NCBI GenBank assembly: GCA_019242155.1
Contig: JAFAWA010000314.1
Location: forward strand, 1 to 57,396
Reading direction: 5' to 3'
Length of the DNA stretch: 57,396 nt
Source: Terriglobia bacterium
GTDB lineage: Bacteria; Acidobacteriota; Terriglobia; Bryobacterales; Bryobacteraceae
The notes under the pieces were generated by a model. The model did no database searches. It was not told the DNA's origin and saw nothing but the letters and a program-made list of their open reading frames with translations. This document shows, piece by piece, positions 1 to 57,396 of this stretch. Both the position numbers and the translations under genes were made by a program. Positions within the stretch are counted from its first letter, which is position 1. Every line of letters starts with the position of its first letter.

Positions 1-1
1 C

Positions 2-607
2 GACATCGTTTTCAACCTGCATTACACGTCGGTGGGAACGCCGCAGACCGACCGCTCGAAGGTCGGGCTGGTATTCGCGAAGAATCCTCCGCAAAAGCGC
101 TACTGGATGTCTCCGGGCACGCCCGCGGCGTTCAACCTGGTAATTCCGGCGGGCGACAGCAATGCCGAGGTGGTAAGTGAAGTGACGGTGGGGATCGACG
201 GCGCACAGCTCGTTTACATCCAACCCCACATGCACCTGCGCGGCAAAGACTACGAAGTTCGCGTAATCTACACAACCGGCGAGACGGAGACGGTCTTCAA
301 GGGTAAATGGAACTTCGATTGGCAGATCGGATATGAGCTGGCCAAACCGCTTGCGGTGCCGAAGGGCACGCGCATTCTAACGGTCGCGCACTACGATAAT
401 TCGGTCAACAACAAATATAACCCCGATCCGACGAAAGATATTTTATGGGGCGATCAAAACTGGGACGAGATGCAGTCGGGTTTCCTCGGCCTGGTCTTCG
501 ATGTGAAGGCAGACGCCAACAAGGTGTTTTTGCCGTCCGGTCCAAGCTTGCTGCCTCGGGGCAAATTCGGCCCGACGCTGGCCACGGTGCAACTGCCGGT
601 AAAGTAG
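2..607 (+). CDS. Copper type II monooxygenase C-terminal-like domain protein (5' truncated by window edge)
   Basis: Frame is open from base 2 (DIVFNLHYTSVGT...); motifs IQPHMHLRGKDYEV and AHYDNSVNNKYNPDP resemble the acidobacterial ascorbate-dependent monooxygenase-like C-terminal domain. Confidence 0.7.
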   Translation, partial: DIVFNLHYTSVGTPQTDRSKVGLVFAKNPPQKRYWMSPGTPAAFNLVIPAGDSNAEVVSEVTVGIDGAQLVYIQPHMHLRGKDYEVRVIYTTGETETVFKGKWNFDWQIGYELAKPLAVPKGTRILTVAHYDNSVNNKYNPDPTKDILWGDQNWDEMQSGFLGLVFDVKADANKVFLPSGPSLLPRGKFGPTLATVQLPVK

Positions 608-658
608 AGGCCACGCGGCACGCCGGCCGGCCCTAGGCTGTAGGTCCTTCAAAAGCAC

Positions 659-1450
659 CTACGCGCCACCGAACAGCCGTTTCCATGCCGGCCGTCTGTC
701 TTTACGAAGACCGAGCAGCTTGCGGAATCGTTCCGCTTCCTGCTCGTTTAAAGGGCGGCTGAGGCGTACGAGTTCCACGGCTTCGAAACTGCGCGAGAAG
801 TGATCGATACAGTGCCAGCAGCCGCGGACATGGCGCTCCAACTCTTCGCGGCCAAGCCAGGTAGTACGGCCGTCGATTACATCGAGGAACGCCTTGGACG
901 CCAGGCAGCCGGGAGTGGCGGCGGCATAAGCGGCCCGGCCCAGAAATCGTCCATTCTCGGACAGTACGGTCTGCCGCCAGGCTTCGATCCGGCCGCGAAT
1001 GCGGTCCCCTGCAGTATCTCTGATCTTCTGCGCCGTTGCGGGCGCCATGCGCAACATAGTACCGGCCTGGGTAACCGTGTAGTTCATGGTTTCGAGCCAC
1101 ACTACCTGCCGCTCGACCAGTGTGAACGCTTCGAGCGCTTGCGTGAGCGCCTCGAGTTCAACCCCGACCTCCGGCTGCGGCCACGGCGCGGCGCGATCCA
1201 GGGCTTCCAGTACGTTTTGCCGTAACGCTAGAAGAAACTCCCTCTCGGAGAGCGGTTTCAGTGAAGAGAACAGGCCGGCATCCGGCGCGCCGATAGTCAT
1301 GAGCAGTGTATCCAGCGCCCCCATGTGCTCCGGCCGGTAATGGCCAAGGAGCGTTCTCACGCTGGGCACGTAGTTGGTAATGAAATACGACCACCCGTCG
1401 GGTACGTTGGCGCGGCAATCCCGGATCATATCGAAGCACGTGTAGACCAT
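659..1450 (-). CDS. Sigma-70 region-4-like protein with C-terminal zinc-binding (HxxxCxxC) motif
   Basis: 263 aa ORF; HTH-like segment FTLVERQVVWLETMNYTVTQAGTMLRMAPATAQKIRD and ERHVRGCWHC (H-x3-C-x2-C). Confidence 0.6.
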   Translation of the reverse strand: MVYTCFDMIRDCRANVPDGWSYFITNYVPSVRTLLGHYRPEHMGALDTLLMTIGAPDAGLFSSLKPLSEREFLLALRQNVLEALDRAAPWPQPEVGVELEALTQALEAFTLVERQVVWLETMNYTVTQAGTMLRMAPATAQKIRDTAGDRIRGRIEAWRQTVLSENGRFLGRAAYAAATPGCLASKAFLDVIDGRTTWLGREELERHVRGCWHCIDHFSRSFEAVELVRLSRPLNEQEAERFRKLLGLRKDRRPAWKRLFGGA

Positions 1451-1484
1451 CTTCTAGATCGTAATCCGGGGCCGGGCTGTGATC

Positions 1485-2228
1485 CTACTTTACGTTCTCA
1501 TTCAGCCATCGAAGCATTTCGAACTGCCGGTCCGCGTTCCCCAGCGCCACTTCGAGATTGCAGTACCGCAGGCCGCGCGCCGCCGCCAAGCGTGAGAGTG
1601 ACCCATCATCTTCTTTCGGCTTGCTCTGTTGCAGCACCACGTTGTACGGCGACATGGCGAGGATGGCGAAATCGGAGCGATCGGTGCATAAGAAAAAGGC
1701 GTGGGGATTGGCGGGCTCACGGAGCGAAACGGAGTCGCTGATATCTACTTCGTCCTTTACCGAGTATGCTTCCGAGTTGTTATGCAAGGCGACCAGCACG
1801 CCCCGATCCCTCGGAAGCAGAGCTTTCAGCAGGCGCTCCCGGCCGCGGTCCAGTACGGCGAGCGCGGAGTTCACCCGTTGCGGGTTCCAGTCGGGGTTCA
1901 GGTTTTTCAAGTTGGCCTCCGCTCCGGCGCGCGAAAACATTCGGTTCGGATCGAGTTCTCCACCCTCAAGACTCACGTTGCGCGTGTTGCCTTCGATCAA
2001 AAACGCGGTTCCCTCGTGCGTCTCCATAAACCGGAGCAGCACCCGCCGTGCTGTTTCTTCGTTGCCATGAATGAGTAAGTAATGGCGGCGGGAATTTCCG
2101 TGGCGCACGATGCGGAAGCGCGCGTTATTCAGACTAATATGTTTGGGGCGGAGAAATGGAAGCCAGCCGAAGGCGAAATGGCGCCGCGACAGGGAAGCTG
2201 AACTGCCACGCGCCCGGCGCTGATTCAA
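1485..2228 (-). CDS. Hypothetical protein, possibly M14-like zinc carboxypeptidase/amidase fold
   Basis: 247 aa ORF; LLIHGNEETA, ELDPNRMFSR and LVALHNNSEA are arranged like the HxxE ... NR ... H motifs of M14-type enzymes. Confidence 0.5.
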   Translation of the reverse strand: MNQRRARGSSASLSRRHFAFGWLPFLRPKHISLNNARFRIVRHGNSRRHYLLIHGNEETARRVLLRFMETHEGTAFLIEGNTRNVSLEGGELDPNRMFSRAGAEANLKNLNPDWNPQRVNSALAVLDRGRERLLKALLPRDRGVLVALHNNSEAYSVKDEVDISDSVSLREPANPHAFFLCTDRSDFAILAMSPYNVVLQQSKPKEDDGSLSRLAAARGLRYCNLEVALGNADRQFEMLRWLNENVK

Positions 2229-2354
2229 TCGGGATTCTCCCCGGCAATTTTCTTGTGTTTTGGTTTTTTGCGGGAGCTTTTTGGCTGAATCCGCTTGGTT
2301 GAGGGAACGGGCCCCACGCGCTCGCGAGCAATGGCTTTCACTTCTTTCGCCAGG

Positions 2355-2762
2355 TCAAACTTCTTTTTCCTTTTCCGGGGCAATCATCCTCTCCACGGCC
2401 AACGCCAGCATTTCCGGCGTGAACGGTTTGTGCAGAAAAGCTACCCGCCCTGGCGCGGCGGCTTCGAGTATGCTCATGTCGATAAGGTAGCCGCTGTCTA
2501 CCAGCACGCGCACCGCACCGCTTCGCGCGAGCATTTGCAACGCCAATTCGTCCACGCTCAACCCCGGCATGGTTGCGTCCAACACAGCGACCTCGAACGC
2601 ATCCGGGTGCGCCTGTGATAACGCCGCGGCCTCACCGGTAGTATCGCAGGTCTTCACGGAAAATCCCCGGCGTTGCAGATAAATGCTCATCATTTTGAGC
2701 AGGGCCGGTTCATCGTCTACGATTAGAATGCGCTTCTGTCCCACGGGTTCATGGCTTGGCAT
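2355..2762 (-). CDS. Single-domain response regulator (REC)
   Basis: ILIVDDEPALLKMM ... VAVLDATMPG ... FLHKPFTPEML: receiver-domain hallmarks. Confidence 0.9.
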   Translation of the reverse strand: MPSHEPVGQKRILIVDDEPALLKMMSIYLQRRGFSVKTCDTTGEAAALSQAHPDAFEVAVLDATMPGLSVDELALQMLARSGAVRVLVDSGYLIDMSILEAAAPGRVAFLHKPFTPEMLALAVERMIAPEKEKEV

Positions 2763-2778
2763 GTCGTAAGATTTCGCT

Positions 2779-3192
2779 ATGAAATTTCACACCGATTATT
2801 TAACATTTAAGACTCGCAATCACCGCGAATATATTAACATTACCTCACAAGTGGAAAGCGCATTGCGCACCAGCGCCATTCAGGAAGGCATGATTCTGGT
2901 GTCGGCGATGCATATCACAGCGGGCGTGTGGGTCAATGACGCCGAGGATGGGTTGATTGCGGACATCGATGAGTGGCTGGAGAAACTCGCCCCATTCCGC
3001 CAGGATTACCGGCACCACAGGACCGGCGAAACCAACGGCGACTCTCATCTCAAGAGTCTGCTGGTCCACCATGAAGTGATCGTTCCCGTAACCAAGGGCA
3101 GATTGGATTTCGGACCATGGCAGCAGATTTATTATGCCGAGTTTGACGGGCAGCGGCCGAAGCGCGTCGTCATCAAAGTGATGGGCGAGTAG
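2779..3192 (+). CDS. YjbQ/UPF0047 family protein (secondary thiamine-phosphate synthase family)
   Basis: 137 aa; [78 protein letters not shown] matches the family pattern. Confidence 0.92.
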
Positions 3193-3253
3193 ATCGCGGA
3201 AGAATGAGCCGGTCCTAGAGCGACCTCAGTAGAATGGTCGAGGTGCTCTCTTT

Positions 3254-4231
3254 GTGCCGGTCGATGTGAAACTGGCCATTGTCGGCTATGGCAACGTGAG
3301 CCGCGCGCTGGTGCGGCTGTTGCGCGAAAGGCGGCAGCAGTATCCGTTTCAGATCACCGGCATTCACACGCTGCATCACGGCACCGCTATGAATGCCGCC
3401 GGCTTGGATGCCGACCCGGAGTTCGGCCCGCGTGTCCCGTGTTTCGGAGCTTTTCTGGATGGTGCATGCGCAGATGCGCTTGTGGAACTGACCACGCTCG
3501 AGCCCTTGACCGGCGAGCCGGCTGCGAGCCACATGCGCGCGGCACTCGCCCGTGGCATGCACGTGGTGACGGCGAACAAAGGCCCAATCGCACATTGCTA
3601 TGCTGCGCTGCGCGACGAGGCCGAAGCGCGCGGCGTGAAGTTCCGTTTCGAATCGACCGTAATGGATGGCGCGCCGGTCTTCAATGTCTGGCGCAACCAT
3701 CTCCCGGCGGTGAAGGTCCTGGGGTTCACCGGCGCGTTGAACTCAACCTCCAAAATCGTGGTGGAAACGATGGAGCGCGGCGGCTCTTTTGCAGACGGCC
3801 TGGCAGCCGCCCGCAATTTGGGAATCACCGAAGGGGACGGCTCCTACGACGTGGAGGGCTGGGATTCCGCTTGCAAGACCGCGGCCTTAGCGAATGTACT
3901 GCTCGACGCGCGGACGACACCGCAGCTAGTGTACAGGCGCGGCATCACGCGGCTGACACCGAAGCGCGCGGCAGCGATCGCAAAGCGAGGCAAGACGGTC
4001 CGTCTGGTAAGCCGGGCCCGGCGCACGCCGTCGTCCTCTGGACACCGCGTGCTGCTCCAGGTTCGCGCAGAGATTCTGGACCGCACAGACATTCTGGCCT
4101 CCGCGGGAGGCACATCCAACCTCATCCTTTTCCACACCGATTTGATGGGCACATTCGGCACTGTTTCGGTGAATCCGACTGTCGAACAGACCGCCTACGG
4201 TGTGTTCAGCGATCTGGTGAGTTTACTGTGA
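3254..4231 (+). CDS. hom: Homoserine dehydrogenase (no ACT domain)
   Basis: 325 aa; KLAIVGYGNVSRALVRLL NAD-binding start, VVTANKGPIA, GFTGALNSTSKIVVETMERG, EGDGSYDVEGWDSACKTA. Confidence 0.85.
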   Translation: MPVDVKLAIVGYGNVSRALVRLLRERRQQYPFQITGIHTLHHGTAMNAAGLDADPEFGPRVPCFGAFLDGACADALVELTTLEPLTGEPAASHMRAALARGMHVVTANKGPIAHCYAALRDEAEARGVKFRFESTVMDGAPVFNVWRNHLPAVKVLGFTGALNSTSKIVVETMERGGSFADGLAAARNLGITEGDGSYDVEGWDSACKTAALANVLLDARTTPQLVYRRGITRLTPKRAAAIAKRGKTVRLVSRARRTPSSSGHRVLLQVRAEILDRTDILASAGGTSNLILFHTDLMGTFGTVSVNPTVEQTAYGVFSDLVSLL

Positions 4232-4287
4232 AGGTCAGGCCGCGTGTCCCCGCCCGAGCCCAGGGTTCGCCTGGGAGCGAATAGCAG

Positions 4288-6933
4288 TCATTCATGTCTC
4301 AAAGCGACCGCCGGATCGACGTTCATAGCCCGGCGTGCCGGCACCAGGCAGGCGAACAGCGCGACGGAAATTAGGATCACCGGCGCGCCTGTCATCGTAA
4401 CGGGATCGTAGGGCGACACGCTCACCAACTGCGATTGCAAAATGCGATTCACTGCAAGCGATCCAGCCAAGCCGAGAATCAGACCAATCGCCGCCGGCAA
4501 CATGCCATCGCGAAGGACCATCTTGCGGATGTCTTCGGCTGCCGCCCCAATGGCCATCCGAATGCCGATTTCTTTCGTGCGTTGGCTCACCGATTGCGCG
4601 ATCACGGCATAAAGCCCGACAACAGCCAACAGCAGGGCAATCAGAGCGAAAACGGGCGACACCGCCGCTTGTTTCCCCAACTCGCTGTGTTCGGCATCCA
4701 TGGAATCGCGATCAAATGCGAAGTGGGCTTTTAAGGTAGTGAGATCCCCCAGCAACACATCGGGGTCGAGTTTCTGTACCTTGGCTCGAACGGGGCGCGC
4801 CAGTTGGTCCTGCGACACAGGTGCTCGCACGAGCAAGTAAGCGCGCCTACCCGGGGGCTCTTGGTGGAGCGGTACGTAAACGAGCGGCTTGAAACGCTGC
4901 CGGAGCGCGTCTCCCTGCATGATATTTGAAACGACGCCCACCACCACACGCCATTCTCCGGGCTTCCCCTGCTCCATCGCACGAATGCGTTTACCGAGCG
5001 GCTGTTCTCCAGGCCAGAAGGTGGCCGCAAAGCTTTCGTTCACCACGGCAACCGGCAGTGCCGCCGGACGATCGCGGTCGTCGAAACCACGGCCGATGGC
5101 CGGGGCGGCTCCTACGGCCAGGAAATAGTCGGGTCCGACGCTCAGAAATCCGAGGTCCTGCTCGCCCGGACGTCCCTCGATTTCAAAGCTCCGCAAATTC
5201 ACGAAGCTCACAGGCAGGGTGCTGGCCACCGCTTCCCGCTCAATCCCTGGAATGGTCCGCAATTGCTCCTCGAGCCGGTTAAAATACGCACGCCGTGCCT
5301 CCGCGGCGGAATACTTGTCAGACGGCAATCTTAGGGATCCCACCAGGACGTGTTCAGGATCGCGTACTCCGGTTTTTGCGCTGACGATCGCGACGAAGCT
5401 CCGCACCAGGACGCCCGCTCCCGATAGCAGTACAATCGCAAAAGCCATCTGGCCCACTACCAACACCCGCGCGAGCCGAGTTCCGCGCGGACCCTCGGTT
5501 ACCCCGCGACAGTCACCCCTGAGAGCCCCGCTCAAGCTCATTCTTACAATCCTGCTGATGGGCGGAAGAGAAACCAAAATGGCCACGACGGCGGAAGTGG
5601 CCGCGAGGTAAGCAAGCGTGCCGGAATTGACCGAGTAGTCCACGACCTGATAGGGGGAAAAGGTGGCCACTGCCCAAGTGCGCACAGCCCACTTGGCCAT
5701 CCACCAACCAAGTGCCCCGCCCGCGCCCGCCAGTAGAATGCTCTCGGAAAGGATCTGGAGGACCATCCGCCCGCGGCCCGCACCGAGTGCGATGCGCGTG
5801 GCGAATTCACGTGAGCGGCTAATCGTTCGCGCGAGGCTTAGATTGGCCAGGTTGGCGCAGGCGATCAGCAATACCAGACACGCCCCCGCCCACAGCGAAC
5901 CGAAGATTCTGGGTGCATTCTCGCCCGCGATTGCAGCCGAATAAGTAAACAGATTGGCGAGCAGGTTGCGATTTGTGACCGGGTAGTCGGCTTCGAGACG
6001 GCGGTTGATAGTCGCGAGTTCCGTGCGAGCCTCTGGGAGATCTGCGTCGTCGCGCAACCGGCCAACCACTTCGAAACTTCCGGGCGTCAGACCCCTTTTC
6101 AGCAGCGCGGGAGTATGCGCGATGGGCACCCACATATCCCCCTGGGTGGGAAAATCGAGGCCATCAGGCATCACCCCGATGATGCTGGCAGGCGCTCCGT
6201 TGATCTGGACAGCGAGGCCGGCGATATCCGCGCGTTTACGAAACCGGCTTTCCCAAAAGCGATAGTTGAGGATCGCCACCGGTGCTGCTCCCGGAGCTTC
6301 ATCGGACGGCACAAAATCCCTCCCTAGTATCGGCCGCACGCCCAGCAACCGGAACAGGTTTGTGCTCACATTGAACGCGAAGGTATCGGTGGGACGTTCC
6401 TGTCTCTCACGGAGAACAACGAGGCCGTCCGCGATAAACGCCATGCGTTGAAAAGCATGCGCCTGCGAACGCCAATCCTCAAAATCCGGATAAGAGACGC
6501 AACATCGCCCTGATGGATCCCTCTCCTGGATGAACAAGAGGCGATCGCTTCCTTTGACGAGCGGAGCTCCCCGAAACAGGATCGCGTCCATCACCGTGAA
6601 CACGGTGACATTCAACGCAATTGCAAGAGTAAGGGTCGCGATGGCCGCCAGAGTAAACGCCCAGTCCCGCCGCAAGGTGCGGAGTCCGTAGCAGAGTTCC
6701 TGAAAAATCTGATCGAGCCAAACCGGGACCCATACGGCGCGAGTATCCTCTGCAATCAGCGTGACGTTCCCGAAATTACGCAAGGCCCTCAAGCGTGCCT
6801 CTTGCGGCGCCAAGCCGTCCATTTGACGCTGTTCCGCGTCCTCCTCGAGGTGGAACTGGAGTTCGGCTCGCAGTTCCGCCTCTTTGTCAGAACTGTGCAG
6901 CAACCAAACTAGTTTGCGGATGAAGGCGTTCAA
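4288..6933 (-). CDS. ADOP-family ABC transporter permease (MacB-like periplasmic core plus FtsX domains)
   Basis: WLLHSSDKEAELRAELQFHLEEDAEQRQMDGL N-terminus, MacB_PCD, two FtsX regions. TTG start (caa at 6931-6933) preferred over the track start at 7095 because it couples to the padR stop. Confidence 0.85.
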   Translation of the reverse strand: MNAFIRKLVWLLHSSDKEAELRAELQFHLEEDAEQRQMDGLAPQEARLRALRNFGNVTLIAEDTRAVWVPVWLDQIFQELCYGLRTLRRDWAFTLAAIATLTLAIALNVTVFTVMDAILFRGAPLVKGSDRLLFIQERDPSGRCCVSYPDFEDWRSQAHAFQRMAFIADGLVVLRERQERPTDTFAFNVSTNLFRLLGVRPILGRDFVPSDEAPGAAPVAILNYRFWESRFRKRADIAGLAVQINGAPASIIGVMPDGLDFPTQGDMWVPIAHTPALLKRGLTPGSFEVVGRLRDDADLPEARTELATINRRLEADYPVTNRNLLANLFTYSAAIAGENAPRIFGSLWAGACLVLLIACANLANLSLARTISRSREFATRIALGAGRGRMVLQILSESILLAGAGGALGWWMAKWAVRTWAVATFSPYQVVDYSVNSGTLAYLAATSAVVAILVSLPPISRIVRMSLSGALRGDCRGVTEGPRGTRLARVLVVGQMAFAIVLLSGAGVLVRSFVAIVSAKTGVRDPEHVLVGSLRLPSDKYSAAEARRAYFNRLEEQLRTIPGIEREAVASTLPVSFVNLRSFEIEGRPGEQDLGFLSVGPDYFLAVGAAPAIGRGFDDRDRPAALPVAVVNESFAATFWPGEQPLGKRIRAMEQGKPGEWRVVVGVVSNIMQGDALRQRFKPLVYVPLHQEPPGRRAYLLVRAPVSQDQLARPVRAKVQKLDPDVLLGDLTTLKAHFAFDRDSMDAEHSELGKQAAVSPVFALIALLLAVVGLYAVIAQSVSQRTKEIGIRMAIGAAAEDIRKMVLRDGMLPAAIGLILGLAGSLAVNRILQSQLVSVSPYDPVTMTGAPVILISVALFACLVPARRAMNVDPAVALRHE

Positions 6934-7286
6934 TGGCCCTCCTCGTCGACTGGATTCAAAACCAATCCCATCGCCCGCGAGAACGTTTCCCATTTCGACC
7001 GTTCGGTTACGAGTTGTTTGCGTCCGAGCCGTGTGAGGCGGTAAAACCTTGCGCGCTTTCCTTTCTCGGACAAATCCCAATCCGCTTCTATCCAACCCTT
7101 AGCCTCCAATCGATGGAGCGCGGGATATAGTGACCCGGTTTCGACTTGGAGGACATCTTCCGATGCCCATTGGATGTGTTGGGCGATTGCGTGGCCATGA
7201 GAAGGGCCGGCCAGCAGAGTGCGAAGGATGAGTAGGTCGAGCGTGCCTTGCAGGAGTTCGACACGCGAAGTGGGCTCTCGATCCAT
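6930..7286 (-). CDS. PadR family transcriptional regulator
   Basis: LLQGTLDLLILRTLLAGPSHGHAIAQHIQ...VETGSLYPALHRLEAKGWIEADW. Confidence 0.93.
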   Translation of the reverse strand: MDREPTSRVELLQGTLDLLILRTLLAGPSHGHAIAQHIQWASEDVLQVETGSLYPALHRLEAKGWIEADWDLSEKGKRARFYRLTRLGRKQLVTERSKWETFSRAMGLVLNPVDEEGH

Positions 7287-7289
7287 TAT

Positions 7290-7325
7290 GTAGACATCCT
7301 ACGATTATTTGTGTAGATTGTCTAC
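7290..7325. promoter_or_regulatory. Two tandem 13-nt inverted repeats upstream of padR (candidate autoregulatory operator)
   Basis: GTAGACATCCTAC (7290-7302) and GTAGATTGTCTAC (7313-7325), four bases upstream of the padR start codon. Confidence 0.5.
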
Positions 7326-7416
7326 TCCGCTAATTCAGGGCTGATCAATTTAACAGAAGAATGCAGTCGTTTCCGACTTACAGACCCACACATCAGACCT
7401 GGACCGGAACCGGATT

Positions 7417-8885
7417 CTACTTTGTGCGGGCCAGATACGTATCGATACCGCCCTCATGCAGTATCAGTTCCGTCGCCCGGCCGCCTCCGTCCGTCACAAA
7501 GGTGAGCTGGGCATTGAAGGCCTTGAAGAAAAAGTCGTGTATGCCTTGCGGAAACACCGGAATCGTCTGGTCTCTGATCTGCGCGGACAAACCGTCGTGC
7601 TCTCGTACGAACGTCATACGAAAATCATTCATCTGATAGCTTCCGATGTAACCTTCATACAACTTTGGATCGACGGTGATCTCTCGCTGGCTCTCTGGAG
7701 GAACTCCCAGCGCAATTTCCAGGAGTTGGGATGCGATTCCGGCCGCACCAGCGGCATCGGAATTCATGAGCACCACAATCCCGGCTCGCCTGTCGGGCGT
7801 AATCAACACCATCGTGCTGGTCCCCTGTTGCGAGCCGCCATGGCCCCGTCCGCTACGCCCCCCGTTGTTCCGGCCTCCCACCCAAGTCCGTAAACGATGC
7901 GTCCGAGCCTGTCCGAGGGTATCAGCGGTGTCCACATGATGTCTCTGGTGCTGCGCTTCACAAGCCGATCCTGGAGCATCGCCACTTCAAATTGCGCCAT
8001 ATCTTTCGCGGAGGACAGCCAGCCGCCTCCAGGAACTTTGTAGCTGGAGTCCAGATATTCCGCGTTTACTACGGTGCCGGACCGGTCTCTCGAGTAGAAG
8101 CGCGTGCGCAGCGGGATGATGGCGAAGCGATCGTCTGGAACTGTTTGAAGCATGCCTGCAGGAGCCAAAACATGCTGCCGCACGTAGTCCGCATACTTTT
8201 GGCCCGACGCTCCTTCGATCACACATCCGACCAGAATGTACCCCTGGGAGGAATAGTTGAAGTGTGTTCCAGGCTTAGCCACGAGCGCATCGTTCGCGAA
8301 AAACTTCAACCCGGCTTCGATTCCGTTTTCAAAATGACGCGTGTTGCCCACCTCGGGATCGGACTGCGATACCCAGTAGGGCAGTTCAGGCACGTTGTAG
8401 TAACGGATTCCGCCGAGGTGTGCGAGGAGTTCTCGCGTGGTAATCGGCCACTGCTTGGAGGGGAAGGCCGGGCAGTACTTCTGCACGGGGACGTCAAGAT
8501 CGAGCTCTCCATCCTGCCAAAGGGACATCGCCGCAGTCGCAGTGATCGGTTTTGAAATCGAGGCAAGGCGGTACAGCGTTTCGGATGTGGCAGGAACAGA
8601 GTTCTCCAGATCCGCCATTCCAAAGCCCCGTGACCACACGAGTTCCCCATCCTCTACAACGGCGACGGACATACCCGGCACTTTACTCGCCTCGATGAAG
8701 TTCGAGATCGCGCTTTCCATCCGGGCTTGCTTCTCGACAGCAAGCGTCGCGGTCTGAGCGACTGCGCAACTCGCAGCTAGTACGTACGCGAGCAGCCGAA
8801 CAGTGACTGTCGCTATCTTCTGACCGGTACACGGGAGGTAATCGGCGTTGCGAGATGTGTCCTGATTCATGTTTGACTCGACCAT
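7417..8885 (-). pseudogene. Serine beta-lactamase-family hydrolase (class C-like), frameshifted
   Basis: N-terminal ORF 7803-8885 (LASISKPITA, NYSSQGY) and C-terminal ORF 7417-7935 (GHGGSQQGTSTMVLITPDRRAGIVVLMNSDA) are two frames of one protein. The switch falls at the C6/G6 tract 7858-7863. Confidence 0.8.
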
Positions 8886-9122
8886 CGCCGAGCGCGACCG
8901 AACGATCTATGATCCTTACTCGCTCACCCGTCCGCGCGAGTCTTTTGATCGTATCTCAAAATGAAGTCTTCACCTTGCTCGTCGGCATGACCGGTTCCGC
9001 GCGGCTTCCGTTTAGTTTTACGAGGACGCTAGATCCTGGTGCCCCGAACGTTGATCAATTCGCTCCTGCGCGGCGTGCAGGCTGGAAGTAACTTTACCGC
9101 TCCGGCGGGTTACCATCGAGGA

Positions 9123-10244
9123 ATGGCGGTGTTATCACGCCGATTTTCACGCCGTTTGTTGCTCGCTTCGGCGCTTTTGCCCGCGCGTCTACTGGCGAGT
9201 GACGGCAAGAGTCAGAAGGGCCAGAGTTTTGAGCCGGAAATTGACCGTTATCCGGACGAGGCCACCGAACTCCAGGTCTATCGGATGACAGACCCATCGT
9301 TTTCCAGCACGTTGCCGTCGCCCGATAACCGTATCATCTCCCGCAATAGCGCCACACTACTGTTTGCGTCTAACCGCTCCGGACTTCCGCAGGCATTCCG
9401 GATGAATTTGAAGACCGGTGAAATGGAGCAGGTCACCGACCGGAAGGACGTCGACGGGGCTTCCCTCAACCTGCTTCCCGACGGCCGCTCGTTTGCGTAC
9501 TTCGCCGCCAAAACACTGTACCTCGTAAACCTGGGCAATCTACGGGAGCGCGCGGTGTACACGGTTCCCGAAGGATGGGAGCTTCGCCCTGGGCTGCACG
9601 TCTCGAACGACGGCGCATCCGCAATTTTCATTGAGAGCCGGGGCGAGAACTGCCGCGTGCGGAACATCAGCCTGGCGCAGGGTACGGCGCGCACAGTTCT
9701 CGAAACACCATTCGTAATCACGGATGTGATCGAACGGCTTCAGAGGCCGCAGATCCTATACCGGCAGCCGGATAAGGCTCTCTGGCTCGCGCACGCGAAT
9801 GGGCAGGAAAACGCGGCATTGAAACTGGCCAGGGGCGTGATCGGCCCCGCGCATTGGTCGCCGGACGGTAAGACGCTGCTCTATCTGAACTACCCCGAAG
9901 AGCCGGGGCAGTTGAACGCAATCCGCGAATATACGCCCGAAAGTCAAACCGACAGGCTGGTGGCCAAGACCAGCCAGTACGTTGCGTTCAGCCCCAATAG
10001 GGATACTTCCGTGTTCGTGGGATCTAGCCGGAATGCTGCTTCGCCCGCGATTCTGATTATGCTGCGGGTGACGCGCCGCGAGTTGACGCTTTGTGAGCAC
10101 CGCGCGAGCCGCGCGGAAACCGTAGCCCCGTTGTTTGCGCCTGACTCGCAGCGCATCTACTTCCAGAGCGACCGCCATGGAATGCCGGCCATCTATGCTT
10201 TGCATGTGGAGCGGCTGGTGGAACGAATCGAAGACGCAGAGTAA
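9123..10244 (+). CDS. Secreted TolB/WD40-like beta-propeller (oligogalacturonate lyase-like) protein
   Basis: N-terminal basic/hydrophobic leader LSRRFSRRLLLASALLPARLLAS; LLFASNRSGLPQAFRMNLKTGEMEQVTD, WSPDGKTLLYLN, FAPDSQRIYFQSDRHGMPAIY. Confidence 0.75.
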   Translation: MAVLSRRFSRRLLLASALLPARLLASDGKSQKGQSFEPEIDRYPDEATELQVYRMTDPSFSSTLPSPDNRIISRNSATLLFASNRSGLPQAFRMNLKTGEMEQVTDRKDVDGASLNLLPDGRSFAYFAAKTLYLVNLGNLRERAVYTVPEGWELRPGLHVSNDGASAIFIESRGENCRVRNISLAQGTARTVLETPFVITDVIERLQRPQILYRQPDKALWLAHANGQENAALKLARGVIGPAHWSPDGKTLLYLNYPEEPGQLNAIREYTPESQTDRLVAKTSQYVAFSPNRDTSVFVGSSRNAASPAILIMLRVTRRELTLCEHRASRAETVAPLFAPDSQRIYFQSDRHGMPAIYALHVERLVERIEDAE

Positions 10245-10250
10245 GAGCGA

Positions 10251-10757
10251 TCACTCTCCGGCAAGCCTTCGATAGCGGCCGGCATGGTGAATCAGGGGAG
10301 CGCCGTCGTTTACACTCGTGCCCACCACTTCACCGACGAAAATATCATGATCCCCGGAAGTGAACCGCTGGTAGAGGGCGCACTCCATCGTGGCCAGCGC
10401 GCCCGCAATTAAAGGGGCGCCCGTTACGCCTTTGTGCCACGCGATCCCGTCAAAACGGTCGTGCCATTTTTGCGCGAAACGATCCGACAGATGCCGCTGT
10501 TCTTCGCCAAGAAAGTTCAGACTGAAGTAACGCGCACGGCGGAATTCCTCAATGTTGGTCACTAGATGGCCCAGACAGAACAGCACCAGAGGCGGGACCA
10601 ATGACACAGACGAAAAAGAACTGACGGTTAGCCCATGCGGCGTTCCGGCATCATTGACGGAAGCAATCGCGATGCCCGTAGCAAACCGGCCGCAAGCCCT
10701 CCGGAACTCATCACTCGAAACTGCTCGCACCGGGCTTACCGCGCGCTCGCTTGACAT
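10251..10757 (-). CDS. Flavin reductase domain protein
   Basis: FRRACGRFATGIAIASVNDAGTPHGLTVSSFSSVSLVPPLVLFCL, FSLNFLGEEQRHLSDRFA; start placed at MSSERA. Confidence 0.9.
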   Translation of the reverse strand: MSSERAVSPVRAVSSDEFRRACGRFATGIAIASVNDAGTPHGLTVSSFSSVSLVPPLVLFCLGHLVTNIEEFRRARYFSLNFLGEEQRHLSDRFAQKWHDRFDGIAWHKGVTGAPLIAGALATMECALYQRFTSGDHDIFVGEVVGTSVNDGAPLIHHAGRYRRLAGE

Positions 10758-10826
10758 AACAATAAAACCAATCCTATCATAAGGTTGTCGACAAAGAGGG
10801 GCCGCCCCCAAGCGGGAGGAAGATGC

Positions 10827-11096
10827 TTGATCAAGCTGGACATCATTAATGAAGTCGTAAACAAGACCGGCATTACCAAAACCAAAGCCGAGATGGCGGT
10901 CGAGACTGTATTCGAATCCATGAAGAAGGCTCTGGAGCAGGGCGACCGGATCGAACTGCGAGGTTTCGGCGTGTTTAACGTGAAGCCGCGAAAGACCGGC
11001 ATTGGCCGCAATCCGCGCACCGGCGCCGAGGTTTCGATTCCGCCGGGCAAGGCCGTACGGTTCAAACCCGGCAAGGAGCTGCAGACGTTGCAGTAA
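10827..11096 (+). CDS. HU/IHF family DNA-binding protein
   Basis: IKLDIINEVVNKTGITKTKAEMAVETVFESMKKAL...GFGVFNVKPRKTGIGRNPRTGAEVSIPPGKAVRFKPGKEL; TTG start. Confidence 0.93.
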   Translation: MIKLDIINEVVNKTGITKTKAEMAVETVFESMKKALEQGDRIELRGFGVFNVKPRKTGIGRNPRTGAEVSIPPGKAVRFKPGKELQTLQ

Positions 11097-11116
11097 GGCT
11101 GCACAGCGTCGTCGTT

Positions 11117-12091
11117 GTGTCTTCTCAGGATTTTTCCCCGGGCATTTACCCTTACTACGCTCGCGAAGCGGCAGACGTACAGAACATCGGCAACGGTATC
11201 TTGCCGGCGCAAGTGAAGCCTCGCGAGCGTTATTGGCTATACGGGTTGCTGTTCGTCCTAACGCTGCTCACGACCTCCATTGTCGGAACGGCGCTGCAGT
11301 ACGATTTTGACCGCAACATACCGTTTCAGATCGAGCACACGCTGGACGCTTATGTTCGCGTATGGCGCCACCCCATAAATCTTGTTCAAGGTCTGCCGTT
11401 TTCTTTGACTCTGATTACGATCCTGCTGGCTCATGAGATGGGACACTTTCTGGCGTCGGTGTGTTACCGGGTCGATGCCAGCCTCCCGTACTTTCTACCG
11501 GCTCCCACGCTGATCGGCACATTTGGAGCCTTCATTCGCATACGCGCGCCGATATACTTCAAACGTGTTCTGTTCGACATAGGCATTGCCGGCCCGGTCG
11601 CGGGATTCATATTTCTGCTGCCGGCGCTGGCGATAGGTTTGGCCTTCTCCAAAATCATCCCGGGTATCGGTCACCAAACCGATGTCCACTTCGGCATCCC
11701 GCTACTTGAATGGTTATTGCGGAAAGCCATCTTCCCCGGAGCGGGCGCCAATGACATTTACCTCCATCCGGTAGGCCGGGCTGCATGGTTTGGAATGTTC
11801 GCCACGGCTTTTAACCTGTTTCCTATAGGCCAACTGGATGGAGGGCACGTCCTCTACGCGCTGGCGGAGCAGAGACACAAGCTGGTTTCCAATCTGGCTG
11901 TTCTCGCTTTGGTGCCTCTCGGTTATTTCTGGCGGGTGTGGTTGGTATGGGCGTTGGTGCTGTTCTTTTTCGGACGCCGCCACCCTGTGGTTTACGATGA
12001 GAGCGATCTCGGAAGGGGCCGCCGCCAGTTGGGTTGGGTGGCGCTCGTCCTTTTCATTCTCTGTTTCACCTTTGCCCCGCTCGGGACATGA
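11117..12091 (+). CDS. Site-2 protease (M50) family membrane metalloprotease
   Basis: LAHEMGHFLAS (HExxH), GPVAGF, NLFPIGQLDGGHVLYAL. Confidence 0.92.
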   Translation: MSSQDFSPGIYPYYAREAADVQNIGNGILPAQVKPRERYWLYGLLFVLTLLTTSIVGTALQYDFDRNIPFQIEHTLDAYVRVWRHPINLVQGLPFSLTLITILLAHEMGHFLASVCYRVDASLPYFLPAPTLIGTFGAFIRIRAPIYFKRVLFDIGIAGPVAGFIFLLPALAIGLAFSKIIPGIGHQTDVHFGIPLLEWLLRKAIFPGAGANDIYLHPVGRAAWFGMFATAFNLFPIGQLDGGHVLYALAEQRHKLVSNLAVLALVPLGYFWRVWLVWALVLFFFGRRHPVVYDESDLGRGRRQLGWVALVLFILCFTFAPLGT

Positions 12092-12825
12092 AGATCACCG
12101 CTACGATCATTACGCTCGATGAGGAGCGCAATATCCAGCGGGCGATTGAAAGCCTACGCTGCTGCGATGAAATCCTGATCGTGGATAGCGGTTCCGTGGA
12201 CCGCACCGTGGAACTGGCGCGCAATCTTGACGTCCGTGTGATAGAAGCCGGTTGGCGGGGATATTCAGGTCAGAAGAACTGGGCGGCCGAGCAAGCCGCC
12301 TATGACTGGATTCTCTCGCTCGACGCGGATGAGGCGCTCAGTGAGGCGCTCGAAGCCGAGATCTGGAATCTGAAGAAGAAAGGCCCGACATACGACGGCT
12401 ATACCATGCCCCGGCTGGCGAAATACCTCGGGCGATGGATCTTTCACTCGGGTTGGTATCCCGACCGCAAAATGCGCCTCTACGACCGCCGCAAAGCTAA
12501 ATGGGTAGGCGATTTCGTTCACGAGAGCGTAGCAGTGTCGGGACGCGTCGGCCATTTACAAGCGAACATCCTGCACTTCACATGCGACTCGCTTTCTGAG
12601 CACGTCAAAACGCTGCAGCGCTACACAACTTTAGCGGCCCAGGAGTTGGTGGCCGGCAAAGTCCACATAGGCTGGCGGCGGCTGATTCTGGATCCCCCGT
12701 GGACTTTCGTCCGCACTTACTTCCTTAAGCTCGGATTCCTGGATGGCCTCGAAGGGCTGATCATAGCGTACATGGCGGCGTTCTACACATTTTTGAAATA
12801 CGCCAAAGCCCGCCACATGAGCTGA
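12088..12825 (+). CDS. Glycosyltransferase family 2 (LPS core WaaE/KdtX-like)
   Basis: MKITATIITLDEERNIQRAIESLRCCDEILIVDSGSVDRT..., LSLDADEALSEAL; 4-nt overlap with the preceding gene. Confidence 0.88.
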   Translation: MKITATIITLDEERNIQRAIESLRCCDEILIVDSGSVDRTVELARNLDVRVIEAGWRGYSGQKNWAAEQAAYDWILSLDADEALSEALEAEIWNLKKKGPTYDGYTMPRLAKYLGRWIFHSGWYPDRKMRLYDRRKAKWVGDFVHESVAVSGRVGHLQANILHFTCDSLSEHVKTLQRYTTLAAQELVAGKVHIGWRRLILDPPWTFVRTYFLKLGFLDGLEGLIIAYMAAFYTFLKYAKARHMS

Positions 12826-12829
12826 CGTC

Positions 12830-13711
12830 ATGCGAGTGCTGCACCTGGATGCGGGCAGTGAAATGCGCGGAGGGCAATGGCAGGTGTTTCGCCTGCTCGA
12901 GGGACTGACGGCGGCCGGCATCGAATCGACGCTGGTTGCTCGCCCCCGTGCCCCTCTGTTTGAAACAGCGCGCCGGCAAGGTTGGCGCGTGGAGCCTTGG
13001 GGGCTCGGCAGGGCTTTACAATTATTTCCAAAGTGCGACCTCATTCATGCGCACGACGCGCGCAGCCACACCCTGGCCGCGCTCCTTCCGCGGGCACGCC
13101 TGGTGGTATCGCGGCGCGTGGCATTCCCGGCACGCACCAGATGGAAGTATCGCCTCGCATCACGCTACATCGCTGTCTCTGAGTTCGTGAAATCGGTGCT
13201 CGTTGAGGGCGGCGTATCCGCCGAGAAGATAACGGTAGTCTACGATGGCGTTCCTCTGCTCGAGCGGGCTTCCGGAATTACCGTGCTCGCCCCGGCCAAT
13301 GCCGCAGATCGCGCTAAGGGCGCGCACCTTGCCGGCCAGGCCGCCGCGTTAGCCAACATTCCGCTCGAGTTCAGCGCCGATCTCGAAAGGGATCTTCGCC
13401 GTGCAGGCGTGTTCGTGTACATCACTTTCACCGAAGGGCTCGGTTCCGCGGCCCTGCTCGCAATGGCGGCGGCGGTTCCGGTCATCGCGAGCAATATCGG
13501 TGGGCTCGGCGAGGTGATTTGTGACGGCGTAAATGGATTGCTGGTGCCCAATTCGCCCGAGGCCATCGCGGCCGCCCTACGCGAACTCACGGCGAACCCC
13601 GATCTGGCTCAGCGGCTCGGCAATGCCGGACGGAAAACCGTGGAGGAACGGTTCACTTCCGAGCACATGGTAAGCCGTACGATGGAAGTCTACCACCAGG
13701 TGCTCGCGTGA
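12830..13711 (+). CDS. Glycosyltransferase group 1 (GT4-like)
   Basis: GGQWQVFRLLEGLTAAGIESTLVARP, FVYITFTEGLGSAALLAMAAAVPVIASNIGGLGEVICDGVNGLLV. Confidence 0.88.
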   Translation: MRVLHLDAGSEMRGGQWQVFRLLEGLTAAGIESTLVARPRAPLFETARRQGWRVEPWGLGRALQLFPKCDLIHAHDARSHTLAALLPRARLVVSRRVAFPARTRWKYRLASRYIAVSEFVKSVLVEGGVSAEKITVVYDGVPLLERASGITVLAPANAADRAKGAHLAGQAAALANIPLEFSADLERDLRRAGVFVYITFTEGLGSAALLAMAAAVPVIASNIGGLGEVICDGVNGLLVPNSPEAIAAALRELTANPDLAQRLGNAGRKTVEERFTSEHMVSRTMEVYHQVLA

Positions 13712-14508
13712 GCGAATCTTTGCTTGCGTTCGTTTTCGGTTTGCTCATCGGCAGCTTTCTGAATGTCTGCATCTACCGCTGGCCCCGTGATCTGTCGGTT
13801 GTACGCCCCCGTTCGCACTGTGTCGCGTGCGGGAAGACGATTGCCTGGTTCGATAATGTTCCGGTACTGAGCTATCTGGTGTTGGGAGGGCGGTGCCGCA
13901 ATTGCGGCTCCCGAATTTCATGGCGCTACCCATTGGTTGAGGTAATCACGGCCGCAGCATTCTTCGCGGCCGTGCAAGAGTTCGGTTTCACATTCGCTGC
14001 CTTGAAAACGTGCCTGTTTGCGGCCATTTCGGTGGCCCTGATCTTTACTGATTTGGAAGAACGCATTCTACCCGACGAGTTGACACTGGGCGGCACTGTG
14101 GCCGGCTTGCTGTTTTCCGCCTTCGTGCCCATGCCCCCGGGAATCGCTCAGTTGTTCTTCACCGGGCGCGCAGGCTCGCTTCTGGAATCCGTATTGGGGG
14201 CCTTGGTGCCGCCGCTGGTCCTGTGGTTCGCAGGATGGCTTTACGAGCGTATAAGGCATCGGGAGGGGTTGGGCCTGGGGGATGTGAAGATGGTTGCTAT
14301 GATCGGCAGTTTCCTAGGCCTGAGCGGCGCGCTGCTCACTTTGGCTGCGGGTTCACTTCTTGGCTCTGTAATCGGCTCCGCCTTTATTCTCGTGTTTAGG
14401 CAAAATCCGGCAACCTACAAATTGCCGTACGGCACATTTATCGGGGTTGCAGGGCTGGTAATCGGGCTCACCGCGCGGCAAGTGCTGGGCTGGTACGCGG
14501 AGCTATGA
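13708..14508 (+). CDS. pilD: Prepilin peptidase (A24)
   Basis: GLLIGSFLNVCIYRWPR, two CxxC pairs (CVACGK, CRNCGS), GLGLGDVKMVAMIGSFLG. Confidence 0.92.
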   Translation: MSESLLAFVFGLLIGSFLNVCIYRWPRDLSVVRPRSHCVACGKTIAWFDNVPVLSYLVLGGRCRNCGSRISWRYPLVEVITAAAFFAAVQEFGFTFAALKTCLFAAISVALIFTDLEERILPDELTLGGTVAGLLFSAFVPMPPGIAQLFFTGRAGSLLESVLGALVPPLVLWFAGWLYERIRHREGLGLGDVKMVAMIGSFLGLSGALLTLAAGSLLGSVIGSAFILVFRQNPATYKLPYGTFIGVAGLVIGLTARQVLGWYAEL

Positions 14509-16062
14509 GGCGACCTCCGTCCGGCCGCTTCCGTTCGCGCGGTTCGAATCCCCCTCGAGGACCTTACGAACTTTCTCCGCCAGCGCACCGGGCGTGAACG
14601 GTTTTTGCAAAAACTCTGCGCGTTCGTTAATGCCGGCTTTGACAAGACCCGTCTCCGCGTATCCGGACATGAACAGAACCTTGGTTCCGGGACGCAGTTG
14701 TGTGATCTGCACAGCTAGATCGCGGCCGTTCAGCTTGGGCATCACGATATCGCTAATGAGAAGATGGATTTCACCCTTGTAGTTTTCAGCCAGGCGGCAC
14801 GCTTCGATGGGATCGGGCGCATCGATCACCTTGTAGCCCTCGCGCCGGAGCGTCTCGCGCACCAGGCTGCGCACCATCTCATCGTCCTCGACCAGCAGAA
14901 TGGTTTCGGTGCCCCTGGGTGCGCTTTCTTTGGGTTTTTCTTCTTCTACCGCAAGCGGCTGTTCGATGCGGGGCAGGTACACTTCGAAGATGGTGCCCCG
15001 CCCCGGCGCGCTTTCCACGTTGAGGCTTCCTCCGCTCTGCTTGACGATTCCGAACACAGTAGAGAGTCCAAGGCCCGTGCCCCTACCGACGCTCTTGGTC
15101 GTAAAGAACGGCTCGAACAGGCGGTTCCGTGTACGCTCGTCCATGCCATGACCAGTATCGCTGACCGCGAGCAAAACATGCGGCCCCGGTTTCGTCGCGA
15201 GACGGCCGCCCTCTGGGCCCTCCTCGATGACTGCATTGGCAGTCCTGATCGTCAACATGCCGCCTGCGGCCATCGCGTCCCGAGCGTTGACCACCAGATT
15301 CATGATTACCTGCTCAAGTTGGCCCGGATCGGCATACACTCGTCCCAGGTCCGGACTTAGAACGAGTCGCAGTTCGATGTCTTCTCCGATGAGCCGCTGC
15401 AACATTGCGCTCAACGTTTTGACCAGCATGTTGAGATCGAGCACCTTCGGTTGCAGGACCTGCCGCCGGCTGAACGCGAGCAGTTGCTTGGTCAGCGCGC
15501 CGGCCCGCTCCCCGGCCTTCATGATCTGCTCGGCTGAGTGGCGGTTCGGATCATTTTCCCGGAGATTGTTGAGAATGAGCTGGCTATATCCCGTAATGAT
15601 GGTCAGCAGGTTATTGAAATCGTGAGCAACTCCGCCCGCAAGCATACCTACCGCTTCCATCTTCTGCGCCTGCCGGAGCTGCTCCTCCAAGCGGCGGCGT
15701 TCGGTCACATCAATTAAAACCGCCAGCCCTGCCCTCCGCCTGCGATACGGTATTTCGTGTACCGATGTCTCCACTTCAATCAGGCGCCCGCTCCTGGTGT
15801 GATGACGCCAAAGATTGACCGCAGAACCTTTGCGTTTCAATTCGGAAACCAGACGCCTGGCTTCTTCGTTTCCCACAATACCCGACAATGTTAATTTCTG
15901 GAATTCTTCAGGCGAATAGCCATAGAGCCCGCACGCGGCCTTGTTGATCGCCAGAAACTTCTCGGACGACAGATCGAAGACCCACATGGGTTGCGGGTTG
16001 TCTTCGAACAGAAAACGCTGAGCGGTTCGGCTCCTTTTCGCAGGCGATCGTTTTGCAAGCAC
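14503..16062 (-). CDS. PAS hybrid histidine kinase with C-terminal receiver
   Basis: PAS segment, GGVAHDFNNLLTIITGYSQLI H-box, HATPase, ILLVEDDEMVRSLVRETLRREGY REC. Confidence 0.93.
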   Translation of the reverse strand: MLAKRSPAKRSRTAQRFLFEDNPQPMWVFDLSSEKFLAINKAACGLYGYSPEEFQKLTLSGIVGNEEARRLVSELKRKGSAVNLWRHHTRSGRLIEVETSVHEIPYRRRRAGLAVLIDVTERRRLEEQLRQAQKMEAVGMLAGGVAHDFNNLLTIITGYSQLILNNLRENDPNRHSAEQIMKAGERAGALTKQLLAFSRRQVLQPKVLDLNMLVKTLSAMLQRLIGEDIELRLVLSPDLGRVYADPGQLEQVIMNLVVNARDAMAAGGMLTIRTANAVIEEGPEGGRLATKPGPHVLLAVSDTGHGMDERTRNRLFEPFFTTKSVGRGTGLGLSTVFGIVKQSGGSLNVESAPGRGTIFEVYLPRIEQPLAVEEEKPKESAPRGTETILLVEDDEMVRSLVRETLRREGYKVIDAPDPIEACRLAENYKGEIHLLISDIVMPKLNGRDLAVQITQLRPGTKVLFMSGYAETGLVKAGINERAEFLQKPFTPGALAEKVRKVLEGDSNRANGSGRTEVAS

Positions 16063-16277
16063 GCCGTTTCACTATCCCTTGGGGAGGTGGGAAAGCAGAC
16101 TCGAAAGATGAGCGACGGAATAGGAGCAATGCGCGCCCGCCCGGCCCCATACTAAGGATACCTGTCGGCCTAGTGGCTACTCAAGCTAAAGTGTAGAGTA
16201 GAGGTCTGATAACACACAAGCACGGAAAAGCATATGTACTGGTAAGGTTCAGGTTTGTTCTAGTACTTTCGGGGACT

Positions 16278-16742
16278 TTAGTAACTGCTGTATTGCGATT
16301 GGAAGCTCCTGGCCGGCCTCCTCGAGTGCTGAAATGCATCCCAGGTCAAAAAACCAGAGACGGCCAATAGAGCGCCGTCACGTACCAGGGTCAGCGGAGA
16401 AATGGCCTCTCCCGGTCCGAAGCACCCGCAATCGATCTGCTCGCCGCGAAGGTAGGCGCGCACCATCATTCCGAAAAACACTAGCAGCAAGGTGGACGCG
16501 GCCACACTGGTTGTCCGGCGCCAGGGACCCAACACGATGAGAACAGCCAGCGCCAATTCCAACCACGGCAGACCGCGAGCTACGACTGTTACGGCCCACT
16601 CGGGCAGGATATGATACGCGTCGACCGAGATGGCAAACAGGGCCCAAGGCTGGCTCAGCTTGGTGTAAGCAGCATAGCCGAAGACCACTCCCAAGATGAG
16701 GCGAAGTAAGAGCGAGATGAAGTGCCGTGTCTTACTTTGCAA
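16278..16742 (-). CDS. MauE/DoxX-like membrane protein
   Basis: 154 aa, ~4 TM; LLRLILGVVFGYAAYTKLSQPWALFAISVDAYHILPEWAV, GEQIDCGCFGPGEAISPLTLVRDGAL. Confidence 0.85.
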   Translation of the reverse strand: MQSKTRHFISLLLRLILGVVFGYAAYTKLSQPWALFAISVDAYHILPEWAVTVVARGLPWLELALAVLIVLGPWRRTTSVAASTLLLVFFGMMVRAYLRGEQIDCGCFGPGEAISPLTLVRDGALLAVSGFLTWDAFQHSRRPARSFQSQYSSY

Positions 16743-17319
16743 GGCCGTCCAAAATACTCCGCAACAGGCTATAGTTGGGAACGCCGGCTACCGGATACCT
16801 CTTGGTTCCGTGAATGATGAGCATTGTGGGAGTCTGATTCACGCCCTGTGACTGTCCTTGTTGCACATCCTGCTGCACCTCATCCAGAATGCCGGGATCT
16901 CTGGCCAGTGCCTGCACCTTTTTCTGTTCAGCCGGTGTCAGCGCGGTCGAAACAGTCTCAAACACCTTACCGTTTTCCGCCCAGGCAGGTTGATTCTGGA
17001 ATAGCGCATCCGCTACTTGTTCATACTTACCCACCCTCGCCGCGGCGCAGGCGTAAGCCGCCGCTTCGCGGGAATGGTTGTGCTGCGGCAGCGGATATTC
17101 TTTGTAGACCAGGTAGGCTTTCCCGGGAAGTACATAGTCACGCATGATCGAGGGCAGCAGGGTTATGTGCAACATCCGGCACGAAGGGCACTGGAAATCG
17201 CTGAATAGCTCGATGGTGATTGGGGCGTCCGGATTGCCGAAAGTCTTGGCTTTATCGAGGGTGGGCGCGGCCGACAAGATCGGCAAAAGGGAGAAGAGCA
17301 ATGGAAAGGACAGCTTCAT
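16732..17319 (-). CDS. DsbA-like thioredoxin-fold secreted protein
   Basis: Signal peptide; IELFSDFQCPSCRMLHITLLP (CPSC), QGVNQTPTMLI (cis-Pro loop). Confidence 0.9.
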   Translation of the reverse strand: MKLSFPLLFSLLPILSAAPTLDKAKTFGNPDAPITIELFSDFQCPSCRMLHITLLPSIMRDYVLPGKAYLVYKEYPLPQHNHSREAAAYACAAARVGKYEQVADALFQNQPAWAENGKVFETVSTALTPAEQKKVQALARDPGILDEVQQDVQQGQSQGVNQTPTMLIIHGTKRYPVAGVPNYSLLRSILDGLAK

Positions 17320-17366
17320 AACCCTACTATTCTAAATGGGCCGCGCCCGAATGTCCTGGCTCAAAT

Positions 17367-17783
17367 TCAATAACCGAAACCGTAGGGGCCGGCGTAGCAA
17401 GCACCGGATGGATGCCAATACCCGTAGGCGTCGTAGTATCCGCAGGCAGCAGGACCGTAGGGTGCGCCGTAACCGAAGTAGAAGCTCGGGCCGCCGTAAT
17501 AGAAGCCGCTCCTTCCGCCGTAACCACGGTAACCTCCATACCAACCGCGGCCCTCAAAGCCGCGCCCTCCGTTGTAATAGCCGCGGCCGCCTTCATATCC
17601 ACGGCTGCCCGCAAATCCACGAGCATTGCCGCCGTAGGCTTGTCCGCCTGAGAATCCGTGGCCTGAGAACCCGCCTCCCTGACCAACGCCGCCACCGCCG
17701 CGCCGTTGCGCCAACCCCGTTACGGGATTTAGGAACAACAACGATGCCGCTAAAAGAACAGTCCATCCAAGTTTCCGTAACAT
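17367..17783 (-). CDS. Secreted Gly/Tyr-rich low-complexity protein
   Basis: Signal peptide MLRKLGWTVLLAASLLFLNPVTGLAQ followed by GG/GY/RGY repeats. Confidence 0.65.
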   Translation of the reverse strand: MLRKLGWTVLLAASLLFLNPVTGLAQRRGGGGVGQGGGFSGHGFSGGQAYGGNARGFAGSRGYEGGRGYYNGGRGFEGRGWYGGYRGYGGRSGFYYGGPSFYFGYGAPYGPAACGYYDAYGYWHPSGACYAGPYGFGY

Positions 17784-17870
17784 GTTTCCGTCCCCTGGTT
17801 ACGTGGACGTATTGCGGCCGGTAACGGACTCAGTTGTTTTTGTGAAAATGACGCAAACAGTTATCCGAAA

Positions 17871-18599
17871 TCACCGAAGCCAATATGCAATCGCCTTGTG
17901 CGTCAGCACGGAAACGAACAGCGCCCATCCAAAGCTAAGAAAGGTCCCGATGATAATGTACTCCGCAACTTTGCGTTGACTCGCGTCCTTAATTTCCCCG
18001 AAGCGCAGAATCGATTTTGCCGCGATCAGGAAACCGATTCCGTTTGGCTGGTCCATCAGGACAAACAGGAATACCAGAATTCGCTCCAGCCAACCGATAT
18101 AGCGTCCGCCTTGTGCTAGGCCGGTGATCTCGTTATCGCGAATCTCGTGTGCGAACGGCCGCATGGCCTTTTCGATCAGAACTCCGCCTGCCGGCACACA
18201 GGCTATTAAACCTGAGACACAATTAAGGACCGCGAAGTACCAGTTCAGAAGATACGGCGGCATCCCACTGGCCCACCAGCTTTCCCGTGCTGCGTTTTGA
18301 AAGTACCAGGCAACCCCGAGCAAGAGAATCGCGTTAATGGATTGCTCCGTAATAAACAGCGCGGCTGAATCTTGGGATGTGAGCATCTCGATTACAGCCG
18401 TGGCGGAACTCATTATTAAAATTCCAAGCAGAATTCGCCAATGGAAAGTTCCCATTAAGCAGGAGGAGATCAGAGCTACAGCAGCGCCACGAACGGCCGC
18501 GACCCGAATGATGTGCGTGCGCTTGTTTATCCACTCAGAGCGAAAGACGAATTCACCGAGCAAATAGGCAGTTAAGATACACGAAAACGTAAAACGCAT
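17871..18599 (-). CDS. DUF3307-like polytopic membrane protein
   Basis: About 6 hydrophobic segments; MRFTFSCILTAYLLGEFVFRSEW start resembles the DUF3307 pattern. ATG at 18599 preferred over the track TTG at 18614. Located next to a SatD-like gene. Confidence 0.65.
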   Translation of the reverse strand: MRFTFSCILTAYLLGEFVFRSEWINKRTHIIRVAAVRGAAVALISSCLMGTFHWRILLGILIMSSATAVIEMLTSQDSAALFITEQSINAILLLGVAWYFQNAARESWWASGMPPYLLNWYFAVLNCVSGLIACVPAGGVLIEKAMRPFAHEIRDNEITGLAQGGRYIGWLERILVFLFVLMDQPNGIGFLIAAKSILRFGEIKDASQRKVAEYIIIGTFLSFGWALFVSVLTHKAIAYWLR

Positions 18600-18608
18600 T
18601 TTTTGTTT

Positions 18609-18658
18609 AGTCAACCTTTTAAGGTTGTCTCAGCTTAGACAACCTAAATTGGTTGTCT
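18609..18658. promoter_or_regulatory. Two tandem 22-bp palindromes between satD-like and DUF3307-like genes
   Basis: AGTCAACC-TTTTAA-GGTTGTCT (18609-18630) and AGACAACC-TAAATT-GGTTGTCT (18637-18658), separated by 6 bp. Confidence 0.65.
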
Positions 18659-18669
18659 GGGATGTAATT

Positions 18670-19362
18670 TCATGACAACTGTCTTTTTGCCTCTCGTGAT
18701 TGTAAGACGGTCTCCCACGGGGTTTGTTCGAATTGATTAATGGTCTCCCGGATCACATGCCAGTGAGCCCCTTTGAGACCTTTCGCTACGGCCTGTTTTG
18801 AGACGGCAGGCCGCAGTAATTGCGCCACCGTTTCGAATTCGGGCTCCCTGGGGTCGAGCGCAAGGCGAGCGATTTGAGCTTGGCGTCTTGTCCACTGGCT
18901 GATGAGCGAGTCGCACAGATGCCCGATGACGCGCAGCCAATCAGAAAAAGAATCGGCCGTTTTCGGAATTTCAACCGTCATTCGCCAGTATTGTGCCATC
19001 TGGTCCAAGGCGTGACCTGAAAGTACAAATGCCTGTCCGGTTAGGAACGCGACCTTCTTTGACGGAGTTTTCTCGCCTTCCCCTAACCCGATGGCGATTC
19101 GACTATCGGCGACGCCGCCGGCGAGCAGAGACGCCCGAAGGAAGATCGCGACCCGCAGGGCCATTGCCGGGTCCGTCAAAAGTAATTGCCAACCATCACC
19201 ACGAAAAAACTCCACTTTGCCTTTAACTAAACTTCGCTTCCAGCGTGTCACCACATTGACCGCGTCGGTCAGCGACAAACGAACCGACTTCATTTGAGTC
19301 GGTAAAAGACGACTGGAATGAATGATGTCGCCCGTTAACACGGCGCGGTATTTAATTTGCAC
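18670..19362 (-). CDS. SatD-family-like protein: divergent nucleotide-cyclase-like domain plus C-terminal HTH-like segment
   Basis: VQIKYRAVLTGDIIHSSRL, EFFRGDGWQLLL, RIAIGLGEG, and VAQLLRPAVSKQAVAKGLKGAHWHVIRETINQFE. GTG start at 19362 chosen because the longer ORF overlaps the upstream gene. Confidence 0.65.
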   Translation of the reverse strand: MQIKYRAVLTGDIIHSSRLLPTQMKSVRLSLTDAVNVVTRWKRSLVKGKVEFFRGDGWQLLLTDPAMALRVAIFLRASLLAGGVADSRIAIGLGEGEKTPSKKVAFLTGQAFVLSGHALDQMAQYWRMTVEIPKTADSFSDWLRVIGHLCDSLISQWTRRQAQIARLALDPREPEFETVAQLLRPAVSKQAVAKGLKGAHWHVIRETINQFEQTPWETVLQSREAKRQLS

Positions 19363-19453
19363 CAGTGTGCGCTCTCGACTGAAGGGAACATCGTAGGTTT
19401 CAGAACTGCCGGTATTCAGCGCCCCAGGGCAGAGGACGGACGACAGTTCACCG

Positions 19454-20413
19454 CTACTTCCAACATTGAATTTCCACGATTCCAGGGGATTCCGCAGCCT
19501 CTTTCGTGCCGCCTGTCTCAAAGCGCACCCCGTTTGCTTCAAGAAAACCGGTGACCATGGCCGATTTTAACCTGGCTCCTCCGACTTGCGTCTCGCCCTC
19601 ATCTAAACGAGCCACTGCGTCCGGCTTTTTCTGCGATCTGAGTAAGGCCAGGTTGTTCTGCCGATCCACAAAGGCCGGTTGCAGCTTGGAACCGTCCTTC
19701 ATCGCGAGTTGGCTACATCCCTGCACCGATTCATACGTCGCGAGAACATCACCTTCGGAGTTTATGAACAGGCCGGAACCGGTTGCGGTGGGCGCGCCAT
19801 GTTCGGCAGCGGGAACTACACGGACCACTTCTACATTGATCAGCTTGATCGGGAAACGCGGCCGGTCTTTGTCGTCCCGAATTACGTTGGTGATTTTGCC
19901 GACCACCTTCTGCCCATCTACAACCTGCCCGAAAATCGTGTGCAATCCATTCAGCCACGGTGTGGCCGCATCGGTGATGAAAAACTGGCAGTCTCCGGTA
20001 TTCGGGCCTTTGTTAGCCATTGCCAATCGTCCTGGTTGATCGAAGCGTAACGCGGAGATTTCGTCGGGCAGCGTGAACCCGCAGCTATAAGCGCCGGTGC
20101 CGGTGGGATCGCCCGTTTGCACCATAAAGCCGGGTATGACGCGGTGAAAGATCAAATTCTCATAGAGCTGCCGGGTCACCGGCATTCGCGTTTTAGGATC
20201 CAGCCATTGACGTGTACCGCGCGCCAGCGCTATGAAGTTCCGCACCGTGATTGGCGCTTGTTTCTCGAACAGTTCAGCCGTGATCGTTCCCATGGACGTG
20301 TGAATGGTCGCGTACAGGCCGGGATCCAGCTTTGGAGGCGCGCCCGTGGGAGCCGGCTGTTGCTGGCCAAATAGCGGGGCGGCACCCAAAGCTAAGAATA
20401 CAACCATGCGCAT
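19454..20413 (-). CDS. Cyclophilin-type peptidyl-prolyl isomerase with C-terminal trypsin-like remnant
   Basis: HTSMGTITAELFEKQAPITVRNFIALA, FHRVIPGFMVQTGDPTGTG, GQFFITD-like CQFFITDAATPWLNGLHTIFGQVVDG; tail GSGLFINSEGDVLATYESVQGCSQLAMKDGSKL...NNLALLRSQ. Confidence 0.88.
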   Translation of the reverse strand: MRMVVFLALGAAPLFGQQQPAPTGAPPKLDPGLYATIHTSMGTITAELFEKQAPITVRNFIALARGTRQWLDPKTRMPVTRQLYENLIFHRVIPGFMVQTGDPTGTGAYSCGFTLPDEISALRFDQPGRLAMANKGPNTGDCQFFITDAATPWLNGLHTIFGQVVDGQKVVGKITNVIRDDKDRPRFPIKLINVEVVRVVPAAEHGAPTATGSGLFINSEGDVLATYESVQGCSQLAMKDGSKLQPAFVDRQNNLALLRSQKKPDAVARLDEGETQVGGARLKSAMVTGFLEANGVRFETGGTKEAAESPGIVEIQCWK

Positions 20414-20498
20414 ACGCTAGAGTGTATCGCGCCGGAACGCGCTTGCTCCGGAAGCATCGGGTGTGACATGATACCTCGGAAAGCCATAGGAGTTCTCG

Positions 20499-20909
20499 AT
20501 GAAATGCACCTTTCCAATCGCGTTGGCAAGCTTGGTGCTGGCCGCCGCGCCGGCATTTGCTCATCATTCGTTTGCGTCTGAGTTCGACGACAAAAAGCCT
20601 GTCAGCCTCACGGGCACTGTGACCAAGGTCGACTGGATGAATCCGCATATCTGGCTCTATGTCGATGTGAAGGACGAAAGCGGCAAGATGGAGCACTGGC
20701 AGTGCGAAGGCGGCGCACCCAACGGGCTGACGCGGCAGGGGTGGAGCCGGTCGTCTCTGAAGGCGGGGGACGAGGTGATCATTGACGGTTTTCGCGCGAA
20801 AGACGCTACTACAACTTGTAACGCGCGCTCGGTAAAGTTGCCGGATGGGCGCCGCGTGTTCGCGGGATCTCCTGACGATAACGGCCCAAACGCGAAGGGC
20901 AAGCAGTAA
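20499..20909 (+). CDS. DUF6152 family secreted protein
   Basis: AHHSFASEFDDKKPVSLTGTVTKVDWMNPHIWLYVDVKDESGKMEHWQCEGGAPNGLTRQGW. Confidence 0.88.
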   Translation: MKCTFPIALASLVLAAAPAFAHHSFASEFDDKKPVSLTGTVTKVDWMNPHIWLYVDVKDESGKMEHWQCEGGAPNGLTRQGWSRSSLKAGDEVIIDGFRAKDATTTCNARSVKLPDGRRVFAGSPDDNGPNAKGKQ

Positions 20910-20921
20910 CTATCAAGCCGC

Positions 20922-22343
20922 TTGAGCGGATTTGCCATTCCCCAGCATGATGCCGGTTCTTCGGAGCCGGCATTTGCCGGCCTCATCGCTGCACGTCTCG
21001 ACCGGCTGCCATTCACGCGAACTATCTGGTGGCTCGTCTCGTTGGTTTCTCTCGGCGGCGCCTTTGACATCTACGACATTTTTCTGAGCACCTATATTGC
21101 GCCGGGCCTGGTTGCGAGCGGGATGTTCCGCAGCACCACCAGCGGAATGTTGGATGCGGACGGCGTGGGTTTCTTCATTTTCTGCACCTTCGCCGGGATG
21201 TTCCTCGGCTCCATGGGATTCGGCTTCATTGCCGACCGCCTCGGCCGGCGGACGATTTTCATTTCCTCGCTAATCTGGTATTCGTTCGCGACCGCGGTGA
21301 TGGCTTTCCAGAATACCGCGGCGGGGGCTGATACCTGGCGCTTCCTGGCGAGCATCGGAATTGGGGTAGAGCAGGTCACCATCGATACGTTTCTCCCGGA
21401 GTTTGTGCCTCCGGGGCAACGGGGCAAGGCTTTCGCGTTTAGTCAGTTGTTATGGTTTTCCGTGGTGCCGGTGGTCGCGCTGCTGGGTTGGCTGCTGGTA
21501 CCGCGCGCGCCGCTCGGATTGGCGGGATGGCGTTGGGTCACGCTGGCCGGTTCGGCGGGGGCCCTTCTGCTATGGTGGCTGCGCCGGGGCCTGCCCGAAA
21601 GCCCCCGTTGGCTGGCTTTGCATGGGCGCAATCAGGAAGCGGAAGTGGTGATGGTAGAACTCGAAGCACGCGTGTCGAAAGACCTCGGAAAGCCTTTGCC
21701 CCCTCCCGGTCCGATTCGGGAAGCTGTGCCCGGCAAGAGCCGCTTCCGCGAAATCCTGCGGCCACCTTACCGCCGTCGAACGCTCGCCATGTCGGTGTTC
21801 AACCTCATGCAGACCATTGGATTTTACGGGTTCGGCTCCTGGGTGCCGACACTGCTTATCGCGAAGGGGATGCACGTCACTACGAGCCTGGAGTATGCGT
21901 TCATCATCGCGATTGCCAATCCGGTCGGGCCGATCTTCGCCATGTGGATTGCCGACCGCGTAGAACGGAAGTGGCAATTGGCCGCCTCGGGTGTAGCGAT
22001 CGGCATGTTCATGCTGCTGTTTGCGCAGCAGAGCAATCCAGCCATCGTGATCTTCTTGGGGGCGATGGTAACTGTTTCGAACACGTGGATGTCCTGCGCG
22101 CTGCACAACTATCAAGGCGAACTGTTTCCGACGCGTGTACGCGGGCGCGCGGTAGGTTTCGTGTATGCGTGGAGCCGTGCGAGCGCGGCGTTCGCGGGTC
22201 TGCTGATCGGCTTCTTTCTGCGGGAAGGCGGGGCGACGGGAGTAGCGTTGTTCATCGGAGCCGCGATGGCGATTATGATTTTTACGATCAGCGCCTTCGG
22301 CCCGCGCACGCGAAATCTGGCGCTCGAAGAGATTGCGCATTAA
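20922..22343 (+). CDS. MFS transporter
   Basis: ~12 TM; GFIADRLGRRTIFISSLIWYS, IADRVERKW, PTRVRGRAVGFVYAWSR. Confidence 0.92.
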   Translation: MSGFAIPQHDAGSSEPAFAGLIAARLDRLPFTRTIWWLVSLVSLGGAFDIYDIFLSTYIAPGLVASGMFRSTTSGMLDADGVGFFIFCTFAGMFLGSMGFGFIADRLGRRTIFISSLIWYSFATAVMAFQNTAAGADTWRFLASIGIGVEQVTIDTFLPEFVPPGQRGKAFAFSQLLWFSVVPVVALLGWLLVPRAPLGLAGWRWVTLAGSAGALLLWWLRRGLPESPRWLALHGRNQEAEVVMVELEARVSKDLGKPLPPPGPIREAVPGKSRFREILRPPYRRRTLAMSVFNLMQTIGFYGFGSWVPTLLIAKGMHVTTSLEYAFIIAIANPVGPIFAMWIADRVERKWQLAASGVAIGMFMLLFAQQSNPAIVIFLGAMVTVSNTWMSCALHNYQGELFPTRVRGRAVGFVYAWSRASAAFAGLLIGFFLREGGATGVALFIGAAMAIMIFTISAFGPRTRNLALEEIAH

Positions 22344-22349
22344 ACCGGA

Positions 22350-24398
22350 TTAGCGCAACAGGAATTTTTCCAAGAACTGGTCGGCTGCTTCGTAAGCCTG
22401 TTTCCAGTGGCGGAAGAGCAGGAATTCGTGAACTTCGTCGGGAAAAATCAGTTCTTCCATAGGCACGTTCTGCTTTCTTAGGGCATCGGCCATCACTACG
22501 GTCTGGTTGAACTTCACGTTGCGGTCGTCATCGCCGTGAATAAGTAAAACGGGCGAACGCCAGCTTTCCACAAAGGCGAGTGGAGAGGAGGCAAACGCGG
22601 TCTTGGCCAACGGGTCTCCCGGGACCAGATCGTACTCGGTGCTCCAATCGTGAACACCGTGCAGGTCGACGCCGGCACGGAACACGTTGGAAGCGCGGGC
22701 CAGCGCCAGCGCGGTCAAAAAGCCGCCATACGAACCTCCCCAAACGCCGATGCGTTCCGGATCCACATCCGGCCGCCCTTGCAGGTAGCGGCCCGCCGCT
22801 TGCACATCCTGGAAATCGCTTGCTCCGGCAGCTCCAAAATTCAGAGCTTCGCGGAAGTTCAGGCCGTACCCAATGCCGCTGCGAAAATTCGCCGAGAGGA
22901 CCACGTATCCTTTGTTCGCCAGATACTGATTCATGGCGTAGGCATTGTGGTAATAGGAGCGGTAGTTCCAGCCGAGGAGCATCTGGCGGCGTGGACCACC
23001 GTGAAGGAAGAGCATTGCGGGCGAACGGCTACGACGAGGATCAGGCGGCAAGAAAAGCTGAGCGTGGATGGTGAGTCCGTCCGCGCTTTGAAAAGTGACC
23101 GCTTGGGGCGTAACCATCGATTGCAGCGGAAAACCGGATGGGACGGCATCCGGATCGAGATCTCGCGTTTCCGCTCCGAGCAGGATAGAGGGGTGCGCCG
23201 GCCGTCGCGCATCGGAAGCGAAGTAGGCGACGTGGCCTTCCGTCGTAACCGCGGGTGACCACTCGATTCCTTGGCCTGAGGTGATCGCGACAGGCGTCCC
23301 CCCGCTTACGGGAACCTTCCACAGGTGGCGGCGATCCAAATCGCCTTGGTTGGAGTTGAAGACGACCTCATGACCTGCCGCGCCAAGCGCTACTTCCTCC
23401 ACTTCGAATTGGCCAGGAGTCAGCAGCAGAGCTTCGCCGCCGGAACGAGGCACGCTGTAAAGATGCAGCCAACCATCGGCTTCCCACGGGAAAACCAAAC
23501 GATCACCAGATGCCCAAAGGAGTTGGCTTTCGGCGACCATTTCGCGAAAAACACTTCCGGGCCCCTCGCGAGCTTTCCAGATCTGGTGAACCCCGCCAGT
23601 GGCGATGTCGGCTGCGCGAATCGACCATGGCTCATCCGCGCGGCGCGGCCCGTAAACTCTACCGGCACCGTGACTCGGTTGGCGGACGAATGCGATGCTG
23701 CGGCTGTCCGGTGACCAGGCCGGATTGGAGTCCCAATCGGTGCTCGGGTCCAGGTAACGAAGGCTGCCCCCAGGGAGGTCGAAGACACCAATGAAGCTGT
23801 GATCGCCGCGGTCGCTCACGAAAGCGAGGTGTGATCCATCGGGAGACCAGACCACTTCGTCCAACTCGCCGCGCGCGAAAAATGGGCGCTCCGGTGAGGT
23901 TTTGCCGTCGAGCGCCGCCCACCAGATCCGGCCGCGGTATGCATACGCGATGCGGTCACCGGAGGGAGATATTGCTACCGAATGCCCATCGCCGATCCGG
24001 CGGGGCGCGGAGCCATCAAGCCGGACCAGCCAAATTGCCTGCGCCACCCCATGCGGGTCGAGGGCCGGGTTCGGCGATTCTCCCGCGCGGTTGGGCCCGC
24101 CGCCCCGAACGTAGACGATGCTTTGGCCGTCCGGCGTCCAGCGTAGCTCGGTGATATCCTGCCCGTCATCTTCCGTGTAATTGGTGACCTTGCGGCTCTG
24201 ATAGCCGGGCGGGTCCGCCACCATTATGTTCACCAGACCGTGCGAATTAGAGACCCACGCCACTTTTCCTCCCGAAGCGGCCGCGGTCAGGTGCGTGGGA
24301 AATGCCGAGCTAAGGACTTGATCGATGGTGAACGGTGCCGGCGCCGCCAAAGCGCAGAATACAACGAACGGAACCGCACATAGCCGAATCACACCCAC
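22350..24398 (-). CDS. S9 family prolyl oligopeptidase-like peptidase
   Basis: WD40-like propeller plus GVWGGSYGGFLTALAL (GxSxGG), IHGDDDRNVKFNQT, DEVHEF. Confidence 0.93.
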   Translation of the reverse strand: MGVIRLCAVPFVVFCALAAPAPFTIDQVLSSAFPTHLTAAASGGKVAWVSNSHGLVNIMVADPPGYQSRKVTNYTEDDGQDITELRWTPDGQSIVYVRGGGPNRAGESPNPALDPHGVAQAIWLVRLDGSAPRRIGDGHSVAISPSGDRIAYAYRGRIWWAALDGKTSPERPFFARGELDEVVWSPDGSHLAFVSDRGDHSFIGVFDLPGGSLRYLDPSTDWDSNPAWSPDSRSIAFVRQPSHGAGRVYGPRRADEPWSIRAADIATGGVHQIWKAREGPGSVFREMVAESQLLWASGDRLVFPWEADGWLHLYSVPRSGGEALLLTPGQFEVEEVALGAAGHEVVFNSNQGDLDRRHLWKVPVSGGTPVAITSGQGIEWSPAVTTEGHVAYFASDARRPAHPSILLGAETRDLDPDAVPSGFPLQSMVTPQAVTFQSADGLTIHAQLFLPPDPRRSRSPAMLFLHGGPRRQMLLGWNYRSYYHNAYAMNQYLANKGYVVLSANFRSGIGYGLNFREALNFGAAGASDFQDVQAAGRYLQGRPDVDPERIGVWGGSYGGFLTALALARASNVFRAGVDLHGVHDWSTEYDLVPGDPLAKTAFASSPLAFVESWRSPVLLIHGDDDRNVKFNQTVVMADALRKQNVPMEELIFPDEVHEFLLFRHWKQAYEAADQFLEKFLLR

Positions 24399-24407
24399 AG
24401 CATCACC

Positions 24408-26990
24408 CTATTCGTCGCGCAGAATCTCGAGAGGCTTGCGGCCAAGGACCGAGAAGCAGGCGGCCCATCCGGCAGCGGTCGCCAAGGCGGCTGTGAGCAG
24501 GATGGTTTCGAGAAGCGGCACCAGAGCGAGATGAAAGTCGATCTGCATCAGTCGCTTGAGAATGACCGCCGCAAACCCGGCCGCGAGCAGGCTTCCCATG
24601 AATCCCGCGGTCAAGCCTAAGATCAGAAACTCGACCGAAAAGATACCCGCGATGCGCCGGCGGGTTGCTCCGAGAGTTTTAAGAATAACCACCTCACGCA
24701 TGCGCCGGAAACGCGTGCCCGCCACACTCGAAGCCAGTATTATGGCGCCTGCCAAAATAGTAAATGCCGAAATAAAGCGGACCACGATGGAGATGCGGTC
24801 CACAACTTCCTCCACAGTTTGCATGACATCCGCCATGTTGACGACAGTTACCGTAGGGAAATGCTGGTAGAGAGTTCGCTGGAGAGCGGGTACCGCGTCC
24901 GGCCGCACTCGGGCGCTCCCGTAGTAGACGGCCGGAAAGCTCTCGAGTTGGCCGGGGCTGAACAGAAATTCGAACCGCGCAGACATACGCAAAGATTCGG
25001 AGTGCTCGACGCACGCAACCTGTGTTCTGAGGTCACGATCCCAGATCTTCCAATCGAGTGTGGAGCCGGGTTTCAGATTGAGCACGTGAGCGGCTTCGTC
25101 TGTGACACAGACGAGAGCTTGCCGGTTTCCGGCATTCCACCACGCGCCCTGGAGTATCTGCATTTCCTCCGGCCTGCGGTCCATGGTCGTGACCGAACGC
25201 GTGCGAAGGAAACGCCGGCCCCAGTCGTGAAGAGGAAGTTGGTCGACGGGAGTAGCATTGACCGCGGTAATCTGCGCGGCCACAGCGCCGGTAACATCGG
25301 GAGCGACTTCGACACCGGGTTGATGCGAGACCAGATCCGCCACAGCTTGGCGCTGGGTGTTCGGAATGTCCAACAGGAAAAGGTTGGGTGTACCCGGAGG
25401 CGCACTGGCGCGCATTTGCTGCAGCAAGGCACTTTGAATGAGAAATACCGCGAGAGTGAACATTACGCCTATGCCCAACGCGACGACGGCGGCTGTGGCC
25501 TGATTGCCGGGCCGGTAAAGGTTGGCAATGCCGTGACGGAGGGAAGCAGGCAAGACCGCGCCGTGGGGTGTGAGCGCGCGGACGGCGGTCAACAGCAGCC
25601 AGGCGCTTAGGGCGAGTGCGAGCAGTCCTGCTGCTAGCGCCAGAGTAAAATAGGCGCCGGTTCGCAGAGCCACGCGCAGCCCGCCATCGGTCAGGGTGGC
25701 GGCGACGGCTCCGGTACCGAAAAGAATCGCTAGGCCCGCAAGCACAGCAGGCCGGCCTTCTCGGCTAAACCAACGCCACCGCCGGGCCGCAGCCTCCTGA
25801 TCCATATCGCGCCGGAAGATCTGTGCGGGACGAATGGCGCGAATGCCGAGTAAAGGTGGAACGGTGAATAACAGCGTTACCAGAGAGGCTACGGTAAGGC
25901 CCTGCATCGCCGGCCAGAAGGCAACCCCGGCGGATCCCGAATTCGGAAAATATTGGGCCAGCAATCTGGGAAACACAAAGGAGACTGCAGCGCCGAAGAT
26001 CACGCCCAACAAGCCTCCGCCGAGACCCAGCAGTAACGTCTGCGCCACATAGATGCGCAGGACTTGCCCGGACCGCCCGCCGATGCATTTCATGATCGCG
26101 ATGGAATCGAGCTGCTGCTGCAAGTGGCCGTGCATGGCGCTCGCAACACCCATTGCGCCGATCACAAGGGCAATGAGGCTGATCATGCTGAGGAAAGTAG
26201 TCGAGCGGTCTAAGCCGCGCGTGATGATGGGATGCGTTTCCCGGTAGTCGGCGATGGTAGCTTCCGGGAAGGCCTGCTTCAAAGAGGCGCGGACGGCGGC
26301 AACGCCGGGTCCGGAGCCGGGCAGCTTGAAGAGAAATCGTTCGGAAGCCCGGCTGCCCACGGTGATCAGGCCGGTACGTTCCAAGCCCTGGCGTGAAATC
26401 AGAACGCGCGGCCCTACATTCAGGGTGCCGGTCATGCGATCGGGTTCGGAAACCAGAGTTGCGGCGATCCGGAACTCCTGCCCGCCAATGCGCAAGCGAT
26501 CACCGTTACTCGCACGAAGGCGAACGAGCAGGTCCGTCGAAACGACCACGGTCTTGGCAGTCAGCGCATCCGGCAAGGGAAGTGGACGATCCAAACGCAC
26601 CTCACCATAAAACGGATAGAGGCGGGGGTCCACGGCCTTGACCGAAATCAGCAGCGGATTCGCGGCATGCTCGGAGGCGGCCATGGTAACGGTTTCTGTC
26701 ACCGATGTGCGTGTGACGCCTTCGTTGGCCAGGGTCTCGAGAGCACGTTGCTGCGCCGGTGTGGGCAGCCCGAAGACACGGGCCGAAATGTCGGCCGCCA
26801 TAAGGGTGCGCGCTTCCCGGAGCAGCATTCGCCGGAAAGACCAACTGAAGGTACGAACACCGGTGAGCGAACCCACTCCTACCGCGACTGCTAAAACAAC
26901 AAAGAGAAATTTGGCGCGGCTAGCGCGCAATTCACGCCACCCGATGCGGAAGGCGCTGGGCCACGGGAGTGAAGGTACGCCGGCCGTCAT
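24408..26990 (-). CDS. ABC transporter permease, FtsX family (YbbP-like)
   Basis: FRIGWRELRASRAKFLFVVLAVAVGVGSLTGVRTFS and two FtsX modules; 4-nt overlap with the ATPase gene; start moved to MTAGVPS. Confidence 0.9.
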   Translation of the reverse strand: MTAGVPSLPWPSAFRIGWRELRASRAKFLFVVLAVAVGVGSLTGVRTFSWSFRRMLLREARTLMAADISARVFGLPTPAQQRALETLANEGVTRTSVTETVTMAASEHAANPLLISVKAVDPRLYPFYGEVRLDRPLPLPDALTAKTVVVSTDLLVRLRASNGDRLRIGGQEFRIAATLVSEPDRMTGTLNVGPRVLISRQGLERTGLITVGSRASERFLFKLPGSGPGVAAVRASLKQAFPEATIADYRETHPIITRGLDRSTTFLSMISLIALVIGAMGVASAMHGHLQQQLDSIAIMKCIGGRSGQVLRIYVAQTLLLGLGGGLLGVIFGAAVSFVFPRLLAQYFPNSGSAGVAFWPAMQGLTVASLVTLLFTVPPLLGIRAIRPAQIFRRDMDQEAAARRWRWFSREGRPAVLAGLAILFGTGAVAATLTDGGLRVALRTGAYFTLALAAGLLALALSAWLLLTAVRALTPHGAVLPASLRHGIANLYRPGNQATAAVVALGIGVMFTLAVFLIQSALLQQMRASAPPGTPNLFLLDIPNTQRQAVADLVSHQPGVEVAPDVTGAVAAQITAVNATPVDQLPLHDWGRRFLRTRSVTTMDRRPEEMQILQGAWWNAGNRQALVCVTDEAAHVLNLKPGSTLDWKIWDRDLRTQVACVEHSESLRMSARFEFLFSPGQLESFPAVYYGSARVRPDAVPALQRTLYQHFPTVTVVNMADVMQTVEEVVDRISIVVRFISAFTILAGAIILASSVAGTRFRRMREVVILKTLGATRRRIAGIFSVEFLILGLTAGFMGSLLAAGFAAVILKRLMQIDFHLALVPLLETILLTAALATAAGWAACFSVLGRKPLEILRDE

Positions 26991-27652
26991 TGGGTTACGA
27001 TCGACCCATCGTGAAGAATGATGCGGCGGTCGGCGCACGCCGCAACCGCTTCTTCATGGGTAACGAGGACGGTCGTGGTGCCGCGCTCGCGATTTAAGGC
27101 AAGCATCAGGTCGAGCACTACCTGGCCGGTGGTGCTATCCAAATTGCCGGTTGGCTCGTCGGCCAGCAGGATCGGAGGTTGTAACGCGAAGGCCCGGGCC
27201 AGGGCAACGCGCTGCTGTTCGCCACCGGAGAGTTGTATGGGGTAATGGCCGCGGCGTTGGGCTAAGCCGACGCGGTCGAGCAGATCGCGAGCGCGGGCGC
27301 GGCCGCCGTTGCCATTGCCTGCCAACTCCATGGGCAGGAGCACGTTTTCTTCGGCGGTGAGCGTGGGGATCAGATGATAGGATTGAAAAACGAACCCAAT
27401 TTTCCGGCCGCGCAAGAGCGCCATCCGGTCCTCGTCGAGAGAGGTTATCTCCTCGCCGTCCAACCAGATATGGCCCGTGGTGGGGCAATCGAGCCCGGCC
27501 AATAAGCCCAGCAGCGTACTTTTTCCGCTGCCGGACGGACCCATTATGGCGACCAACTGGCCACGGGGAATTTGCAAATCGATGCCCTTGAGAATGTCTA
27601 CCCGATGTGTGCCCGTATGGATCGACTTGGTGACGCCACGGAGCTCAATCAA
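26987..27652 (-). CDS. ABC transporter ATP-binding protein (LolD/YbbA-like)
   Basis: GPSGSGKSTLL Walker A, LSGGEQQRVALARA signature, LLADEPTGNLD Walker B. Confidence 0.95.
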   Translation of the reverse strand: MIELRGVTKSIHTGTHRVDILKGIDLQIPRGQLVAIMGPSGSGKSTLLGLLAGLDCPTTGHIWLDGEEITSLDEDRMALLRGRKIGFVFQSYHLIPTLTAEENVLLPMELAGNGNGGRARARDLLDRVGLAQRRGHYPIQLSGGEQQRVALARAFALQPPILLADEPTGNLDSTTGQVVLDLMLALNRERGTTTVLVTHEEAVAACADRRIILHDGSIVTQ

Positions 27653-27671
27653 CCCTTATTATGGCATTCAG

Positions 27672-28319
27672 ATGGTAAAGAAGACCTCGTGGATGGCGGC
27701 CCTGGCGCTTGCCGCCGCCGCTCGCTGGCCCTTATGGCCGCAATCGCACCCGGTGCCCCCGGCCAGGGTCCCGGAGATCGTCTGTTTTGGCGACAGCCTG
27801 ACGGCCGGTTACGGCGTCGATCCGGGAAAGAGCTTCCCGGACCTTTTGCAGAGAGGGCTCGACCAGCGCGGGTATCACTACAAAGTGATCAATATGGGGG
27901 TGAGCGGCGAGACCACACAAGACGGGCTCGCCCGCCTGGCGCGCGTGATCTCGGAACACCCGCAGATCGTCATTCTGGAGTTAGGCGCGAACGATGGGCT
28001 GCGCGGAGAACCGGTTTCGATTACCGAAGGGAACCTGGGACGGATTATCGAAGCGCTCAAGCAGGCCGGCGCGAAAGTGGTTTTGGCCGGTATTACGCTG
28101 CCTCCGAATTACGGCCCGGATTACATACCGAAGTTCAACGCCATCTTTCCGGAATTGGCGAAAAGGTACATGCTGACGCTGATCCCATTCCTGCTGGCGG
28201 ACGTTGCGACGAAGCCAAACCTGATGCAGGCGGACGGTTTGCATCCGAATGCCGAGGGAACCCGGCAAGTAGCCGCGAACGTGATGCGCGTGCTCGAGCC
28301 GCTGTTGCGAAAAGACTAG
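27672..28319 (+). CDS. GDSL arylesterase/TesA-like lysophospholipase
   Basis: IVCFGDSLTAGYGVDPGKSFPDLLQ, LELGANDGLRG, DGLHPNAEG. Confidence 0.92.
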   Translation: MVKKTSWMAALALAAAARWPLWPQSHPVPPARVPEIVCFGDSLTAGYGVDPGKSFPDLLQRGLDQRGYHYKVINMGVSGETTQDGLARLARVISEHPQIVILELGANDGLRGEPVSITEGNLGRIIEALKQAGAKVVLAGITLPPNYGPDYIPKFNAIFPELAKRYMLTLIPFLLADVATKPNLMQADGLHPNAEGTRQVAANVMRVLEPLLRKD

Positions 28320-28559
28320 GCAAGGGTGAGAGAATTCGCTGATTTGGGCTACTACAGAGCGTGGAACCGCAGAACGATGAATGGTACAAGGGAAGCATGA
28401 TCGGGGGAGTTCTGGTTTGGCTTCCCGTATATTCCTTTTCTGAAGACAAGAACGGGGCAACGGATCCGGCCGAGACGCAGCCGAGTGATTCTCATTGAAC
28501 GGGCCGCGCGAGAGACCGCATTGTAAATGCGAGGGAGTGCTTCCTTACTGAAGTGGGGC

Positions 28560-29162
28560 TTAGTGGAGCGCAGCGGCGAGCTGGGCGGCTGGTTGCCGCT
28601 CAGCCAAACCCTGTTCGATCTGCAGGCAAAAATAGTGATACAGGCATAGATGCGCCTGCTGAATCAACGGAGTGGACCGCGAGGGAACGGCGAACAGATG
28701 CGTGCTCAATGGGGCGAGCAGGCCGCCGCCCTCTCCGGTGAGCGCTATAGTCTTCATGCCGAGAGCGCGGGCATGCTCGAAGGCTCTTACAACGTTCTTA
28801 GAGTCTCCGGATGTGCTGATGCCGAGGAGCACACCTCCCGGATGACCATAGGCCTGTACCTGCCGCGAGAATATCGTTTCGAAGCCGTAATCGTTGGCAC
28901 AAGCGGTAAGAACGGCGGGGTTCGAAGCGAGACAGATCACATTTAAAGGCCGGCGCTCCAACAGGAACCTACCGACTAGTTCCGCCGTCAGGTGCATGGC
29001 ATCTGCCCCCGATCCCCCATTTCCGCAGACCAGTAGGGGGCGGCCGGATTTTAACGCCCCGATCACGACGGAGACCGCCTCATCTATGAGGCTCTGGTCC
29101 CAAGCAGTTCGAGCCGACTCCAAGACTCGGATGGAGTCCGAGAAATAGGTCCACAGAGACAT
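28560..29162 (-). CDS. gmhA: SIS-domain sedoheptulose-7-phosphate isomerase-like
   Basis: LLVCGNGGSGADAMHLTAELVGRFLLERRPLNVICL, GISTSGDSKNVVRAFEHA. Confidence 0.88.
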   Translation of the reverse strand: MSLWTYFSDSIRVLESARTAWDQSLIDEAVSVVIGALKSGRPLLVCGNGGSGADAMHLTAELVGRFLLERRPLNVICLASNPAVLTACANDYGFETIFSRQVQAYGHPGGVLLGISTSGDSKNVVRAFEHARALGMKTIALTGEGGGLLAPLSTHLFAVPSRSTPLIQQAHLCLYHYFCLQIEQGLAERQPAAQLAAALH

Positions 29163-29194
29163 TGTTCTCTCTATCGTACAACCCGGGATATCGA

Positions 29195-29893
29195 TTATGG
29201 TTGGTTGCGAATGTGGTTCGGATGGACCCGGTTCTGATGGTTTAGCAGCTCGGCGGCTTCCGCGATGGTGTTCCCGAGCCGGATTTCGAACCGGGGCGGA
29301 TTCCAGGCCACCACGGACGGGCGCTCCGCCAGGCCGTGTCCGGTCAACACATGCAATGCGCCTCGCAGACCGGCATTGTAGCCTGCCAGAAGATCATCGA
29401 GCTTATCGCCGACAATCCAAGAGTCCCGTAGACTGAGATGCATCAACTGCGCGGCGGCGAATAACATTCCCGGGCGGGGCTTACGCGCGGGGTGTTCCGG
29501 ATGATACCAGGGAGGCAGGCCTTCGCGGTGATAAGGACAGGCCAAAAACCCGTCCAGGAAAGCACCGGAAGCGGCCAACTTCCGGTCGAGGGCCTCCTGT
29601 ACCGTTAACGCCTGCTCCCATCCGAAATAGCCTCGGGCGATACCCGCCTGATTAGTAATTACGACTACCGGGACGCCGGCCTGGTTGGCCGCCAGGATGA
29701 TCTCCGCAGCGCCCGGAATGAGCGCCACATCCGAAGGGTCGGACAGATACCCGGTGTCTTCGACGATCACTCCGTCGCGATCGAGAAAGAGTGCGGCGCA
29801 AGTTGCAGCACCGGCGCGCGGTGCGATCCGTATCCAGATTCCCAGATCCTCGTGAAAACGGCCCTGTGCCGGCGGCAAGACTTGTGCCGTCAT
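29195..29893 (-). CDS. gmhB: HAD-IIIA phosphatase, D-glycero-manno-heptose bisphosphatase-like
   Basis: AALFLDRDGVIVEDTGYL, VVVITNQAGIARGYF, ARKPRPGMLFAAA, SWIVGDKLDDLLAGYNAG. Confidence 0.88.
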   Translation of the reverse strand: MTAQVLPPAQGRFHEDLGIWIRIAPRAGAATCAALFLDRDGVIVEDTGYLSDPSDVALIPGAAEIILAANQAGVPVVVITNQAGIARGYFGWEQALTVQEALDRKLAASGAFLDGFLACPYHREGLPPWYHPEHPARKPRPGMLFAAAQLMHLSLRDSWIVGDKLDDLLAGYNAGLRGALHVLTGHGLAERPSVVAWNPPRFEIRLGNTIAEAAELLNHQNRVHPNHIRNQP

Positions 29894-30094
29894 GAGAAGG
29901 CGGGAGAGTAAGTCAACTTAGAGCGGCGGGCGGTTGGAAAGCTAAGTGTAGCATGCATGGGCATTTGTGCGCAGCCACCTAACTCGGAAGGCACCTACGA
30001 AGCGTTATTGAGTATACTAGGTTCTCAAGAACGACGGAAGAGCAGCCGCGAGAACGGTCTTGCGTGTCATGTCCTACCGTGTTTTTTCTGCGAG

Positions 30095-32029
30095 ATGAGG
30101 AGTCAAGGTTTGCACGGTAGATTTGCCGTAATCAAATTGTGGCCCGCGTTGAAAACGGCCGAGGACGAGTGCATTGCACGTTTGAAGATTACCGCTGAGT
30201 CACTCGGGCTCGAATGTCTAGAGGTGGATTCCTTCGCGCGTTTGGTGGAACCTCCGCACGTACAGTTGACTTCAGACGATGTCGATTTCGTTCTCAGCCT
30301 GCATTTCGAGACCCCGAAGCGGTATGACATCTTCTCTTTCGTCGCGCTGTGGAACCCGCTCCAGTTCTTTCATGACTGGGGATACCGCAAATTCACTCGT
30401 AATATTTTGACTCACGATGACTTTCTAAGTTGCTCCTCGCCCTGGGCGGATGACCACGTGAGGCGGATGATTTCGGGTGATCCTAAGCGCGAGGGCCCGG
30501 AATTGAGCCTGTATCACAGCCTCTCAGAACCGATTCTGCCCCCAACGACCGGCGAAGGAAAACTGTTTTATGCGGGCATCAACTGGGAGCGTGTAAGCAA
30601 GAAGCCGCAGCGTCATGGGGAACTGCTGAAGCTGCTCGATAGGAGCGGGGAGCTGCGGATCTACGGCCCGAAGAAGTTTCAGGGCGTGAACGTGTGGGCC
30701 GGGTATAAGAGTTATCAGGGCCCGGTCCCTTTCGATGGAGTTTCGATTGTTCGGCTAATTAATAAGGCCGGCATTTCTTTGGTTCTTTCCTCCGATGCGC
30801 ACCGGCAATCCGAGCTTATGTCGAGCCGGCTATTTGAAAGTCTGGCAGCGGGGGCGGTTATTATTTCGGACGAGAATGCATTCGCGCGCCGGTTCTTCGG
30901 AAAGACTCTTTTGTACATTGATACCAGCCTGCGCCCGGATGAGGTCCATGCTCAAGTGCAGTCGCATCTCGATTGGATAGCCGCGGAACCTGCAAAAGCG
31001 CAAGAGCTGGCAAAACAGGCGCAGGAGATTTTTCTTCAGGAGTTCTCGCTCGACCGCTGTCTGGCGAAGATTTACAGTGAGCTCCCGAGCCGCAAACAGA
31101 GGCTCGAGTCCCTTTATAAGCCCAAACATTCGAGTGAAAAGATTTCCGTAGTGCTTTTGATGCCGGAATTTCACCCGAAGGTGCTTGAAAGGCACATAGC
31201 CAATTGCGCGGCGCAAAAGCACGTGGATCTTAGGCCTGTGCTGGCGGTAGACGGTCGGGATTGCGCGCGTTTCGGCCAGCGCATACAGGCCATGCTGAAT
31301 GAGTCGCCCATCCCAATCGCGGTCGAAACGCTGGATTTTTTCGAACGCTACGGATCGGGGCGGGCAAGGTCACGCAGGAGGGCCGGAAGCGTTGTATGGC
31401 AGGCGATCGAGCGCCTGGTTCAGGATGAGTACTTTTGTATCATGGGCCCGAATGAGCAGGCATACTCCGATCACCTCTGCTCTCTTCTGTCTACGATTCA
31501 GTCGTGTGATCAAGCCGGTTCTGCGTGGGCCGAAATGCTGGTGCTGCATAAGAACGACGGCGCGGAGCACGCCGATTTGAGCGAGGAGCCGGCCAATCGC
31601 TCGGCGAAAAACCCCACCGGGTTCGGACGGTTCCTGTTCCGAAGGTCGGCGCTTCCTTATGACCTCGGCACCGTGCTGCCCTACCTGGACGCGTTTTCGA
31701 TGGATCTGCTGTTTGCCGTCAACAAGAGCGAGCCGACCAAACGGTGCACGCTGGTACTCGATATTCAGGATCGTTTCAACGTAGAGATGGTTCGATGCGC
31801 CAAACCGGACGAAGAGCGCCAGATACTCACGGACTACATCCCGCAGACGCCCGTTTCCTGGAGAACAGACTTCGGCAAGGCAGATACGTTATTCGACGAC
31901 TGGACATCGGAGCAAAAGACGAAGTTGGCCGTCGAGCTCGCACACAGCGTACCCTTTCCATCATTCGCGAAGAGAATCGGCTTCGGATTATACCGGTTCT
32001 GGTTGAAGAGGCGGCCGGAGCCCAATTAG
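30095..32029 (+). CDS. Large two-domain glycosyltransferase-like protein (CgeB-type N-terminal domain plus GT2-like C-terminal domain)
   Basis: LFYAGINWER, LRIYGPKKFQGV, LSSDAHRQSELMSSRLFESLAAGAVIISDENAF; then ISVVLLMPEFHPKVLERHIANCAAQKHVDLRPVLAVDG. Start uncertain. Confidence 0.65.
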   Translation: MRSQGLHGRFAVIKLWPALKTAEDECIARLKITAESLGLECLEVDSFARLVEPPHVQLTSDDVDFVLSLHFETPKRYDIFSFVALWNPLQFFHDWGYRKFTRNILTHDDFLSCSSPWADDHVRRMISGDPKREGPELSLYHSLSEPILPPTTGEGKLFYAGINWERVSKKPQRHGELLKLLDRSGELRIYGPKKFQGVNVWAGYKSYQGPVPFDGVSIVRLINKAGISLVLSSDAHRQSELMSSRLFESLAAGAVIISDENAFARRFFGKTLLYIDTSLRPDEVHAQVQSHLDWIAAEPAKAQELAKQAQEIFLQEFSLDRCLAKIYSELPSRKQRLESLYKPKHSSEKISVVLLMPEFHPKVLERHIANCAAQKHVDLRPVLAVDGRDCARFGQRIQAMLNESPIPIAVETLDFFERYGSGRARSRRRAGSVVWQAIERLVQDEYFCIMGPNEQAYSDHLCSLLSTIQSCDQAGSAWAEMLVLHKNDGAEHADLSEEPANRSAKNPTGFGRFLFRRSALPYDLGTVLPYLDAFSMDLLFAVNKSEPTKRCTLVLDIQDRFNVEMVRCAKPDEERQILTDYIPQTPVSWRTDFGKADTLFDDWTSEQKTKLAVELAHSVPFPSFAKRIGFGLYRFWLKRRPEPN

Positions 32030-32077
32030 TATGATTTGCCTGGAATCGCCGCAAGAACGGGTTCGCAAAACTTTCAA

Positions 32078-33097
32078 ATGAAAAAAGCAATCATTACTGG
32101 ATGCACGGGGCAGGATGGATCCTATTTGGCGGAGTTTCTGCTGCAGCGAGGTTATGAGGTGCATGGGTTCAAGCGCCGCTCATCGAGCTTGAATACCGAA
32201 CGCATCGATCACCTTTATCGCGACCTCCATGAACCGACCCAATTCATTCCGCACTTTGCCGATTTGGGAGACGGCAGTTCCTTGGCGACGCTGCTGTACG
32301 AGATTCGGCCGGACGAAGTGTATAATCTGGCCGCGCAGAGCCATGTGAAAGTCAGTTTTGAGATCCCGGAGTACACCGCCGATATTGTAGGGACGGGAAC
32401 GCTGCGGATTTTGGAGGCGATCCGGCGAACAGGAGTACAGTGCCGCTTTTATCAGGCCTCATCGAGCGAAATGTTCGGGAGTTCGCCACCGCCGCAAAAC
32501 GAGACCACCGCGCTGCACCCGCGCAGCCCGTACGCCTGTAGTAAGACCTTCGCGCACAACATAACGGTGAACTATCGCGAAAGCTATGGATTTCACGCCT
32601 CAAACGGCATCCTGTTCAATCACGAATCGCCGCGGCGGGGGGAGACCTTCGTCACGCGAAAGATCACGCGAGCCGTGGCCCGGATTAAACATGGCATTCA
32701 GTCCACACTGTACCTGGGAAATCTGGAGGCGCGGCGGGACTGGGGATATGCGCCGGATTACGTGCGGGCGATGTGGTTGATGCTGCAGCAGGACGCGCCG
32801 GGGGACTATGTAGTGGGCACGGGCGAAGCACATACGGTCCGCGAATTTGTAGAGGCGGCATTTTCCTATGTGGGTTTGGACTGGAAGGATCACGTGGTGA
32901 TCGATCCTCACTATTTCCGGCCGGCCGAAGTGGATTTTCTTCAGGCGGACGCAACCAAGGCGCGCCGCGTGTTGGGGTGGGAGCCCACAACCAGCTTTCG
33001 TCAGCTTGTGCGGATCATGGTGGAGGCAGATCTCCAAGATATCGGGCAGCGCGTCAGAGGTGGATTTGAACAGATAGGCGCCGGAGCACACGTATGA
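32078..33097 (+). CDS. gmd: GDP-mannose 4,6-dehydratase
   Basis: [89 protein letters not shown]. Confidence 0.93.
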
Positions 33098-34134
33098 TCG
33101 ATATTGCGGCAAAGCGAATTCTCGTTACCGGCGGCCATGGTTTTCTGGGGGGGCACCTGTTGGACCAACTGCGCCGCACGGGCTGCCGCGACATCTTCGC
33201 ACCCTCGCATGCCGAATGCGATTTGACGGAATTAGGCGCGGCCGAGCGGCTCTTCGCTCATTACAAACCGCAAATCGTCATCCATGGCGCAGCCGCGGTG
33301 GGAGGAATCGGAGCGAATAGCAAGAATCCCGGCTATTTCTTTTATGCCAATACCATAATGGGCCTGGAGTTGATCGAAGCTGCGCGGCGGCACGGAGCGG
33401 AGAAGGTGGCGGTAGTGGGCACGATATGCTCCTACCCGAGACAGGCTCCGCTGCCGTTTCGCGAAGAGGACCTATGGGGAGGATATCCGGAGGAGGTTAC
33501 CGCGCCGTACGGCCTGGCGAAGAGGGCTCTGCTGGTACAGTGCCAAACTTACAGGAAGCAATACGGCATGAACGCAATCTTTTTAATGCCGGTGAACCTG
33601 TATGGCCCGAGAGACGATTTCGACCCCGAAACCTCACATGTCGTTCCGGCACTCATCCGGAAGTTTGTGGAGGCTACACAGCAGAATTGCGACCCGGTGA
33701 CAGTTTGGGGCGACGGCACCGCCACGCGGGAGTTCCTTTACGTGGAAGATGCGGCAGAGGCCATCGTACGTGCGACAGAATCTTACGACAGCCCGGAACC
33801 CGTGAATCTCGGAACCGGAATTGAAACTCCCATCCGCGAACTGGTTGCAAAGATTGCGCGAGTCACGGGCTTCAGCGGGAAGATTCAGTGGGACGTTACC
33901 CAGCCTAACGGGCAGCCGCGCCGCTGTTTGGATGTATCGAGAGCAGAGCGTGAATTCGGATTTCGCGCGAGCACAACGCTCGAAGAAGGTTTACGCAGGA
34001 CTGTTGCCTGGTATACGGCGAACGAGCGTTCGGCGGGCAGCGGAGCAACGCTTTCTTCTCCAGAAGAGGGCCAGTCCCCAACCGGCATTGGGGGCAACGC
34101 GAAAGGTGATGTTATGGCCGGCTCAGCCAGATGA
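33094..34134 (+). CDS. fcl: GDP-L-fucose synthase-like NAD-dependent epimerase/reductase
   Basis: [76 protein letters not shown]. Confidence 0.92.
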
Positions 34135-35147
34135 CACCCTGGCCGCAAGCCAGGATGCGCGCCGCAAACGAATTGCTTAGCGTCGTGCTGCCGGCTTACA
34201 ACGAAGAGAAGAACATTCGCGCGATGTACGGAGCGGTGCGTTCGGCGCTCTCCGAAGAAGCGATCGAGTTTGTTTTTGTAGACGACGGATCTTCAGACGG
34301 AACGGCTGACGCCGTCCGCGGGCTTCGCGAGGAGGGCGCTCCTGTCCGGCTGGTTCGCTTCGGCCGCAACTTTGGCCATCAGGCGGCGCTGTTTGCGGGC
34401 CTCGAAAGAGCGCACGGCAGCGCGATTATCATGATGGACTGCGATCTGCAGCATCCACCCGATTTGCTGCCCTGCATGACGCGGGCATGGCGCGGCGGCG
34501 CAAAAGTCGTACAGATGGTCCGTTTAAAGACGGAGGATGCGCATCTGTTTAAGAGAGTATCCTCGCGGCTATTCTACGCAGTGCTGAACTTTCTTAGCGA
34601 AGTGCCGGTGCAAGCGGCGGCTGCGGATTTTCAACTGCTCGACCGCCAGGTGGTCGATGCGGTTTTGCAGTTCAAGGATCGCAAACCGTTTGTTCGCGGC
34701 CTAATCTCCTGGTTGGGTTTTCCGGTCACTCGAATCGAGTACACTGCCTCCGCCCGCCACGCAGGCGTGAGCGGATACAGTCTGCGAAAAATGCTTCGCC
34801 TTTCCGTGCAGGCGATCACAGGCCTCTCGTCCAAACCCCTCCAGATTTCTTTCTATATGGGCCTGCTTAGCTCGGCATTCTGTTTAGCGTATGCGCTCTT
34901 TGCGGTAATTGGATACTTCAAGGGATTGACCATTCCGGGGTGGACCTCGGTGATTATCGTGGTGACTTTTTTAGGCGCAGTGCAACTCCTATCGGTCGGC
35001 ATCTTGGGTGAATATATCGCCCGGATTTACGAACAGTCGCGAGCCGTGCCGCGGTGCGTGGTGGTGGAGGCGGACGAGAGCATTCCGGAATGCTCGTCAT
35101 CGTTCGCGGCGCCCTATGCTCCGGAGTTCGGTAACTTCGCTGATTAG
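34131..35147 (+). CDS. GT2 undecaprenyl/dolichyl-phosphate sugar transferase-like with C-terminal TM pair
   Basis: LLSVVLPAYNEEKNIRAMYGAVRSAL, FVDDGSSDGTADAVRGL, IIMMDCDLQHPPDLLP, VQLLSVGILGEYIARIYEQSR. Confidence 0.92.
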   Translation: MTPWPQARMRAANELLSVVLPAYNEEKNIRAMYGAVRSALSEEAIEFVFVDDGSSDGTADAVRGLREEGAPVRLVRFGRNFGHQAALFAGLERAHGSAIIMMDCDLQHPPDLLPCMTRAWRGGAKVVQMVRLKTEDAHLFKRVSSRLFYAVLNFLSEVPVQAAAADFQLLDRQVVDAVLQFKDRKPFVRGLISWLGFPVTRIEYTASARHAGVSGYSLRKMLRLSVQAITGLSSKPLQISFYMGLLSSAFCLAYALFAVIGYFKGLTIPGWTSVIIVVTFLGAVQLLSVGILGEYIARIYEQSRAVPRCVVVEADESIPECSSSFAAPYAPEFGNFAD

Positions 35148-35283
35148 CGCGCGACACCGCGGCCCAGCCATGAGCGCTCTGACCTGGTACTTTAACGCGT
35201 TATCTTCCGTTTCACATTGCGTGAAGATGTGATATCTTCCAGTCATTCTGCCGTTTACTCAGTACTGGGACTTAGGAGCTACC

Positions 35284-37506
35284 ATGCGTTTGACGATTGC
35301 GCCTCTTGTCGGGACGTTCTGCCTTTTTTCGCTTGCACCCTTGTTCGCACAGCAGCCGGATCAAACCACGGCCAGTGTGCCCCGCCTGGTGCGGATCACC
35401 AACACTTTCCATCCTGCTAATGGGTTGCCGGTCGGGGCAACGGAAAGCGCCACCCTTTCGATATACAAGAAAGAGCAGGGCGGCACTCCGCTATGGCAGG
35501 AGACACAAAACGTGACTCTGGATGCCGAAGGCCATTACACCGCGATGCTGGGCGCGACTCAGAATGACGGCGTTCCGGTGGATCTGTTCTCTGCAACGGA
35601 GCCGCGATGGCTAGGGGTGCAGTTCAACCGGCCGGGGGAAGTGGAACAGCCACGGGTGCAGTTGGTGAGTGTGCCGTACGCCCTGCGCGCGTCGGACGCA
35701 GAAACGCTCGGCGGCAAGCCTGCATCGGCGTATGTGCTCGCGCCGTCGGCCTCGGGTACCTCCGGGGGAACGGCGGTAACCGCAGAGTCCGCGAATGTCA
35801 CGGTCACCTCCGCCAATCCGAAAGCTCTCAAACCCAAGGCCGATAGCGGAACCACCAACTGCATCGGCGTATTCACGGACGCCACCGACGTGGGATGTTC
35901 GGTGATGTGGCAGTCGGGGAGCAATATCGGAGTGAATATCACTTCACCGCTAGACACGTTACACGTCCAGGGAAGCTTTCGAATCGGTAACGGAGTTTTC
36001 GGTGCGAACGGATTCAGCTTCACCCAGGATAATAGCGGCAACCTGCAAGCTCAGTACAAGTATCCGACGCAGGTCTATTCGAACATCATGACCTGGGGCT
36101 ACAACGGCAACGTCGGCGTGGGAGCTGTCGCGCCGCTCGATACGTTACATGTCCAGGGCGGACTTCGCATCGGCAACGGAGTGTTTGGATCGAACGGCTT
36201 CACATTCACCCAGAATTCTACGGGCAATTTGCAGATTCAATACAAATATCCCTCCCTGGTATATTCCAATGTCATGACTCTGGGCTACAACGGCACCGTG
36301 GGAGTGGCAACCGTCACGCCCTTCGATACCTTGCATGTCCAAGGGGGATTCCGCATCGGCAACGGAATTTTCGGTTCGAATGGATTCAGCTTTACGCAGG
36401 ACGGCGCCGGCAACCTTCAAGTGCAGTACAAGTACCCGAGCCTGGTCTATTCGAACATCATGACCTTTGGTTACGGCGGAGCTGTCGGTTTTGGGAACAC
36501 GGCGCCTGCATGGCCGGTGGATGTCGCGGGGGATATTAACTTCACCGGAGCGCTACGCTTCCAATCCACGCCGCTGCTCCAGTTGCCCGGCGGCCTCACC
36601 ACCAACAATTTCGCAGCGGGAGCTTCGGCGTTGACGGGTAACAGCACAGGAACCTCGAACACGGCGGTCGGCAATCTGGCATTGACCAACAACTCGTCCG
36701 GAGTTGCCAACACGGGTATAGGTCCTGGAGCTCTGCAGCTCAATGTTTCGGGGAACTACAACACCGGTGTCGGCCAAGCCGCGCTTCAATTCAGCACAGG
36801 CAGCGCAAACACGGGAGTCGGTTCTCTATCGCTGAATCAGGAAGTAAGCGGGTCCAACAACACAGCTATCGGAGCCGGGTCCCTAGAGGCTCTTCAAACT
36901 GGGACCGGAAACACCGGCATCGGTTTCAACGCCGGCGGCTACCTTACCAGCGGCAGCAACAATATCTATATCGGCAACCTGGGCACTGCGGGCGAGAACG
37001 GGACACTCAGAATCGGCACAGCGGGGACGCAGACTTCGCTTTATCTTGCCGGCGTGACCGCCAGTTCGCTCCCGAACGGAGCGCCGCTCGTGTGGGACAC
37101 GACGACGAATCAAGTGGGCTACACCTCCTCTTCCCGCCGCTACAAAGAGGACATCGCGGACATGGGGGAGGTAACCAGCGGACTGATGCAGTTGCGCCCG
37201 GTCACCTTCCGTTACCGGCAGCCGTCGACTGACGGTTCGAAGCCGGTTCAATACGGTCTGATTGCCGAGGAGGTGGAAGAGATCTATCCCGATCTGGTGG
37301 CGCACTCCGCTGACGGCCAGGTTGAGACAGTAAAATACCAGGTGTTGGATTCGATGCTGCTCAACGAAGTGCAACGGCAGCATCGCGAAATCGGAGCGCA
37401 GAGAGATCAGATCCGAGGGCTGGAACAGCAAAACCAGATGCTGCAGGACAGGCTGGCACGGCTCGAGGCAGCGATCGCCGCAGCCGCGGGTGCGCAGGGA
37501 AAATAG
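35284..37506 (+). CDS. Secreted surface protein with 62-aa tandem repeats, YadA-head-like repeats and C-terminal S74 intramolecular chaperone domain
   Basis: Signal peptide; three 'DTLHVQGxxRIGNGxFGxNGFxFTQ' repeats; NTAVGNLAL/NTGIGPGAL repeats; SSSRRYKEDIADM...LRPVTFRYR...YGLIAEEVEEIYPDLV. Confidence 0.85.
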   Translation: MRLTIAPLVGTFCLFSLAPLFAQQPDQTTASVPRLVRITNTFHPANGLPVGATESATLSIYKKEQGGTPLWQETQNVTLDAEGHYTAMLGATQNDGVPVDLFSATEPRWLGVQFNRPGEVEQPRVQLVSVPYALRASDAETLGGKPASAYVLAPSASGTSGGTAVTAESANVTVTSANPKALKPKADSGTTNCIGVFTDATDVGCSVMWQSGSNIGVNITSPLDTLHVQGSFRIGNGVFGANGFSFTQDNSGNLQAQYKYPTQVYSNIMTWGYNGNVGVGAVAPLDTLHVQGGLRIGNGVFGSNGFTFTQNSTGNLQIQYKYPSLVYSNVMTLGYNGTVGVATVTPFDTLHVQGGFRIGNGIFGSNGFSFTQDGAGNLQVQYKYPSLVYSNIMTFGYGGAVGFGNTAPAWPVDVAGDINFTGALRFQSTPLLQLPGGLTTNNFAAGASALTGNSTGTSNTAVGNLALTNNSSGVANTGIGPGALQLNVSGNYNTGVGQAALQFSTGSANTGVGSLSLNQEVSGSNNTAIGAGSLEALQTGTGNTGIGFNAGGYLTSGSNNIYIGNLGTAGENGTLRIGTAGTQTSLYLAGVTASSLPNGAPLVWDTTTNQVGYTSSSRRYKEDIADMGEVTSGLMQLRPVTFRYRQPSTDGSKPVQYGLIAEEVEEIYPDLVAHSADGQVETVKYQVLDSMLLNEVQRQHREIGAQRDQIRGLEQQNQMLQDRLARLEAAIAAAAGAQGK
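35953..36510 (+). repeat. Three in-frame tandem repeats, period 186 bp (62 aa)
   Basis: Repeat starts at 35953, 36139 and 36325 (GA[C/T]AC[G/C]TT[A/G]CA[C/T]GTCCA[G/A]GG). Confidence 0.9.
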
Positions 37507-37533
37507 TAGCGGACATCGGCAAGAAAGAAGGAC

Positions 37534-37566
37534 GGGTGGGTCTGGACCTCGAGGCCCGGGCCACCC
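37534..37566. terminator. Possible bidirectional terminator-like stem between convergent genes
   Basis: GGGTGG ... CCTCGAGG ... CCACCC between stops at 37506 and 37589; no U-tract. Confidence 0.3.
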
Positions 37567-37588
37567 GATCGATCGCCGCTCGGCAGTG

Positions 37589-39436
37589 TTAATTAGTGTG
37601 CGCGACCGAGCCTAACGCCGTGCGTACTCTTTCGATGAGTTGGCGCGCGGTATACGGCTTCTGGAGAAAGCCGGAGATTGGCTTGTGCCGGAATCGTTCC
37701 AGGATCTCGCGCTGATCGTAGCCGGTCGAGAGAATCACGTTGATTCCGGGATGGACACGCATGATCTCGTCGATCGCTTCTTCGCCGTTCATGACCGGCA
37801 TGGTTAAATCCAGGACGACGACACCGATTTCCGGGCACTGCCGCACGCATTGAATGGCCTCGAGACCATTCGAAGCCAAGGTTACCCGAAATTGCTGAAG
37901 AGTCAGCGCCGCCTCGGCTAGCCGGCGCACCATCTCTTCGTCATCAACTACCAGAACCATGTTGCGGGTGGGCGCGGCCGGCTCGGCCGGTTGCGGAACT
38001 TTGTGAATCTCACCAACGGACGGTAAAGTGAGTCGGAACGTGCTTCCCTGCCCGGGAGAACTGACCACATCGATTTGACCGGCGTGGCCGCGTGCAATAC
38101 CGGCAACGGCCGCGAGTCCAAGGCCGCGCCCGGTAAACTTGGTGGTGAAAAAGGGATCGAAGATACGCGACTTGGTGGCTTCATCCATGCCGCAACCCGT
38201 ATCTTCCACTTCGAGAAACACCCGGTCGCCCGAGGCGGTCGCGCCTGTGCGGATGGTGATGCATCCGGCTTCGTCCCCAATTGCCTCGGCGGCATTGTTC
38301 ACAAGGTTCATCAATACCTGTTGGACCTGGCCGGAATCCGCTTCCAACTCGGGGAGATTCGAAATTAACTCATACGCTACCCGCACTTTCTTCGGCAGCG
38401 CTGCTTCGATCAACTTCTGCGTGTCGGAAACTACCTGGGAGAGTTGGATGCGGCGCAGGAAGTGACGGCCCTTACCGGCATAGGCAAGCAGTTGCGCGGT
38501 CAAATCGGCGGCTCGCTGGCTGGCGCGCATAATCTCCGAGAGCCGGTCGTGCAACACACGATCGAGCGGGACTCCCATGGCGAGGCTCGCATTGCCCATG
38601 ATGCTGGTGAGCAGATTGTTATAGTCATGAGCGACTCCGGCCGCGAGCGTGCCGATGGTTTCGAATTTCTGACTCTCGCGAAACTGTTCCTCAAGCCGGC
38701 GTGTCTCGGTGATGTCACTGACAATCAGAACCGCGCCGGTGGCCGCGCCGCCTTCATCGAGCATGGGATCTACAGTGACGCTCAACGACTTGGCGCCATG
38801 TTCCACTTGGGACATTTCGCGATGGCGGCTCTTGAAGGCGCGGAGTAGGGGAAGGCTGTTTCCGAGGCCGGCCTCATACCACAGCTCGGAGCAGAGCCGG
38901 CCGGTTAATTCGCCGGACAAAGCGCCGAGCAGTTGCGCAAAGTTCCGGTTCGAACGATGGATTCGCCCTTCGAAATCCACCACGGCTACGCCGTCATGAA
39001 TGGCGGCAAAGGTCGCCTGCCATTCGAGGGCCATTTTGTTGGCCGCCTCTTCCGCCTTGCGGGCGCGCAGAACAGCTCTAACCGTCGCGATCAACACTTC
39101 CGGTTCGACCGGTTCCACCAGGTAGCTTTCGGCTCCGCCCTCGAGACCCCGGGCGCGCTCGGCTGCGCTGATACAGGAGGCGCTGACGTGGACCACGGGG
39201 ATGCGGGCGGTAGACTGTTCGGTTTTCAATTGGCGGCAGACTTCGAAGCCGTCAATATCGGGCAGGTTCAGATCTAGAAGGATCAGATCGGGAGCTTCGG
39301 CGCGGGCGAGGGAGAGGGCTTCGGTGCCGTTAATGGCCTCGCGCACGCGAAAGTTGGCGCGCTCCAGAATGCGGGACACCGCATAGCGGCACATCTCATT
39401 ATCGTCGACGTTCAATATGACGGGAAGCGCACCCAT
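37589..39436 (-). CDS. REC-PAS-HisKA-HATPase-REC hybrid histidine kinase
   Basis: ILNVDDNEMCRYAVSRILERANF...LILLDLNLPDIDGFEV; AAGVAHDYNNLLTSIMGNASLAM; second REC VLVVDDEEMVRRLAEAAL. Confidence 0.93.
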   Translation of the reverse strand: MGALPVILNVDDNEMCRYAVSRILERANFRVREAINGTEALSLARAEAPDLILLDLNLPDIDGFEVCRQLKTEQSTARIPVVHVSASCISAAERARGLEGGAESYLVEPVEPEVLIATVRAVLRARKAEEAANKMALEWQATFAAIHDGVAVVDFEGRIHRSNRNFAQLLGALSGELTGRLCSELWYEAGLGNSLPLLRAFKSRHREMSQVEHGAKSLSVTVDPMLDEGGAATGAVLIVSDITETRRLEEQFRESQKFETIGTLAAGVAHDYNNLLTSIMGNASLAMGVPLDRVLHDRLSEIMRASQRAADLTAQLLAYAGKGRHFLRRIQLSQVVSDTQKLIEAALPKKVRVAYELISNLPELEADSGQVQQVLMNLVNNAAEAIGDEAGCITIRTGATASGDRVFLEVEDTGCGMDEATKSRIFDPFFTTKFTGRGLGLAAVAGIARGHAGQIDVVSSPGQGSTFRLTLPSVGEIHKVPQPAEPAAPTRNMVLVVDDEEMVRRLAEAALTLQQFRVTLASNGLEAIQCVRQCPEIGVVVLDLTMPVMNGEEAIDEIMRVHPGINVILSTGYDQREILERFRHKPISGFLQKPYTARQLIERVRTALGSVAHTN

Positions 39437-39456
39437 AAGAATCCTTGACGACTCCC

Positions 39457-41238
39457 TTAGCCGCGGCCTGCCGATTGAGGCATTCGCATACGGCCGGGTT
39501 GGCCGGGTTTCAGTACCGAGTCCAGGCCCGCACGGATCTTCAAACAGGCATCGGGATCGGAGAGCATCTCTTTCGAATACACGGCCTCGGCCTCCAGGTT
39601 CAGAGTGTCCCGCTCTTCTTTGGTCAAGGCTCTGGCAGTCATGATAAAGACTGGAATATCCCGAGTGGCTGCGTCGGCTTTAATCTGATGCAGCACCTCA
39701 AATCCGCTCAAGTCGTCCATTCGAAGATCGAGCAGAATTGCCCTGGGTTTTAATTTGCGCGCCAGTTCCAACCCTTCGCGGCCGCCGGAGGCTTCAGCGT
39801 ATTGAAATGCCGAACCCAAGCATTGACGAACCAAGTAGCGCGGCACTTCCTCGTCATCGATCAACAGAATGTCGCAGCCCTCGACGGCCGCACGGCGGTC
39901 CGCGCTTTCGTAAACCACCGGAATCTCGGCGTAGAAAATAGATCCCTTGCCTATGGTGCTTTCCACCCGTACGTCTCCCCCAAGCAGCACCGCGAGACCT
40001 TTCGAGAGCGGGAGACCCAAACCGGTGCCTTTCAACCGCGACTGAAGGGGAGCATCGATCTGGGCGAACTCCTGGAAAATCAATTCCAAATGTTCCGGAG
40101 CGATTCCGATGCCGGTGTCGGCGACGGAAAAGAGGGCATTACGGCCGTCACTGCTGAGCCGGACCGATACCCGCACCACCCCCCGCTCGGTGAACTTCAA
40201 AGCATTGGCGATGAGATTTCGAAGAATCTGCGCGACCTTGGATTCGTCTGTGTCCAGGACCGGGAAATTATCGGGCTCTTCGAAGATCAGCTCTACTGCG
40301 CCGCTGACCTGTAAAGGCCGAAGCACGCCGCGGAGCGCACCAAAAAGATTGGTCACGTGAAACTTGGCGGGGCGAACCACGGATTTGCCGGCCTCCACGC
40401 GCGCGAGGTCCAGAAGGTCGTTCACCATCTCGAGGAGGTTCTCGGCGGATTTTCGTATGTAATGCGCCTGCTTCTTTTGCTCCGGTGTAAGCGTACCATC
40501 GGTTTGATCGAGTAGCAGGCGGCTGAGCGCCATGATGGAAGTCAAAGGGGTGCGGAACTCATGGCTCATGTGAGAGAGAAACCGCGATTTGGTCTGATCC
40601 GCGCGCCGCAGCCGGTCGGCTTTCTCCTCGAGCTCGGCGTACAGCGCAACTACGCCGCGGTTGGTATCTTCGAGTTCGGCGTTCAAGGTTTCCAGGTCTT
40701 CTTGGCGCGCCCGCAATTCTGCCATGAAGCGCAGCAGTTCCTGGTTCTGGTGGATGAATTCATCGAGCAGATTCCGCGGCCCGACGCTCGCAAGTTCTTT
40801 CGCCAGGGTGGCGGTGCGCCGGGGCGTGAGACGAGGTGAGCCTCCGGGCACACGCCTGGAAAGCTTGACCACGGTGGGACTTCCTGGTGCCGATTCGATT
40901 TGAAAATCGTCCATCAAGCGGCGGGCGGCGAGAATTCCCAATCCCGCGCCGGAGTTGGGGGACGAACCTGCCAACACTTTCTTGACATCCGCGATTCCGG
41001 GACCTTCGTCGGAGATTCGTATGGTGTACCAACCAGCGGCAGCATCCAGGAGGTAATCCACTTTTCCTCCTCCGGCGTACTGCTGGGCGTTACGGGCGAT
41101 CTCGGAAACGGCCGCGGCGATGCGCGTCTGGTCGTTACCGTCGAAATCCAATAGTTTGGCTATTTCGCGCGCTGCCTGGCGGGCGGCGACCACGTCCTCA
41201 TCGGTGTGTACTGGTAGGGAATAGAGCAACTCAGTCAT
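39457..41238 (-). CDS. RsbT-like ATPase domain fused to hybrid histidine kinase (HATPase-HisKA-HATPase-REC)
   Basis: N-terminal AAAVSEIARNAQQYAGGGKVDYLL...ISDEGPGI...SGAGLGILAARRLMDDFQIES, then SHMSHEFRTPLTSIMALSRLLL, second HATPase, REC ILLIDDEEVPRYLVRQCL. Start placed at MTELLYS. Confidence 0.9.
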   Translation of the reverse strand: MTELLYSLPVHTDEDVVAARQAAREIAKLLDFDGNDQTRIAAAVSEIARNAQQYAGGGKVDYLLDAAAGWYTIRISDEGPGIADVKKVLAGSSPNSGAGLGILAARRLMDDFQIESAPGSPTVVKLSRRVPGGSPRLTPRRTATLAKELASVGPRNLLDEFIHQNQELLRFMAELRARQEDLETLNAELEDTNRGVVALYAELEEKADRLRRADQTKSRFLSHMSHEFRTPLTSIMALSRLLLDQTDGTLTPEQKKQAHYIRKSAENLLEMVNDLLDLARVEAGKSVVRPAKFHVTNLFGALRGVLRPLQVSGAVELIFEEPDNFPVLDTDESKVAQILRNLIANALKFTERGVVRVSVRLSSDGRNALFSVADTGIGIAPEHLELIFQEFAQIDAPLQSRLKGTGLGLPLSKGLAVLLGGDVRVESTIGKGSIFYAEIPVVYESADRRAAVEGCDILLIDDEEVPRYLVRQCLGSAFQYAEASGGREGLELARKLKPRAILLDLRMDDLSGFEVLHQIKADAATRDIPVFIMTARALTKEERDTLNLEAEAVYSKEMLSDPDACLKIRAGLDSVLKPGQPGRMRMPQSAGRG

Positions 41239-42251
41239 CGCATAATCTCTCGTGCCAGGACAACTGTCGCGTCGTCGTGGCCGCGTTTCCAATCACGGTA
41301 TAAAGTTCCAGCAATCAACGAAACATCGTGTGAGAGCAGCCCGGCGTATGATTCCAGAGACCAGTGCGTGGAGAGTCCATCCGAGTATAGCAACAGCGTC
41401 GCGTCCGCCGACCATGGGAACGTGAACTCCCGAACAGAGGTTATCCGGCTCCCGACAATTCCCGGCAATGAGACCATCTGGCGAGAACCGCCGGAGCTAT
41501 ATACCGTGCCGCTAATGTTGCCGACGCCGGCAAAGCGGAGTTGGTTCGCGGCCGCGTCAATGCGGGCGACCGCGGCCGCGGCGCCGCGTGTGGCTCGCAG
41601 CGCTTGATGTAGCGATTGCATAAGGGATGCGGGTTCCTCTTCAGGCGAGGCGCGAAATGCTTCAATTGCCGCCTGGGCCGATCGGGCTGCCCCTAGGCCA
41701 TGGCCGAGACCATCCACTACCAGGACGTTTAGGAATTCAGGCGTCTGGTAAGCCGCCCACGCATCGCCCGAGGCCTCCTCGCCGGGTTTAGCGACGCTGA
41801 CCCCGCCTACCTCAAACCGTTCGATTTCTGATGACTTGGCCTGAGGGTTCTTCCAAAAACGTGCCAGTAGCGCAGTGCCCTCACCCTCCTGAGTGTAGAC
41901 GTCGCAATGAGATGAGAGGCGCGCCACGGCCCCGAGGCCGCCCCCGGGAGTGCCGGCGGTCGAGAAACCATCCTCGAAGCATTGGGCCATATTTCGCATT
42001 CCCGGTCCCTTGTCGAGAGCAAATACCTCGATTCCGGAGCCCTTTGCGCCTTCAATCACCGATAACAAGATCTCTCCGCCTCGGCCATGTTTTACCAAAT
42101 TGGACGCACATTCGGTGACTACCAAAGCCACGCGGCCTGTCTCTGTCGAATCAAAGCCCAGGGTGGCAGCCAAGCTCGCGGCCGTGCGGCGGGCTTCCCC
42201 GGCCTGATCCGAAGCGTCTACTATTATTGAGAGAGTACTTAGAGCTTCCAT
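41235..42251 (-). CDS. RsbW/T-like HATPase fused to SpoIIE/RsbX-type PP2C phosphatase
   Basis: VALVVTECASNLVKHGRGGEILLSV, DKGPGM; GDAWAAYQTPEFLNVLVVDGLGHGLGAARSAQAA...LLLYSDGLSTHW. Confidence 0.9.
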   Translation of the reverse strand: MEALSTLSIIVDASDQAGEARRTAASLAATLGFDSTETGRVALVVTECASNLVKHGRGGEILLSVIEGAKGSGIEVFALDKGPGMRNMAQCFEDGFSTAGTPGGGLGAVARLSSHCDVYTQEGEGTALLARFWKNPQAKSSEIERFEVGGVSVAKPGEEASGDAWAAYQTPEFLNVLVVDGLGHGLGAARSAQAAIEAFRASPEEEPASLMQSLHQALRATRGAAAAVARIDAAANQLRFAGVGNISGTVYSSGGSRQMVSLPGIVGSRITSVREFTFPWSADATLLLYSDGLSTHWSLESYAGLLSHDVSLIAGTLYRDWKRGHDDATVVLAREIMR

Positions 42252-42652
42252 CGAATCAGCGTGATGCGCGTGCCTTCGCCGGGGCGGGAGACGATTTCGA
42301 ATTCGTTCGAGAGCCGGCGCGCGCCGCCCAATCCCAAACCGAGGCCATTGCCGGTGGTGAACCCATCTTGCAAGGCGCGTTCTATATCCGGGATGCCGGG
42401 CCCCTGATCCTCAAAGATCAGGCGCACGCCGCGGCGTGGATTGGATTCGAGGACTTCAATCCGGACCCAGCCTCCTCCTCCATAGATCAGTGTGTTCCGC
42501 GCAATTTCGCTCGCCGCGGTAACGATCTTGGTCTGGTCCACAAGGGACATGCCCAGTTGCTTCGCGAAATCGCGAACCGTCTGGCGAATCAGAACCACAT
42601 CTTCTTGCGCCCTTATGGGCAGACGTTCAGCGTTGTGAGCCTGGGCCGCCAT
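42239..42652 (-). CDS. rsbT: Stressosome switch kinase RsbT
   Basis: VTAASEIARNTLIYGGGGWVRIEV, FEDQGPGIPDIERALQDGFTTGNGLGLGLGGARRLSNEFEI. Start chosen at MAAQAHN. Confidence 0.92.
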   Translation of the reverse strand: MAAQAHNAERLPIRAQEDVVLIRQTVRDFAKQLGMSLVDQTKIVTAASEIARNTLIYGGGGWVRIEVLESNPRRGVRLIFEDQGPGIPDIERALQDGFTTGNGLGLGLGGARRLSNEFEIVSRPGEGTRITLIRWKL

Positions 42653-43022
42653 AAGTCGCTTCGCTTTCATCGACGGACGCGCGCAGCAGTTCCATGCCGC
42701 GCTCCACGTTCAAAGCAGTGCGTACGCCCTTCAGAGACAGGCCCAGTTCTACGAGCGTGATGGCCACTGAAGGTTGCATTCCGACGACCACCGTCTCGGC
42801 CCCTAGAATGCGTGACATACCGGCGATTTCGCCCAACATTCGTCCGATGAACGAATCCACCATTTCGAGCGAAGAGATGTCGATCAGTACTCCCGTGGCG
42901 CCGCCGGCCGCGATCCGCCCGGTCAGGTCTTCTTGCAGCATCATCGCCAGCCGGTCGTGCATGTCCACCTGGATGGTTACCAGGAGGAAAGGGCCCATCT
43001 TTAGAATTGGTATCCGGTCCAT
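42627..43022 (-). CDS. rsbS: STAS antagonist RsbS
   Basis: PILKMGPFLLVTIQVDMHDRLAMMLQEDLTGRIAAGGATGVLIDISSLEMVDSFIGRMLGEIAGMSRILGAETVVVGMQPSVAITLVELGL. Confidence 0.92.
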   Translation of the reverse strand: MDRIPILKMGPFLLVTIQVDMHDRLAMMLQEDLTGRIAAGGATGVLIDISSLEMVDSFIGRMLGEIAGMSRILGAETVVVGMQPSVAITLVELGLSLKGVRTALNVERGMELLRASVDESEATYGGPGSQR

Positions 43023-43026
43023 GGTT

Positions 43027-43890
43027 TTAACGGGCCGGGTCCGTTCTGGAAATGGTGGCGCCTAAACGCCGCAACGCCAGGCGAAAGGCATCCGCAAGGG
43101 TAGCTTTGGTGGCTACGCTTCCGAGTTCGACGCCCAGATGGACAATGGTTTGGGCGATCTGAGGGCGTACCCCGCTGATAATGCAATCCGCTCCCATCAG
43201 GCCGGCGGCAGATACGGTCTTCATCAGGTGCTGCGCGACCAGAGTGTCGACCGTAGGAACCCCCGTGATGTCGATGATGGCAATAGCGGCCCCCGTTTGC
43301 ACGATCTGCTGCAGAAGGTTTTCCATGACGACCTGAGTACGCTCGCTATCGAGCGTGCCGATCAGCGGGAGCGCCAGGATGTTGTCCCACAACTTAACTA
43401 CCGGCGTGGAAAGCTCCATCAGTTCCTGCTGCTGGCGGGCAATCACGTCTTCTCTGGATCTTTGGTGGGCTTCGGCTGTGAGCAGGCCCAAGGTGTCGAC
43501 CAGTTCCGTGAGCGCCCAAATCTCGACCGCCAGACTCTCTATGTCGTTTCCGCACGCCTCGCGCAGCCTGGTAAAAAGCGGCTTCTTCAGCGAAAAGATG
43601 AACGCAGCCGTTTCGCTCGGGGTGAAACCCTGCCGGGCGCGGGTGCGGGATAGATCCGCGAGCAGTTCGCGGACCTCCGCCCACGAGGAACTGCCGATAT
43701 CATCGCCCGATCTGATGGCGTGACCGAAATGCGCCAGAAACTTTCGCGACTGCTCCCGCAGGTCAGCTTCGCGAATCAGGCTGCTCCGCAGTTTCATGCT
43801 TGAAAGCTGATGTTGCAGCCATTCGGACAGGATCTCGGCCTCATATTGCCTCAGGATCTCCGGTAGCTTCGAAGCTTCAGTGCTGTTCAT
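43027..43890 (-). CDS. rsbR: STAS co-antagonist RsbR (RsbRD-like N-terminal domain)
   Basis: Helical N-terminus EILSEWLQHQL...; STAS PVVKLWDNILALPLIGTLDSERTQVVMENLLQQIVQTGAAIAIIDITGVPTVDTLVAQHLMKTVSAAGLMGADCIISGVRPQIAQTIVHLGVEL. Confidence 0.92.
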   Translation of the reverse strand: MNSTEASKLPEILRQYEAEILSEWLQHQLSSMKLRSSLIREADLREQSRKFLAHFGHAIRSGDDIGSSSWAEVRELLADLSRTRARQGFTPSETAAFIFSLKKPLFTRLREACGNDIESLAVEIWALTELVDTLGLLTAEAHQRSREDVIARQQQELMELSTPVVKLWDNILALPLIGTLDSERTQVVMENLLQQIVQTGAAIAIIDITGVPTVDTLVAQHLMKTVSAAGLMGADCIISGVRPQIAQTIVHLGVELGSVATKATLADAFRLALRRLGATISRTDPAR

Positions 43891-43999
43891 AGTTGTGCTT
43901 TAGAGTACGTGTTTTAGCGACGCCCCGCGGCTCGGCGAAGCCTCTATCTTAAAACGCGGCGACGCAGTGTGATGATGCCCGTCTGGTAGATCCTTGAGA

Positions 44000-44593
44000 T
44001 TACTGCTTGGCCAGATGGATTCCTAACTTTTTCAGCTCCTCAGAATAGTAGCGTTTGTGCAGCAGATCCCACTCTTCGGTCCCCTCTGCGATTTCGCGCT
44101 TCTGCGAGCGAATCTTCTGGCGCGCGGCGCGATCGACCTTCTCCTCAGCGGTGAGCAGTTCGGTGAGAATGCGGACGATTTCTAACCGGACGGTGTTGGA
44201 GTCCTTGACCTTGAGACGCAACTCACGCATTTTGCGCAGGGTGTCAACAAGTTTGTGGGAGATGTCGGTCACTTTGTCTCGCGACAATTTCATGGCATCG
44301 CCTGTATCGCGGCCCGAGGCCCGAATGACCTTGCGTTGGGTGATGAGCGTATTTTTGATGCGGCGGAACATCTCCTGATAGCTCACGCCTTCGCGACGCA
44401 TATATTCGCTGTACTGGCTGAGCAGATCGCGGACTTCGTCGTTGAGACGATCTTCGACCGCGAGTTCGGCCGAGATGGTTTCATCGATCTTCTCAGCGAC
44501 CGCGTCAGGAGCGCTGGTTTCGAGAATGCCGGGGCTCAGTTTGGTGACGAGTTGCCTGGAAAGATAGGTAACAAACTCTCGAGCCAGCAGCAT
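44000..44593 (-). CDS. DUF507 family protein, tandem duplication of the domain
   Basis: Two DUF507-like halves; second half MKLSRDKVTDISHKLVDTL...VRLEIVRILTELLTAEEKVDRAARQKIRSQKREIAEGTEEWDLLHKRYYSEELKKLG. Confidence 0.85.
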   Translation of the reverse strand: MLLAREFVTYLSRQLVTKLSPGILETSAPDAVAEKIDETISAELAVEDRLNDEVRDLLSQYSEYMRREGVSYQEMFRRIKNTLITQRKVIRASGRDTGDAMKLSRDKVTDISHKLVDTLRKMRELRLKVKDSNTVRLEIVRILTELLTAEEKVDRAARQKIRSQKREIAEGTEEWDLLHKRYYSEELKKLGIHLAKQ

Positions 44594-44910
44594 TTATATG
44601 TTAGGTGAACGTGTAGTTTACCATGGCTAAGCTTTTCCTGAGGCCTGTTACGCCTCCTGAACGCGGCGCGCGAGGTTCGAAGTAGGGTTTCCCTACGCCG
44701 GCAGCCGAGCTAGACCGGTCGGAAGCCTGGGCGGCGGAACCCGTGCTGGAGCTCGCAGGCGGCAGGAAACACCATCGGTGTTACGAAATTAATCTGGCCT
44801 TTGGTTGAAAATCATACTAGAGTAGTACTAGTAAGTTCCGAACGATATAACCGGCACTTGGGGTGGCGGTATATTGATTGAGTTGGGACTTCGTTGCGAG
44901 AGGGAGCTCA

Positions 44911-45633
44911 ATGATTCAGGGGCGCACTGAAAACTGGGTGAGGGAAGATCCTCTCACGTATCTTCCTCGGAAATCGGTACAGGAGTTTGGGAAGGGGCGG
45001 GTGATTTATAGCCCGACCGAAACTTCCGAGCGGCTGTACCTGGTGGTTCTTGGCCGCGTCAAGGTAAGCACGACGCCGGACTTCGGAACCGAGACCATCG
45101 CTCGTATCATCTGTCCCGAAGGCCTCTTCGGAGAATCGGCCCTGGTTGGGGGCCGGACTGAAGAAACGGCGGTCGCTCTGGACACCGCGACATTGATGTC
45201 TTGGACCCGCCCGGAGATCGAACAGCAGATCGACCGGGAACCGAAGCTGGGGCTGGCTTTGGCCCAATACCTGGTTCGGAACTGTATGGCGCTTCAGGAC
45301 CGTATTGAGAGCATGGCGGCGCATAAAACGCCGGAGCGCGTAATGGTCGCGCTGGTGCAGTTGGCGGACCTGGTTGGCAGCTCGCTGCCGGACGGGGCCA
45401 CCCGCATCGGTTCATTGACTCATCATACGATTGCCGAGTATATCGGTACCTCGCGCGAGATCGTGACGTTTCAGATGAACCGGCTGCGCAAACTGGGTCT
45501 GATCCGGTACACGCGCCGGTATATCGATGTGTACGTGCATGCGGTGGAAGAGATGCTCCGGCAGCAGGGCGTGAGCGCTCCCCGCGAAGCAGGACCCGCG
45601 CGGCGCCGCGCGACTCACACTGTGGGCGCTTAG
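44911..45633 (+). CDS. Crp/Fnr family transcriptional regulator
   Basis: cNMP-binding-like ERLYLVVLGRVKVSTTPDFGTETIARIICPEGLFGESALVGG and HTH TIAEYIGTSREIVTFQMNRLRKLGLI. Confidence 0.92.
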   Translation: MIQGRTENWVREDPLTYLPRKSVQEFGKGRVIYSPTETSERLYLVVLGRVKVSTTPDFGTETIARIICPEGLFGESALVGGRTEETAVALDTATLMSWTRPEIEQQIDREPKLGLALAQYLVRNCMALQDRIESMAAHKTPERVMVALVQLADLVGSSLPDGATRIGSLTHHTIAEYIGTSREIVTFQMNRLRKLGLIRYTRRYIDVYVHAVEEMLRQQGVSAPREAGPARRRATHTVGA

Positions 45634-45641
45634 GCCGAACG

Positions 45642-46379
45642 TTAGTCGTACACGAAGTGGAGGAGGCGCTTGAGATCCTCCCATGCGTCGCGCTTGGCCG
45701 ACTGATTATAAGGACGCAGCAGGTAGGAGGGGTGATAGGTGACCATTACCGGCACCTCCCGCCACTTGTACCACTTACCGCGCATCTTAGTCACGCCTTC
45801 TTTGTGCCCGGTCATGGCCCGGGCCGCGGTGCCCCCCAATGCGCAGATGGCTTTCGGCTGAATTACGGAAAGCTGCCGGTATAGAAACTCTCCGCAGATT
45901 TCCATCTCGTCGGGCTCCGGGGTGCGGTTCCCCGGAGGCCGGCACTTGACGACATTGCAGATGTAGACATCCTCGCGGCGTAGCGGGATGCCTTCTTTTT
46001 TCGCCGTATTCTCGATCATCTGCGTGAGCAGTTGACCGGCGCGGCCGACGAAGGGAATTCCTTGCTCATCTTCCTCGGCGCCCGGACCTTCTCCGACGAA
46101 CACCACCGGCGAATGCTCGTTTCCGACACCGAACACCAGCTTGCCCCGCCCTTCGTGCAGCCGGCAGCGCCGGCAGTCGCCGATGTCCTCGAGGATCTTG
46201 AGGAGAGCGTCGCCTGACGGAGTTAGTGGCGGCAGCTCCGGACCTGCACCGGCAGGTGCCTGAACAGGAACGGCCGCCGCAGGTACAATGGCGGGCATCT
46301 GCCGGTACAACTCGCGCACACCCAGATCCCGGTAAAACTCCAGGTATTGGCGGAGGAGATTATCGGCCATCGGCGGCAT
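45642..46379 (-). CDS. Type-4 uracil-DNA glycosylase
   Basis: CRRCRLHEGRGKLVFGVGNEHSPVVFVGEGPGAEEDEQGIPFVGRAGQLL, YICNVVKCRPPGNRTPEPDE, TYHPSYLLR. Confidence 0.93.
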   Translation of the reverse strand: MPPMADNLLRQYLEFYRDLGVRELYRQMPAIVPAAAVPVQAPAGAGPELPPLTPSGDALLKILEDIGDCRRCRLHEGRGKLVFGVGNEHSPVVFVGEGPGAEEDEQGIPFVGRAGQLLTQMIENTAKKEGIPLRREDVYICNVVKCRPPGNRTPEPDEMEICGEFLYRQLSVIQPKAICALGGTAARAMTGHKEGVTKMRGKWYKWREVPVMVTYHPSYLLRPYNQSAKRDAWEDLKRLLHFVYD

Positions 46380-47559
46380 GGATCGCCAGTCGCAGTTTCA
46401 TGATTTCGTCAAAAATGCGGCCCGCGATTTCGCGCTTGGGGGCGCGTGAGAAAGGCAGTGTTTCGCCGGTGCGGGTAACCAGCACGACCTCATTCTGCTC
46501 GGATTCGAAGCCGGTATCGGCAGTGCCTACGAGGTTGGCCACCACCATGTCGCAGTTCTTCGATTCGAGCTTTCTGCGAGCTTCTTGAATCAGGTTCTGG
46601 GTTTCGGCGGCGAAACCGATCAGCAGGCGGTCGCCCTTTTTTCGACCCAACTCCGCCAGGATGTCGGGGGTGGGGTCGAGTTCGAGGGAAACGCGCGCCG
46701 CCGTTTTTTTGACCTTCTGCTCCGGCACTTTACTCAAATGGAAATCCGCCACGGCCGCCGACTTGATGACGATTGTTGCCGGCCCGAGGTTCTCGAATAC
46801 TTTATCGTGCATCTCTGAGGCGGTGCGCACTGCGATCAACTCGACGCCGCGAGGCTGGGGCAGATGTACCGGTCCGGAAATCAGAATCACGCGTGCGCCC
46901 CGCGCCGCCGCCACTTCGGCCAGCGCGTAACCCATGCGTCCGCTCGAACGATTGGAAATGAACCGCACGGGGTCGAGGGGCTCCTGTGTAGGCCCGGCGG
47001 TAACTAGAACGGTCTCTTCTTCCAAATCGCGCCGGTTCTCAATCGCCAACTCAATCCGTTCGGAGATCTCCTCTGGACTCGCGAGCCGGCCGGCGCCTGT
47101 CATGCCGCAGGCCAGATAACCTTCCGCAGGCCCTACCGTCAGGTGCCCCCGGCGTTCGAGGGTTTCCAGGTTAGCTTGGGTAGCCGGGTGCTGCCACATG
47201 TTTACATTCATGGCGGGAGCGAGCACTACCGGACCGGTGAATGCCAGATATAAGGTGGTCAGAAAATCGTCGGCAATGCCGTGCGCGAGCTTGGCTAAGA
47301 GGTCCGCGGTCGCCGGGGCAACCACCAGCAGATCGTGTTCCTGGGCTACCGAAATGTGCTCAATGGCGCTCTCGATTGCGAACAGATCCGTAAGCACTTT
47401 GCGGCCGGTAAGAGCGGCGAAGGTCAGGGGGCGCAGGAATTCCTGAGATGCGGTGGTCATCACGGCTTGCACCGCGTGACCGCGGTCCATCAACAAGCGG
47501 GCGAGCTCGGCGGACTTATAGGCCGCGATGCCTCCACCCACGCCCAAGATGATCCGCAT
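46360..47559 (-). CDS. coaBC: Bifunctional phosphopantothenoylcysteine decarboxylase/synthetase
   Basis: GVGGGIAAYKSAELARLL, APAMNVNMWQHPATQANL, VTAGPTQEPLDPVRFISNRSSGRMGYALAE. Confidence 0.96.
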   Translation of the reverse strand: MRIILGVGGGIAAYKSAELARLLMDRGHAVQAVMTTASQEFLRPLTFAALTGRKVLTDLFAIESAIEHISVAQEHDLLVVAPATADLLAKLAHGIADDFLTTLYLAFTGPVVLAPAMNVNMWQHPATQANLETLERRGHLTVGPAEGYLACGMTGAGRLASPEEISERIELAIENRRDLEEETVLVTAGPTQEPLDPVRFISNRSSGRMGYALAEVAAARGARVILISGPVHLPQPRGVELIAVRTASEMHDKVFENLGPATIVIKSAAVADFHLSKVPEQKVKKTAARVSLELDPTPDILAELGRKKGDRLLIGFAAETQNLIQEARRKLESKNCDMVVANLVGTADTGFESEQNEVVLVTRTGETLPFSRAPKREIAGRIFDEIMKLRLAIHAADGR

Positions 47560-47563
47560 ACGT

Positions 47564-47809
47564 CTACAGAATAGGCTCGGGTTCCGGTTCGGGAGCTTGC
47601 CCCGAAAGGTTGTACTTCACTAGACCGCGCCGCGTCTCTTCCATCGCCACGACGGTGGGCTTTTTCGATGACGTCGGCAGGGCAGGACGCGCGCCTCCTT
47701 GCAACTGGCGGGCCCGCTTAGCCGAAACAATGATAAAGCGATAGGTGCTCTGTTCGGGATCGTCGGGGATAGTGCAGTGCGCGTTGTTACGGGGAGCTTT
47801 CTGAGCCAT
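47564..47809 (-). CDS. rpoZ: RNA polymerase omega subunit
   Basis: STYRFIIVSAKRARQLQGGARPAL...VAMEETRRGLVKYNL; adjacent to coaBC. Confidence 0.88.
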   Translation of the reverse strand: MAQKAPRNNAHCTIPDDPEQSTYRFIIVSAKRARQLQGGARPALPTSSKKPTVVAMEETRRGLVKYNLSGQAPEPEPEPIL

Positions 47810-47968
47810 TGAATACAGTAAGCCTTTATTTAGGAATTAACAGCCGGAGCGGCTACTCGACTCATTGTCGCGCATTGGGATTCGTCTGTCGAGCGTGGTG
47901 CTGACGCGCGACTTTGCCCGGCGGACTCAAGAAACCGCGTGGCAGTCCGATATGACAAGTGGACTGCT

Positions 47969-48169
47969 ATGAGATCTCTCGTTTGTACCGCCTTTCTATT
48001 GAGCGCTGCTGTGTGGACACATGCGCAGACTACCCCTTTGACGCCGCTGAATCCGGGTGCGCGGAATGGCGTTGCCGCCCCGCCCGCGAGGGGCGTCGTA
48101 ATGCCGCCGCCCGAGGATAACGGGCAGGTGCGAGGACGCGGCCCGATCGGCTCTATATCGGCTCTATAA
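47969..48169 (+). CDS. Small secreted protein, unknown function
   Basis: MRSLVCTAFLLSAAVWTHAQ signal peptide followed by a short Pro/Gly-rich tail; an opposite ORF overlaps. Confidence 0.45.
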   Translation: MRSLVCTAFLLSAAVWTHAQTTPLTPLNPGARNGVAAPPARGVVMPPPEDNGQVRGRGPIGSISAL

Positions 48170-48241
48170 GGTGACAATCGTGCCTGGCGCACCGAAAACG
48201 GAATCGGAGCGATAGAATCTCCTGAATAGGAGATCCACGCC

Positions 48242-49261
48242 GTGCGCTACGTTCTTACAATTATCGGACTGATCGCCCTATCTGCCGCGGCGATCGCCAT
48301 TTTGTATCCGGCGCCTCCCGCCGCAGCTTCCACCGGACCCATTCCTCTGAACTGCAACCGGGCCTGCCTGGAAGACCTGGTGAACCAATACCTGAGCGCT
48401 CTCGTCGCTCACGATCCAAAGCGCCTGCCGTTATCCGCGGATGCGAGGTATACCGAAAACGATCAACGCATCGAGATTGGAGACGGGTTTTGGAAGACGG
48501 TGGAAGGGACCGGCAACTATAGACACTACTTCGCGGACCCGGAGTTCGGCCAGGTGGCGTTTATGGGAACGATGCGGGAAGCGGGCGCTCCGCTGCTGAT
48601 GAGCCTGCGGCTGCGAGTGGAGCTTGGCCGGATCACGGAAATCGAAAGCGTTTACTTTCGGCAAGGCGGAGGCGGGCCTTCCGGCATACCCGATATGGAC
48701 AAGCCTTATAAGCCGGAGGACCTTTGGTTCAAGTCAATCCCGACCGCCGAGCGGCCCACACGGCAGGAGATGATCGCGACCGCCGACGGCTACTTCACGG
48801 GCCTTCAGAAAAACGACGGCAAGGGCATCAACGGTACGGGGACCTATCCGTTCACAAACGACTGCCACCGCATAGAGAATGGAGCCCCGACGACCAACGT
48901 CCCCCGGCCGCCGAACGAGCCGCCGAATACGGTCAACGGCTTCGCGCTCGACTGTCTTTCTCAATTCAAACTGGGCTTCTACTTTGTGGTGCAAAGCATC
49001 CACGACAGGCGTTATCCGGTGGTAGACAGGGAGCGCGGCGTGGTCTGGTCGCATGCCGTGTTCGACCAGGGCGCCGTCAATTCCGGCACGCTCTCGGACG
49101 GCCGAAAGTACACGTTTCGCGGCTTCAACCGGCCTTCCAGCATCCTGGTAACGGAGGCGTTCTTAATTGAGAACGGCAAAATTCGGCGCGTAGAAATGGT
49201 GGGGCCATCCGTGCCGTACCACTTGAATTCGCCCTGGCCCGGAGCGCTCAGCGGAAATTAG
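48242..49261 (+). CDS. NTF2/SnoaL-like secreted protein (DUF8021-like)
   Basis: N-terminal TM/signal; NRACLEDLVNQYLSALVAHDPKRLPLSADARYTENDQRIEIGDGFWKTVEG. Confidence 0.75.
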   Translation: MRYVLTIIGLIALSAAAIAILYPAPPAAASTGPIPLNCNRACLEDLVNQYLSALVAHDPKRLPLSADARYTENDQRIEIGDGFWKTVEGTGNYRHYFADPEFGQVAFMGTMREAGAPLLMSLRLRVELGRITEIESVYFRQGGGGPSGIPDMDKPYKPEDLWFKSIPTAERPTRQEMIATADGYFTGLQKNDGKGINGTGTYPFTNDCHRIENGAPTTNVPRPPNEPPNTVNGFALDCLSQFKLGFYFVVQSIHDRRYPVVDRERGVVWSHAVFDQGAVNSGTLSDGRKYTFRGFNRPSSILVTEAFLIENGKIRRVEMVGPSVPYHLNSPWPGALSGN

Positions 49262-49303
49262 CTGGGGCGACGGGTCGGCGAGCGCGCGTCGAAAAGGCTC
49301 TGG

Positions 49304-49474
49304 TCAAGACTGGATCGAGCCGGCGACCAGGCACTGCTTTTCATAGCACAGGCGGGCGGCCTCCAGGCGGATCTCCAACTCCTCGGCAGGCATTCCCAGT
49401 TCCTCTTCCAATTGCTCGGAAGTCGCGCCTTCCCTGCTCCTCTGATACATGTAAAGACGCCATTGCTGTGGCAT
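49304..49474 (-). CDS. Small conserved-looking protein, unknown function
   Basis: MPQQWRLYMYQRSREGATSEQLEEELGMPAEELEIRLEAARLCYEKQCLVAGSIQS; start at an internal ATG. Confidence 0.5.
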   Translation of the reverse strand: MPQQWRLYMYQRSREGATSEQLEEELGMPAEELEIRLEAARLCYEKQCLVAGSIQS

Positions 49475-49555
49475 TGCAACTCCTCCGCACAAAACGTGAA
49501 ATGTGAGAGACATTCGTTTCACTCTGGACTAAGCTGAGAAGTAGGAGCGCCGCGG

Positions 49556-50986
49556 ATGCGAAACAATTCCCGATTGCTTCCCCTGACCTTGTACAAAACC
49601 CTGGTCAGAGCAGCAAGTTGGTTCGTTCCGGCACAGGTCCGCCCAGCTTGGCGCACCAAATGGGATTCTGTCCTCTCGAACGCTTGGGTTCTTACCGAGC
49701 GCGGCGAGTTGAACGGGCGTGTGTTATCCGAATGCTCCCGCGATTGTTTGAAGGACGTCGTGTACGGTTGGAAAACTAAGCAGGAACTGCGCCAACTGCT
49801 CCGCTCCCCCCGGTTCGTGATTATGGCGCTGGCGAGCGTCCTGGTAGTAATGGGGATCTTGACGTTCGGCTTTTCCGGCACTCGGGGCTTATTCCGGCCC
49901 TTGCCGGTCACCGATCCCGACCGCCTGGTCTGGATTCGCTATACGGGTTCGGTCGGCCAGATGGTCGGAGTTCCCCCAAGGGTTTTGCCGGGATGGCGGG
50001 CGCATTCCTCCCTCGTTTCGGGCATAGCGGCTTACTGGCGAAAGCCGTTTGCTCCTCATGTGCATGCCACGACCAATTTCTTCTCTGTGCTCGGCGCGAA
50101 GGCTAGCGAGGGCCGATTGTTCGTGCCGGGAGATCGCGATGCCGCGATCTTGAGCGACTCGGGCCGCCGCACGATTTATGGATCCAAAGCGAAGGTGTTA
50201 GGCCGGCAGGTCCAGCTAGAGGGCCACTTATATACGATAGTCGGCGTCCTTCCCGATTCTTTCTGGGCAGTTTCGCCGCGAATAGTGATTTGGACACCAC
50301 TCGAGCTCGAGCCGCAGCCGGATCCGAGTGTTCCCGTTCTGATCTCGACCGTGGGCCGGATTAAGCCGGGCGTGTCTCTGGATGCGGTGCGCACGGACCT
50401 GTTCAACGCCGCTAAAGCGTCGGGCGTGTCTCTGCCGCGGAGGCCGGAAGTGGTCCAGTTCACAGCCGTTGCCGGACCGGAGCTGCCCAGCTATCTACTG
50501 GGTATTCTCTTTGCGATAACCGTCGGCCTGGTAATCGTCGCCAAACAACAGCCATTTAGCCTGCGCCATAGCTGGCGCTATTGGCGGTTCCTCGCGGCCA
50601 AAACGATTATGGTGCTGGCGATCCCGTCGCTCGCCTGGATCGAAATCAGCTCCGCGGTTCGTGGCCCCGGGCCCGCCGAAACACTGTTATTAGCTTGGAT
50701 CGGTACCGGCATATCGCTGTCCTTCCTCGCGGCCGGCGCATTTGCCTTTTGGTGGAGTTTTGCCGATCAGCGACGCCGTTGCCCGCAATGCCTGCAGCTT
50801 CTCGCCATGCCCGTCACAATCGGCTCCTGGTCGAGCGTGCTCGACCCAGTGACCACGGAGTTTCTCTGCGAATCCGGCCACGGCTCCCTTTCCGTGCCGG
50901 AGACCGAACACGGCGAACCCGATCGCTGGACGGCCCTGGACGCTTCCTGGCGCGAGCTATTCGAAAAAGTCGGTCCGAATTCTTAG
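49556..50986 (+). CDS. ADOP-derived protein: MacB periplasmic core without FtsX permease block, C-terminal Cys/His motif
   Basis: FRPLPVTDPDRLVWIRYTG..., TTNFFSVLGAKASEGRLFVPGDRDAAILSDSGRRTIYGSKAKVLGRQVQLEGHLYTIVGVLPDSFW; tail RRCPQCLQLL...FLCESGHGSLSVPE. Confidence 0.75.
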   Translation: MRNNSRLLPLTLYKTLVRAASWFVPAQVRPAWRTKWDSVLSNAWVLTERGELNGRVLSECSRDCLKDVVYGWKTKQELRQLLRSPRFVIMALASVLVVMGILTFGFSGTRGLFRPLPVTDPDRLVWIRYTGSVGQMVGVPPRVLPGWRAHSSLVSGIAAYWRKPFAPHVHATTNFFSVLGAKASEGRLFVPGDRDAAILSDSGRRTIYGSKAKVLGRQVQLEGHLYTIVGVLPDSFWAVSPRIVIWTPLELEPQPDPSVPVLISTVGRIKPGVSLDAVRTDLFNAAKASGVSLPRRPEVVQFTAVAGPELPSYLLGILFAITVGLVIVAKQQPFSLRHSWRYWRFLAAKTIMVLAIPSLAWIEISSAVRGPGPAETLLLAWIGTGISLSFLAAGAFAFWWSFADQRRRCPQCLQLLAMPVTIGSWSSVLDPVTTEFLCESGHGSLSVPETEHGEPDRWTALDASWRELFEKVGPNS

Positions 50987-51066
50987 GCTCACAACACGGT
51001 GCTTCGGGTTTCTCCGGCACTTTTCGTACGGAATGCTAAAATCGAGGTTCCACGCGGAGGAACCGA

Positions 51067-52284
51067 ATGGCTGTGAAAGCCCGCCGGCAAGCGGTGGTGG
51101 CGGATGTCGGAGGTGTGAAGGTCGGGGGCAATCACCCTATCGTCGTGCAGTCGATGACGAACACCGACACCTGCGACGTTCCCGCAACCGTCAATCAGGT
51201 GATGGCGCTCGCGCGCGCCGGCTCGGAACTGGTGCGCATCACGGTGAACACCGAGCAGGCCGCAGCCGCCGTCCCCAAAATTGTCGAGACGCTGGATAAG
51301 TTCGGCGTGCGCGTTCCGATCATCGGCGACTTTCACTATAACGGCCACATCCTGCTCAAAAAATACCCGGACTGCGCGCGGGCGCTGGCCAAATATCGCA
51401 TCAATCCCGGCAACGCTAATATTGGCCGCAAGACTGATGAAAATTTCCGGACGATGATCGAAGTTGCGATCGAAAATAACAGGCCGGTCCGGATCGGCGT
51501 CAACTGGGGCTCGCTCGATCAGGCACTGCTCACGCGCATGATGGACGAGAACTCCCGCCTGCCTGAGCCGAAAGAGGCCCGGGAAGTCATGATGGATGCG
51601 ATCGTGGTGAGCGCTGTGGATTCCGCGAAAGCCGCTGAGAGCCACGGAATGGCGCACGACAAAATCATCCTGAGTGCCAAGGTAAGCGGCGTGCAGGACC
51701 TCATCGATGTCTACCGCGCGCTGGCCGACGCCTGCGATTACCCGCTGCACCTCGGTCTCACAGAGGCGGGCATGGGTAACAAAGGAATCGTGGCCACAAC
51801 TGCGGCTTTAGCGCCGTTATTACAGGAGGGAATCGGCGACACAATTCGCACTTCGCTTACGCCCGCGCCAAATGGGGACCGCACCGAAGAAGTGATCGTC
51901 TCGCAGCAGATTCTGCAGTCGCTCGGCATCCGCAGTTTCACACCGCAAGTCACGGCATGTCCCGGCTGCGGCCGCACCACCAGCACGTTCTTCCAGGAGA
52001 TGGCGGACGAAATCCAGACCTATCTAAGAAACCAGATGCCACAGTGGAAACAGACCAATCCGGGTGTGGAAACAATGAAGGTAGCTGTGATGGGCTGCAT
52101 AGTCAACGGTCCTGGAGAATCTAAGCACTCGAATATCGGCATCTCTCTCCCGGGCACATTCGAAGAGCCGAAGGCGCCGGTTTATGTGGATGGCCGGCTG
52201 ATGACGACTCTGAAGGGAAACCAGATCGTGTCCGAGTTCATCGGCATATTGAACGATTACGTAAGCTCGCATTACGCCGGTTAG
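51067..52284 (+). CDS. ispG: 4-hydroxy-3-methylbut-2-en-1-yl diphosphate synthase
   Basis: [20 protein letters not shown]-like [51 protein letters not shown]. Confidence 0.96.
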
Positions 52285-52289
52285 GATTG

Positions 52290-52730
52290 ATGGCGAAGCG
52301 CTTCACACTCGAAGAAGCACAAAGACTGCTCTCCAGCCTCGATCCCCTTCTACGAAAAGCCATTCAGCGGAAATCCGCTTATGCCGCGGCAGAACAGGCC
52401 GTGAAGGAGTTCAGCCAGCGCATTCTGGTGTCGGGCGGCATGCTGATCGATCGCGACCAGGTGATCGCCGCTCGCAATCAGCGGGACGCCGCGGCCGCGG
52501 AACTGCGTAGCGTTCTCGAAGAGGTGCAGGAATTCGGCTGTGTGGTGAAGGATCTCGATATCGGCCTGCTTGATTTCCCGACCATGTTTCGCGGCCGTGA
52601 AGTTTACCTTTGCTGGAAACTCGGCGAGCCGTCCATTTCCTGGTGGCATGGGACCGATGAAGGTTTTGCCGGCCGAAAGAGCATCGATCAGGATTTTCGT
52701 GAGCACCACAAAGGCGACCCCACTCACTAA
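52290..52730 (+). CDS. DUF2203 family protein
   Basis: MAKRFTLEEAQRLLSSLDPLLRKAI..., GCVVKDLDIGLLDFPTMFRGREVYLCWKLGEPSISWWHGTDEGFAGRKSID. Confidence 0.9.
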   Translation: MAKRFTLEEAQRLLSSLDPLLRKAIQRKSAYAAAEQAVKEFSQRILVSGGMLIDRDQVIAARNQRDAAAAELRSVLEEVQEFGCVVKDLDIGLLDFPTMFRGREVYLCWKLGEPSISWWHGTDEGFAGRKSIDQDFREHHKGDPTH

Positions 52731-53280
52731 CGCGCGCGAAGTCGAGATCAAACTGGCGGTGCCCAGCGCGGCCCACGCCCGCCGCCTGCTTCGCACCCAG
52801 GGCTTCAACGTTTGGAAGCCGCGCGTCTTCGAAGCAAACGACGTATTCGACACGCCCGACTTCCGGCTTCGCAACAGCGAATCGCTACTGCGCGTGCGGG
52901 AGGTGAAACGCGAGGCGATTCTCACGTACAAGGGCCCTCCGGAGCCAGGCCGGCATAAGAGCCGGGAAGAACTAGAGGTCGATGCGAGCGACCCCCATAC
53001 GCTTGCGGCGATCTTGGAACGGTTGGGCTTCCACCGCGTGTTCCGGTATGAAAAGTACCGCACCGAATTCCGCCGCGGCAAAACCGGTACCGTGACTTTG
53101 GACGAAACCCCCATAGGCGTTTATCTGGAACTCGAAGGCCCTCCGCCGTGGATCGACCGCACCGCACGCCTGCTGGGATTCGCGGAAGAGGAGTACATCA
53201 CCGCGAGCTACGCGCGGCTTTATTTGGAAGCGTGCGCGCGGAAGGGATGCGCGCCGACGAATATGGTGTTCGAGTCCTGA
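52702..53280 (+). CDS. CYTH domain protein (class IV adenylate cyclase/thiamine-triphosphatase superfamily)
   Basis: REVEIKLAVPSAAHARRLL (ExExK), LLRVREVKREAILTYKGPPE, VTLDETPIGVYLELEG; start (GTG at 52702 or ATG at 52657) uncertain. Confidence 0.88.
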   Translation, partial: STTKATPLTNAREVEIKLAVPSAAHARRLLRTQGFNVWKPRVFEANDVFDTPDFRLRNSESLLRVREVKREAILTYKGPPEPGRHKSREELEVDASDPHTLAAILERLGFHRVFRYEKYRTEFRRGKTGTVTLDETPIGVYLELEGPPPWIDRTARLLGFAEEEYITASYARLYLEACARKGCAPTNMVFES

Positions 53281-53323
53281 CGAGTTCCAGTTTATTATCC
53301 GCTGCGCTATTCGCGAAAGAAAT

Positions 53324-55267
53324 TTGCGGGAAACCTCAGGGCATCGGAAGCCGTCTACGCTGTATTCTTGTTTGGGGTCACTGGTGAAATCGAAATCTCA
53401 CGTAAGCACAGCCTGGTGTGTATTTGTCTCGGTCTCTATTCTTCTGCCGCGCGCGATTTTGGCTCAGGCGCCGCAATATACCATTTCAACCGTAGCCGGA
53501 AATGGCACTGCCGGGTTCTCGGGCGATGGAGGCATGGCGACGGCGGCGGAACTTTTCTACCCTTACAAGATCGCCTTAGATTCCTCCGGAAACCTTTTTA
53601 TCGCGGATCAATACAACTTTCGCATCCGCAAGGTCGGCACGGACGGCAAGATCAGCACAGTCGCCGGAAACGGCACCTTCGGATTTACCGGCGATGGCAG
53701 CGCGGCCACATCGGCCGAGATATTCTCGCCATCTGGAGTTGCAGTCGATTCCGCAGGTGATTTGTACTTCACTCAGACCGACACTAGCGGGACCACCACT
53801 TATTCAGCCCTGCGCGAAGTATCCGGGGGAAACATCAGTACCGTAGTGGGTGGTAATTCGACCACTCCACTAGGATCGGGTTACTCGGGGGACGGAGGTC
53901 CGGCCGTCAATGCCCAACTGAATACTCCGTTGGCCGTAACTCTAGACGGCGCGGGCAATCTGTACATCACCGACACGGTAAATAGCGCTATCCGCGAAGT
54001 TACCGCGGACGGCAACATCAACACGATTGCCGGTAACGGCACGGCCAAGTACTCCGGCGACAATGGCCCAGCCGGCCGAGCGTCGTTAAATCGGCCGGAT
54101 GGCGCGGCGTTTGATACAGCAGGCAATCTATATATCGCCGACACCCACAACTACTGTGTTCGCGTGATAAAGAATGGAATCATTTCGACCTTCGCCGGGA
54201 TCTGTGGAACTCTGGGCTTTTCCGGTGATAACGGCCCCGCTGCCAAAGCGCTACTGAATTATCCGACGGATGTCGCCATAGACAGTAGCGGGAATGTGTA
54301 TATCGCGGACTCGAATAATTACCGCATCCGCATGGTAACGCCCTCGGGAACGATTTACACCATCGCCGGCAGTACCTCCCCGGGTTCGAGCGGCGATGGG
54401 GGACCCGCTACAAGCGCGCAGCTCATGGCGCCTTTCGGACTCGCCATCGGTCCTAACGGCGTGATTTACATCTCTGATCAGGCGAGCAATGTGATCCGCC
54501 TGTTGACCCCGGTTCTGTCAGCTCCATCCATTGATCATGCCCAGAGTGTCAGTTCTTGCGGCGCGTTCCATGCGGCTGCGGCACCGGGCGCGTGGATCGA
54601 GATCTACGGCTCCAGTTTGGCCCCGCATGCGCGGCTTTGGAGCGTTGGTGATTTTAATGGAGCCACTGCGCCCACCTCACTCGACGGAACCTACGCGACC
54701 ATCGCAGGTCAAAACGCGGTTCTCGCTTATATCGGACCAGGCCAGGTAAATGCCCAAGTGCCGTTGAGTACTCCAGTTGGTGCCCAGCAACTAATTGTCA
54801 CTAATAAAGCCGGTAGCAGCGCGGCCTATGCAATGACCATCACTGCCACCGAGGCAGGGCTGTGCCAAGGTCTCTCATTCAATGGCAACACTTATGTTGC
54901 CGCGGTCGTAAACGGTACTTCGACTTATATCTATCCATCCACGGCCAATGTTGCGGGAGTGACCTCACGTCCGGCGCAACCGGGAGAGATACTAAACCTT
55001 TTCGGTAACGGATTTGGCGCGGTAACTCCAGCGGCCGGGCAGGCGCAAGTCGTCCAAAACTCCAACTCGCTTGCAAACAAGTTCACGATTGCGATTGGCG
55101 GAATAAACGCAACTATCCAGTATGCGGGGCTTGCCGAACAGGCGATTGGCTTATATCAATTCAACGTGATGGTACCGAACATTCCGGATAGCGACACGGT
55201 GCCGGTCACGTTCACACTGGGCGGCGTGGCAGGAACACAAACCCTGTTTATCGCCGTCCATCACTGA
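53324..55267 (+). CDS. Secreted NHL-repeat protein with TIGR03437-like C-terminal domain
   Basis: Repeated ISTVAGNGT.GFSGDGG.A..A.L..P..IA.DS.GNLFIAD..N.RIRKV; C-terminus GAWIEIYGSSLAP...IGPGQVNAQVPLSTPVGAQQLIVTN...LYQFNVMVPNIPDSDTVPV. Start may be internal. Confidence 0.88.
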   Translation: MRETSGHRKPSTLYSCLGSLVKSKSHVSTAWCVFVSVSILLPRAILAQAPQYTISTVAGNGTAGFSGDGGMATAAELFYPYKIALDSSGNLFIADQYNFRIRKVGTDGKISTVAGNGTFGFTGDGSAATSAEIFSPSGVAVDSAGDLYFTQTDTSGTTTYSALREVSGGNISTVVGGNSTTPLGSGYSGDGGPAVNAQLNTPLAVTLDGAGNLYITDTVNSAIREVTADGNINTIAGNGTAKYSGDNGPAGRASLNRPDGAAFDTAGNLYIADTHNYCVRVIKNGIISTFAGICGTLGFSGDNGPAAKALLNYPTDVAIDSSGNVYIADSNNYRIRMVTPSGTIYTIAGSTSPGSSGDGGPATSAQLMAPFGLAIGPNGVIYISDQASNVIRLLTPVLSAPSIDHAQSVSSCGAFHAAAAPGAWIEIYGSSLAPHARLWSVGDFNGATAPTSLDGTYATIAGQNAVLAYIGPGQVNAQVPLSTPVGAQQLIVTNKAGSSAAYAMTITATEAGLCQGLSFNGNTYVAAVVNGTSTYIYPSTANVAGVTSRPAQPGEILNLFGNGFGAVTPAAGQAQVVQNSNSLANKFTIAIGGINATIQYAGLAEQAIGLYQFNVMVPNIPDSDTVPVTFTLGGVAGTQTLFIAVHH

Positions 55268-55409
55268 CGCGATACCTAATTAGTGAACCATTTCCATGGC
55301 CACTAATTGCACCACGCCAGGTACTCGGTTTTCATAACTGCCTCGCGCTTTTCGTGGGCAGTTTCCGGGCCCTCGGTAGATAGCCGTGGTATGACGCCGT
55401 ACTAAGGTT

Positions 55410-56045
55410 TCACCGGGCCGTGCCGCTGACCAGGTAAACGGCCACCTCGGCCAGCAGATTAGGGAATAAACTCACCTTCCTCGGTCCGGACAGAAAGTAG
55501 CGCCGCTCCACCAACAACCCTTCGAGCGCCGCCAGGTGTTCGAAATCATCTACGGTCAAGAAATGGATGTTGGGCGACTCAAACCAGTCATAAGGAAACA
55601 GCGCGGTTTTGGGCGCCCGGCCGCCAAAAAGCAAAGACAGGCGAACCTTCCAATGTCCATAGTTCGGAAACGCTACGATCACTCGCCGTCCCACGCGCAG
55701 CATCTCGCGGATAACCTTGCGAGGGTGGTGGGTCTCCTGCAATGTCTGGCTGAGCACGACATAATCAAACGCCTGGCTGGGATAATCCGCCAGGCCTTGG
55801 TCTATATCGCCCTGATACACGGAGACGCCCCGGGCAATGGCGCGCCGTACCTTGGCGCCTGAGATCTCTACACCACGCGCGTCCACGCCTTTGTGCAGCG
55901 CCAGCCATTCGAGCAGTTCGCCGTCGCCGCAGCCGAGATCCAGAACTTTCGTCTTGGGCTCGACAATTTCTCCGATGATTCGATAATCGCTGCGGCCGAG
56001 CAGCTCGCGAACAAAGGGCGCCGGCCCCGGCGCGGGAGCGATCAT
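55410..56045 (-). CDS. metW: Methionine biosynthesis protein MetW
   Basis: [67 protein letters not shown]; 4-nt overlap with metX. Confidence 0.94.
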
Positions 56046-57148
56046 TGAACTTTCTCGTACGTGCTTGCCAGAAACCCTCGAATCAGATCCGTCTGTTCCG
56101 CCACGTCAACCAAAAACGCATCGTGACCGTAATTCGACAGCAGTTCGACATAGGCCACGTCGCGGTTGCGCGACCGCAAGGCCCGCACGATCTCCTGCGA
56201 TTGATAACTCGGGTATAGCCAATCGGAGCTGAAGCTGGTTACCAGAAATCGCGCCCGCGTGCATTCAAACGCCGCCGCGAGGCTGCCGTGTCCGTTTACC
56301 AGGTCGAAGTAATCCATCGCCTTGGTGATGTAAAGATACGAGTTGGCATCAAACCGATTCACAAACTGGCTGCCGCGGTAGCGCAGGTAACTCTCCACTT
56401 CGAAGTCGACATCGAAGTCGAAGCCGAAATTCTCCTTCCCCCGCAGACGGCGTCCAAACTTTTCGCGCATGGAATCGTCGCTCATGTACGTGATGTGGCC
56501 CACCATGCGTGCTACAGCAAGGCCGCGCGCCGGCGGCTTCCGGCCATAGTAGTTGCCTTCGTTCCAATCCGGGTCCGCCATGATCGCCTGCCGGCCCACT
56601 TCATTGAAGGCGATCTGCTGCGCGCTATGGCGCGTGGTGGTGGCGATGGGGATGGCACTCACGACGCGATCCGGATACGAAACCGCCCATTCGAGCGCCT
56701 GCATGCCGCCCATGGACCCGCCGGAAACGGAGAGCAGCCGTTCAATGCCGAACGAGTCGAGGAGCATCTTTTGCAGCCGCACCATGTCGCCCATGGTAAT
56801 CACCGGGAATGACATCGCGTATGGGCAGCCTGTCTCCGGATTGACGGTAGAGGGCCCGGTGGTGCCGCGGCACCCGCCCAGCACATTGGAACAGATCACG
56901 AAATACCGGTTGGTATCGAACGCCTTCCCCGGTCCGATCATGTTGTCCCACCAGCCGGGCTTTCCTGTCTCATGGCTGATCCCGGCGGCATGGGCGTCGC
57001 CCGAAAACGCGTGCAGGATCAGGATGCCATTGGTCTTCCGCTCGTTTAACTCACCATAGGTCTCGTACGCTACATCCACGGGCGCAAGCGTGGCGCCGTT
57101 GTCCAACTGGATGCAATCGAACCGCACAACGTTAGATTCGACGATCAT
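56042..57148 (-). CDS. metX: Homoserine O-acetyltransferase
   Basis: [77 protein letters not shown]; start at MIVESN. Confidence 0.95.
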
Positions 57149-57246
57149 TACGAAGTTTGTTCTCAATCATAGCAAAGCCCGCTTGCGCTAGCTCCCAAGC
57201 TTGCAGTAGCATAGGCGCGGTGCGATCTCGAAAGGGAGAGTTTGGT

Positions 57247-57396
57247 ATGAGATACCGGTTTCCTTTATTTATTGCTGGGACGGCCGCTACTGCTTTGTTG
57301 CTGGTAACAGATCCAGCAGTCACGCAAACAACTCATTCTTCTTCTGCGGCCAAGAGCTGGACACAGCCGAAGACCCCCTGGGGCGATCCGGATCTG
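57247..57396 (+). CDS. N-terminus of a secreted protein of the 'PWGDPDLxG' acidobacterial type (3' truncated)
   Basis: ATG after gggagag; MRYRFPLFIAGTAATALLLVTDPAVTQTTHSSSAAKSWTQPKTPWGDPDL runs open to the window end. Confidence 0.7.
   Translation, partial: MRYRFPLFIAGTAATALLLVTDPAVTQTTHSSSAAKSWTQPKTPWGDPDL

Follow-up and report, generated by a model that had tools for sequence, protein, structure and literature searches.

Repeated palindromes that are bound side by side at a regulator's own genes are found in the ARG boxes of ArgR and in toxin-antitoxin operators, and mycobacterial proteins of the Rv0386 type combine a cyclase domain with a helix-turn-helix (HTH). Here, we analysed a stretch of 57,396 nucleotides from a Terriglobia bacterium (contig JAFAWA010000314.1; the window), in which two tandem palindromes lie between a gene for a SatD-like protein and a gene for a DUF3307-like protein. 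The cassette resembles the ArgR and toxin-antitoxin systems in that repeated palindromes are present at the genes of a regulator, binding at SatD cassettes being putative; it differs from these systems in that cassettes of this kind keep a 28/29-bp pitch across proteins with quite different half-sites.

The Rv0386-type proteins are a near comparison for the architecture of the SatD-like protein. The class III nucleotide cyclases Rv1900c, Ma1120 and Cya2 have the fold and both metal-binding aspartates in common with it; by contrast, positions aligned by eye with the transition-state Asn and Arg are not conserved in SatD-like proteins, and in the latter the cyclase-like domain is followed directly by the HTH in a protein of ~230 amino acids. 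Members of the SatD family PF16264 are the same two-domain proteins with D11, D55 and a C-terminal HTH. Finally, as in Pycsar and CBASS, a cyclase-fold protein is paired with a helical and probably membrane-bound partner, and the pairs are patchily distributed and occur on plasmids; in contrast to Pycsar and CBASS, the cyclase-fold domain of SatD is joined to an HTH, and the protein has a putative operator of its own. In the literature searched, outside which most subscription papers lay, we found neither a DNA-binding function nor a cyclase fold or an operator described for SatD, and searches on the function of SatD or DUF3307 returned nothing useful.

The palindrome pair and the spread of the cassette

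The palindrome nearer DUF3307 (positions 18609..18630, plus-strand reading) is AGTCAACC-TTTTAA-GGTTGTCT and contains one imperfect pair; the palindrome nearer satD (18637..18658, plus-strand reading) is AGACAACC-TAAATT-GGTTGTCT and is perfect. On the minus strand, the order from satD to DUF3307 is AGACAACC-AATTTA-GGTTGTCT, 6 bp and AGACAACC-TTAAAA-GGTTGACT. The pair is placed between the stop codon of the SatD-like gene (18670) and the ATG of the DUF3307-like gene (18599), with 9 bp between the pair and the ATG. Both palindromes are 22 bp with an 8-6-8 layout, their start-to-start distance is 28 bp, and only one of the 16 arm pairs is imperfect. The earlier note had described two tandem palindromes with this layout and spacing, a single arm mismatch and this distance to the ATG, all of which the sequence confirms.

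Allowing up to three mismatches to the motif, the two sites were the sole matches in the window (0.13 expected). Similarly, they were the sole matches with fewer than three mismatches in the 5.77-Mb genome, in which 13 matches at three mismatches were at the level of a reversed-pattern control. Thus, the genome-wide search that the earlier note had proposed returned no unrelated matches with fewer than three mismatches. Orthologs retain the tandem arrangement with its 28-bp spacing near the stop codon of satD. A single palindrome pair is present in L018, L022 and L042, although one copy in L042 has decayed; in the first two of these, the sites fall within the 3' end of the satD reading frame. 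L023 has two tandem pairs, i.e. four palindromes between satD and DUF3307 (5672-5865), all with CAACC half-sites. The gap of a cassette from another phylum, L031 on a plasmid of the alphaproteobacterium Sphingomonas insulae, contains a CAACC-type pair, TGTCAACC-N6-GGTTGACT and AATCAACC-N6-GGTTGACG, also 28 bp apart. The motif is accordingly present at orthologous loci in the family as well as on an alphaproteobacterial plasmid, as the earlier note had anticipated for an operator.

A SatD-like protein was detected in five of the 237 genomes of the window's family, and among the genomes of 101 relatives the SatD-like and DUF3307-like proteins co-occurred in the same three; the distribution of the pair is patchy. 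Searches of plasmids, acidobacterial genomes and viral contigs yielded a wider family of 55 distinct SatD-like genes drawn from Acidobacteriota, Proteobacteria, Bacteroidota and viral contigs. A DUF3307 gene is located directly downstream on the same strand in 53/55 of these and, therefore, SatD is the only regulator seen to accompany the sites. In viral contigs, a scan with the broader A2 query identified four relatives, while scans with A1 or the Segatella protein identified none and the exact tandem pattern had no match; a tblastn search of phages with the window proteins also gave no match. DUF3307-like segments are present in large Pseudomonas phages, Aeromonas phage Aeh1 and Sulfitobacter phages. 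With regard to L022 and L039, the cassette in a record titled Nevskia soli isolate BOG_genome_mining.15 has a translation identical to that of a cassette in the window's acidobacterial family, so this label may be wrong.

The cassette is often plasmid-borne, including plasmids of 3.8-4.4 kb and larger ones, and sometimes lies beside defence genes. Patchy occurrence and carriage on plasmids could point to a mobile-element or recombination feature such as a REP-like repeat, terminal repeats or plasmid iterons; however, the sites have no further copies in the genome, and they are located ahead of satD or in the gap and were never noted at both ends of a cassette. We consider an origin of this kind highly improbable.

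Spacing of the sites and the SatD helix-turn-helix

To compare spacings, every cassette was scanned, both upstream of satD and in the gap before DUF3307, for tandem palindromes with a free spacing of 16-45 bp and a free arm gap, and each region was tested against 100 dinucleotide shuffles with a threshold of p ≤ 0.02. Among 57 significant regions, the spacing was 28 bp in 41, 29 bp in 15 and 32 bp in one (L073), in which 32 bp ties with 28 bp. A spacing of 28 or 29 bp was thus found in 56/57 significant regions compared to ~6% in the shuffles, in a set of phylogenetically non-independent cassettes, many of which come from the acidobacterial family f7, the sample being weighted towards one acidobacterial family. 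At least one significant region was found in 46/55 cassettes, and the scan detected no significant pair in the remaining 9/55. Among control regions upstream of other genes at the same loci, 7/116 were significant, three of these at 28 bp. One of these three, in L085, is of the TTGTAC type; it immediately precedes a satD gene and has the appearance of a cassette operator.

The placement of the sites varies between cassettes. Some have them upstream of satD and some in the gap; L025, L028, L050, L051 and several cassettes of family f7 have them at both places. Three palindrome copies are present in L035. In the Salinivibrio plasmid cassette L038, a TTAGC-type tandem pair with 28-bp spacing is present at ~4075, just downstream of DUF3307 and before an S9 peptidase gene; it is another of the three significant control regions at 28 bp and is possibly a second operator.

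The half-sites differ between clades and include CAACC, GTAACC, GCACCC, TTAGCC, TTGTAC/TTGCAC and GGCCGG as well as TATAAGG, ACAAG, TTACAGC, ATCAAG and GTCAAT. In the window protein, the HTH (18769..18837, minus strand) has the recognition helix SKQAVAKGL, and its sequence goes with the half-site. Across 44 cassettes, distances between operators correlated with distances in the recognition-helix region of the HTH when the N-terminal domain was controlled for (partial r 0.50, permutation p 2e-4); after collapsing to 20 representatives, the partial correlation was 0.275 (p 0.003). Conversely, given the HTH, operator distances were uncorrelated with distances between the SatD N-terminal domains (partial r -0.004). 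Moreover, in an association spotted post hoc, all 9/9 representatives whose recognition helix has Lys at one particular position (SKQAVAK in the window protein) have CC in the half-site compared to ~1/11 of those without. Finally, L090/L091 have a very distant N-terminal domain and the helix SRQAVSK, and their half-sites are again CAACC. In total, the half-site sequence follows the SatD HTH and not the N-terminal domain.

These observations bear on whether a different, unlinked regulator, e.g. a host factor, controls the cassettes. Regulators of this kind exist, and the binding of SatD is putative; against such a regulator, the genome has no copies beyond these two and thus no regulon, the site accompanies the cassette across phyla, and it tracks the HTH of SatD specifically. 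Control by an unlinked regulator is therefore very unlikely. The earlier note's interpretation of the sites as an operator is, by contrast, supported because tandem palindromes with the same spacing, and with other sequences that track the local SatD HTH, mark most cassettes.

The SatD-like and DUF3307-like proteins

The SatD-like gene (18670..19362, minus strand) has a probable GTG start at 19362; a longer form from a TTG start at 19542 is possible. Scans of the window proteins against Pfam, NCBIfam and PADLOC gave no direct match, and for PF16264 no match was found at E ≤ 1. Homologs found with a window-based profile scored 55-103 bits on PF16264, i.e. above the Pfam cut-off, and a viral-contig relative scored 27.7 bits (cut-off 29). 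The relatives that score on PF16264 have D11, D55 and the C-terminal HTH in common with the window protein, which is itself too diverged for a direct match. Thus, the name SatD-like used in the earlier note holds through these intermediates, and not by a direct Pfam match.

In the structure model of the SatD-like protein (mean pLDDT 90.8), an N-terminal beta-alpha-beta-beta-alpha-beta domain is followed by a helical region with the HTH at the C-terminus. Foldseek matched the model to the class III cyclases Ma1120, Cya2 and Rv1900c (best E ~1e-4) and, at lower rank, to the cUMP synthase 7r65. Similarly, a sequence profile of the N-terminal domain (18970..19353, minus strand) matched Rv1900c with E 2e-5, with both Asp residues aligned, and also Ma1120. 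Asp11 (codon 19329-19327) and Asp55 (codon 19197-19195), both encoded on the minus strand, are invariant in 47/47 SatD-like proteins and align with the metal-binding aspartates of class III cyclases. By contrast, positions 112 and 116, which were matched by eye to the transition-state Asn and Arg, vary among the 47 proteins, suggesting that a sensing role is more likely for the N-terminal domain than ordinary cyclase activity.

The DUF3307-like gene (17871..18599, minus strand) is the presumed controlled gene. It is predicted to encode an all-helical protein (pLDDT 83.6), probably a membrane protein, and the model had no structural match in the PDB. The window protein did not match the PF11750 profile; its homologs found with a window-based profile match PF11750 well, and the most conserved part of DUF3307, a C-terminal block, is common to the window protein and these homologs. 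The designation DUF3307-like therefore stands on the homologs, a direct Pfam match of the window protein being absent.

Operator, transcript and proposed mechanism

Alternatively, the palindromes could act in the transcript: tandem hairpins located between the two genes would then control how the RNA is translated, how stable it is or where it terminates, and SatD might bind them as RNA. In support of hairpins, the window transcript has a stable predicted fold (z -4.8), the sites are located just before the DUF3307 start codon, and the window gap has no recognisable promoter at the palindromes. A stable fold would be expected of any tandem palindrome; moreover, the predicted minimum fold is one long hairpin in which the inner arms of the two copies pair, and not two hairpins, and an Rfam search of the site gave no match. 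Among all sites, 35 G-T and 35 A-C mismatched arm pairs were found. At gap sites these were mostly A-C (21 compared to six G-T), whereas RNA wobble favours G-T, arguing against a hairpin there; at upstream sites G-T was in excess (29 compared to 14 A-C). Because the sites are non-independent, these counts argue only moderately against RNA. Most N6 spacers in the window's family are rich in A when read on the coding strand, a polarity that an operator does not need; a hairpin reading based on these spacers was dropped because L042, L034 and L051 have the opposite polarity and because of the G-T/A-C counts. A terminator was also rejected, as the lone terminator-like match at the sites is on the strand opposite to the genes.

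The same sites with the same spacing are also present upstream of satD, many of them overlapping promoter-like hexamers. In 27/37 upstream regions, the operator and the best sigma70-like promoter overlap, compared to ~11 expected from length alone, although both features favour gene starts; in L028, palindrome 1 lies between the hexamers of TTGACA-N16-TATAAT. Gap regions showed no enrichment of sigma70-like promoters (overlap in 14/24 compared to ~13 expected). As no promoter was recognised at the window gap, an operator there would have to act by an elongation block or on a promoter of an unrecognised type. Together with site sequences that track an HTH of the DNA-binding type, these observations make transcript-level hairpins unlikely.

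Altogether, the palindromes most likely form an operator in double-stranded DNA to which the HTH of the adjacent SatD-like protein binds; this protein would be a ligand-sensing regulator of its own cassette and of DUF3307. As in the operators of autoregulatory HTH proteins, the palindromes are located at the regulator's own cassette, are unique in the genome and are matched to the HTH. One SatD dimer would bind each palindrome, and two, at times three or four, dimers would be arranged at the fixed 28/29-bp pitch, probably touching each other and possibly binding cooperatively; because this pitch corresponds to ~2.7 helical turns, neighbouring dimers would be on different faces of the DNA. In the many cassettes with sites at the satD promoter, SatD would repress satD-DUF3307. 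In the window's family, the sites are in the gap and not at the satD promoter, and bound SatD may block transcription into, or initiation of, DUF3307 alone. The cyclase-fold domain would most likely sense a nucleotide or metal ligand that alters DNA binding, and the change in binding would release or restrain the membrane protein DUF3307.

The L031/L092 cassette (NZ_CP048421 64000-84000) adjoins a cyclase/E2/2TM-effector operon of the CBASS/Pycsar type and a TIR-domain gene, and the L025 cassette adjoins an AbiEi-like gene; these neighbours suggest a role in defence. No defence genes were found in the stretch examined around the window's cassette. PADLOC matched neither the window pair nor the L031 pair, which are thus not assigned to Pycsar, defined by a PycC cyclase with a PycTM or PycTIR effector. 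It is possible, and we propose it tentatively, that SatD and DUF3307 form a mobile two-gene module for signalling or defence that has so far gone undescribed; in it, a cyclase-fold sensor fused to a DNA-binding domain would restrain a membrane effector via the repeating 28/29-bp operator until a nucleotide or phage-triggered signal releases it.

The operator reading provides a first testable function for two uncharacterised families: SatD would be a transcription regulator with a cyclase fold, and DUF3307 the membrane partner that it controls. Moreover, because the spacing is fixed while the site drifts with the recognition helix, the cassettes are a natural data set for the code of protein-DNA recognition, and the operator pattern can be used to recognise further cassettes. 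If the module is of the defence or toxin-antitoxin type, it would represent a new cyclase-fold architecture on small plasmids and in diverse bacteria.
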